A stretch of DNA of 45,478 nt from Ammonifex sp. (GTDB lineage Bacteria > Bacillota > Desulfotomaculia > Desulfotomaculales > Ammonificaceae). The notes beneath the pieces are model-generated. The model did no database searches. It was not told the DNA's origin and saw only the letters and a program-made list of their open reading frames with translations. Below are positions 1-45,478 of the stretch, one piece after another; within the stretch, counting starts at the first letter, position 1, and each line of letters begins with the position of its first letter. Location: the NCBI GenBank assembly GCA_003604985.1, contig QZIW01000001.1, positions 1 to 45,478 of the forward strand, read 5' to 3'. Made by a program: the position numbers and the translations under genes.

Positions 1-108
1 ATTGTCAAACGGGCGGTGCAAAGAATGGGTGGTGAGATCTCGGTCGCGAGTTCCCCGGGCCGGGGTTCCGTTTTCACGATAACGCTGCCGCTTTTCATCG
101 CTTCTTAA
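1..108 (+). CDS. C-terminal end of a sensor histidine kinase (partial, 5' end outside window)
   Basis: Frame 1 reads IVKRAVQRMGGEISVASSPGRGSVFTITLPLFIAS*, typical of the HATPase_c G2-box end (SxxGxGSxFxxxLP). Confidence 0.75.
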   Translation: MVKRAVQRMGGEISVASSPGRGSVFTITLPLFIAS

Positions 109-208
109 AAATAATGTAACATTACTGTAACAAGAGTTCATTTCTCCTTAACACTCTTCACGTAAAATGCCTATAGCTGCAGCCGACACTTAAAAAGGAG
201 GTACGAAA

Positions 209-790
209 ATGTTTTTCACAAGTCCCCGCAAGCGAGTGATCGCATACGGCCTGGTGCCGGCGGTACTTTGTTCGCTGGCGCTGTTTTTCGCCGGGTGCGG
301 CAGAGACGCCGACCAGAAGCCGGACGTCCGGGACCCCAACAACACAAAGCCGGACATCAGCGCGCGACCTGTAGAGTCAAAAGTAAAGGTAACCTTATAC
401 TTCAGCGATAGGGAGGCAATGTACCTGGTCCCCGAAGAGCGGGAGGCGGTGAAAGGCAACAAATCACTGGAGGAAGTAATCGTCAACGAGTTGATTAAAG
501 GTCCGGAAAATGCAGCGCTCACAAGGTCGGTCCCCGAAGGGACCAGGCTGCTTTCGGTGAGCGTGGTCGACGGCATCGCTTACGTAAACTTCTCAAAGGA
601 ACTCCAGACGAAACACTGGGGCGGTTCGGCGGGTGAAACCATGACCGTGTATTCCATAGTAAACTCGCTTGCCAAGCTCGATGGAGTCGAAAAGGTACAG
701 TTCCTACTGGAAGGCGAAAGAATGGACAGTCTGGCCGGGCACATAGATATTACGGGTCCGGTCGCGCCGCAATGGGACCTGGTTGAGTGA
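209..790 (+). CDS. GerMN domain-containing lipoprotein
   Basis: Lipobox-like LFFAGCG after an N-terminal hydrophobic segment; VTLYFSDREAMYLVPEER...VIVNELIKGPENAALTRSVPEGTRLLSVSV...AYVNFSKEL is GerMN-like. RBS aaaggaggt upstream. Confidence 0.85.
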   Translation: MFFTSPRKRVIAYGLVPAVLCSLALFFAGCGRDADQKPDVRDPNNTKPDISARPVESKVKVTLYFSDREAMYLVPEEREAVKGNKSLEEVIVNELIKGPENAALTRSVPEGTRLLSVSVVDGIAYVNFSKELQTKHWGGSAGETMTVYSIVNSLAKLDGVEKVQFLLEGERMDSLAGHIDITGPVAPQWDLVE

Positions 791-958
791 GAAGTGAGAG
801 GCGAGAAGTTGGAAGTTAGAATTCGGGAGCCAGGATCGGGAAGTCAGGAAGGCAGGTTCCTGCATCCCACCGGCTGACATCTTAAACATGTAACCGGACA
901 GCAAACCTGTCCGGTTATTCTTTGCCGTATTGATTCCTTCACGCTACCCACACCCGTT

Positions 959-2428
959 TCAGTCGCGTGGGCGGTGCAGCGGGAAAAGGATTACTTCGCG
1001 GATGGAAGGTACGTTGGCGAGGAGCATGACCAACCGGTCGATGCCGATGCCGAGGCCCCCCGCGGGAGGCATCCCGTACTCAAGAGCGGTGACGAAATCT
1101 TCATCGAACATGTGCGCCTCTTCATCGCCGGCCTGTCTTTTCTGAAGCTGCGTTGAAAACCGCTCCCCCTGGTCGAGCGGGTCGTTTAGCTCGGAAAAGG
1201 CGTTGGCGATTTCCCGGCCCGCGATAAAAAGCTCGAAGCGATAAGTCAGGCGCGGGTCGTCGGTTTTCCGTTTGGCCAGGGGGGAGATGTCGACGGGGTA
1301 GTCCACGACGAAAGTCGGCGCGGTGAGGTTCGGCTCCACCAATTCCTCAAAAACGGCGTTTAAGGCCTCGCCCCACAGGGACTTGTCCTCGACATGGACG
1401 CCGAGAGTCGACGCCGCCCGCCGCGCCGCGGGCACATCCAGTTGACTGAAGTCAATACCTGACTTTTCCTTGACCAGGTCGAGGTATGAAAGCCGCGGCC
1501 ACGGGGCCGCCAAACTCAACTTCTCTTCCCCGCGGGTTATCTCATGGGTGCCGACAACCTGGTGCGTGACGGAACTGATAAGTTCTTCGGTCAGGTCCAT
1601 CATGTCGTGGTAATCGGCGTACGCCTGGTAGAGTTCGAGCATGGTGAACTCGGGGTTGTGCCTGGTCGAGATACCCTCGTTCCGAAAATTACGGTTAATT
1701 TCGTAAACCTTCTCAAAACCGCCGACCAGGAGGCGTTTCAGGTATAACTCCGGTGCAATGCGCAAATAAAGTTTAAGGTTCAGGGCGTTGTGGTAGGTGA
1801 CAAAAGGCCGTGCCGCAGCCCCGCCGGGAATGGGCTGCATCATCGGGGTCTCCACTTCGAGAAAGCCCCGGTCGTCCAGAAATCGCCGAATGGCGTGAAT
1901 GATTTTGCTTCTCAGGATGAAAGTGGACTTGACTTCGGGATTTACGATCAGGTCGAGGTAACGCTGGCGGGAACGCAATTCCACGTCCTTAAGGCCGTGC
2001 CACTTCTCGGGCAGGGGCCTGAGGGATTTCGCGAGCAGCGTGAACGTACTTGCGCCGACGGTGATTTCCCCCATTTTCGTCCTGAACACAGTGCCGCCGA
2101 CGCCGAGGATGTCGCCGATGTCAACCTTCTTGAAGACCTGGTAGTTCTCGGCGCCGACTTCGTCCTGGCGGACGTGGATCTGGATGCGTCCGGAAAAATC
2201 CTGGATGTCGCCGAAAGAGGCCTTGCCGTGTCCGCGTTTGCCCACGAGCCTCCCCGCGATTTTCACTTCCTTGCCTTCAAGTGTTTCAAAATCAGTGATG
2301 ATTTGAAGTGCGCTGTGGGTGGTTTCGTAGCGGCCGCCGTATGGCCGGATCCCTAATTGTTCGAATTCATGGAGTTTTTCGCGGCGTATTTGGAGTAGTT
2401 CATCCAACTCGCCTTCAGGTTCACGCAT
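959..2428 (-). CDS. lysS: Lysine--tRNA ligase (class II)
   Basis: Full-length 489 aa; class II motifs [26 protein letters not shown] and [13 protein letters not shown]. Confidence 0.97.
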
Positions 2429-2449
2429 ATTAGCTCCTATCAGGTTGAA

Positions 2450-2932
2450 TTACTTTCTTATGATATCGAGCACCATAAACTTGAGTTTACCGTCCGGAAC
2501 CAGAACCTCGACCACCGCTCCCCTTGGCTGCCCTAAAACAGCCTGCCCCACCGGCGATTCGTTCGAGATTTTCCTTGCGCCCGGATCCGCTTCGGCGGAA
2601 CCGACGATCGTATATTCATACTCCATTCCGTCCGCAAGGTCTTTGAGCTTCATGGTGGAACCAATACTGACCGCGTCGGTCCCGACCTCGGCGGCATCGA
2701 TCACCCTGGCGTTGCGGAGCATCTTTTCCAAGGTAAGGATCTGCCCCTCTAAAAACGCCTGCTCATTCTTGGCGTCTTCGTACTCGGAGTTTTCGGTGAT
2801 ATCCCCGAACTCCACGGCCTGTTTGATGCGCTCGGCCACCTCGCGACGCCGGACGGATTTAAGGGTTTCGAGTTCCTCTTCGAGTTTCCGTAATCCTTCC
2901 GTCGTAAGAATGACTTCTTTTTCCTTCATCAA
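2450..2932 (-). CDS. greA: Transcription elongation factor GreA
   Basis: 160 aa; [57 protein letters not shown]. Confidence 0.97.
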
Positions 2933-3043
2933 ATCCTTCTCCTTAATAAGCCGTTATTCTCTCACCCGGTACAATATATCCATATATGTTTATCGGCAGC
3001 TATTATTCTGAAAAAAACCGTTCCCTGCGTAAAAAATAACTTG

Positions 3044-3075
3044 AGCACTGCGTCCGCCCAAAACAGCACAGTGCT
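3044..3075 (-). terminator. Possible terminator hairpin downstream of the AAR-like gene (minus strand)
   Basis: Inverted repeat agcactg...cagtgct; on the minus strand followed within about 8 nt by a T-rich run. Confidence 0.35.
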
Positions 3076-3273
3076 TCCTTCATCCTTGGGCATCATTATA
3101 AAAATCACGATTTACATTTGTCAATACCGGCTTTTTTTCTGACGGCAGATCCCGGACTTTCCCGCACGTCTCAGGCCCGCAAACCGTGCTCGCCTGTTAC
3201 CCTTACGCGCCGCGCCGTCCGGCTTTGCGGCCGCTAGATGCCGGATTGCAAGGAGCGTGATCGTCGCCGTCAC

Positions 3274-4353
3274 CTAAGACTTTTGCAATACTTTCCTGGC
3301 CGCCTCCTTGACCTTCTCAATTTCCACTTCACCAAACGCCCTTTCAAAACTCCGAAAGCCGTCAAGTTTAAAACCATGTTTGCGGGCAAGACCGGCAATT
3401 TCTTCTACGCGCTCGGTCGTAAGCTCCCGGCCCAACGTGAAGGACTCGTAACGCCGCTCCAGGGCAAGGACCATGGTTTCGGCCATGCAGGCGTATGCGG
3501 TCTTGGGAGGAAACCCGAAGTTGAAGTTGAAATTCACATCGCCCGGAACCGCCACCACTCCCCCTTCGATCACCAGCACATCCGGGCGCTCTTCCGCCAC
3601 CCGGCGCGAAACATCCCGGGGACGCGCTACGTCGCAAATCACGGCGCCGGGTTTCAAGTACTCCGGCTCGATAACGGCGTCCACCGCGCTGGTGACGGTA
3701 ATTATGATATCGGCCGCTGTAAGGGTCTTCTTTAAATCCGTAGAAATTCTCGCCGCAAGTCCGGTTTTGTAAAGGATCCGGTCGGCCACCAGTTCGAGTT
3801 TCGGGACGTCCCGCCCCACGAGGGTCATGTTGCGGGTTTCGCGGCTCAGGAGTTCGGCGCACACCCGCCCGATCGCTCCCGTAGCCCCGACAATGGCCAC
3901 CGAAGCCTCCGCGAGGTCGTACCCCATCAGGCGGGCCGCCTCCTTTGTCCCTTCGACGGCCGTGGCCACCGTATAACTGTTCCCTGTGGTGACGGGAATG
4001 TTCAACGCTTTAGCTACGCTCAGCCCCGCGTCGCCGACCACTTTGGTGAAAGCGCCCAGACCGAGAATCCGTGCCCCCAACCGTTCCGCAACTTGCCCCG
4101 CCTGCACCACTTTTTTCAAGACATATTCGGCTGGCAGACTCATTATCTGCCGGGCGGTCAGCGGGCAGGACACGAACCACCCTTCGGCCTCCGCGTACGC
4201 CGAACGGACGCCCGTGATGTGCGATACCTTTTTCGGAGACATGAGTTTCAACGCCCCTTCCACCACCTTCGGCGGCAGAAACCGGGTAAAAGAGTATTTC
4301 CGCGCCACGTCGGCAACGTCAAGCGGGTGAAACACAAAAGCGAATTTCTCCAT
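3274..4353 (-). CDS. Acyl-ACP-reductase-like (AAR family / shikimate-dehydrogenase-like) NAD(P)-dependent dehydrogenase
   Basis: GLGAFTKVVGDAGL, TTGNSYT, VAIVGATGAIG Rossmann motif and AYACMAETMVLALERRYESFTLGRE resemble remembered cyanobacterial acyl-ACP reductase ([43 protein letters not shown]). Internal Met at 4353 (MEKFAFVFHPLD) preferred over the ORF start at 4407. Confidence 0.7.
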   Translation of the reverse strand: MEKFAFVFHPLDVADVARKYSFTRFLPPKVVEGALKLMSPKKVSHITGVRSAYAEAEGWFVSCPLTARQIMSLPAEYVLKKVVQAGQVAERLGARILGLGAFTKVVGDAGLSVAKALNIPVTTGNSYTVATAVEGTKEAARLMGYDLAEASVAIVGATGAIGRVCAELLSRETRNMTLVGRDVPKLELVADRILYKTGLAARISTDLKKTLTAADIIITVTSAVDAVIEPEYLKPGAVICDVARPRDVSRRVAEERPDVLVIEGGVVAVPGDVNFNFNFGFPPKTAYACMAETMVLALERRYESFTLGRELTTERVEEIAGLARKHGFKLDGFRSFERAFGEVEIEKVKEAARKVLQKS

Positions 4354-4446
4354 CGTCACCCCCGGAACACCCATTAGCCCGCCCTGATAGAATATTGCTA
4401 AATCCAAACTACTAGAACGCAGTCAGCCTGTCAGTGCCGGTAAAAC

Positions 4447-4530
4447 CTCGGAGGCCGCGAAAAACGAGCATGACGCGAAAGGCGAAGCCGGAGGCGCGGA
4501 GCGTACAGATAGTACGTCAGCACCGGACGG
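4447..4530. repeat. Dispersed intergenic repeat, block C, copy 1
   Basis: gcatgacgcgaaaggcgaagccggaggcgcggagcgtacagatagtacgtcagcaccgg; similar to 43372-43464. Confidence 0.65.
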
Positions 4531-4595
4531 CGAGCCTGACAAAGTCAGGCGAAGTTTTGCAGCGGTCTCCTCAACCATATTAACAGGGGTTCCTC

Positions 4596-5570
4596 CTAAC
4601 AGCAAGCTAAAAAAGCCGTAAGAACCACCTTGATTTCCTTGAGACTTCCGGCCCGGTAAAGCGATTCTCTTAACCGGGCCGCCCCTTTCAGTCCCCTGGT
4701 GTACCAGTCGGCCTGCCGCCGCATGCGGAAAAGCGCGGTTTCCCCTTGAATTGCCGCCAGCAACTCGCAGTGTTTGACGGCCATGGCCACGCGTTCTCCG
4801 GGCGAGGGGGGCTGCGGTTCCCGCCCCGTTGCCAGGTAGGTGCGGCATGCCGCGAATATCCAGGGATTGCCCCTGGCCGCGCGCCCGATCATTACGGCGT
4901 CACACCCGGTCTCTTTGAACATCCTGGCCGCATCGTGCGCCTGCCATACGTCGCCGTTGCCGATGACCGGGACACCCACCGCTTTTTTAACGGCGGCGAT
5001 AATCTCCCAGTCTGCGCGGCCGGAAAAAAACTGGCTCCGGTAGCGTCCGTGGACGGTGATCGCATCGGCTCCCGCCGCCGCCACCGCTCGCGCCACCACC
5101 AAAGCGTCGGGGGACTCTTCGTCCCACCCGCGCCGTAACTTCACCGTCACCGGGACGTCGACGCGGCTCTTTACGGCGTCCACGATCGCCGCCGCCAGTT
5201 CCGGGCGCAGCATTAGCGCGGCGCCTGCGCCGCCTTGTACCACCCTGGACACCGGACACCCCATGTTGATATCAATGGCCGCGGCGCCGGCCTCCGCCGC
5301 AACCTCGGCCGCCGCCGCAACCTCAGCCGGGCGGCAGCCGAACAGTTGGACCACCACGCCGGTCTCGCCCGAAAGGTCGATTAATTCTTTAGTATAAGGT
5401 GTGGGGTGACACAGGACCTGCGCGGGTACCATCTCCGTCCACGCCAGCGCCGCACCAAACTCCCGCGCAATGAGCCGGAAAGCTTTGTCGCTGATTTCTG
5501 CCATGGGAGCGGAGAGTAACGGAAAGTCATCGGGACCGAGGAGTGGTTCAAATTTGCTGGTTGCGTTCAT
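4596..5570 (-). CDS. dusB: tRNA-dihydrouridine synthase (DusB-like)
   Basis: APMAEISDKAFR, DINMGCPVSRVVQGGAGAALM, VTVKLRRGWDE, VIGNGDVW, DAVMIGRAARGNPWIF. Confidence 0.93.
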   Translation of the reverse strand: MNATSKFEPLLGPDDFPLLSAPMAEISDKAFRLIAREFGAALAWTEMVPAQVLCHPTPYTKELIDLSGETGVVVQLFGCRPAEVAAAAEVAAEAGAAAIDINMGCPVSRVVQGGAGAALMLRPELAAAIVDAVKSRVDVPVTVKLRRGWDEESPDALVVARAVAAAGADAITVHGRYRSQFFSGRADWEIIAAVKKAVGVPVIGNGDVWQAHDAARMFKETGCDAVMIGRAARGNPWIFAACRTYLATGREPQPPSPGERVAMAVKHCELLAAIQGETALFRMRRQADWYTRGLKGAARLRESLYRAGSLKEIKVVLTAFLACC

Positions 5571-6318
5571 GTATCAGCCGTAACCCCGTTAGAGTCAGGA
5601 AAGGATCAACCCGTTGGATCGTCTTGCTCTGGCGCGCGATCAATTCGGCCAGCCCGCCTGTCGCCACCACCGATGGGTCCTCCTTGAGCTCAGCTTTAAT
5701 GCGGCGCACAATCTCATCCACCAGGCCGGCGAAACCGAGAACAATGCCTGACTGCATGCTTTGGACCGTGTTCCGGCCGATGACCGCCGGGGGGGCAACC
5801 AGGTCGACGCGCGGCAGCCTGGCGGCACGTGCAAAAAGCGCCTCACAGGATATGCCGACACCGGGGGCGATCACCCCGCCGAGGTACTCCCCCTTGTCCG
5901 AGATTACGTCGAATGTAATGGCGGTACCGAAATCAACGATGATTAACGGGCCCCCGTAAAGCGCAAACCCGGCCGCGGCGTTTACTACCCTGTCGGCACC
6001 CACCTCCCTGGGATTCTCATATTTTATCGACACACCGGTACGGGTCCCCGGCCCGATGAAGAATACCGGCTGCTTGAAGTACCGCTGCGACATAGCTTCG
6101 ACTACCGGGTTGAGCGGGGGGACGACCGAACAGGCCATCACGTCAACAATATCCTCGGGGTTGAGTCCTTCTTCGCGCAGGAACTGACGGAAAACCAACC
6201 CCATCTCGTCGGCGGTCTGCTCGCGCCTGGTCGCCAGACGCCAAGCCGCAATGAGTTCCCGTTCGCGGAAAACGCCCGCCGTAATGTTGGTGTTTCCGAT
6301 GTCCAATACAAGAATCAA
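5548..6318 (-). CDS. coaX: Type III pantothenate kinase
   Basis: MILVLDIGNTNITAGVF, GADRVVNAAAGFALYGGPLIIVDFGTAITFDVI. Confidence 0.96.
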   Translation of the reverse strand: MILVLDIGNTNITAGVFRERELIAAWRLATRREQTADEMGLVFRQFLREEGLNPEDIVDVMACSVVPPLNPVVEAMSQRYFKQPVFFIGPGTRTGVSIKYENPREVGADRVVNAAAGFALYGGPLIIVDFGTAITFDVISDKGEYLGGVIAPGVGISCEALFARAARLPRVDLVAPPAVIGRNTVQSMQSGIVLGFAGLVDEIVRRIKAELKEDPSVVATGGLAELIARQSKTIQRVDPFLTLTGLRLIHERNQQI

Positions 6319-7289
6319 TGTTCTTCTCCCCGGACCGTTATCTCGCCGGTGCTCAGCCGCATTTCTTCCCCGTTCCTAAGCGTCAATATTAGGTTACCGT
6401 CGCCGTCAACGTCCCTGACAAGGCCGTTCAGTGTCCCCGTGGGAGTAGCCGCCGACACCGTTTTACCAAGCAAGCCGAACCGTTCTTTATATGCTGCCCT
6501 GAAGGGCGGAAAACCTTTTTCACACCACCTGCGGTAATTATCCTCCAGCGCGGTTAAAAGAGCGCTCAAGAGGCGTGGACGGCATACCGCCCCGCCGGAA
6601 TGCGCCTGCAAGGAGGTAGCCGTCTGTTCGATTTCCGGCGGGAAAGAAGTAAAGTTAGCATTGATACCGATTCCCGCCACGGCATAGTGTACCTGGTCCG
6701 CCTCGGCGCTTATCTCGGTAAGGATCCCGCCGACCTTGCGGCCGCCCAGAAGCAGATCGTTAGGCCATTTTAGGGAAGGGCTTATTCCCGGTAACTGCTC
6801 AAGTCCCTCGGCCGCCGCGAGTGAGAGCACAAGAGACAACGAATTAATTTCCGCAGGAGGCGTTTTAGGACGCAGTATCAGCGAGAACCACAACCCGCCC
6901 GGAGGGGAGTGCCAAAAACGCCCGCGCCTGCCCCGGCCGCCCGTCTGTTCTTCCGCTACAACAACCGTACCTTCGGGCGCACCCGAATGGGCGAGTGCCT
7001 TGGCCGTGTCGTTGGTGGAGGTGAGGCTGTGCCGGTAGTGATAGGGCTTTCCGAACCCGCCGGTAAGCAGCGGGTTTACCACCGCAGCGTAAAGTACGTC
7101 GGGAACGTCAAGGAGGCGATATCCTTTGCGCGGGCTTGCCGCAATCGCAAATCCTTCCTGTCTGAGCACCTGGATGTGCTTCCACACCGCCCCCCGGGAA
7201 ATACCGAGATCAAGGCTCATCCGTGCTCCCGAAACGAAGCCTTGTGCCTCCATGAGTTTCATCATTAAACGTTCCCGCATAACAGGCAT
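6315..7289 (-). CDS. birA: Bifunctional biotin--[acetyl-CoA-carboxylase] ligase / biotin operon repressor
   Basis: N-terminal HTH (SGARMSLDLGISRGAVWKHIQVLRQEGF) plus ligase motif EEQTGGRGRRGRFWHSPPGGLWFSLILRP and LKWPNDLLLGGRKVGGIL. Confidence 0.95.
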   Translation of the reverse strand: MPVMRERLMMKLMEAQGFVSGARMSLDLGISRGAVWKHIQVLRQEGFAIAASPRKGYRLLDVPDVLYAAVVNPLLTGGFGKPYHYRHSLTSTNDTAKALAHSGAPEGTVVVAEEQTGGRGRRGRFWHSPPGGLWFSLILRPKTPPAEINSLSLVLSLAAAEGLEQLPGISPSLKWPNDLLLGGRKVGGILTEISAEADQVHYAVAGIGINANFTSFPPEIEQTATSLQAHSGGAVCRPRLLSALLTALEDNYRRWCEKGFPPFRAAYKERFGLLGKTVSAATPTGTLNGLVRDVDGDGNLILTLRNGEEMRLSTGEITVRGEEH

Positions 7290-7300
7290 CCTGACCAGCC

Positions 7301-8155
7301 CTAAGCCGGACCGCTGTCCACAATGTCCAGTGAAATATCAAGCGCCCGCGCCGAGTGTGTAAGCGCACCCACGGAAATCAAATCGACCCCGGTCGCCGCC
7401 ACCGCGCCGATGTTTTCCTCCGTGATCCCGCCCGAGGCCTCGATCAGCGCCCGGCCGGCGATGAGTTCGACAGCCGCGCGGATCATCTCCAGCGGCATGT
7501 TGTCAACCATGATCAAATCCGCGCCCGCGCTGAGGGCCTCCTCAACCTGTGACAGGCTCTCGGCTTCCACTTCGATTTTCAGGGTGTACGGCGCCCTCTC
7601 CCGGGCCAGCCGGACCGCTTCTTTTATCCCTCCCGCCAGCCTGATGTGGTTGTCCTTGATGAGGACCCCGTCATACAGTCCGAAACGGTGGTTTCGACCC
7701 CCGCCCACCCTGACGGCGTATTTCTCAAGAACCCTTAAACCGGGCGTAGTCTTGCGGGTGTCCACCACTTCCGCCCGCGAGTGCTGTAACTGGGCCACCA
7801 TCCCTGCCGTCCTGGTTGCAATCCCCGACAGATGCCGGATGAAATTCAGCGCCACCCTTTCGCCCGTTAAAATCCCCTGCGCCAGCCCGTGCACCTGCGC
7901 GAGCACCGTACCGGGGTGTACTCGTGTCCCCTCGGGAACCCCGAAGACACATCGAATTTCCGGGTCAAGCCGCGCGAAAACCCGTTCCACCACAGGCAAA
8001 CCGGCGACTACACCTTCTTCTTTGGTAAACATTACACCCCGGGCGCGTACGTTTTTCGGCACGATGGACAGGGTAGTACAGTCACCGGTACCGATATCCT
8101 CCGCCAAAGCCTGGTCTATTAACGCATCCAGCCCCGACAAAAACTCCCCCGTCAT
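7301..8155 (-). CDS. nadC: Nicotinate-nucleotide diphosphorylase (carboxylating)
   Basis: MTGEFLSGLDALIDQALAEDIGTGDCTTLSIVP, LNFIRHLSGIATRT, DTRKTTPGLRVLEKYAVRVGGGRNHRFGLYDGVLIKDNH. Start moved from the ORF-track 8344 to 8155 to avoid overlap with nadB. Confidence 0.95.
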   Translation of the reverse strand: MTGEFLSGLDALIDQALAEDIGTGDCTTLSIVPKNVRARGVMFTKEEGVVAGLPVVERVFARLDPEIRCVFGVPEGTRVHPGTVLAQVHGLAQGILTGERVALNFIRHLSGIATRTAGMVAQLQHSRAEVVDTRKTTPGLRVLEKYAVRVGGGRNHRFGLYDGVLIKDNHIRLAGGIKEAVRLARERAPYTLKIEVEAESLSQVEEALSAGADLIMVDNMPLEMIRAAVELIAGRALIEASGGITEENIGAVAATGVDLISVGALTHSARALDISLDIVDSGPA

Positions 8156-8157
8156 TG

Positions 8158-9750
8158 TTACACCTGCCGCCGTATAATTATGTGCTTTTTCCACCTTTGG
8201 CGGCTCACCGGGTAGTCCGACCGGTAATGCCCGCCCCGTGATTCGTTCCGCATGAGCGCCGCTTCGGTAATCAGTTCCGCCACGTCTATCATGTCCCGCA
8301 GTTCCATGGCATCGGGCGTTCCGGCCTCTTTGCCCCTGATCCAACCCCAGTCTTCGAAGCGTTTTAAGGCTGTTTCCAGGCCCGCCGCCGTGCGGACCGG
8401 GCCGACATGCTCCTGCATCAGCGACTGCAGTTCCTCCCTGAGTGCCGAAACGTGCACACCGTCAGGAGGGCCGAGGTCCCGGCCGACAACTGAAGAATCC
8501 GTAGCCCCGGGGAATGAAGCCCGCGCGTGCTCCACAATCCGCCCGCCAAAAACCAAACCGTCCAGAAGGGAGTTGGAAGCCAACCGGTTGGCGCCGTGCA
8601 CACCCGCGCAGGCCGCCTCACCGCATGCGTAAAGCCCCCTTAAATTCGTCTCGCCGTGCAGCCCGGTCTTGACCCCGCCCATAAAATAATGGGCCGCGGG
8701 AGATACCGGAATCAGGTCGCAGGCCAGGTCCAGGCCGTTCCTCGCCAGTTGCTCCGTAATCGTCGGGAACCGTCCCCTGACCATTACCGGATCGAGGTGC
8801 CTGAGGCTGAGGTACACGCATTCCGAGCCTTCTGTTTCCAGTTCCCTTAAAATGGCCCGGACCACAACGTCCCTCGGTGCAAGCTCACCCTGGGGATGGT
8901 ACCGCGGCATAAAGCGTTCGCCCTTGGCGTTAACCAGGATGCCCCCCTCACCCCGGACCGCTTCCGAAATTAAAAAGCGCCGAACCCCTTTCAGCGCCAG
9001 GACCGTCGGGTGAAATTGCACGAATTCCATGTCCATGACTTCAGCGCCGGCGCGGTAAGCCATCGCTATCCCGTCACCGGTAACCACTCTGGGGTTCGTA
9101 GTCTCGCGATAGACCTGCCCGGCGCCCCCGGTCGCGATTACCACAACCCTGGCGCGGAAAACCGTGAGCCGGTCGTGTGTCTTGTCCCAGGTGAGCACCC
9201 CCCAGCAAATCCCGCCCGCCGTCAGGAGGTCGACCGCAAAGTGGTTCTCCAGCACTTTTATCCGGTGGTTGCCCCTCACCGTTGTAGAAAGTACGCGCTG
9301 GATTTCGGCGCCGGTTGCGTCACCGGCGGCATGCAGAATGCGGCGCCTGGTGTGCGCCCCTTCCCTGGTCAGGTCCAACCGCCCGTTCGCGCGGTCGAAT
9401 GCGGCGCCAAGCTCGATTAGTTCCTGGACCCGTCCGGGTCCTTCGTTTACCAGGATTCGCACCGCATCAGGTTCACAAAGGTCCGATCCGGCCAAAAGCG
9501 TATCACCGTAGTGAAGCACGGGCGAATCACTCGGACCGACCGCGGCGGCGATACCTCCTTGCGCTCTTTCCGTCGCCGTGTCGTCAATACCCCGCTTGGT
9601 CAATACGACCACGTCGTCCCAGAAGCGACTGGCCAGGTGTGCGGTGTAAAGGCCCGCGATGCCGCTCCCCAAAATAAGAAAGGCGCACTCAACCGTTTCC
9701 AGTTCCCGGGTATCGAAGTTCACCAGGTAGCGCCACGCCAAAAAACCCAC
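8158..9750 (-). CDS. nadB: L-aspartate oxidase
   Basis: FAD motif FLILGSGIAGLYTAHLA, TERAQGGIAAA, HAAGDATGAEI, HYFMGGVKTGLHGETNLRGLYACGEAACAGVHGANRLASNSLLDGLVFG. Confidence 0.96.
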   Translation of the reverse strand: MGFLAWRYLVNFDTRELETVECAFLILGSGIAGLYTAHLASRFWDDVVVLTKRGIDDTATERAQGGIAAAVGPSDSPVLHYGDTLLAGSDLCEPDAVRILVNEGPGRVQELIELGAAFDRANGRLDLTREGAHTRRRILHAAGDATGAEIQRVLSTTVRGNHRIKVLENHFAVDLLTAGGICWGVLTWDKTHDRLTVFRARVVVIATGGAGQVYRETTNPRVVTGDGIAMAYRAGAEVMDMEFVQFHPTVLALKGVRRFLISEAVRGEGGILVNAKGERFMPRYHPQGELAPRDVVVRAILRELETEGSECVYLSLRHLDPVMVRGRFPTITEQLARNGLDLACDLIPVSPAAHYFMGGVKTGLHGETNLRGLYACGEAACAGVHGANRLASNSLLDGLVFGGRIVEHARASFPGATDSSVVGRDLGPPDGVHVSALREELQSLMQEHVGPVRTAAGLETALKRFEDWGWIRGKEAGTPDAMELRDMIDVAELITEAALMRNESRGGHYRSDYPVSRQRWKKHIIIRRQV

Positions 9751-9752
9751 CC

Positions 9753-10673
9753 CTAACTTATGGCAAGCATCCGCTCGACCGCCCGAACCGCCCTTTCCCG
9801 GACGGGAGACGGCACCTCCACCCGCGGCTCAAGCGTGACAAGGGATTTCAAGACCTTCTCCAGGGTAATTTTTTTCATTTCCGGACACACGAGCGCCGGC
9901 GAAGCAAGGTGGAAGCGCTTCCCCGGGTTTTCCTTCCGGAGTTGGTGCAGGAGACCTTCTTCGGTAACGATAATAAACTCCCGCGCCGGGCTTTCCCGCG
10001 CGTAACGGAGTATTCCGGAAGTGCTTGCCGTCTCGTCGGCAAGATCCAGGACTTCGGGGCGGCACTCCGGATGGGCCACAACCTTGGCTGCGGGGTTTGC
10101 TTTTTTGGCGCTGATAATGTCCCCCGCGCTGATCTGGTCGTGCACGTGGCAGTACCCTTCCCAAAAAATGAACTCTCTATCCGGGTTTTGTCCGGCCGCG
10201 TAATACCCCAGGTTTTTGTCAGGTACGAACAGCACCTTTTTTCCGGTCGGCAAGCTTTTGACCACCTTCGCCGCGTTGGCGGAAGTGCATACCACGTCAC
10301 TTTCCGCCTTAACCGCCGCCGTGGTGTTGACATAACAGACTACCGCCGCATCCGGCACCTGGTTCTTCCTGGCTTGCAAGTCCGGCGCGGTCACCATCGC
10401 CGCCAGCGGGCACCCGGCCTTTACATCCGGTATGAGCACGATTTTACCGGGTGAGAGGACCGCCGCGGTCTCCGCCATGAAGTGCACGCCGCAAAAAACC
10501 AGTACCTTGGCGGGCGTGGATGCCGCACGGCGGGAGAGTTCAAGCGAGTCGCCGATAAAGTCGGCGATATCCTGAACCTCGGGAAGCTGGTAGTAATGGC
10601 TAAGAATAAGCGCCTCTCGCTCTTCTTTGAGGCGCTTTATTTCCTGGATAAGTTGTTCGTTATCTGCAGGCAT
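9753..10673 (-). CDS. nadA: Quinolinate synthase NadA
   Basis: MPADNEQLIQEIKRLKEEREALILSHYYQLPEVQDIADFIGDSLELSR, CGVHFMAETAAVLSPGKIVLIPD, HPECRPEVLDLAD. Start at 10673; the N-terminal extension to 10868 runs into low-complexity intergenic sequence. Confidence 0.96.
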   Translation of the reverse strand: MPADNEQLIQEIKRLKEEREALILSHYYQLPEVQDIADFIGDSLELSRRAASTPAKVLVFCGVHFMAETAAVLSPGKIVLIPDVKAGCPLAAMVTAPDLQARKNQVPDAAVVCYVNTTAAVKAESDVVCTSANAAKVVKSLPTGKKVLFVPDKNLGYYAAGQNPDREFIFWEGYCHVHDQISAGDIISAKKANPAAKVVAHPECRPEVLDLADETASTSGILRYARESPAREFIIVTEEGLLHQLRKENPGKRFHLASPALVCPEMKKITLEKVLKSLVTLEPRVEVPSPVRERAVRAVERMLAIS

Positions 10674-11165
10674 TTTCCATCTCCTGGGAGACCACTGCAA
10701 TACTGCGCCTGACATATTGGCGGTGAGAGGTGAGAAGTTAGAGGTTAGTATCTTTTGAGCTTTTGATCTTTTGCAGGAATTCGCCCAGCGAATTGCTTCA
10801 AGAACTCCCACTTCCAACCTCCGGCCTCCAACCTCTAATTCTGCACGCTCCGCGCCGTCCCTCAGCACTCAAAATGCTACCTGAAAGCAAAGGGTTGCTC
10901 GGTATCACATTGGAGATTTAAGCATTACCCTTTTCTTTAAGGCCTCCATTGCGTGCTGGGTTCCGCGCCATGCTTGTTTTTCGCGATCTCTGGGCCTTTA
11001 GCCAATGTTTGACATTCAGTATGGATAAGCTTAATTCCGGTACATTTGAGTGTTGCAACACTCTTCAAGTACCAGCGGACCGTTGGGATTAAGGATAATT
11101 CTAATTGCGCTGCTCTCGCCTGTCAAGGCAAGCCATTGCGAATATTCGGAAAACTTTGCCTGGGG

Positions 11166-11549
11166 CTAACTTCTGTCCCCGTGGACCTCCCCGGACTTAA
11201 CGCTGATTAACCTGTTCTTTTCGTCTACCAACGCTACCCTGGGCCGGAGATTGCGGGCTTCTTCGCAGGAAACCAGGGCGTAAGCCATAATGATTACCCT
11301 TTCCCCCGGTTTTGCCAGTAAAGCCGCAGCACCGTTCAGACAGATCACGCCCGAATCCCGGGGTCCGGTGATGGCGTAACTTTCAAAACGTTCACCGGTA
11401 TCGACGTTGGCTACCTGCACCTTCTCTCCGGGCAGGATGTCGGCCGCCTCCAACAGCGCCTCGTCAATGGTGATGCTGCCGACGTAATCGGAGTTTGTTT
11501 CCGTCACCGTGGCCCGGTGTATTTTGCCGCGTAACATTGTCAAGAGCAT
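11166..11549 (-). CDS. panD: Aspartate 1-decarboxylase (pyruvoyl)
   Basis: [34 protein letters not shown] with self-cleavage GS site; NGAAA...[10 protein letters not shown]. Confidence 0.96.
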
Positions 11550-12413
11550 TCATTCCACCTCTACGTCTACCAGTATATTATCAATCAACCGGGCCTTGCC
11601 GAAGTAAGCGGCAAGCGCGAGCAGCACCCGCCCCGGCCCAATTTTTTTTGTGATAATGCTCAGGTCCGGCCAGCTCACAACCTCGGCGTAATCCAGCCGC
11701 GCCGACCGTTCCGCCCGGATACCTTCCTCAAGCAATTTTATCAGCCGGCCGGCGTCCCGCTCCCCCCGTTCGACCGCTTCGCCGGCGCGTTCCAGGGTTC
11801 TGTAGATGACCGGCGCCGCCTTCCTCTCCTCCGGGCTTAAATACACATTTCGGGAACTAACGGCCAGGCCGTCCTTCTCCCGCACCGTGGGGTGAACCCT
11901 GACTTCCACGGGGAAGTTCAAATCTTGCGCCATCCGCTGAATGACCGCAACCTGCTGGGCGTCTTTAAGTCCGAAATAGGCATAGTCCGGCCGGACGATG
12001 TTGAAAAGCTTCGCCACAACCGTCGCGACCCCTTTAAAATGCCCGGGGCGGGAGCGCCCGCACAGCACCTCGGTGATCCCTGCAACCTCTACGTAAGTGG
12101 CAAACCCCTGCGGGTACATCTCTTCGACCGGGGGAACGAACAGGGCGTCTACGCCGGCCTGACGGCACAGTTCTTTGTCTCTGTCCAGGTCGCGCGGATA
12201 GTCCCGGTAGTCCTCCCTGGGTCCGAACTGGAGCGGGTTAACGAAGATGCTCGCGAGCACGCAGTCAGCCCCGTCGCTCCGGGCGTCGCGCATAAGCGCC
12301 AGGTGGCCCACGTGCAGGAATCCCATCGTCGGTACAAAACCGATCCGTTTGCCCTGGGCGCGCATCTTCGCGAGGAAGTCCCGGAGGTCCGCAACTTTGC
12401 CTAATACCTCCAT
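11550..12413 (-). CDS. panC: Pantothenate--beta-alanine ligase (pantothenate synthetase)
   Basis: GFVPTMGFLHVGHLALMRDAR, FVNPLQFGPREDYRDYPRDLDRD, SSRNVYLSPEER. Start chosen at MEVLGKVADL (12413). Confidence 0.96.
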   Translation of the reverse strand: MEVLGKVADLRDFLAKMRAQGKRIGFVPTMGFLHVGHLALMRDARSDGADCVLASIFVNPLQFGPREDYRDYPRDLDRDKELCRQAGVDALFVPPVEEMYPQGFATYVEVAGITEVLCGRSRPGHFKGVATVVAKLFNIVRPDYAYFGLKDAQQVAVIQRMAQDLNFPVEVRVHPTVREKDGLAVSSRNVYLSPEERKAAPVIYRTLERAGEAVERGERDAGRLIKLLEEGIRAERSARLDYAEVVSWPDLSIITKKIGPGRVLLALAAYFGKARLIDNILVDVEVE

Positions 12414-12626
12414 GATTAGCCCCCTCCCCCTTTCAAAGTTCAAGGTTCAACGTTCAACGTTCAAAGTTAAACAGTTCGAAGTTCGAAGTTCAAAGTTACC
12501 TTATACTGATGGACCTTAAGGGTCCGTTCTAAGTTGTTTTAAGTTCTGGGTTCTAAGTTCTGTCTTCTATCTTCTATATTCTGGATTATGAATTCTGACT
12601 TCTATATTCTAACTCGTGACTCGCGA

Positions 12627-13469
12627 CTACTCTTTAAGAAACTCCTCCAGTTCCGCCGCCGGCATGGAAAAAGTGTGCTCCGGACCGGGAAACTCTCCCC
12701 TTAGGACATCTTTCTGAAAACCGCCCAAAGCCTTCTTCATCTCCTCCACAAGGTTGGCGTAGCGTTTTACAAACTTGGGCGAAAAACCGCTGTAAAGCCC
12801 GAGCAGGTCGTGCGTCACCAGCACCTGGCCGTCGCAGTCCGGTCCCGCACCGATGCCGATCGTCGGCACGGCGACGGTGGACGTAATCCGTTTGGCCACC
12901 TCCGCGGGGACGCACTCCAGTACGATGCAGAACACCCCTGCGTCCGCCAGGCTCGCCGCGTCCGCAAGCAGCCGCCGCGCCGCTTCCGCCTGACGGCCCT
13001 GCACCCGGTACCCACCAAGCTGGTGCACGTACTGCGGGGTAAGGCCTATGTGGCCGGCTACCGGAATCCCGCTGGACACGATCGCGCGTACCGCTTCGGC
13101 CACGCCCTGCCCGCCTTCGAGCTTTACCGCGTGCGCGCCTGCTTCCTTCAGGAAACGGCCCGCGTTGCGGACAGCTTCTTCCCGGGAAACCTGGTAGGAA
13201 AGGAAAGGCATGTCGCCGATCACCAGCGCCCTTGAAACACCGCGGGCGACCGCGCGCGTATGGTGAATCATTTCATCCATGGTAACCGGAAGGGTTGATT
13301 CATAACCCAGCACCACGTTCCCGACGGAATCGCCGACGAGGATCGAGTCGATACCCGCCTCATCCACCAGCCGAGCCAGCGGAAAATCGTATGCCGTAAG
13401 CATGGTTATCGGCCGTTTCTCTTCTTTCCACTTGCGGAAATGAGCCGTGGTAACCCGTTCTTCAGCCAT
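12627..13469 (-). CDS. panB: 3-methyl-2-oxobutanoate hydroxymethyltransferase
   Basis: ITMLTAYDFPLARLVDEAGIDSILVGDSVGNVVLGYESTLPVTMDEMIHHTRAV; GIGAGPDCDGQVLVTHDLLGL. Confidence 0.97.
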   Translation of the reverse strand: MAEERVTTAHFRKWKEEKRPITMLTAYDFPLARLVDEAGIDSILVGDSVGNVVLGYESTLPVTMDEMIHHTRAVARGVSRALVIGDMPFLSYQVSREEAVRNAGRFLKEAGAHAVKLEGGQGVAEAVRAIVSSGIPVAGHIGLTPQYVHQLGGYRVQGRQAEAARRLLADAASLADAGVFCIVLECVPAEVAKRITSTVAVPTIGIGAGPDCDGQVLVTHDLLGLYSGFSPKFVKRYANLVEEMKKALGGFQKDVLRGEFPGPEHTFSMPAAELEEFLKE

Positions 13470-14334
13470 GCTGTTTCACCTCACAAAAGATTCTTTCTAG
13501 CGCCGCCGACGCTTCCGCTGCGAGTCCTCTCTCGCGCGCCAGCTTTACCGTGTACAGGCCAAGTATCCGATAGAGTTCCCACTGCCGGCTTCCCATGGCA
13601 AGGGCGTGGCGCCGGATCGTATCCGCGTCCCCCCGGGCAATGGGACCGGTCAGCGCCGCAGTCGGCCCAACCACGCCGACGTTGCTCAGGGTACCCTGGA
13701 TCAGCGGCGAAAAAGCCTCGAAGATCGATTCCCGCTGCAAGCCGGCCTGCTCCGCCAAGTCGTACATGAAGTGCATAAGGCTGACCAGGTAATTGGAGGC
13801 CACGCAGGCGGCAGCGTGATAAAGCGGTTTAGACGCCGCGTCTATCCGGAAAAGGCGCCCCCCCAACTCGGCAACCAACCGGCCGGCAAGCGGCAGCGCC
13901 TCCGGGTCGCCCTCGAACGTGAAGTACGAGCCGGGTAAACGCTCGACGGCCAGTGCCGGTGTCGCGAAGGACTGCAAGGGGTGCAGGGAGAATATCGCCG
14001 CGCCCGCGTCCTTCGCCGGCTGTAGTACCGCCGCAGGCAACGCACCGCTGGTGTGGGCCACGAACTGCCCTGGACGAAAGCCTTCCGCGCCCGCGATCTC
14101 CTCTCCGGCGGGCGCAATGCTCCCGTCCGGCGTGGTTATAAAAACCAGTTCCGCTACACGCGCGGCGTCGGCGTTAACCGGACAGGCCTTTGCCCCGACT
14201 GCTTCCGCGAGTTTTTGCGCGGTGGACGGACTCCGGCTTGCGACCGCTACCACGGGGTAACCCTTTTCTTTCAAATTGAGGGCTAAAGCCGTCCCTACTC
14301 GTCCCGCGCCTATTACGGCGACTTTGTGTAGCAT
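13462..14334 (-). CDS. Rossmann-like / DUF2520 domain protein (candidate alternative ketopantoate reductase, PanG-like)
   Basis: MLHKVAVIGAGRVGTALALNLKEKGYPVVAVASRS N-terminus; HTSGALPA; SLHPLQSFA; directly upstream of panB in the same orientation. Confidence 0.8.
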   Translation of the reverse strand: MLHKVAVIGAGRVGTALALNLKEKGYPVVAVASRSPSTAQKLAEAVGAKACPVNADAARVAELVFITTPDGSIAPAGEEIAGAEGFRPGQFVAHTSGALPAAVLQPAKDAGAAIFSLHPLQSFATPALAVERLPGSYFTFEGDPEALPLAGRLVAELGGRLFRIDAASKPLYHAAACVASNYLVSLMHFMYDLAEQAGLQRESIFEAFSPLIQGTLSNVGVVGPTAALTGPIARGDADTIRRHALAMGSRQWELYRILGLYTVKLARERGLAAEASAALERIFCEVKQHG

Positions 14335-14600
14335 ACCAACCCCTCCGAAAAAAACAAAAAACCTCCGGACGCGCCCCGAAAGGTAATTTTCCCACCTCCC
14401 GTCTCGGTCCTCTCCGGCTCCAAGCGGTTCGGCCACTTATAAAAAGGCGTCGGCACAAGGTGCAGCTCCCTTGGATGCTGCCCATCCGTTCCGAATCACT
14501 CACCGCGTTTATTTTAGCACACCAGCCTCCCGCTCGCAATAAAACCGGGTCAACATTTCGCCGGCCGGCGAAATATCATGGAGTGAAGGAGGCTGTGCTT

Positions 14601-15479
14601 ATGTTGTATTTCGTTCAACCTGGCGATACTTTGTTTACAATAGCGCAACGGTTTGGTACGACCGTAAACGCGATACTGGCGGCAAACGTGATCTGCAACC
14701 CCGATCTTATTTTTGTGGGCGAGGTCCTGATCATCCCGGAACCGGGGTTGGATTTGCCCAAGGCGGGCGGCGGACCTTACTACGTGGTGCGGCGGGGAGA
14801 TACTCTCTGGTGCCTTGCCAGGGAGTTCAACACAACCATCGGCGTTCTGGCGGCAATCAACGAGATACCCGACCCCAATCTGATCCAAGCCGGGGCCGAA
14901 TTGCTGATCGGGCCCGATGTTCCAGAACCCGGCGCACTGAAAGAAACCTGGGAAACGACGGCCCTCGCTTGCGAGCAGTTAAACCCGCTCCAGATCCACG
15001 GCATCTACTACATCGGGTCCTTCCAGTGGGAAGCGCTGGGCCGGCGCGCCATACCGTTCCTGCTGCAGTTACTAAATAACCCCTGCGATGTAGTCCGCTT
15101 TTACACGGTGATCAGTTTCGGCAGGCTCGGGCTGGACCGGCAAGTAACGACCGCCCTGAGGGGTGTCCTTGGCGACCCCGCCGTCGCGGATATAGCCCGG
15201 CTGGCCCTGCGGCGAATTGAACTGGTGGGCAGGGGCCGGGTGAGAGTCCACCTCGTTACGGCAGACACCGAACTCCTCGCCGAGCCCAACCTGAGCGCCG
15301 CGCCAACACCCCTGCCGGCCGGCACTGAGGTTATAGCGCTCCGGTGGCACATTCCGAGCCCCACCGGCGAGGAAGGGCCGAGAGGGGGTATCCAGCTTTA
15401 CGACCGGGTCCAGGTGACAGCCACGGGAAGGTCCGGGTTTTTACCGCGCGTGGGCTTCGATGAGATACTTTTGATTTAA
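14601..15479 (+). CDS. Protein with two LysM motifs, a HEAT-like helical segment and a possible SH3-like C-terminus
   Basis: YFVQPGDTLFTIAQRFGTTVNAILAANVICNPDLIFVGEVLIIP and YYVVRRGDTLWCLAREFNTTIGVLAAINEIPDPNLIQAGAELLIG. ATG at 14601 preceded by gaaggagg. Confidence 0.8.
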   Translation: MLYFVQPGDTLFTIAQRFGTTVNAILAANVICNPDLIFVGEVLIIPEPGLDLPKAGGGPYYVVRRGDTLWCLAREFNTTIGVLAAINEIPDPNLIQAGAELLIGPDVPEPGALKETWETTALACEQLNPLQIHGIYYIGSFQWEALGRRAIPFLLQLLNNPCDVVRFYTVISFGRLGLDRQVTTALRGVLGDPAVADIARLALRRIELVGRGRVRVHLVTADTELLAEPNLSAAPTPLPAGTEVIALRWHIPSPTGEEGPRGGIQLYDRVQVTATGRSGFLPRVGFDEILLI

Positions 15480-15544
15480 CACCGTGCGAACGTCTGCTGT
15501 TGATAAAGACGTTAAACATCAAACCGGCCGCACCGTAAGTGAGT

Positions 15545-15568
15545 GCAAATGGGCTTTGCCCTTTTTCG
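15545..15568 (+). terminator. Possible intrinsic terminator after the LysM gene
   Basis: aaatGGGCtttGCCCttttt: short GC stem then T-tract. Confidence 0.4.
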
Positions 15569-15697
15569 GGGTACGCCCTTTCTTATTTCTTCCTCAGCAA
15601 AAGGGCCGATTTTCCTTGCAACTTTTTCACTAACTGCAGTATACTCGGAACCAGGTAAACTAATATAGTCTACTTGGTTTCCCGGGAGGGCCTAAAA

Positions 15698-16708
15698 TTG
15701 AGAAAAGTCCGCGGGGTTCTCATTTCCGCAATCCTTTTGAGCATGATGCTTCTCGGAGGATGCGCGTCGCGAAGCGGAGAACTGACCGCCAACGGCACCA
15801 TCGAAGCAACCGAAATCAAGGTTGTCGCGGAAGTAGGCGGCCGGTTGAACGAATTACTGGTTAAAGAAGGAGACAGGGTCAAGGAAGGCCAACTTGTCGG
15901 CTGGATTGAAGACCAGCCGTTTCGTTATCAAGTAGACCAGGCCCGCGCCGGCGTTGCCGCAGCGAAGGCGGCTCTTGACGAAACAGGCGCCGGCGCCCGC
16001 GGCCAGGAGGTTGAAGCCGCCCAGCGGGAAGTCGACCGCCTGGCGGCGCAAGTGGCGGCCGCCCGCGAACAACTGTCCCTGCAAGAAGACAACTTGAAGC
16101 GGGCTGAAGCTCTTTTCGACGCGGAGGCGCTGCCGGAACAAGAACTGGTTGCCCGGCAAAGCCAGGTCCGCCTGGCCCGCCACCAACTTGAGGCAACCGA
16201 AGCGCAACTCGAGGCGGCCCGCTCCCGCCTGTCCCTCTTGGAGGCCGGGAGCCGGCAGCAAACACTTGAGCGCCTGGCGGCCGGGGTCAACCAGGCCGAG
16301 GCGAACCTTGCGCTGGCGCAATTGAACCTCGAGAAAACCAAACTCGTAGCGCCTGCGGCGGGTATGGTCGCGGCCCGCAATTTCGAAAAGGGAGAACTGA
16401 TTCGCCCGGGTGCGGAAGTGATCACCCTGCTTGACGACCGCAACCTGTGGCTGAACGTCTTCGTGCCGGAAGACAGGCTCAGCCGGGTCCGTGTCGGACA
16501 GGCTGTCCGGATCACCGTAGATACGCATCCCAACCGCAGCTTCCCGGGCAAGGTGGTTTACATATCCCCCCGGGCCGAGTTTACCCCGCGCAACGTCCAA
16601 ACCAAACAGGACCGGGTGAACCTTGTTTTCAGGGTCAAGATAGAGGCAACCGGCGGCCGGGACGCCCTGCGGCCCGGTCTACCGGCAGACGTCACCTTTC
16701 CCTTCTAA
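15698..16708 (+). CDS. HlyD/MFP-family efflux adaptor subunit (YbhG-like)
   Basis: Lipobox-like MLLGGCAS; GTIEATEIKVVAEVGGRLNELLVKEGDRVKEGQLVGWIED biotinyl-lipoyl domain; long coiled coil; LVAPAAGMVAARNFEKGELIRPGAEVITLLD. Start probably the TTG at 15698. Confidence 0.9.
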   Translation: MRKVRGVLISAILLSMMLLGGCASRSGELTANGTIEATEIKVVAEVGGRLNELLVKEGDRVKEGQLVGWIEDQPFRYQVDQARAGVAAAKAALDETGAGARGQEVEAAQREVDRLAAQVAAAREQLSLQEDNLKRAEALFDAEALPEQELVARQSQVRLARHQLEATEAQLEAARSRLSLLEAGSRQQTLERLAAGVNQAEANLALAQLNLEKTKLVAPAAGMVAARNFEKGELIRPGAEVITLLDDRNLWLNVFVPEDRLSRVRVGQAVRITVDTHPNRSFPGKVVYISPRAEFTPRNVQTKQDRVNLVFRVKIEATGGRDALRPGLPADVTFPF

Positions 16709-16746
16709 ACCTGAGCGTCTTTAGGGAGGATAGTCCGGTGGAGGCT

Positions 16747-17481
16747 ATGGCCATCGAAGTCCACAACCTCACCAAACGTTTTGGTGCCGTCCAGGCGGTC
16801 CAGGACGTAAGTTTTACGGTTCCGGCGGGCTCCATCTTCGGCCTGCTGGGGCCCAACGGGTCGGGAAAGAGCACGACCATCCGGATGCTCTGCGGCCTGC
16901 TCCGGCCCACCGCCGGAAGCGGGCGCGTCCTCGGCCTGGACATTATCTCCCAGGCGGAACAGGTAAAGGCCCGCATCGGGTACATGTCGCAAAAGTTCAG
17001 CCTGTACGAAGACCTTACCGTTTTCGAAAACCTGCGGTTTTTCGGCAGTGTGTACGGCCTGACGAATAGAGAACTGGATTTGCGGTGCAGGGAACTCGCG
17101 GCACGCATGAAACTTGAGGGCCGGGAGAACCAACTGGTAGGGACCCTGTCCGGCGGTTGGAAACAGCGGGTAGCCCTTGCCAGCGCATTCGTTCACCAGC
17201 CCCGCCTGTTAATCCTCGACGAACCGACCGCCGGCGTGGACCCTGTATCCCGCCGCATCTTTTGGGAACTTCTCAACGTCCTTATCGCCGAGGGGGTTAC
17301 CATTCTCGTCACGACGCATTACATGGACGAAGCGGAAAACTGTCACCTGGTCGCCCTCATGGAGGGCGGCCGTCTTTACGCCTTCGGTCCGCCCGAGCGC
17401 TTAATGGCCGAAGAAGGCCTCCCTACCCTGGAGGACGTTTTCGTGCGGATGGCCACCAGAGGAGGACAACCATTTGCTTAG
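16747..17481 (+). CDS. ABC transporter ATP-binding protein
   Basis: Walker A GLLGPNGSGKSTTIRMLCGLL, signature LSGGWKQRVALASAFVHQPRLLILDEPTAGVDP. ORF-track start at 16447 overlaps the adaptor CDS; MAIEVHNLTKRFG start used. Confidence 0.95.
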   Translation: MAIEVHNLTKRFGAVQAVQDVSFTVPAGSIFGLLGPNGSGKSTTIRMLCGLLRPTAGSGRVLGLDIISQAEQVKARIGYMSQKFSLYEDLTVFENLRFFGSVYGLTNRELDLRCRELAARMKLEGRENQLVGTLSGGWKQRVALASAFVHQPRLLILDEPTAGVDPVSRRIFWELLNVLIAEGVTILVTTHYMDEAENCHLVALMEGGRLYAFGPPERLMAEEGLPTLEDVFVRMATRGGQPFA

Positions 17482-18604
17482 GCGTCTTCTGGCCATTATC
17501 AAAAAAGAGTTTATCCAGATCCGGCGCGATCCACCAAGCCTGGTGATGGTGTTTGTAATGCCCGTCATGATGCTCTTATTCTTTGGGTACGCGGTCAACA
17601 TGGATGTCGACCATATACCTTTGGCGGTCTGGGACCAAGACCAGAGCCAGTTCAGCCGTCTCCTGACCGAGAATTTTGTACAGACGCGCTATTTCGATCT
17701 TTCCTACCGGGTGCAGAGCAGCCGGGAGGTTAAGGCCCTGCTCGACGGAGGCCGGGTACGGGCGGCGCTGGTAATCCCGCCTGGGTACGCCCGCGCGCTG
17801 CGGCGGGGGGAAATCGCCACCGCGCAACTCGTGGTGGACGGGTCGGACCCCCTGGTGGCCCGTACGGCCCTTTCGATGGCCGAACTCACCAGCCGCTATA
17901 AATCACAGGAAATGCGGCTGGCGGTCGTTGACGCCGAAGGTGTTCCCGTCCCGGCCGGGCCGGGGGTAGACATACGCGCCCGCGCCTGGTACAACCCGGG
18001 GTTGGAGAGCACCAAATTCAATATTCCCGGGTTGATCGGACTCATCATGCAGAACATTACCGTAATGCTCACCGCCTTTGCACTGGTGCGCGAGCGGGAG
18101 CGGGGCACGCTGGAACAGTTGATGGTCACGCCGATCAGGGGCATCGAACTGATGGCCGGAAAACTGGTACCCTACATCCTTATAGCCCTGGTAGATGTGG
18201 GTCTGGCCCTGGGCATCGGGGTTTTCTGGTTCAAAGTGCCGGTGGTGGGAAGCATTTTTCTGCTTCTGGGCCTCACCTTCCTGTTTCTCATATTCGCCCT
18301 GGGCCTTGGTATGTTCTTCTCCACCATCGCCCGGACTCAGTTGCAGGCCATGCAGATGACCATGTTGTTCATCTTGCCGAGCGTATTGTTAAGCGGTTTT
18401 ATCTTCCCCCGGGCGTCCATGCCGCTGGTCATACAATACCTGGGCAACCTTATACCTCTGACATATTTTCTTGACATCCTGAGAGGGATCATGCTCAAAG
18501 GGGTTGGTATTGAGTACCTATGGGACGACGTCTTGCCGCTTGCGGTCTTCGGCGTCGCCATAATCACGCTGGCTTCCTGGCGCTTCCGCAAGCGGGTGGA
18601 GTAA
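17474..18604 (+). CDS. ABC-2 type transporter permease (YbhS/YhiI-like)
   Basis: LLAIIKKEFIQIRRDPPSLVMVFVMPVMMLLFFGYAVNMD; ALVRERERGTLEQLMVTPIRGIELMAGKLVPYI; multiple TM segments; overlaps the ATPase stop. Confidence 0.93.
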   Translation: MLRRLLAIIKKEFIQIRRDPPSLVMVFVMPVMMLLFFGYAVNMDVDHIPLAVWDQDQSQFSRLLTENFVQTRYFDLSYRVQSSREVKALLDGGRVRAALVIPPGYARALRRGEIATAQLVVDGSDPLVARTALSMAELTSRYKSQEMRLAVVDAEGVPVPAGPGVDIRARAWYNPGLESTKFNIPGLIGLIMQNITVMLTAFALVRERERGTLEQLMVTPIRGIELMAGKLVPYILIALVDVGLALGIGVFWFKVPVVGSIFLLLGLTFLFLIFALGLGMFFSTIARTQLQAMQMTMLFILPSVLLSGFIFPRASMPLVIQYLGNLIPLTYFLDILRGIMLKGVGIEYLWDDVLPLAVFGVAIITLASWRFRKRVE

Positions 18605-18661
18605 CCAGTAGTCAGTAGTAAGAATTTGGAAAGCAGAGGTTGGAAGCCGGAAGCCTTATCT

Positions 18662-18760
18662 CAACGGCCGCTGCCGTTTGTCCCCAAGGAGCGCTCTGCG
18701 CAAGGCCGCTTACGCGACACGGCGAAGGGGAGGATAGCGAACAGGCTCGCGAATCGCGCC
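18662..18760. repeat. Dispersed intergenic repeat, block A, copy 1
   Basis: cggccgctgccgtttgtccccaaggagcgctctgcgcaaggccgcttacgcgacacggcgaagg...gcgaacaggctcgcgaatcgcgcc; similar to 43146-43246. Confidence 0.75.
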
Positions 18761-18847
18761 TTATGAGAGGAAATTCTTTAAACGTGCACCAAGCATTCAT
18801 ATTTCCAATGGTATCTCATTTGTAACCGCCATATTTGGCGCTCTGAG

Positions 18848-18870
18848 TGAGCCGTGGTTCGCTCCGAACC
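18848..18870. repeat. Dispersed intergenic repeat, block B, copy 1
   Basis: tgagccgtggttcgctccgaacc; similar to 43337-43359. Confidence 0.55.
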
Positions 18871-18974
18871 AAGCCGATGTCGCGTCGGACTGGAGCACTG
18901 CGCTCCGGGGGACAACGAGCAGCACGGCCACGGCTGCGCAAGATATATCGGTTATTCGCGGAGGAGTCAAGTAT

Positions 18975-19541
18975 ATGGAAATCAGGGACCGCATTCTCCG
19001 GACGATGAAAGAGCTTGCCGCGAAAAAAGGGTTCCGCGCCGTAACCATGACTGAACTGGCCGCGGCAAGCGGGGTGAGCAAACGCACCCTCTACCGCCAC
19101 TTCAGGAGTAAGAGCGAACTCGTCGAACTGGTGGTTGACGGCCTTTTGGCGGACGTGGAGCGGCGGGTGAAGGAGATCGTCACCGGTGCGGCTACTCCGC
19201 CGGAAAAGCTCCGCGGCGTAATGAGGGTCGTGGTCGAAGAAGCGAGCCGCTTTACGGGACCACGGGATTTCAGCGACCTTGAGCGGCACTACCCTCAGCT
19301 CTGGGATAAAATAGACCGCCTCCGCAGCGACCGCATCAAACATCTCAAGCAGGTGTACCTTGACGGATGCAACCTGGGTTACTTCCGGGACGTCAACCCC
19401 GACGTGTTACTCGCGGGCTATCTTGGTTCCCTGCGGGGGGTCATCAACCCCAATTTCCTTTCGAACAATGCCTTATCCCTGGAGCAAGCCCTCAATACCC
19501 TCCTGGACATCTTCCTCAACGGCATCCTGGAAAGGTCCTGA
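18975..19541 (+). CDS. TetR/AcrR-family transcriptional regulator
   Basis: RILRTMKELAAKKGFRAVTMTELAAASGVSKRTLYRHFRSKSELVELVVDGLLADVE. Confidence 0.93.
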   Translation: MEIRDRILRTMKELAAKKGFRAVTMTELAAASGVSKRTLYRHFRSKSELVELVVDGLLADVERRVKEIVTGAATPPEKLRGVMRVVVEEASRFTGPRDFSDLERHYPQLWDKIDRLRSDRIKHLKQVYLDGCNLGYFRDVNPDVLLAGYLGSLRGVINPNFLSNNALSLEQALNTLLDIFLNGILERS

Positions 19542-19688
19542 TCAAAGCGCAAAACCTCCAACCCTTCCTGAAATTCTGGTCTGGTCTGGTCTTCCGTCAA
19601 CCATCTTGCTTCCGGGCAGAAATAATTGTACGATAAACCTATATTTGGCACTGCCGTCCGTTTCTCAAAAAATCACAAGAGGCTGCCC

Positions 19689-21323
19689 GTGAAAAAAACC
19701 TTATTCCGTTTGGCCGGCATTACGATCATCGCCGCCGCAGTGTGCGTTCTCTCGGTTTACGGGTTTTCGCAACCTCATGAGACCGGGCTTTATGCGCCGA
19801 TCCACGAAGCGGCCGGTGCCCAGGAGGACTCCGGCGGGGTGGCGCGGCAAGCCGCCGCGTTCGCCTCCCCTTCAGCGCTACACTTCCGGACGTGGATCGC
19901 CAACGGCAAACAAACGGTTAAAAGCTTCCAGCGGAAGGGCGCGCTGTGTTTCGGCGGCCCCCGGGATTATGCTGCCGTTCAGGGTGTATCTTGTTTCAGG
20001 GGTAACAACTACCGCGACTCCGCCGGCTACGGGACGGCGCCGGTTTCTCTTCAGAAGCTTAAAAAGGTGTGGGTCCGACCGGTAGGTCGCCTGGATTCCT
20101 GGACCGGGGTCGGTTGGACCGGTCAGCCCGCCATCGTTAAATGGGACGAGGGCTTGATAAAAAAAATGAACCTCTACCCCCGGTATCAAAACCACGACTT
20201 CAAGGAGGTCATCTACGGCGCGCTGGACGGCAAGGTCCATTTCCTTGACCTCGACACCGGCAAACCCACGCGGCCTCCGCTTGGTACCTTCGGCCCAATC
20301 AAGGGGAGCGTTTCGGTGGACCCGAGGGGGCTCCCGGTGCTTTACGTCGGCCAGGGAATAGACACGATCGACCAGCGGAAAATACCCATAGGTTATAGTG
20401 TTTACAGCTTGATTGACCAAAAAAGGCTTTTCTTTATCAACGGCCTCGACGGTTTCGCCCCCAAAGGATGGGGGGCTTTCGACGCGAGCGGGTTGGTGCA
20501 CGCGGGCACCGATACCCTGATTCAAACCGGCGAGAACGGCCTGGTTTACACGGTCAAACTGAATACCACTTACATCCCCGATCACAACGTGCTAAAGGTG
20601 AACCCTGAGGTCGTAAAATACCGCTACCGCTGCTCGCTGAGCAAAAGGCTGGGAATAGAAAGTTCCATCGCCGTATACAAGAACCTGGCCTACTTTGCGG
20701 ATAACGACGGGGTACTGCAGTGTCTCGACCTTAACTCGCTGGAACCCGTCTGGGCAAGGTGTGTGTCCGACGATACGGACAGCACCGTGGTACTTGAGGA
20801 GGCCGGCGACGGTGTTTTTCTGTATACCGGGTGCGAGGTGGACAAGCAGGTATACAACGGCCACGCTTACCTTCGCAAAATAAACGCTCTGACGGGAGCG
20901 CTTTTGTGGGAGAGAGCTTACGCGTGCGCCTACGACGAGAAAACAAACGGCGGGGTCCTCGGCACACCGGTAGTGGGCAAAAACAACATCGCCGACCTGG
21001 TTGTTTTCAACATTGCCAGGTGCAACGAGCCAAACGGCGACAAACTCGTCGCCCTGAGCGAAACCAATGGCGAAACCGTGTGGGAAATACCCTTTAGCCG
21101 CTACTCCTGGAGTTCGCCGGTTGACGTGTACACCCCGGACGGGAAAGGCTACATCATCTTTTGCGATTCGGGCGGCAACATGTTCCTCATCGACGGCCGG
21201 AAAGGGGTAATACTCGACAAGTTGTATTTGGGCGGCAACGTTGAAGGTTCCCCCGCCGTTTACGGGGACATGATCGTAGTCGGCACAAGGGGCATGCAGA
21301 TCTGGGGAGTTAAAATAGAGTAA
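19689..21323 (+). CDS. Secreted PQQ-like beta-propeller protein
   Basis: Signal-like N-terminus (KKTLFRLAGITIIAAAVCVLSVYG) then repeated blade-like segments, e.g. GALDGKVHFLDLDTGKP, GVLQCLDLNSLEPVWARCVSDDT, LVALSETNGETVWEIPFSRYSWSSPV. GTG start at 19689 preferred. Confidence 0.75.
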   Translation: MKKTLFRLAGITIIAAAVCVLSVYGFSQPHETGLYAPIHEAAGAQEDSGGVARQAAAFASPSALHFRTWIANGKQTVKSFQRKGALCFGGPRDYAAVQGVSCFRGNNYRDSAGYGTAPVSLQKLKKVWVRPVGRLDSWTGVGWTGQPAIVKWDEGLIKKMNLYPRYQNHDFKEVIYGALDGKVHFLDLDTGKPTRPPLGTFGPIKGSVSVDPRGLPVLYVGQGIDTIDQRKIPIGYSVYSLIDQKRLFFINGLDGFAPKGWGAFDASGLVHAGTDTLIQTGENGLVYTVKLNTTYIPDHNVLKVNPEVVKYRYRCSLSKRLGIESSIAVYKNLAYFADNDGVLQCLDLNSLEPVWARCVSDDTDSTVVLEEAGDGVFLYTGCEVDKQVYNGHAYLRKINALTGALLWERAYACAYDEKTNGGVLGTPVVGKNNIADLVVFNIARCNEPNGDKLVALSETNGETVWEIPFSRYSWSSPVDVYTPDGKGYIIFCDSGGNMFLIDGRKGVILDKLYLGGNVEGSPAVYGDMIVVGTRGMQIWGVKIE

Positions 21324-21328
21324 ATGCG

Positions 21329-21997
21329 CTAATCCCCGGGCAGCATTTGCGGCGCGCTGTCGCCGCGCCGGGCCCGTTCCCGCATCGCCGTAAACCCTGG
21401 GCGCAACCACGCGGGCAGCGTTCCTTCCTCAACACAGGCGAAAGCGGCCTCCGCTTCGCCGAACCGCCCGAGCCTGCGGCAGAGTTCCCCTACCAGGTAG
21501 GACGCAACCGCCGCCTCTACACCGCAGCTTTCCTGAAGGACCTGCCGGAAATTTCTTACCGCCTGTTCCTGGTGGTAACGCTCCGCCGCCGCGTCGCCTT
21601 CCTGCCTCGCGCACCACGAACCGCGCAAGTGAAGGTGCGCCTGCTGCAGCACGTCCGTTTTTTTACGTCGCATCGAAATGGCCGCAAGCCGGTACTTCTC
21701 GCTCCCCGGGTAAAGCCGCCGCTGCCCCCGCAGAAACTCCCCCAGAACCCTCTGGATAGGATGGTAATGGCTGTACCGGGGAAACTCTCCCAGGAATACG
21801 AATTCCTCGTGGTAGGCTGCGAAACGGCATCCGGGACATACCACCACAAAGAAAGGGTAGACAAAAATACCGCCGGCCCGGTAGCAAAGGTCACTTTCCA
21901 GCACCCCGCCCGAGCCGGTGCTTTTTATTATCTCCGCCGGGAAATTTGTGTTGCACTCCGGGCAGCGCATACGGCAGAAAATCGGAACAAGAATCAT
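21329..21997 (-). CDS. DUF2225 domain-containing protein
   Basis: MRCPECNTNFPAEIIKSTG...PFFVVVCPGCRFAAYHEEF zinc-ribbon-like N-terminus and helical C-terminus. Alternative start at 21970. Confidence 0.75.
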   Translation of the reverse strand: MILVPIFCRMRCPECNTNFPAEIIKSTGSGGVLESDLCYRAGGIFVYPFFVVVCPGCRFAAYHEEFVFLGEFPRYSHYHPIQRVLGEFLRGQRRLYPGSEKYRLAAISMRRKKTDVLQQAHLHLRGSWCARQEGDAAAERYHQEQAVRNFRQVLQESCGVEAAVASYLVGELCRRLGRFGEAEAAFACVEEGTLPAWLRPGFTAMRERARRGDSAPQMLPGD

Positions 21998-22239
21998 CGC
22001 CCGGTCAGCCCGGCAGACTCCCCGAGGGATAGTTCCGTCTGTCCCGGTCTTTCGAAGCTACCGAACGCCGCCTGGGAGCGCGTGTCGGAACGTTCCGGCG
22101 GGCGCCCGGCCGGCGCGGCCTCTGTCCTTTTCACGGCGGCACCTCCGTTTTTACTTTCGGCGGTTGCGGCACGATTCCTTCACTCCCGAAGCCCCTGGCA
22201 CCCGGTAAAATCCGTTCCCCGGACTACGTCCCCCCGTTT

Positions 22240-23751
22240 TTAGAGTAACCCTGCCGCCCGGAGCTTTTTCGCCACCGAAGGGTAAAGTGAGATATCGGTA
22301 TGCGGGAAAAACCGGCTCCCGGTGAAGCGGGCCATGAATTCCGTACTCACGTTGAGTTCCAGGTAAGTGACCCGCCGGCGTATTTCCTCCAGTTCCCGCC
22401 GTTTGTCTTCCGAAAGGAGCGCCCGCCTTGCCCCTTCAAGCGAGGTGTTGCCAAGAAGTCTGATCCGTTCGCGCGGGAGGTCCGGGTACAGCCCTAAGGT
22501 CACGGCGGCTTCCACGTCCAGGTGCTCCCCGAAAGCACCCGCGGCGTAAAAATTCCGGATTTCCCCCGTGTTGATCCCCACGGCGCTCAGCAAGGTCTCT
22601 ACAGCCGCGTTCACCGCGCCTTTGGTCCTGAGAAAATTCTTGATGTCCTGCCGGGTTATTACAACATCCTCTCCGTATTCCGCCTCGGATCCGGGAACAA
22701 CGACGAAAGCTTCCCGCCCGTCGCAAAAGTGACCGCCCCGGTCTATGATACCTGAGAGCAACATCCCGGCCAGCACGTCCACGACCGCCGAACCGCACAG
22801 CCCCCTTGGTTTTCCGCCCCCCATCACCGTGTACGCCGCACGGTGCGTCCGCGGGTCGATCCAGACCCGCTCCACCGCACCCGGCCCTGCCCGCATTCCC
22901 TGCCGGACCACGCCGTTTTCGAAAGCCGGACCGGCCGCACCCGCCGCCGCCACCAGCCACTCCCGGTTGCCGACGACCATCTCACCGTTCGTCCCAATGT
23001 CCACAAAAAGCGACACCTCTTCCTGCCTGTGCAGCCCACTTACCAGAATGCCAGCGACAGCGTCGCCCCCGAAGTAACTTCCCACCCCCGGTATGCAGTA
23101 GACAACCGCCTCCGGGTTTACCGCCAGCCCCATAGAGCCCGCGCTTTGAACCCCCGGGCTGTTAACCGCCGGTATATACGGTTCGCGGCAAATCCAGGCA
23201 GGGTCGGCCCCGAGCAGGAAATGGGTCATGGTGGTATTGGCCCCGACCGCCACAGCCGTTATCTCCTGAGCGGCCACCCCCGCCGCATTCGCGGCTTCAC
23301 CGGCGACCCGGTTTACGCTGTTCATAAGAACCGTGCGCAGCCTCGATACCCCCCCCGGTTCCCCGGCGGCGTGAAGTCTGGTTAAAATGTCTTCTCCCTC
23401 GCCCGCCTGCGCGTTCTCCCCTACCGCTGAAGCCAACACCCGGCCCGCAACAAGGTCGACGACCGACGCGCTGATCGTTGTCGTCCCGGCATCGACGGCC
23501 AGTCCAAATTGCCTTCCCGCCGAATCTCCCGGCTCCACCGCCTGTAGCATCCAACCCCCGTTTGTACGCCCGAGGGTCACCGTAACACGCCAACCGGCCG
23601 CGCGTAAAATCCCGGGAAGGCGCCGCAGCAGGTCAAGCGGTACTCCGGTTACTCTATGGTCGGGAAGCGCCGCTAAAAGTCGCTCGTAGTCCGCCCGGTT
23701 GTCTTCAAGCCGCGGCGGGGCAACCTCGATGTAAATCTTTTTGCTTAACAA
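22240..23751 (-). CDS. RACo-like ASKHA domain protein (DUF4445), without N-terminal [2Fe-2S] domain
   Basis: EVAPPRLEDNRADYERL linker; FGLAVDAGTTTISASVVDLVAGRVLASAVGENAQ; SLFVDIGTNGEMVVGN; AAGAFGEHLDVEAAVTLGLYPDLP. TTG start with RBS ggagg. Confidence 0.85.
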   Translation of the reverse strand: MLSKKIYIEVAPPRLEDNRADYERLLAALPDHRVTGVPLDLLRRLPGILRAAGWRVTVTLGRTNGGWMLQAVEPGDSAGRQFGLAVDAGTTTISASVVDLVAGRVLASAVGENAQAGEGEDILTRLHAAGEPGGVSRLRTVLMNSVNRVAGEAANAAGVAAQEITAVAVGANTTMTHFLLGADPAWICREPYIPAVNSPGVQSAGSMGLAVNPEAVVYCIPGVGSYFGGDAVAGILVSGLHRQEEVSLFVDIGTNGEMVVGNREWLVAAAGAAGPAFENGVVRQGMRAGPGAVERVWIDPRTHRAAYTVMGGGKPRGLCGSAVVDVLAGMLLSGIIDRGGHFCDGREAFVVVPGSEAEYGEDVVITRQDIKNFLRTKGAVNAAVETLLSAVGINTGEIRNFYAAGAFGEHLDVEAAVTLGLYPDLPRERIRLLGNTSLEGARRALLSEDKRRELEEIRRRVTYLELNVSTEFMARFTGSRFFPHTDISLYPSVAKKLRAAGLL

Positions 23752-23867
23752 GATTTTCCTCCGGTAAGTTTAACAGAATTGTAACACTTCATTCAAATTT
23801 CGGCCATAAACAGCCGGTATCCTAAAGGTGAAACACCGCAAAATATTTTCAGGAAGGAGGTGACCCC

Positions 23868-24263
23868 ATGTTGAAAAACAAAAGCGTCATTATTGCCCTG
23901 TGCCTTCTCCTGGCTCTGGCCATCGCTATTCCTGCCCTAGCACAAGACGCGCCGGCGCCGGCATCACCGAACGTCACCATCGCACCGGAAAAGGCGCAGG
24001 AGATCACCGCGCTCCACAAGCAGATGCTCGAGCTGCGCAGCAAGCTTATCGATAAGTACCTTGAGGCCGGCGCCGTCACTCCCGAGCAGGCGCAGACCGC
24101 CAAGGAACGCCTGCAGGCCCGGCAGCAGTTCATCGAGCAAAATCCTAATTACGTACCCGGCTTCTTCGGGCGCGGCTACGGCAAAGGTTTCTGTGGCGGC
24201 GCGGGCCGGGGCGGCTGTGGCGGTTGCGGCTACTGGGGAAACGCAACGGGAACGCAAACTTAA
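23868..24263 (+). CDS. Secreted DUF2680/YckD-like protein with Gly/Cys-rich tail
   Basis: Signal peptide SVIIALCLLLALAIAIPALAQD; KAQEITALHKQMLELRSKLIDKYLEAGAVTPEQAQTAKERLQARQ; tail GFCGGAGRGGCGGCGYWG. RBS aggaggtg. Confidence 0.75.
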   Translation: MLKNKSVIIALCLLLALAIAIPALAQDAPAPASPNVTIAPEKAQEITALHKQMLELRSKLIDKYLEAGAVTPEQAQTAKERLQARQQFIEQNPNYVPGFFGRGYGKGFCGGAGRGGCGGCGYWGNATGTQT

Positions 24264-24286
24264 CACCGGTCATTTTCCGGGTCCAT

Positions 24287-24318
24287 GGGGTCGGCCAAAA
24301 GCCGACTCCTTTATTTTT
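24287..24318 (+). terminator. Intrinsic terminator after the DUF2680-like gene
   Basis: ggggtcggc-caaaa-gccgactcc followed by tttattttt. Confidence 0.75.
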
Positions 24319-24543
24319 GAGAGCAAACGGGTGAACAGCCCTAAAAAAATTAGTGACCACCACAAACTACAGCGAAGGCGAAATGACCGGTATCATTGCC
24401 ACAAAGCACGTCGGGTCTCTGAGGAGAACTCCCGGCAAACTGGTTCGGGGACAACTTGACCAAAGATACCTTGTTCTCATAACAACCAGAAAAAAGAATA
24501 AGACCACTTTGGTCGAGGAGCAGTCCATGCCGACCGAAGTCTA

Positions 24544-24580
24544 GTTTCAATCCTTACCCGGCGCTTCGACCAGGTGCTAC
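24544..24580 (-). repeat. Solitary CRISPR-repeat-like element (32/37 identical to the type I-C repeat of this locus)
   Basis: gtttcaatccttacccggcgcttcgaccaggtgctac versus gtttcaaccctcacccggcgctacggccgggtgctac: mismatches at repeat positions 8, 12, 23, 26 and 29. No second copy seen at one-spacer distance. Confidence 0.85.
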
Positions 24581-24584
24581 AATA

Positions 24585-24646
24585 CATGACCAGGAACCGT
24601 CCTTGTCCACGTTTCATGCATGACAAGGAACCTTCCCCTGTCACGT
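24585..24646. repeat. Tandem pair of imperfect palindromes (REP-like)
   Basis: catgaccaggaaccgtccttgtccacgt and catgacaaggaaccttcccctgtcacgt, each with tgac.aggaa...tcc..gtca self-complementarity. Confidence 0.6.
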
Positions 24647-24727
24647 GTGAATTGTCTGCCGTTTGCAGGATTTTCACCGGGGAAAGTGTAATCCTCACTC
24701 AAAGTTAGCTGCAGAGGTGAACGATGG

Positions 24728-25012
24728 GTGGAGGGAAAACTAATCCGGGATCTCACCCTTATGCTTCTGTACCTTACCTCCTGGAATGAAGATACCTTTT
24801 TGGGCCAAACCCGCAGAAGCTGGAAGGGCTATCCCTTCGAAACGCTGAACCGGTTATCAGAAGAAGGGTTGATCAACGGCAGCCGGCGGGCAAAGTCGAT
24901 ATGGCTCACGGAGGCGGGAGAGGATGAGGCCCGCAGGCTGCTGGCACAGTACGGACTTATAACCGACGATAGTCATGAAACCGACAGTAAAGTTGTTCCT
25001 TCTCCGAAATAA
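24728..25012 (+). CDS. DUF6429-like small protein
   Basis: LTLMLLYLTSWNEDTFLGQTRRSWKGYPFETLNRLSEEGLINGSRRAKSIWLTEAGEDEARRLL; GTG start. Confidence 0.65.
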   Translation: MEGKLIRDLTLMLLYLTSWNEDTFLGQTRRSWKGYPFETLNRLSEEGLINGSRRAKSIWLTEAGEDEARRLLAQYGLITDDSHETDSKVVPSPK

Positions 25013-25108
25013 GGAAGAAATAATCGAGTCGCCGGAGCTGAAAGAGTTGTTGATTCGAAATCGGCTCAAGACAAGGAAACAACCGTAAACCCCACCGTCG
25101 AACTCATA

Positions 25109-25692
25109 GTGGTGGCCGCAGGGCATTCATGTCTTCGTTGCCTTCGCCTTCCCGAAAGAAAGATCGTTGTCTTACGCGCGTCAAGATATAACGAAGTTGA
25201 AGGAGAAATCCTGAAGGTTCTGCCCCGAAAGATCATGTTCGATCCCATCACCGAAGCGGTGGAATACACCCAGGGAGGTGATCAAGACACCGCCTTACCC
25301 ATTCTTCAGAAGTGCCTCGAACAAGACCTCCGCTGTATTGACGCTTATGCCCACCTCGGGGGCTACTACCTGGACGATTCGCGCTCAAAATGGCTAACAC
25401 GAAAGGCTTTGAAGTGCTACAGTGCAGGGGTTGCGGTGGGCGAACGAGCCCTGCCCCACGGCTTTGATGGCCTGCTTCGCTGGTCGTGGGTCAATAACCG
25501 CCCGTTTTTGCGGGCGCTCACGGCCTGAGCCTCTGCCACTGGCGTCTTGGGGATCTTACGGCGGCGCGGAAGACCTTCCGGCGCATTCTGATGCTCGACC
25601 CTTACGATGCCCTCGGGGTGCGTTTTGGGGTAAAGGACGTGGAAACCGGCCGCGATTACTTTGATTCTGTGGCAGAAAAGGAAGACCTATAA
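25109..25692 (+). pseudogene. Frameshifted TPR-like protein gene
   Basis: First frame ends ...SWVNNRPFLRALTA* at 25528. The +1 frame continues HGLSLCHWRLGDLTAARKTFRRILMLDPYDALGVRFGVKDVETGRDYFDSVAEKEDL*, a coherent continuation after loss of about one base in gcgctcacggcctg. Confidence 0.7.
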
Positions 25693-25730
25693 AAGAGATT
25701 AGCGCCCTCTTTAAGGCCGGACGTCACTAT

Positions 25731-26168
25731 TCAATCAATAAGGAAATCACCAATCCAGCGTATCTTTTCGCAACGCCCCAGCACCTTGGCGAAAAAGGTC
25801 CTGTCGCCCACCCACAGCGGCATACCGGTCTCCTCGGCAACGGCCAAGTAAGCTGCATCATAGGCAGCAAGGTCGTAGCTTAAAGCCAACTCCGCGATTC
25901 GATGCACATAGGGCGTAACCAACTCAACTCCAATACTCAGGAGGTCGTCAAGTGTAGAGCGCAACTCTTCTTGGGGCAGATGTTGCCGCCGCACGGCTAC
26001 CCACAATCCGTTGACAATTTCGTAAATCCACAGAGTCGGAGCTAACAGCGGAAAGTTCAGGGGATCGGCCAGATACCTGTCACGTAAAACTATTGCCTGT
26101 TCAACAGCGTCCTGGTCATCCAGAGCCCATTTCAAAGCCACCGAAGCATCGATTACCGCACCGCTCAC
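25731..26168 (-). CDS. vapC: PIN-domain toxin (VapC-like)
   Basis: AVIDASVALKWALDD, YEIVNGLWVAVRR, LSYDLAAYDAAYLAVAEETGMPLWVGDRTF. Confidence 0.88.
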   Translation of the reverse strand: MSGAVIDASVALKWALDDQDAVEQAIVLRDRYLADPLNFPLLAPTLWIYEIVNGLWVAVRRQHLPQEELRSTLDDLLSIGVELVTPYVHRIAELALSYDLAAYDAAYLAVAEETGMPLWVGDRTFFAKVLGRCEKIRWIGDFLID

Positions 26169-26416
26169 CTGTAACGTCCTTCCTTAACAAGGTCCGCTGT
26201 ACTGATTTTAATGTGTCCGAGGCGTGACCGACGGGCGTCCAATCGCCTGGCCGCTGCCCAGGCAGTCCCCGAAACGTCTGACTCCTCGTGGGCCAGTTTT
26301 TCACGAATTGCCTCTTCACAAAAAGCGCTTATAGTGGTATCGCGCTTGGCCGCAGCCAGCTTTAAACGCCGCCGCAATTCGGGATCGCCGAGATAGATGC
26401 TCACTTTATAAGCCAT
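26165..26416 (-). CDS. VapB-like antitoxin
   Basis: MAYKVSIYLGDPELRRRLKLAAAKRDTTISAFCEEAIREKL is ribbon-helix-helix-like; its stop overlaps the vapC start. Confidence 0.8.
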   Translation of the reverse strand: MAYKVSIYLGDPELRRRLKLAAAKRDTTISAFCEEAIREKLAHEESDVSGTAWAAARRLDARRSRLGHIKISTADLVKEGRYR

Positions 26417-26635
26417 TTTAATCACCTCAAAAAAATATTAACCCTTTAGCGCTTTAGCGTCAAGGCGTTAATAGCACACGGTTATAGAAATGATCTCCGA
26501 TCTCTTTCAACATCACAATGTAAAAGCACCTTAACATCCGGCTTTAAGTATGCGATAACGTAAAGGAACCTTTACTAAGGCGGGGGGCGAGCTATGGCGC
26601 TACAGAATAAGTTAAATGCCCGGCGCCACATTCAC

Positions 26636-28078
26636 CTATCGGATATTAACCCGCTCCCGTATAGTCTGCCAGATGGCCGGGTCTTCTAAGCCCAGACGCC
26701 ACAGAGCCAGCCCGGCGATGTCATATTCCCTTATTAAATCCAGTTTTCTTTTCAGGCTTTCGGCATCTTCATACCATACTTCGTGCCGCTGGTTATCTGC
26801 GGTATAGGAGAAAAACGGTGTTTGACTGGTTACATCAAACAGCGGGGCAGCACCAAAATTTTTAACGCGTTGCATGGCTAATTCGTGCGACAAGTAGTCG
26901 TTTTTTGCGGTCTGCAGGTTAAAATCAAACCCGAAAACCGGTTCGGACACAATAATCTTGTGCGTAGGAATTTTATTTACGGCGTACTTAAGAACGGCGT
27001 GGTTAAAACCGATTGATGAAACAGGTCCGGGGCCGCTCCCGGGCCATCCATGTTCGTTGTACATCATCAGCACGACCAGGTCGGCGGCCCTGCCGATAGC
27101 TGAGTAATCATACGGGGCTGCCCAGGGATTATCCCAGTCACTTGATTTTGCCGGGACGGCAACAGTAAAAAGATATCCCTTTGCTCGCAGCCGGTCGCCT
27201 AACTCCTGGTAGAAAACAGATAGGTTATCCCGGTCGCTCACCCTGATACCTTCAAAATCCATGTTGACCCCGTCGAAGCCGTAAAACTCAATGAGCCAGG
27301 TAATATTGTCGATACATTTTCTCCTTGACTCCGGACGCGACAGCATCTCAGTTACCAGGTTCTTTGTAAGCGACTTATCCTCGTACAAGAAATTGTGGAT
27401 TACCGGTATTACCTGCACGTTACGCGCATGGGCCGCTGCTACTATTCTACGGGCCTCCGATTGACTAAAGTAACCCGCAGTTTCCAGATCTGTAGGATCA
27501 TACTGGTTCAACCGAAACCAGAATGGGGCGACATAGGACAGGTCGCTCATATGGACGATAGTTGACCAGGCAGAGGACGGCAAATAGTCTTCTTCCTCGG
27601 TATAGTAACCTACGATGAACGCATTCGGGCGCTCGTACCGCCCGCTGTTGATCCTGAGGAGTTGACCGACACGCAGAGAATCGTCAGGCAGGTTGTTGCC
27701 GGACACAATGGCGGAAACAGTCGTATTGTATAATTTGGCGATTCGATATAGGTTTTCTCCTTCAGCCACGATATGAACCGGTACCTGGTCGGGAATGACC
27801 AGCGCCTGTCCAGCATAGATCAGGTTGTTTTCCAAGCCGTTTAACTGCCTGATCGTCTCAACAGACGTTTGATGTTTTTGCGCAATTAAATAAAGAGTAT
27901 CACCGGGCGCCACCGTATAAAGCGTCTGCGCGTAGACAGGTGGTTTCAAAAGGAATCCGGAGAATAAAAAAACCAGCGCAAATAGAAGACAGCGTCTTTT
28001 ATAGTTTTTTTTCACTCCTTTTACCTCCCAAAAACAATAAAAACTAATTATAAACCATTCTATAATCCGCCTGAACAC
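26636..28078 (-). CDS. LysM + glycosyl hydrolase family 18 protein (YaaH-like spore germination / cortex hydrolase)
   Basis: Two LysM motifs (YTVAPGDTLYLIAQKHQTSVETIRQLNGL; HIVAEGENLYRIAKLYNTTVSAIVSGNNL), GH18 motif FDGVNMDFEGI, VLMMYNEHG. Confidence 0.92.
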   Translation of the reverse strand: MFRRIIEWFIISFYCFWEVKGVKKNYKRRCLLFALVFLFSGFLLKPPVYAQTLYTVAPGDTLYLIAQKHQTSVETIRQLNGLENNLIYAGQALVIPDQVPVHIVAEGENLYRIAKLYNTTVSAIVSGNNLPDDSLRVGQLLRINSGRYERPNAFIVGYYTEEEDYLPSSAWSTIVHMSDLSYVAPFWFRLNQYDPTDLETAGYFSQSEARRIVAAAHARNVQVIPVIHNFLYEDKSLTKNLVTEMLSRPESRRKCIDNITWLIEFYGFDGVNMDFEGIRVSDRDNLSVFYQELGDRLRAKGYLFTVAVPAKSSDWDNPWAAPYDYSAIGRAADLVVLMMYNEHGWPGSGPGPVSSIGFNHAVLKYAVNKIPTHKIIVSEPVFGFDFNLQTAKNDYLSHELAMQRVKNFGAAPLFDVTSQTPFFSYTADNQRHEVWYEDAESLKRKLDLIREYDIAGLALWRLGLEDPAIWQTIRERVNIR

Positions 28079-28200
28079 AAAACTACATGGAATAGATGGT
28101 TCTATTAGAAATAGTTAGTTTGCATAATTCCGCCCACTTTGTACTCAACAACCGGAATCAAAAACCGGAAATACGAGACGAGAAGAATGGCCAAAATAAA

Positions 28201-28225
28201 AAGTTCGGTGTCTGGCACCGAACTT
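28201..28225. repeat. REP-like palindrome, copy 1
   Basis: aagttcggtgtc-t-ggcaccgaactt: 12-bp arms with one G-T position. Confidence 0.75.
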
Positions 28226-28460
28226 GCGTCCCCATAACAACTCAAAAACGACTTGAAAACTACCCCTGTTGAATCAGCCGCAGGGCTTCTCTCGGGAGTT
28301 CCCTGAAATACTGCTTTATTTCCTGGAGAGATTTTGCAAACAACGGATTTCTCCTCCCGAGAGGTTGTAAATATTCGCCATCATCATTGCCGTCGGGCGT
28401 GAGAGCCGCCGGCTGCTTTTCGTAACAGCAATAATATCCCTGGTGGTATAATAAGTTAAT

Positions 28461-28485
28461 AAGTTTGGTGCCTGGCACCAAACTT
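28461..28485. repeat. REP-like palindrome, copy 2, abutting the array end
   Basis: aagtttggtgcc-t-ggcaccaaactt: perfect 12-bp arms around one base. Confidence 0.8.
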
Positions 28486-28489
28486 ATGC

Positions 28490-28516
28490 CCACCCGGCGC
28501 TACGGCCGGGTGCTAC
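28490..28516 (-). repeat. Degenerate leader-distal (terminal) CRISPR repeat
   Basis: ccacccggcgctacggccgggtgctac matches repeat positions 12-37; the gtttcaaccct part is replaced. Confidence 0.85.
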
Positions 28517-31500
28517 AGGTGTTAGCATGGCAATATATCACGTGACTTATAAGTTTCAACCCTCACCCGGCGCTACGGCCGGGTGCTACTTGTTCCGGCC
28601 AGAGACCTTGACGATCTTCTACAGGTTTCAACCCTCACCCGGCGCTACGGCCGGGTGCTACAGAAGCCGCAAGGGCCGACGGTTATAGACGTCGACGTTT
28701 CAACCCTCACCCGGCGCTACGGCCGGGTGCTACGCGATTCATTACGACAAGTACGGCGTGATGAATTCCGTGTTTCAACCCTCACCCGGCGCTACGGCCG
28801 GGTGCTACCTCCTCCTCTTGGTTGATCGGTATGCTACCAGGAGGTTTCAACCCTCACCCGGCGCTACGGCCGGGTGCTACTGGATAGACCTGCAGGCTGC
28901 AGGGGGTAAGCACCTTGTTTCAACCCTCACCCGGCGCTACGGCCGGGTGCTACATTTAACAATTGACCGACAAAAGTAAGACCCGCCATGTTTCAACCCT
29001 CACCCGGCGCTACGGCCGGGTGCTACGCGAATAACTCCTCCGCATCTGCATCCGGGTTGCCGGGTTTCAACCCTCACCCGGCGCTACGGCCGGGTGCTAC
29101 TCCAGTACCTAAACACAGCCGCCGGTAACTCGCCTGTTTCAACCCTCACCCGGCGCTACGGCCGGGTGCTACTTACATGCATCGTGACCATAATCAATGT
29201 CACAGTCGTTTCAACCCTCACCCGGCGCTACGGCCGGGTGCTACCACGGCGGTGAGCGCCTCTCCTGCGGTGGCGGAAAGTTTCAACCCTCACCCGGCGC
29301 TACGGCCGGGTGCTACGAGTCGTTGCCGAGGTATATGGCGAGTTCGTGCGTGTTTCAACCCTCACCCGGCGCTACGGCCGGGTGCTACGACAACGTGGCT
29401 AACCAAAACGTATTCCGATAATTGTTTCAACCCTCACCCGGCGCTACGGCCGGGTGCTACGTTATTCGTATTCTTCAAGTGTATCTATAACTGCTTGTTT
29501 CAACCCTCACCCGGCGCTACGGCCGGGTGCTACAAAAAAGGTAGGTAATTTACTATGGAAAAAATCAAAGTTTCAACCCTCACCCGGCGCTACGGCCGGG
29601 TGCTACAAATGGGTGCGGCGAATGGAAGTCAAAAGGGTTATGTTTCAACCCTCACCCGGCGCTACGGCCGGGTGCTACGTATTCGTTCAACCGCATCAAA
29701 ACCTGAGCCGCCTCAGTTTCAACCCTCACCCGGCGCTACGGCCGGGTGCTACCACCGGAACCGCGGACAATGGCGTCGTCAATCTTGTTTCAACCCTCAC
29801 CCGGCGCTACGGCCGGGTGCTACGAGGCGGGTAGGGTGAGAAGAGGGACTGACCCAAAAGTTTCAACCCTCACCCGGCGCTACGGCCGGGTGCTACCTTA
29901 AGAGAAGCAGACGAAATGCGACTTCAACAAGAAAAGTTTCAACCCTCACCCGGCGCTACGGCCGGGTGCTACGGGAGGCCCTGGCAGCCGACACGGGAGG
30001 GGTGATAAAAGGGTTTCAACCCTCACCCGGCGCTACGGCCGGGTGCTACATCTGTGGAGCAAATAACCGTGAAGCCGCGTTTCTTGTTTCAACCCTCACC
30101 CGGCGCTACGGCCGGGTGCTACTATGTTAAATTCGGCCCCTGCCAAGCCGAAAACCATGTTTCAACCCTCACCCGGCGCTACGGCCGGGTGCTACCTACA
30201 GCCTCATAAGCAATAAATGCAGTAACTATGGTTTCAACCCTCACCCGGCGCTACGGCCGGGTGCTACTTGAAGTTGATGAGTATGCCGGTAACCATCAGC
30301 TTGTTTCAACCCTCACCCGGCGCTACGGCCGGGTGCTACTGGAACTCCACCGGCTTGCCCGTGGTGTCCCGCAGGTTTCAACCCTCACCCGGCGCTACGG
30401 CCGGGTGCTACTTAATGAGTTCAGCACGTTTGCGCTGCATTTCGCGTTTCAACCCTCACCCGGCGCTACGGCCGGGTGCTACGTTAGCTGGTCGTTAATG
30501 GTTCATTAAGTTTTGTCTGGTTTCAACCCTCACCCGGCGCTACGGCCGGGTGCTACACATCAACGAGCTCAAAAGCCGCACGAATGTCATTGTTTCAACC
30601 CTCACCCGGCGCTACGGCCGGGTGCTACTTGGATAGTTGGTCTTTTTCCGGCAACGAATATTGGTTTCAACCCTCACCCGGCGCTACGGCCGGGTGCTAC
30701 CCAAATCGGCTGTCCGTCGATCCGCAGTGTGAACCGGTTTCAACCCTCACCCGGCGCTACGGCCGGGTGCTACCGGCGATGCCGAAGATAACGGCTCCTG
30801 CCATAGCGGTTTCAACCCTCACCCGGCGCTACGGCCGGGTGCTACACGCGATTACCTGCGCCTCAAGGGCTGGTTTGTTGTGTTTCAACCCTCACCCGGC
30901 GCTACGGCCGGGTGCTACCTGGTACACCGGACAGCGCCCGGCGCAGCGCTGGTAGTTTCAACCCTCACCCGGCGCTACGGCCGGGTGCTACTGGCGGCGG
31001 CGCTGGAAGATTACCAGCGGAAAGTCCGCGTTTCAACCCTCACCCGGCGCTACGGCCGGGTGCTACCTGAGCGGGTGCTTGGGGTGCCAGAATTATTTTT
31101 TTGTTTCAACCCTCACCCGGCGCTACGGCCGGGTGCTACGCGAACCGGGAAAGGTCCGCGCGCCCCGGCTTCCGGTTTCAACCCTCACCCGGCGCTACGG
31201 CCGGGTGCTACGCCTCGTTGCGTCTTTAAGAACACTTGTCGTCGTGCGTGTTTCAACCCTCACCCGGCGCTACGGCCGGGTGCTACCTCATAGTCGATGA
31301 CCACGTCATTCCCTTTTTCTGTGTTTCAACCCTCACCCGGCGCTACGGCCGGGTGCTACGACGTTGCGCCGGACCTGGTCCACGACATACGTCCCGTTTC
31401 AACCCTCACCCGGCGCTACGGCCGGGTGCTACTCCATCTTGTTGTCCAAGCTGGACACGGCGCGGATGTTTCAACCCTCACCCGGCGCTACGGCCGGGTG

Positions 31501-34500
31501 CTACGACCGTTGGCGGCGTGGCAAAGACGGTTGGCATTGAGTTTCAACCCTCACCCGGCGCTACGGCCGGGTGCTACATGGAAATCACTAGTCCGCCGAG
31601 GTTGACCGCCGCCGTTTCAACCCTCACCCGGCGCTACGGCCGGGTGCTACGTGTAAATGATTACCTCATTGAGAAGCCTGTTTTTGTTTCAACCCTCACC
31701 CGGCGCTACGGCCGGGTGCTACCCAGCGGCGGAGCCGGTTGATCTTTCATCAGAAGTGTTTCAACCCTCACCCGGCGCTACGGCCGGGTGCTACGACCGG
31801 TACAGTTTCGCGGAATGCATCGAGCGAGATGTTTCAACCCTCACCCGGCGCTACGGCCGGGTGCTACAAGAACTAACAGACTTAAAAATAGCGGAAATGA
31901 TGTTTCAACCCTCACCCGGCGCTACGGCCGGGTGCTACCACGTGCTTTCCAGACGTGACCGCAACGTAAACACTGGTTTCAACCCTCACCCGGCGCTACG
32001 GCCGGGTGCTACAGGTGTACTCCTGGTGCCGTTGCCCGGCGCACAACGAGTTTCAACCCTCACCCGGCGCTACGGCCGGGTGCTACAACGGGATACAGGG
32101 CTACTCAGTAATTTCCATGGCACGTGTTTCAACCCTCACCCGGCGCTACGGCCGGGTGCTACTTGGTGCTCCGTCTGCTTCAATAGTGTTGGAAATCCAA
32201 GTTTCAACCCTCACCCGGCGCTACGGCCGGGTGCTACCCCAGCAAGATATAAGTTGGACGGAGAATCCACCTGTTTCAACCCTCACCCGGCGCTACGGCC
32301 GGGTGCTACCAAGAGGGTGCGAATGCTTTCTTTCCCCTCTTCGTGTTTCAACCCTCACCCGGCGCTACGGCCGGGTGCTACATTCCACAAGCTGCTTTCC
32401 TTTCGGTATCCGCTTCTGTTTCAACCCTCACCCGGCGCTACGGCCGGGTGCTACCTACCGGCAACGGATCGTGTCCGGTGGTGTAATCAAGGTTTCAACC
32501 CTCACCCGGCGCTACGGCCGGGTGCTACTACTCCAGCAGCGTCTTGCCGTTCGTGCCCCAGACAGTTTCAACCCTCACCCGGCGCTACGGCCGGGTGCTA
32601 CGAACTGGGACTCGCCGAACGTTGCCATTTAGCGCTGTTTCAACCCTCACCCGGCGCTACGGCCGGGTGCTACCCCCTTTTTCTAAGCACGGCTTGCCAG
32701 TCTTCTCGTTTCAACCCTCACCCGGCGCTACGGCCGGGTGCTACGCCAGGGCGAAGAGTTTCCGGGGAGTGCAGTGCCAGTTTCAACCCTCACCCGGCGC
32801 TACGGCCGGGTGCTACGGAATAATGCTGTTCTCATTTGCTCGCTATTTCCTTGTTTCAACCCTCACCCGGCGCTACGGCCGGGTGCTACCCGCCGCCACC
32901 TTGCAGCCATCGAGCTGGTCGCGGTTGTTTCAACCCTCACCCGGCGCTACGGCCGGGTGCTACAACTGCGCCCCGGCCATCTACGCAAGCTTTATGAGTT
33001 TCAACCCTCACCCGGCGCTACGGCCGGGTGCTACCTGGCCCGTGGCATGTCGGTTCTCATGGCGTCGATGTTTCAACCCTCACCCGGCGCTACGGCCGGG
33101 TGCTACACTTTTGCGATCCCGTGTTTATACGCGTAAGCCTGTTTCAACCCTCACCCGGCGCTACGGCCGGGTGCTACTCCAGTAGCGAATCCTTGGTAAG
33201 ATCGCTGGCCGGTTTCAACCCTCACCCGGCGCTACGGCCGGGTGCTACGGCTCGAGCTGCTCACCTTTGTCGGTCGGTTCCGGCGGTTTCAACCCTCACC
33301 CGGCGCTACGGCCGGGTGCTACACCGACAAGCCGTGGGATGAGTTAACGGACGACGAGTTTCAACCCTCACCCGGCGCTACGGCCGGGTGCTACGCCCTT
33401 GTAGAGGTTGTAAACGAGATCGGCAAAAGGGTTTCAACCCTCACCCGGCGCTACGGCCGGGTGCTACAGTAGTGTGGAGACAGATACGACGGGATTTACG
33501 TGTTTCAACCCTCACCCGGCGCTACGGCCGGGTGCTACGGCCCAGATCAGTTCTCATTTCACCGAGGCGGAAGCGTTTCAACCCTCACCCGGCGCTACGG
33601 CCGGGTGCTACACCCGTTCCACCTCGCTTTGTAGCCTCTAACATCAAGTTTCAACCCTCACCCGGCGCTACGGCCGGGTGCTACTAATAAGCGCAATCTT
33701 CTTTTCGGTGTCGTAGTTGTTTCAACCCTCACCCGGCGCTACGGCCGGGTGCTACACCATTTCCGTCGGCCCCTCTACGCGCCTTAGCACGTTTCAACCC
33801 TCACCCGGCGCTACGGCCGGGTGCTACTTCTGACCACTTGATAAGGAAACCTCGACATCACCGTTTCAACCCTCACCCGGCGCTACGGCCGGGTGCTACC
33901 TGAGAAAGTTGTCCGATTAGGTTGTAAAACCGGCTGTTTCAACCCTCACCCGGCGCTACGGCCGGGTGCTACTGCTGTTTTATTGCTTCTTCATTCTGCT
34001 GCTTGCGTTTCAACCCTCACCCGGCGCTACGGCCGGGTGCTACATTACCAAACAGCGAAGCAAGCCATGTCCGAAGCAGTTTCAACCCTCACCCGGCGCT
34101 ACGGCCGGGTGCTACGCAAAAACTTTTTTGCGTTTGCTGAGAAATAGCAAGTTTCAACCCTCACCCGGCGCTACGGCCGGGTGCTACTTGAGTGATAGAG
34201 ATACTTTTATACAACAACGGGTTTGTTTCAACCCTCACCCGGCGCTACGGCCGGGTGCTACTTTTGTAGTGGTTCACGCTTTTCGCCCTCCTTCAGTTGT
34301 TTCAACCCTCACCCGGCGCTACGGCCGGGTGCTACAAGAAACTCTACGCTGGCAAGTACGAGACTGTAGAGGTTTCAACCCTCACCCGGCGCTACGGCCG
34401 GGTGCTACCATGCCTCGGAGTTGAGCGTGATGTCCGCGTCGTGTTTCAACCCTCACCCGGCGCTACGGCCGGGTGCTACATGACTGGCGAGAAGGCCGTG

Positions 34501-35203
34501 AAGCTGGCTTTAGAGTTTCAACCCTCACCCGGCGCTACGGCCGGGTGCTACTTCTTCTCCCGCCGGATAAGTTGGCCGTCCAGGTAGTTTCAACCCTCAC
34601 CCGGCGCTACGGCCGGGTGCTACGCGAGAGCATGGACGTGACCTGGAAGCAGAAACAGTTTCAACCCTCACCCGGCGCTACGGCCGGGTGCTACACATCA
34701 ACATTTGAGACTTGGCCTAATCCTTTTGGAGGTTTCAACCCTCACCCGGCGCTACGGCCGGGTGCTACCCAAATGTTTAGGCTCATTCCATAGCGCCTAC
34801 GAGGGTTTCAACCCTCACCCGGCGCTACGGCCGGGTGCTACTTTTGAGACCTTCCGCATTTTCTACGTCAAAGAAGGTTTCAACCCTCACCCGGCGCTAC
34901 GGCCGGGTGCTACTTACCCGCAGGTTGTCCGCTATCGAGGCCCAGGCGGTTTCAACCCTCACCCGGCGCTACGGCCGGGTGCTACACAAACTCCGTGGAG
35001 ATACCGAGGCCGACGGTGCGTTTCAACCCTCACCCGGCGCTACGGCCGGGTGCTACCTGATTTTGCGATTACTCCTGGCCTTACTCCTAACGGGTTTCAA
35101 CCCTCACCCGGCGCTACGGCCGGGTGCTACACCCCTCTACCGATAAAATACCCGGCCCCGTCCAAGGTTTCAACCCTCACCCGGCGCTACGGCCGGGTGC
35201 TAC
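28490..35203 (-). CRISPR. Type I-C CRISPR array, 92 intact repeats plus one degenerate terminal repeat
   Basis: 37-nt repeat (plus strand) GTTTCAACCCTCACCCGGCGCTACGGCCGGGTGCTAC; crRNA-sense is the minus strand (GTAGCACCCGGCCGTAGCGCCGGGTGAGGGTTGAAAC, 8-bp stem CACCCGGC/GCCGGGTG). First intact repeat at 28553, last at 35167. Hand-counted starts; period 71-77 nt, spacers about 34-40 nt. Confidence 0.99.
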
Positions 35204-35379
35204 AGTACACCTCTAAAATTGCCTATTAAACCAAAGTCCATGATTAATTTACGCGAACCCATTGATAATGCACCGCCTACTAGGTGCCCGGCATAACCCA
35301 GTTCGTATAATCCTATTACTATGCAGTTTTCAAAGATCGCGAACCTCCCCTTATGTTTTCCACCGCTTTATGTTCGCGC
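35204..35379 (-). promoter_or_regulatory. CRISPR leader with candidate promoter
   Basis: AT-rich interval between cas2 stop and first repeat. On the minus strand TTGAAA (35328-35333), 18-nt spacer, TATACG (35304-35309); also a gcgaac...gttcgc inverted repeat near cas2. Confidence 0.7.
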
Positions 35380-35670
35380 TTAGAAAACAAGAGGCTCCTC
35401 TAAATCTATTGGCTGATTGATGCCAAAATGTTCGATATATCGCTCTTTGGGTTCTCGCAAACGGTAGAGCCTTAAACTATCTTCTTTTAAGTCGATAAAC
35501 CTTAATAGCCGAGCCCGCAATTCCTCGTACTGAACCTGGTTAACGCTACATTCGAAAACCGACTTTTGGACCCGCTGACCAAAATCCAGGCAGACCTGGG
35601 CTACTTTACGAAGTCTTTTGCGCCCTTTCGCTGTATCTGTGGAAACGTCATAGGTAACTAACACTTGCAT
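35380..35670 (-). CDS. cas2: CRISPR-associated endonuclease Cas2
   Basis: [60 protein letters not shown]. Start at internal Met (35670), after the cas1 stop. Confidence 0.97.
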
Positions 35671-35683
35671 GACGGCACTTCCT

Positions 35684-36715
35684 TTAACGATACAAAAAAG
35701 GCGGGTACGCCTCGATATCACCTCTTAAAAACCGGGCGAGTAAACGCGCTTGTATATGAGGAATCAAGCCAAACGGTATTTTACGCTCTAAAACAGGATG
35801 AGTAAGTTCTTCTTGTTTGCGTTTTTGGTATGCAGTAATGACCTGTTTACGACCACCTTCGTTTAAATAAACCGCACCTCCGGGCCGTTCTTCGAAATCC
35901 CCAACAGCTATCTGGCGGCGGTTAATCAATGTTAATACTAAGCGGTCAACAAGGATAGGGCGAAGTTCCTCCATTAAATCCAAGGCCAGCGATGCGCGAC
36001 CAGGTCTTAAAGCGTGTAAATAACCGACCTGCGGGTCAAGACCTACGCCTTCTGCAGATCCAATACAATCGTTCAAAAGCAGGGTATATAAGAAAGAAAG
36101 CAAGGCGTTAACGGGATCGCGCGGCGGACGCCGGTTCCGAGTTTCTAAACGAAAATTCTCACGGTCAGCCTTCACCATAAGACTAAAGGTTTCAAAGTAG
36201 GACCGGGCCGCGTCTCCCTCAATTCCCCTTAATCGGTCAAGATCCTCACACCGCGATAAAACCGATAACGAGTTGGCCAACTGCTTTGCGGTTCCCCCTA
36301 GTAAGGAAGCCTCATCTGGACTGTCTGTTTCCCGCGCTGCACGCATGATAACCTGCCGAGCATTTTGGATCTTACCTGCAACCATGTTACGAGCAATAGC
36401 GACTACGGTACCCGGGGTTGATAGAGCGCTATGCTGGGCACGCCGCAGTAGAACATTGCCTGAAACCGGTCCCTCTACCCGTGCACGAAATCGTCCATTG
36501 CTATCCAAGAGGACGAGTGTCCGGCCATCCTCGGCACACCGCGACATAAGCCCGGTGCTGACCAATACAGTGCCAAAACAAACTATAGCTCCCAAGTGGT
36601 GCAGCGGTACTTGTAATTGTGTTTTCCCTTCAACTTCGAGCCGTACCGTTTCATGATCAAGGCGTAAATATGCGCCCTGAGTCAATACATACAAGGTATT
36701 CAGCAAAGTTAGCAC
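35684..36715 (-). CDS. cas1: CRISPR-associated endonuclease Cas1 (type I-C)
   Basis: [108 protein letters not shown] start. Confidence 0.98.
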
Positions 36716-36775
36716 TGTTTCAGCCGTGCCCCCTTTAGGGTCAGACGTTCACAGGCACTGCAATAAGCGCCATAA

Positions 36776-37420
36776 TTAAGAATCATGAACCTTAAACAAC
36801 TGCGCCCGGAGTGCCTTAAGGCGTTTCCTTTCAGCGACAGCCCCCGGCAGACATGAATTAATCAGCGAGCAGTTGGGACAACGTTCGTCGTTAAAGGGTG
36901 GCGGGAGACGAGGTTCTTTTAACATTTTACGGACAGCATCCACTGTCTTGGCAACCTTATCTCGCAGCTCTACACTGAAGACAACCTCCCGGCGCCGACG
37001 TGAGGAGTGGTGAAAAATCGCCCCTTTGGGCACTGCTTGTCCGGTCATCTCCTCAAGACAAATCGCTTGTGCGCACAATTGGAGATCATCGTGTCGGTGT
37101 TTGCGCCGTGGCCCATGCTTGTACTCCACTGGATAAGGTGTATTACCGTAAAACTCAACAACATCAGCCTTACCGATTAGACCTAATCTCTCGGACCAGA
37201 TAGGCAGGGCACGCTCTATGCGCACCCCGCCTTCTTGATTTGCGCATGGTTCATCAACCCGCTCGTGCAACCGCCGCCCACGCATCGTGTAAACGTTTTC
37301 GTCGAAAACTTGCTCTACATGGATCAGCGCACACTGCCGCGGGCAATAGCTGTAATGCTCCAGAGCGGAAACCATAACAAGGTCCTCCGGCGCCCAGTTG
37401 CCAAGAGTTGCTTCGGACAT
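36776..37420 (-). CDS. cas4: CRISPR-associated protein Cas4
   Basis: YSYCPRQCALIHVEQVF, GKADVVEFYGNTPYPVEYKHG, CPNCSLINSC Fe-S cysteines. Confidence 0.96.
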   Translation of the reverse strand: MSEATLGNWAPEDLVMVSALEHYSYCPRQCALIHVEQVFDENVYTMRGRRLHERVDEPCANQEGGVRIERALPIWSERLGLIGKADVVEFYGNTPYPVEYKHGPRRKHRHDDLQLCAQAICLEEMTGQAVPKGAIFHHSSRRRREVVFSVELRDKVAKTVDAVRKMLKEPRLPPPFNDERCPNCSLINSCLPGAVAERKRLKALRAQLFKVHDS

Positions 37421-37450
37421 TCTACTCCCCACCTTAAGGCCGGAATGCTT

Positions 37451-38356
37451 CTACCCTACAAGGCGAGTGAGAGAAATCCCTTCCGGAAGGTCATCTTCTT
37501 TAACCGAAACCTCATAATCACTATACTTCCGCGGTGTTTCAACGCCTTCTTTTAATTTCACCGTCACGCGTTCCAACAGGGTATGAGCCGGAGCATTGCC
37601 CAGAGCGTTCTCGTGGCTGAAAACATAAAGCCCGCGGCAAGCCATCATCCCCCGGCTGGATGAACGGTCCAGGTCCCACATCTGCTGAAGGGCCTGCCAG
37701 AACAACGAAAGGTCTTCAGTTGAAAAGCCAGTATCCGCCGCAAAATGGGGATTAATAAATCCGTAGCTAATGTAAAGTCCATAGGGTACTAAGGCCTTTC
37801 GACCCATTTCTGTTGTCTTACCAGTACCCTTAGCATCGTCACCTTCAACAACCTTGGCGTCTTCGGATCGGGTAACGGCGACACGTGTAATCGAAAGGTC
37901 CAAGGGTACGATCTGATCGACTGAACGAGCAAAGGTTAACTGGACCGGTCCCCGTACCTGCCCGCAATTCACACCGGTAGTCATTACGGCACCAAAAGTA
38001 CGGATGTCGTAGAAGTTATCACACATCCATTTGCGGGCTTTTTCAACGTCGTCACGCTTCTGTTTTGAACCGGTAGAAGTCAGCCCCTCAGCTTCATAGG
38101 CCCGTTGGTGTAAGTCGTTAAGAGCAATGCCTTTGTCTTGAATATAAATCTTAAAACGGGGTTCACTGCCACGGGTGAGATCAATCCAGTTCCGTACCTT
38201 GCGTTTCAAACAGACATCACTCACCAATCCCTGCATCGTCTCAGGGTCGACACGCGGTAGGTTCCCGGCATCCGGATCGCCGTTTGGATTTCCATCGATA
38301 ACATCAAAAACCAGGACAAAGTCGTGACGGCGGTTGGGATCAATAATTATACTCAC
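37451..38356 (-). CDS. cas7c: Cas7c (Csd2/Csh2 family)
   Basis: HDFVLVFDVIDGNPNGDPDAGNLPRVDPETMQGLVSDVCLKRKVRNWI; FGAVMTTGVNCGQVRGPVQLTFARSVDQI. Confidence 0.97.
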   Translation of the reverse strand: MSIIIDPNRRHDFVLVFDVIDGNPNGDPDAGNLPRVDPETMQGLVSDVCLKRKVRNWIDLTRGSEPRFKIYIQDKGIALNDLHQRAYEAEGLTSTGSKQKRDDVEKARKWMCDNFYDIRTFGAVMTTGVNCGQVRGPVQLTFARSVDQIVPLDLSITRVAVTRSEDAKVVEGDDAKGTGKTTEMGRKALVPYGLYISYGFINPHFAADTGFSTEDLSLFWQALQQMWDLDRSSSRGMMACRGLYVFSHENALGNAPAHTLLERVTVKLKEGVETPRKYSDYEVSVKEDDLPEGISLTRLVG

Positions 38357-38373
38357 TTCTAAATCCTCCCTTT

Positions 38374-38778
38374 TTATTTAGGGTCTTTTATAGTCTTATC
38401 AAGACTCTGCTTATGAGCACGTGCAGCTGCCCGGTCCGCGGCCCGCTGGTGGTAGTATCCCAAAGCGAAAAGGCCCTGTTGTTCCAGTTTGAGTACCTTC
38501 GGAAACTCTGTGAGGTGCGCTTGAATTTCTTCTAACCGTTCCTGTAGGGCCTGGTATGTACCAGGTTTTGTCTTGCGTAGTTTGCTGAGGTGGCTTTGTG
38601 TACCGCGAAGAAGCCGACCGAAAACTGCAGCCGGCGCCGAAGAAGCCGTGCCAAAAAACCGATCTACGATTGTTGTGTTAACATCCGGCATCACCGCTCG
38701 TTGAACAGCCTCAAGTTCGGCTAACAGCCGTCCGCAAAGGTAGGCCGGATTTCTGTTTTCGGGATCCAATCTCTCCAT
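38374..38778 (-). CDS. cas11c: Candidate internally initiated Cas11c small subunit
   Basis: In-frame ATG (MERLDPENRNPAYLCGRLLAELEAVQ..., 134 aa) preceded on the minus strand by ggagggagatgatggg-ATG, a strong SD-like sequence inside cas8c. Confidence 0.7.
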   Translation of the reverse strand: MERLDPENRNPAYLCGRLLAELEAVQRAVMPDVNTTIVDRFFGTASSAPAAVFGRLLRGTQSHLSKLRKTKPGTYQALQERLEEIQAHLTEFPKVLKLEQQGLFALGYYHQRAADRAAARAHKQSLDKTIKDPK

Positions 38779-40041
38779 CCCATCATCTCCCTCCGTTTGC
38801 CGTTTTGCACATATGACCATTTTAATAAGAGCCGCCCGGGGCCGAGTAACACGTTGTTCAGCCCTGTTCCGTTTTACAGCCTGGAACAATAACCAATCGG
38901 GTAAGGGACCACCCTGAAGTGCGACGTCAAGTAAAAGCCGTGGAACGTTGGGATTCATATCCCTGTTTGGTTCGTGGTAAAGGGACGCGGATAAGGGAAA
39001 TAAAGCAATCGGGCGCCCTTCCTCGCCGCTGCTTTCAACGATGTTTTGTAATTTGAACCAACGAGCTATCTTAGTGCGCACGTCCCCTACCGTTGTTTCC
39101 AACCACTGGCGTACAACCAATCTGCCACCGCTGGCTGAAAGGGCTGTTGCGTAGAACGCATCCTTGTCAAGAGCTGTGTATTCTCTTCCGCGTTTCGCGG
39201 ACATGAGTAAGTTTTTGACCTCTTCTGGGTCGGCTGTCCTAAAGAAGGATACAGGTGAAAAAGTGCCTTTTTTTGTCCAAAAAAGGTAGACGAGAGGCCC
39301 GATACGGTAATGCGTTTCTTCTTGCTCAATAAGGGTATTAATAGCCATTGCGTACCGTTCCGCACAACTCTGACAAGTCGGGGCGATTAAAGATCTTTCC
39401 AGACCGTAGGACTCAAATGCTCCGCTATTCGCCGAAACTAAGGCTATTCCTGAAGTCTGTCCTCCCGGAACCCCCTTGATATTAACCGGATGGGGATTAG
39501 CCGGCTGGCAAAGGTCACCACATATGATGCATTCAGTCTTTGAATCTCCTTGCGGTAGATTGTATCTAAGCCAAAAGCTGCGTATTGAAGGAAGATCGGT
39601 TACTAACTGGTCGTTAACCCTAAAAGTAACCCATTGGTTGGCAGCTATCTCCTTCGGAATGTCAATACTACCATTTTTGAGATCCTTAAGAAACTTAGCT
39701 ACAACCGCAATGGATGGTTCACGGGTTGCATTCAGACATTCTTCAACAAGTGTGGTAAAAGCCCGTTGTCGTTCAGGAGAAGACCCGTCTTTATAGACAC
39801 CAAGGGTGTACTCGGCCTTATCCGCTAATAAATTTGCCTTTATTCCGGACGTTCGGGCTCCCGGATGCGGTACAACAAATTCTTTTCCCCGGTCCTTTTT
39901 CTTGCCGCTGCTCGTTGAAACAAATCCCAGCAGACGACCATCCTCGTCAAGGTCAACCAACCAGGGAACAGGGACTTTTTTGTACATTGCCGGCGGTAAG
40001 TCATCAACTCGGTCGGCATATTCGCAAAGCTTGCGTAACAA
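38374..40041 (-). CDS. cas8c: Cas8c (Csd1 family)
   Basis: PVPWLVDLDEDGRLLGF, CIICGDLCQPANPHPVNIKGVPGGQTSGIALVSANSGAFESYGLERSLIAPTCQSCAERYAMAIN. Confidence 0.96.
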   Translation of the reverse strand: MLRKLCEYADRVDDLPPAMYKKVPVPWLVDLDEDGRLLGFVSTSSGKKKDRGKEFVVPHPGARTSGIKANLLADKAEYTLGVYKDGSSPERQRAFTTLVEECLNATREPSIAVVAKFLKDLKNGSIDIPKEIAANQWVTFRVNDQLVTDLPSIRSFWLRYNLPQGDSKTECIICGDLCQPANPHPVNIKGVPGGQTSGIALVSANSGAFESYGLERSLIAPTCQSCAERYAMAINTLIEQEETHYRIGPLVYLFWTKKGTFSPVSFFRTADPEEVKNLLMSAKRGREYTALDKDAFYATALSASGGRLVVRQWLETTVGDVRTKIARWFKLQNIVESSGEEGRPIALFPLSASLYHEPNRDMNPNVPRLLLDVALQGGPLPDWLLFQAVKRNRAEQRVTRPRAALIKMVICAKRQTEGDDGMERLDPENRNPAYLCGRLLAELEAVQRAVMPDVNTTIVDRFFGTASSAPAAVFGRLLRGTQSHLSKLRKTKPGTYQALQERLEEIQAHLTEFPKVLKLEQQGLFALGYYHQRAADRAAARAHKQSLDKTIKDPK

Positions 40042-40046
40042 AGTAC

Positions 40047-40703
40047 TTATCCCTCCTTTCTTCGATAGAGGTTTGGAGGCACCCTGAGGATCCCATGCTC
40101 TAATCGGGCGCTAAAAAAAATCGGGTTGCCACGCCCGGACTCATCGGAGGTAAAATCCATGTCAAACAGCATCCGTCCCAGGTCATCCATTATTTCTACC
40201 GGTCTCTCGCTGCCATCAGGACAACCAAAGTGGGCCGAGAATTCGCGACAACCAAGGTAGGGTCTGTGGTGGCACTGCCCGCGGTTTACCCTCCGGCGGA
40301 ACATATCCCGGTATTTGGCCACCTCACCACCAGTATGCGGTTTAAGTACAATGTCAGCCTTAATTAGATAGGCTACATCGCGCAGAGCAAGGGTGTGGCG
40401 TTGCGCCCGATCCTCATCGGCATAGTACCCTCCGCCGCGAACGGCCCAGCCTTTTGCCGATGAGACGGCAGCCTTAGCATTCACTTCGTTCCGCAGGATG
40501 GAGAAATGCCTAATCTCGTTCAGTACCCAGATTTCTCTAACCTGCCAAGAGAATTCCGGTTTCCACAAAATAGCCTCCAGCACCCCGCGTGCAGCGGAAG
40601 GAGTCATTACCGGGTACGAAACCCGCTCTACCTTCATTTCCGGGCGGGTAAAGCATGCAAACGGCCCCCAAACCTTAACCTCCAGCGGTGGTCCTCCACT
40701 CAT
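40047..40703 (-). CDS. cas5c: Cas5c (Cas5d), probable pre-crRNA processing subunit
   Basis: PLEVKVWGPFACFTRPEMKVERVSYPVMTPSAARGVLEAILWKPEFSWQVREIWVLNEIRHFSILRNEV; HHRPYLGCREFSAHF. Confidence 0.97.
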   Translation of the reverse strand: MSGGPPLEVKVWGPFACFTRPEMKVERVSYPVMTPSAARGVLEAILWKPEFSWQVREIWVLNEIRHFSILRNEVNAKAAVSSAKGWAVRGGGYYADEDRAQRHTLALRDVAYLIKADIVLKPHTGGEVAKYRDMFRRRVNRGQCHHRPYLGCREFSAHFGCPDGSERPVEIMDDLGRMLFDMDFTSDESGRGNPIFFSARLEHGILRVPPNLYRRKEG

Positions 40704-40729
40704 TCATTTTCACCTCCTTCTTAAACCTG

Positions 40730-42925
40730 TTAGTAGATAAGATCATCTGGATTCCGGGCACCCTCGGTCAGCCCATATATTCGGTTATATCCTCCGAGCC
40801 ACTCGTAAAGCCCATCGCAAAGTTCAAAAATTAATCCTGCCTGGCGCAAGCGGTTAACCTCCTTAGCATAGATGCCTACCAGATACGGTTGCAGCCTACG
40901 CATCAACTCACGGGACACGCCGCCCCGGAAACAAATTTGGGCTAACAGGTCATCCACTATTACAGGCCCTTCAAATAATTCTGCCGGCGGACGCACCACC
41001 ACAGAAACTGTCGACTCCGGGATCATTCGAAACCTGGCATTCACCTCATCGAACCTTAAATGCCGCCGTAGTTCTTGAATAGCTTTTGCATCGGTTTTTA
41101 CGTCACCGTAAAGACGGTTAAAATACCGCTTGTAAAGCGCCGGATTGTCAAGGTTGACATCTTCTTCCTTTAGCAGACTTTCTGCCTCGTCCATGCCGGA
41201 GCGGTAGGCACCTCGCGGCGAACCACCATCTACAGGATTGAAGATCACGACCCGCCCAGGTATCCGTTTTCCATCTTCGTCAGTTAGGCGGCCTTCACGG
41301 TTGCACCGGCCTGCTACTTGAACGATACGGTCAAGAGGTCCTAAAGCCCTGAAAACCACCGGAAAATCCAAATCAACACCGGCTTCCACCACCTGCGTGG
41401 ACACAAGGCGGCACGGCTCTCCGGCGCGCAACCGCCGGTGCACCTCATTAATTACCCAGCGCCGGTGCGCCCCGCAAAGCGATGTAGAAAGATGTAACGC
41501 GTCGGGGTCGTCAAGCGCTTGCAGCAACCTTCGAGCGTCCTTTTTAGTGTTGACAACGGTTAGGCATTGAGGGCTTGTCCCCATCTCCGCTGCAACTCTT
41601 TCCCATGTCCATTCCTCGCCATGGACCGATATTACATAATTGACCCTTTTGAGAATAGCAAAATAACGGGAAGGTTCCAGAATAATCTCGTGCAGGTTCC
41701 GAAGTCCTTTGAGATGAAGGCTCTCTTCTAATGCCGGCTGGGTTGCGGTACACAGGATTACGGTGACACCGTAGTAATCAACCAAATCTTGAAGCACATC
41801 AAGTATAGGTTCCAAAAGTTCTACAGGAAGCGTCTGGACTTCATCGAGAATAAGGACGCTGCGCGCAATGTTGTGGAGTTTCCGGCAACGTGATGGACGA
41901 TTAGCAAAAAGGCTTTCAAAAAGCTGAACGGTGGTAGTAACGATAATCGGGGCATCCCAGTTTTCCGCAGCCAAATGGGACCATATCTCAGCATTTGAAG
42001 GCCCTTCGAAGGTTTCTATAGCCGCTAAAGCGCTATGATGCTCCAGTACAGCCTCGTCTCCAAAGATACCCCGGTAAATATCGGCCGTTTGCTCAATGAT
42101 GCTGGTATAGGGAATAGCGACTATAACTCGATCCAACTGATGTTGTAAGACGTGCTTTAAGGCAAAGGCCATTCCGGAAAGCGTCTTACCACCGCCTGTT
42201 GGAACCGTTAGACGAAAAACACCCTGGGGCTTCTCAGAAGCTTGAATACAAGCGATATAAATTTCGTGTCGCGCCTGATTTAACGGGTCGTTAGAATGTC
42301 CACTGAGCTTTGCTTGATGTGCCTTGAAGGACTCCCATAAACCCTGAAAATCGAATACCCGCTTCCGAGAACTACTCTTGTCCGGTTCAAAATGAGCTTC
42401 AGTGTCCAGAAAATCCGCGTCTACCAGGGCGGAAAAAAGCATCCGCAAAAAGAATTCGCAGCGCAAAGGATCTTGCAATCGTTCCGGTAATTCTTTTAAC
42501 AAATTGTCGGGAGTATCGGGGACCAATTTTTTAATTGCTCCCCCGGCGCAGCGAAGGGCTTCCTTTATTACAACATTGTCTTTTTTATCATGCATGCGTT
42601 GTTTCAGAGCTACAGCATTAGGCAAACCACCATGGTGGCCGGTTAACGGAAAGGCCAATAGCCCCCAAAAGTCCATCGCATAAACAGCGCCTGCGCTGGC
42701 ATGATCCGGCCCCCTTCTCCTGTAATCCGGGCTTGTTTCGCAAGCCTCAAGGTAAGCTTGAAAATCGGGATTAAATTTGCCAAGATCATGCCAAAGTCCC
42801 ATCCAGTGACCAATCTTACTAGCACCCCATTTGCCTGCAAAGTCAGCCGCGAGGCGTGCTACGCTGCGTAAGTGTTCTTCCAAGCTATGTCTTTGGCCTA
42901 AAGGGTTCCTGGAATGGGCAAACAA
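40730..42925 (-). CDS. cas3: CRISPR-associated helicase/nuclease Cas3 (HD + DExD/H)
   Basis: HD motif GLWHDLGKFNPDFQAYL, Walker A VPTGGGKTLSGM, ILDEVQTLP, VEAGVDLDFPVVFRALGPLDRIVQVAGRCNREG. TTG start preceded by ggggagg. Confidence 0.98.
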   Translation of the reverse strand: MFAHSRNPLGQRHSLEEHLRSVARLAADFAGKWGASKIGHWMGLWHDLGKFNPDFQAYLEACETSPDYRRRGPDHASAGAVYAMDFWGLLAFPLTGHHGGLPNAVALKQRMHDKKDNVVIKEALRCAGGAIKKLVPDTPDNLLKELPERLQDPLRCEFFLRMLFSALVDADFLDTEAHFEPDKSSSRKRVFDFQGLWESFKAHQAKLSGHSNDPLNQARHEIYIACIQASEKPQGVFRLTVPTGGGKTLSGMAFALKHVLQHQLDRVIVAIPYTSIIEQTADIYRGIFGDEAVLEHHSALAAIETFEGPSNAEIWSHLAAENWDAPIIVTTTVQLFESLFANRPSRCRKLHNIARSVLILDEVQTLPVELLEPILDVLQDLVDYYGVTVILCTATQPALEESLHLKGLRNLHEIILEPSRYFAILKRVNYVISVHGEEWTWERVAAEMGTSPQCLTVVNTKKDARRLLQALDDPDALHLSTSLCGAHRRWVINEVHRRLRAGEPCRLVSTQVVEAGVDLDFPVVFRALGPLDRIVQVAGRCNREGRLTDEDGKRIPGRVVIFNPVDGGSPRGAYRSGMDEAESLLKEEDVNLDNPALYKRYFNRLYGDVKTDAKAIQELRRHLRFDEVNARFRMIPESTVSVVVRPPAELFEGPVIVDDLLAQICFRGGVSRELMRRLQPYLVGIYAKEVNRLRQAGLIFELCDGLYEWLGGYNRIYGLTEGARNPDDLIY

Positions 42926-43145
42926 GTTTAGACCTCCCCAAGTTAAAACCTATTATACTTTGTTGTTATTATAGTTCCGGCCATTGTCAAGATAGAATTT
43001 CCTGAAATACTATTTTCAAGAACCATCTTTCCTTTTGAAAAATCTTTCCGACGCCTCCCTAATGCTACTACGCCCCCTGTTTTCGCAGCTTGATTTTGGT
43101 ACTTCGACCGGCTGGCCAACCAGACCACCAGTTCCCAACGATCCC

Positions 43146-43464
43146 AAAGGCCGTTACCGTTTGTCCGCAAAGGCGCGGTCTGCGCAGGGCCGGTAACGCG
43201 GACACAGCGAAGGTAAGGTTAGTGAACAGGGTTCAAGAATCGCGCCGGCTAAACGCGCATACCCTCGAACGTTGCGGCAGACTTCCACCCCGCTAATCCG
43301 TTTACAAAGAGACTGTACTAACAGGCGCTTATGAACGAAGCCGTGATTCGCTCCGAACCGAACTTTTCTCCCTGGAGACCGTTCAAAAACAAGAATGGCG
43401 CGAAAGGCGGCGGCGGATAGAGCGGAGCGTACTCGATTGTACGTGAGCACCGGTCAGCGTTGCC
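43146..43464. repeat. Composite dispersed repeat, blocks A (43146-43246), B (43337-43359), C (43372-43464)
   Basis: Same-orientation matches to 18662-18760, 18848-18870 and 4447-4530. Confidence 0.7.
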
Positions 43465-43788
43465 TGGGGGGCAAAATGGGGACAGGGTACTTTTTCCTCC
43501 CGGTACCTACCCCCTCACCACTCCCCTAAAAAAGATCAGAACTCACCAGGCACTGACGGGAAAAATAGAATGCATCTCAAACTTACCTTTGACGTAAGCC
43601 ACCGGTATAGAAACAACTTCCTCCCTATAGCGCAGCGCCGCGGCGGATAAGGCCATTTTGTTTTCTCCTGTCCTCCAACCCCCAACATTCACCCTCCAAA
43701 CCCGTGAACACAGCAACGCCATAGCTCTTTTTGCGACGTCCGACATCCGACATCCGAATGGACGACCTACCCTGCTCCCGGATGATGA

Positions 43789-44280
43789 TCACGTTTTAAA
43801 GCTCTTTTGCACCGGCTCGATGTCCAGGTCGTTTAACCACTCGCGTATGATTTCGGACAATGCGGCCAGTTTCGTATCGAACCACCGTTCGCGCTCTTCC
43901 GGATAATCGCCGAGGACGCGTTTAAACCGGCCGAAGGCGCCCCTGCCGTCCAGGGCCACCGCCAGCTTTTCCCGCAACCGACGGTTAGTAACGGTTTCGG
44001 TAAATTCAACCATTAGGTTGTAAACCTTATAAGACGGGACCCGGGGTATGGGTTGGTACCGGTCGCTTTCGTCCTGTATCTCCTGAACGATCGGAACAAG
44101 ATCGCGTTCCCATTTGGGGAGTTTCGCAATCTCCTCTTCGTCGAAAGACTCAAGGGAGCTAAGCTCATAAGGAATGACTTCTACTTCGCCGGTATGAGTA
44201 TCCAGGTAGGACCGGTTGTACCCCTCCTGTTCTTCCATTGCCATTGCGATTTCCTCGAAATCAACCGCAAGTTTTCGCAT
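43789..44280 (-). CDS. UPF0158 family protein
   Basis: MRKLAVDFEEIAMAMEEQEGYNRSYLDTHTGEVEVIPYE...RVPSYKVYNLMVEFTETVTNRRLREKLAVALDGRGAFGRFKRVLGDYPEERERWFDTK. Confidence 0.85.
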   Translation of the reverse strand: MRKLAVDFEEIAMAMEEQEGYNRSYLDTHTGEVEVIPYELSSLESFDEEEIAKLPKWERDLVPIVQEIQDESDRYQPIPRVPSYKVYNLMVEFTETVTNRRLREKLAVALDGRGAFGRFKRVLGDYPEERERWFDTKLAALSEIIREWLNDLDIEPVQKSFKT

Positions 44281-44593
44281 TAAACCACCTTTTGAATATT
44301 GGGAGGGCCTGTCTTGCCCTGCCAATAATTTAATTTTGGTATAAAATTTGATATCTGGTCCGCTTTACCTGCTTTACCAAGGAATATTTTGTCTAAATTT
44401 CATTGAAGTACGGACTCGCATTGAGTCGCTTTATTCACGATATGTATCACAATAGCGGGCACTCTGTGGTTCCCGTTGCAGAAAGAAAGCGGATTTTATT
44501 ATCTATTATGGATGTTATCGGTTGGTTGTAGGCGGTTTTTGTTGGTGGTGTGTTACTTTGTGGTTCCCGTTGCCGGAGGGGGGCTTTTTGACC

Positions 44594-45043
44594 TCAATCA
44601 GCAAATGCGGGTACGACAAGCGTCTGCAGGCCGCAGTCGGGCAGCGTTTCGCGGATCAACTCATAGTGCCGGTCGTGGTGGACGAGTATACAGGAATGCG
44701 TGATGGCGAAAGCGGCGATTAAGGCATCAATCAGGGGTATGGTGCGGCCCTTCCGCCTGAGGTTGAAGGCGAGACCGGCCGTTTGCTCGTAGACCTGGTC
44801 GGTGGTTGAGAGCTGCGGCAGGGCGTCCAGTTCTCTCTTCAGCGCGTCATAGTGCGCTTTATCTCTGGAGCCGAGCAGGAGTTCAACTTTTACGAGCGGC
44901 GCCATGATTACCTTTTCCTCCGCAAGAACCTCGCGCAGCCAGGCGGCCGCTTCGGGTGAGCCGTCTTTTCGCAAAGAAAGAACCCACGTCGAAGTTTCTA
45001 CGAGAAAACAAGGTTCACCGCTCACCGCGCCACGCCTCGACAT
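44594..45043 (-). CDS. PIN-domain toxin (VapC-like) with Glu at the first catalytic position
   Basis: CFLVETSTWVLSL, IMAPLVKVELLLGSRD, RTIPLIDALIAAFAITHSCILVHHDRHYELI. Confidence 0.8.
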   Translation of the reverse strand: MSRRGAVSGEPCFLVETSTWVLSLRKDGSPEAAAWLREVLAEEKVIMAPLVKVELLLGSRDKAHYDALKRELDALPQLSTTDQVYEQTAGLAFNLRRKGRTIPLIDALIAAFAITHSCILVHHDRHYELIRETLPDCGLQTLVVPAFAD

Positions 45044-45227
45044 CTTTAAGAGTAACCGCCAGATCCTCGTTGCCGAGTCTTTTCTGCAGCAATGCCACCC
45101 GACGCCGCCGGATAAACTCTTTCAGCGCCATGTTCAGCACTTCGCTCTGCCTTTTGCTTCCCGCGAGCCTCATTGCCTCTTCCAGCGCTGTCCGATCAAT
45201 GTTAACTGTGGTACGCATTTGCATCAC
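45015..45227 (-). CDS. VapB/RHH-like antitoxin
   Basis: MQMRTTVNIDRTALEEAMRLAGSKRQSEVLNMALKEFIRRRRVALLQKRLGNEDLAVTLKDVEAWRGER; overlaps the PIN gene start; RBS aaaaaggtg. Confidence 0.85.
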   Translation of the reverse strand: MMQMRTTVNIDRTALEEAMRLAGSKRQSEVLNMALKEFIRRRRVALLQKRLGNEDLAVTLKDVEAWRGER

Positions 45228-45370
45228 CTTTTTGCATTAATTATATGCCTTTATTGACCATCAAACAAGAACGTATTATGATGCCGCTGCGGGTTTGTGG
45301 CGGCAACTCAATTTCCGGCCAACCCTTCGAAACCTAAGATTTTCCGTAGCCAAGTAAAAAGGGGGTGTTA

Positions 45371-45478
45371 TTAATCCACCCGGTTCACTTCCGCCGCCCG
45401 GCGGTGCTCCGCGGCCAACTCTTCCCGCAGCTTCGGCGGCGCCAGCACCTCCACGCGGCTGCCGTAGTGGAGCAGCCA
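45371..45478 (-). CDS. C-terminal end of a WYL-domain-like transcriptional regulator (partial)
   Basis: Minus frame reads WLLHYGSRVEVLAPPKLREELAAEHRRAAEVNRVD*, resembling the end of YafY/WYL regulators. Confidence 0.6.
   Translation of the reverse strand, partial: WLLHYGSRVEVLAPPKLREELAAEHRRAAEVNRVD

Follow-up and report, generated by a model that had tools for sequence, protein, structure and literature searches.

A solitary degenerate type I-C repeat in Ammonifex sp., probably the fossil of an older CRISPR array

A single CRISPR repeat lying outside an array can be compared with several described systems. CreA repeats are typically degenerate (PMC9458426), and the CreA guide requires a TTC PAM together with pairing at positions 1–5 and 7–11 (PMC8501985). 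CreR, according to a review, is a crRNA-like RNA that regulates cas genes (PMC12737573), and a type I-C example is among the known RNA anti-CRISPRs (Racrs), which are solitary repeat units (PMC10651486). A further term of comparison is the relict or terminal repeat of an I-C array, here of the Rfam class CRISPR-DR9 (RF01322). The element considered here was found in a 45,478-nucleotide stretch of an Ammonifex sp. contig (QZIW01000001.1), hereafter ‘the window’. It resembles the one-repeat CreA of Haloarcula hispanica in its degenerate repeat, its intact handle and, a little further downstream, a weak hairpin of terminator-like form, but no PAM-plus-seed target, upstream toxin RNA gene or promoter-like site was recognised, and it lies ~11 kb from the cas operon. 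Like CreR as the review presents it (PMC12737573), it is a degenerate repeat in a genome with a matching Cas system, whereas its guide matches neither the region upstream of cas3 nor the rest of the window. As in a Racr (PMC10651486), there is one intergenic repeat similar to the host's I-C repeat, but this one adjoins the host's own array, with no phage context or promoter-like site found. With relict repeats it has in common its 37-nt length, its orientation with the array, its position past the trailer and its divergence, as in the scattered copies of two relatives (G026 and G101, below); it differs in being alone, with no second decayed repeat at unit spacing. The element is most probably a non-functional fossil of an older 37-nt-class I-C array, severed by rearrangement. 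The features on which the comparison turns are these:

24502–24514, minus strand: weak terminator-like hairpin, GACCAAAGTGGTC then TTATTCTTTTTT (terminator scan).
24511–24543, minus strand: spacer-like 3′ flank in the crRNA sense, TAGACTTCGGTCGGCATGGACTGCTCCTC, with no target found.
24544–24580, minus strand (crRNA sense): solitary degenerate I-C repeat of 37 nt, GTAGCACCTGGTCGAAGCGCCGGGTAAGGATTGAAAC (identity to the array repeat and Rfam RF01322).
24588–24645, no strand: two REP-like palindromic units adjoining the solitary repeat on its array-facing side (sequence, inverted arms).
28201–28485, no strand: ~285-bp unit between two related REP-like palindromes at the trailer end of the array (inverted arms).
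28480–28516, minus strand: terminal array repeat with ~26 nt left, the remainder replaced by a REP-like palindrome (28/37).
28553–35203, minus strand: array of 92 identical 37-nt repeats and 91 spacers of 34–40 nt (repeat search).
35380–42925, minus strand: type I-C cas operon, cas3, cas5c, cas8c, cas7, cas4, cas1c and cas2 (NCBIfam).

Compared over its full length with the repeat of the I-C array in the window, the solitary repeat agrees at 32/37 positions; none of 100 order-1 Markov-shuffled versions of the window exceeded 26/37. CRISPR-DR9 also picks it out on the minus strand, in an alignment that spans the whole repeat (27.2 bits, E 0.006), a score under the gathering score where array copies reach 42.3 bits. 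By both measures, homology exceeds chance. The repeat has the orientation of the array and lies past its trailer end, 3.9 kb from the truncated terminal repeat at 28480 and, start to start, 4009 bases from the first full repeat (28553). The earlier note had claimed a lone repeat-like element some 4 kb off the array with no neighbouring second repeat, and both statements are borne out: the best other match in several hundred bases, including at the spacing of one repeat unit, is 18/37. One candidate for an upstream second repeat in the crRNA sense, a GTTTCA at 24611 (30 nt off), matched at 17/37 and overlapped a REP-like hairpin, and was set aside as chance level. A scan of the window for the handle motif gave no other convincing degenerate repeat with a hairpin. 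In the assembly (1.82 Mb, ~73% complete) the repeat's own sequence occurred once at up to three mismatches, and a looser pattern search recovered the array copies, the solitary repeat and no others.

The array lies downstream of the cas operon, its crRNA sense running from ~35.2 kb to 28.5 kb, and its last repeat is cut beside the REP-bracketed unit, whose palindromes have 25-nt arms of 84% complementarity and whose internal ORF had no significant Pfam match. The solitary repeat abuts other REP-like units, and stretches related to these were found in the same genome and in other genomes of the order. It is plausible that a rearrangement at the distal edge of the array, now the site of REP-like units, severed the repeat from the living array. 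Its source would most likely be the trailer end of an older array, or else an earlier array in the same orientation. Once separated, it would have accumulated point substitutions and, being presumably silent, would yield no guide or decoy RNA of consequence. As no second decayed repeat stands at unit spacing, an array origin is argued by analogy with relatives, although a relict need not have left further remnants.

In the crRNA sense, the solitary repeat differs from the array repeat by C9T, C12T, T15A, G26A and G30A. The array repeat forms a hairpin of eight pairs; C9T and C12T convert two of these to U–G pairs, and with the basal one disrupted by G26A, 7/8 are kept. The handle, GGATTGAAAC, is intact, and cleavage at the inferred Cas5c site, which the lost basal pair adjoins, would leave the same 11-nt handle as is known for Cas5d (PMC5965380). 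The earlier note had described seven of eight stem pairs with two wobbles on the crRNA-sense strand, and correctly so. As an argument for a mimic or regulator, the same observation falls away under a neutral-drift model in which the array repeat with A30 received four random substitutions with transition bias. In that model, 71% of mutants retained at least 7/8 pairs (P 0.71), 67% folded at least as stably as the solitary repeat, and 27% left the last ten bases unchanged (P 0.27). The substitutions are thus no more structure-preserving than drift, and the wobble pairs are no evidence of constraint. With 36 nt of context on each side, the mean pair probability of the hairpin was 0.32, where the array repeats averaged 0.86, a contrast that counts for little because 11/92 array repeats also fell below 0.5 and because the value for the solitary repeat ranged from about 0.05 to 0.9 across other flank lengths.

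Comparison with related genomes gave the same class of repeat in decay. Alignment of the locus in relatives had been proposed as a check, and in another genome of the genus (G001) gene order is largely kept from 14.4 kb of the window to the DUF2680 gene, where similarity stops about 0.3 kb short of the place of the solitary repeat and different sequence follows. No repeat was found in G001 beyond DUF2680, and nothing is conserved at the matching position; the I-C locus of G001 is on another contig and has a 32-nt repeat class. In G002, the genus's third genome, the contig stops at DUF2680. Across the order, 15/113 genomes had CRISPR-DR9 matches, and an exact-pattern scan of genome contigs matched only Peptococcaceae bacterium BRH_c4b (G026). 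That genome has three scattered, decayed 37-nt-class repeats, two of them exactly 72 bp apart, which adjoin a type I-MYXAN array, its I-C array being of the 32-nt class. The three relict repeats lie at L017:9492-10066 (G026:C62, LADO01000037.1), a small ORF separating the first from the second, and the last repeats of the I-MYXAN array on C62 are themselves decaying. In G101 there are three copies that have diverged from one another. Copies in relatives are thus sometimes plainly relict arrays, as in G026 and G101.

Other genomes gave more ambiguous remnants. A single listed CRISPR-DR9 match together with no Cas8c match was seen in G009, G012, G020, G035, G070 and G085. On inspection G035 and G020 had a second copy, partial or differing, and G070 and G012 had short repeat runs in which truncated copies lay at the end of a contig or near it. 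Several genomes also have one or two canonical 32-nt repeats, in some cases perhaps at the edge of a contig. In a survey of the surroundings of 18 further arrays from the order, partial copies were mostly terminal repeats or assembly gaps; more than 200 bp from an intact repeat there were, besides the solitary repeat of the window, a copy in G029 (27/37, threshold 25) and a match at the threshold in G025. The G029 copy (L114:3082-3118, G029:C7) is a degenerate repeat that stands leaderward of an I-C array of the 37-nt class, with 215 bp between it and the nearest intact repeat. Among the repeats compared, the closest to the solitary copy was that of G026 (33/37), with T12 and A30 common to both. 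A30 was commoner than G30 in this class, G30 being found also in G012, G070 and G020. As T12 and A30 are shared with G026 and A30 is the commoner state, the solitary copy may represent an older version of the repeat that split off before the repeat of the living array became G30, although this is suggestive only.

Several loci in the order are of separate interest. In G077, which has an I-C system of the same 37-nt repeat class, two structurally intact solitary repeats, L152:12430-12466 (C65) and L153:8000-8036 (C44), lie near phage-like genes (a RecT-like annealing protein and a DnaD-like replication initiation protein), the C44 copy between near-identical 12-mers, AGTAAAAGAAAG and AGCAAAAGAAAG. 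In G088:C34, ectopic repeats lie between cas3 and cas5c (L148:12658-12910), flanking an apparent second copy of the cas3 3′ end; a further repeat-like stretch falls within the open cas3 reading frame (L148:10842-10878); the repeats beside cas5c were considered as a possible CreR and rejected, the locus having no strong target. In G020:C52 (L149:7204-7295), in a genome without a Cas8c match, two repeat-like hairpins 18 nt apart lie downstream of a YpeB-like gene, sharing the handle GAGGGTTGAAAC on different, well-paired stems.

Odd placements of this kind, such as those within the cas3 ORF of G088 and in the gap separating its cas3 from cas5c, and the one between near-identical 12-mers in G077:C44, are what might be expected had off-target integration or recombination placed a repeat where no array had ever been. 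For the repeat of the window such a history is unlikely: no flanking direct repeats were apparent by eye, and its orientation and position suit the end of an array.

It is very unlikely that the solitary repeat encodes a CreA- or CreR-type RNA, that is, a minus-strand transcript processed by Cas5c and ended at the terminator-like hairpin, which would guide Cascade to a toxin or cas promoter. Besides degeneracy and an intact handle, the locus offers such a reading the succession of repeat, 29 nt and terminator-like hairpin that has been proposed for the one-repeat creA of H. hispanica (PMC8501985). Where CreA may have two diverged repeats, or one and a terminator, there is here one repeat and a weak hairpin 30–42 nt downstream, near chance level: terminator-like sites in 800 bp numbered two against 0.8 expected, the second being a plus-strand terminator after DUF2680. 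Against the reading, a sigma-70 scan gave no promoter-like site at the solitary repeat, the basal stem pair is broken, and the repeat is absent from the corresponding place in G001. Because of their small size and diversity, CreT genes escape recognition by family search, and no seed target points to a promoter under which one might lie.

A guide of this type would also need a target, and a search of the cas promoter and elsewhere with the 3′ flank had been advised. Nothing beyond chance emerged. The longest PAM-adjacent run in the window was 4, no better than the 4–9 that the array's own 91 spacers reach by chance, and no target with a TTC PAM and seed pairing was found at a nearby promoter in a scan that covered the sequence upstream of cas3 as well as the promoter side of the PIN/RHH toxin–antitoxin pair. 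The region upstream of cas3 thus gave no PAM-plus-seed match to the cas operon promoter as expected of a CreR. Allowing one mismatch, PAM and seed occurred twice in the ~73%-complete assembly, as often as for the reversed control. The controls for these scans were confined to array spacers and reversed sequence. Matches of the flank to phage and plasmid records and viral contigs were likewise at chance level. Since nowhere in the window does the flank find a seed match next to a PAM, what CreA or CreR requires fails here. A remote target may lie in sequence missing from the ~73%-complete assembly, but creT and cas promoters are expected to be local. Only the terminator-like hairpin lends a one-repeat crRNA-like RNA some slight likelihood; as evidence for a one-repeat creA it weighs little, since neither a target nor a promoter-like site was found and the pair at the inferred processing site is broken. 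That the locus makes an I-C one-repeat RNA, with a Cas5c-made handle, a ~29-nt guide and a terminator end, aimed at a target in missing sequence or with a seed laxer than that of CreA, is hardly to be expected.

The neighbours of the solitary repeat are genes for DUF2680 and DUF6429, two overlapping ORFs without Pfam match, a PIN/RHH pair and a LysM–glycosyl hydrolase gene. The two overlapping ORFs (25109-25664) are in different frames and are possibly a single frameshifted gene. The PIN/RHH toxin–antitoxin pair, at 25731-26425, lies on the stretch that separates the solitary repeat from the array; past cas3, at 44594-45043, is a VapC-family toxin gene. A small ORF at 24353-24544, which had been thought possibly to matter because it ends on the first base of the repeat, does exist as an open frame, but has no Pfam or PHROG match and shows no sign of being a gene. 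A PHROG search of seven neighbouring ORFs matched none (0/7); no phage, plasmid or viral-contig match to the solitary repeat was found, and the repeat patterns tried had no exact match in viral contigs. That the repeat is a Racr which a phage or another mobile element left behind is accordingly very improbable, even though it is a single intergenic repeat akin to the host's own-subtype repeat and a type I-C Racr is known (PMC10651486), given these negative searches, the lack of a promoter-like site, a position beside the host's own array in that array's orientation and, as regards binding by the Cas processing enzyme, a basal stem pair that is broken at the inferred cut site. The solitary repeats of G077 are better Racr or solitary-repeat-unit candidates.

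Of the two readings that the earlier note had put forward, the fossil is therefore the one supported; the mimic or regulator is set back by structure at drift level and by the lack of a target, of phage or plasmid context and of a copy in G001. Where a repeat has taken four or five substitutions, the survival of its handle and of seven of eight stem pairs is no evidence of function. A working one-repeat guide, if true, would extend crRNA-like regulation to type I-C. As it stands, the solitary repeat is a real but ordinary feature that matters little, and for a lone repeat close to an array, the fossil is the reading to prefer as long as no target, promoter or mobile context has come to light.
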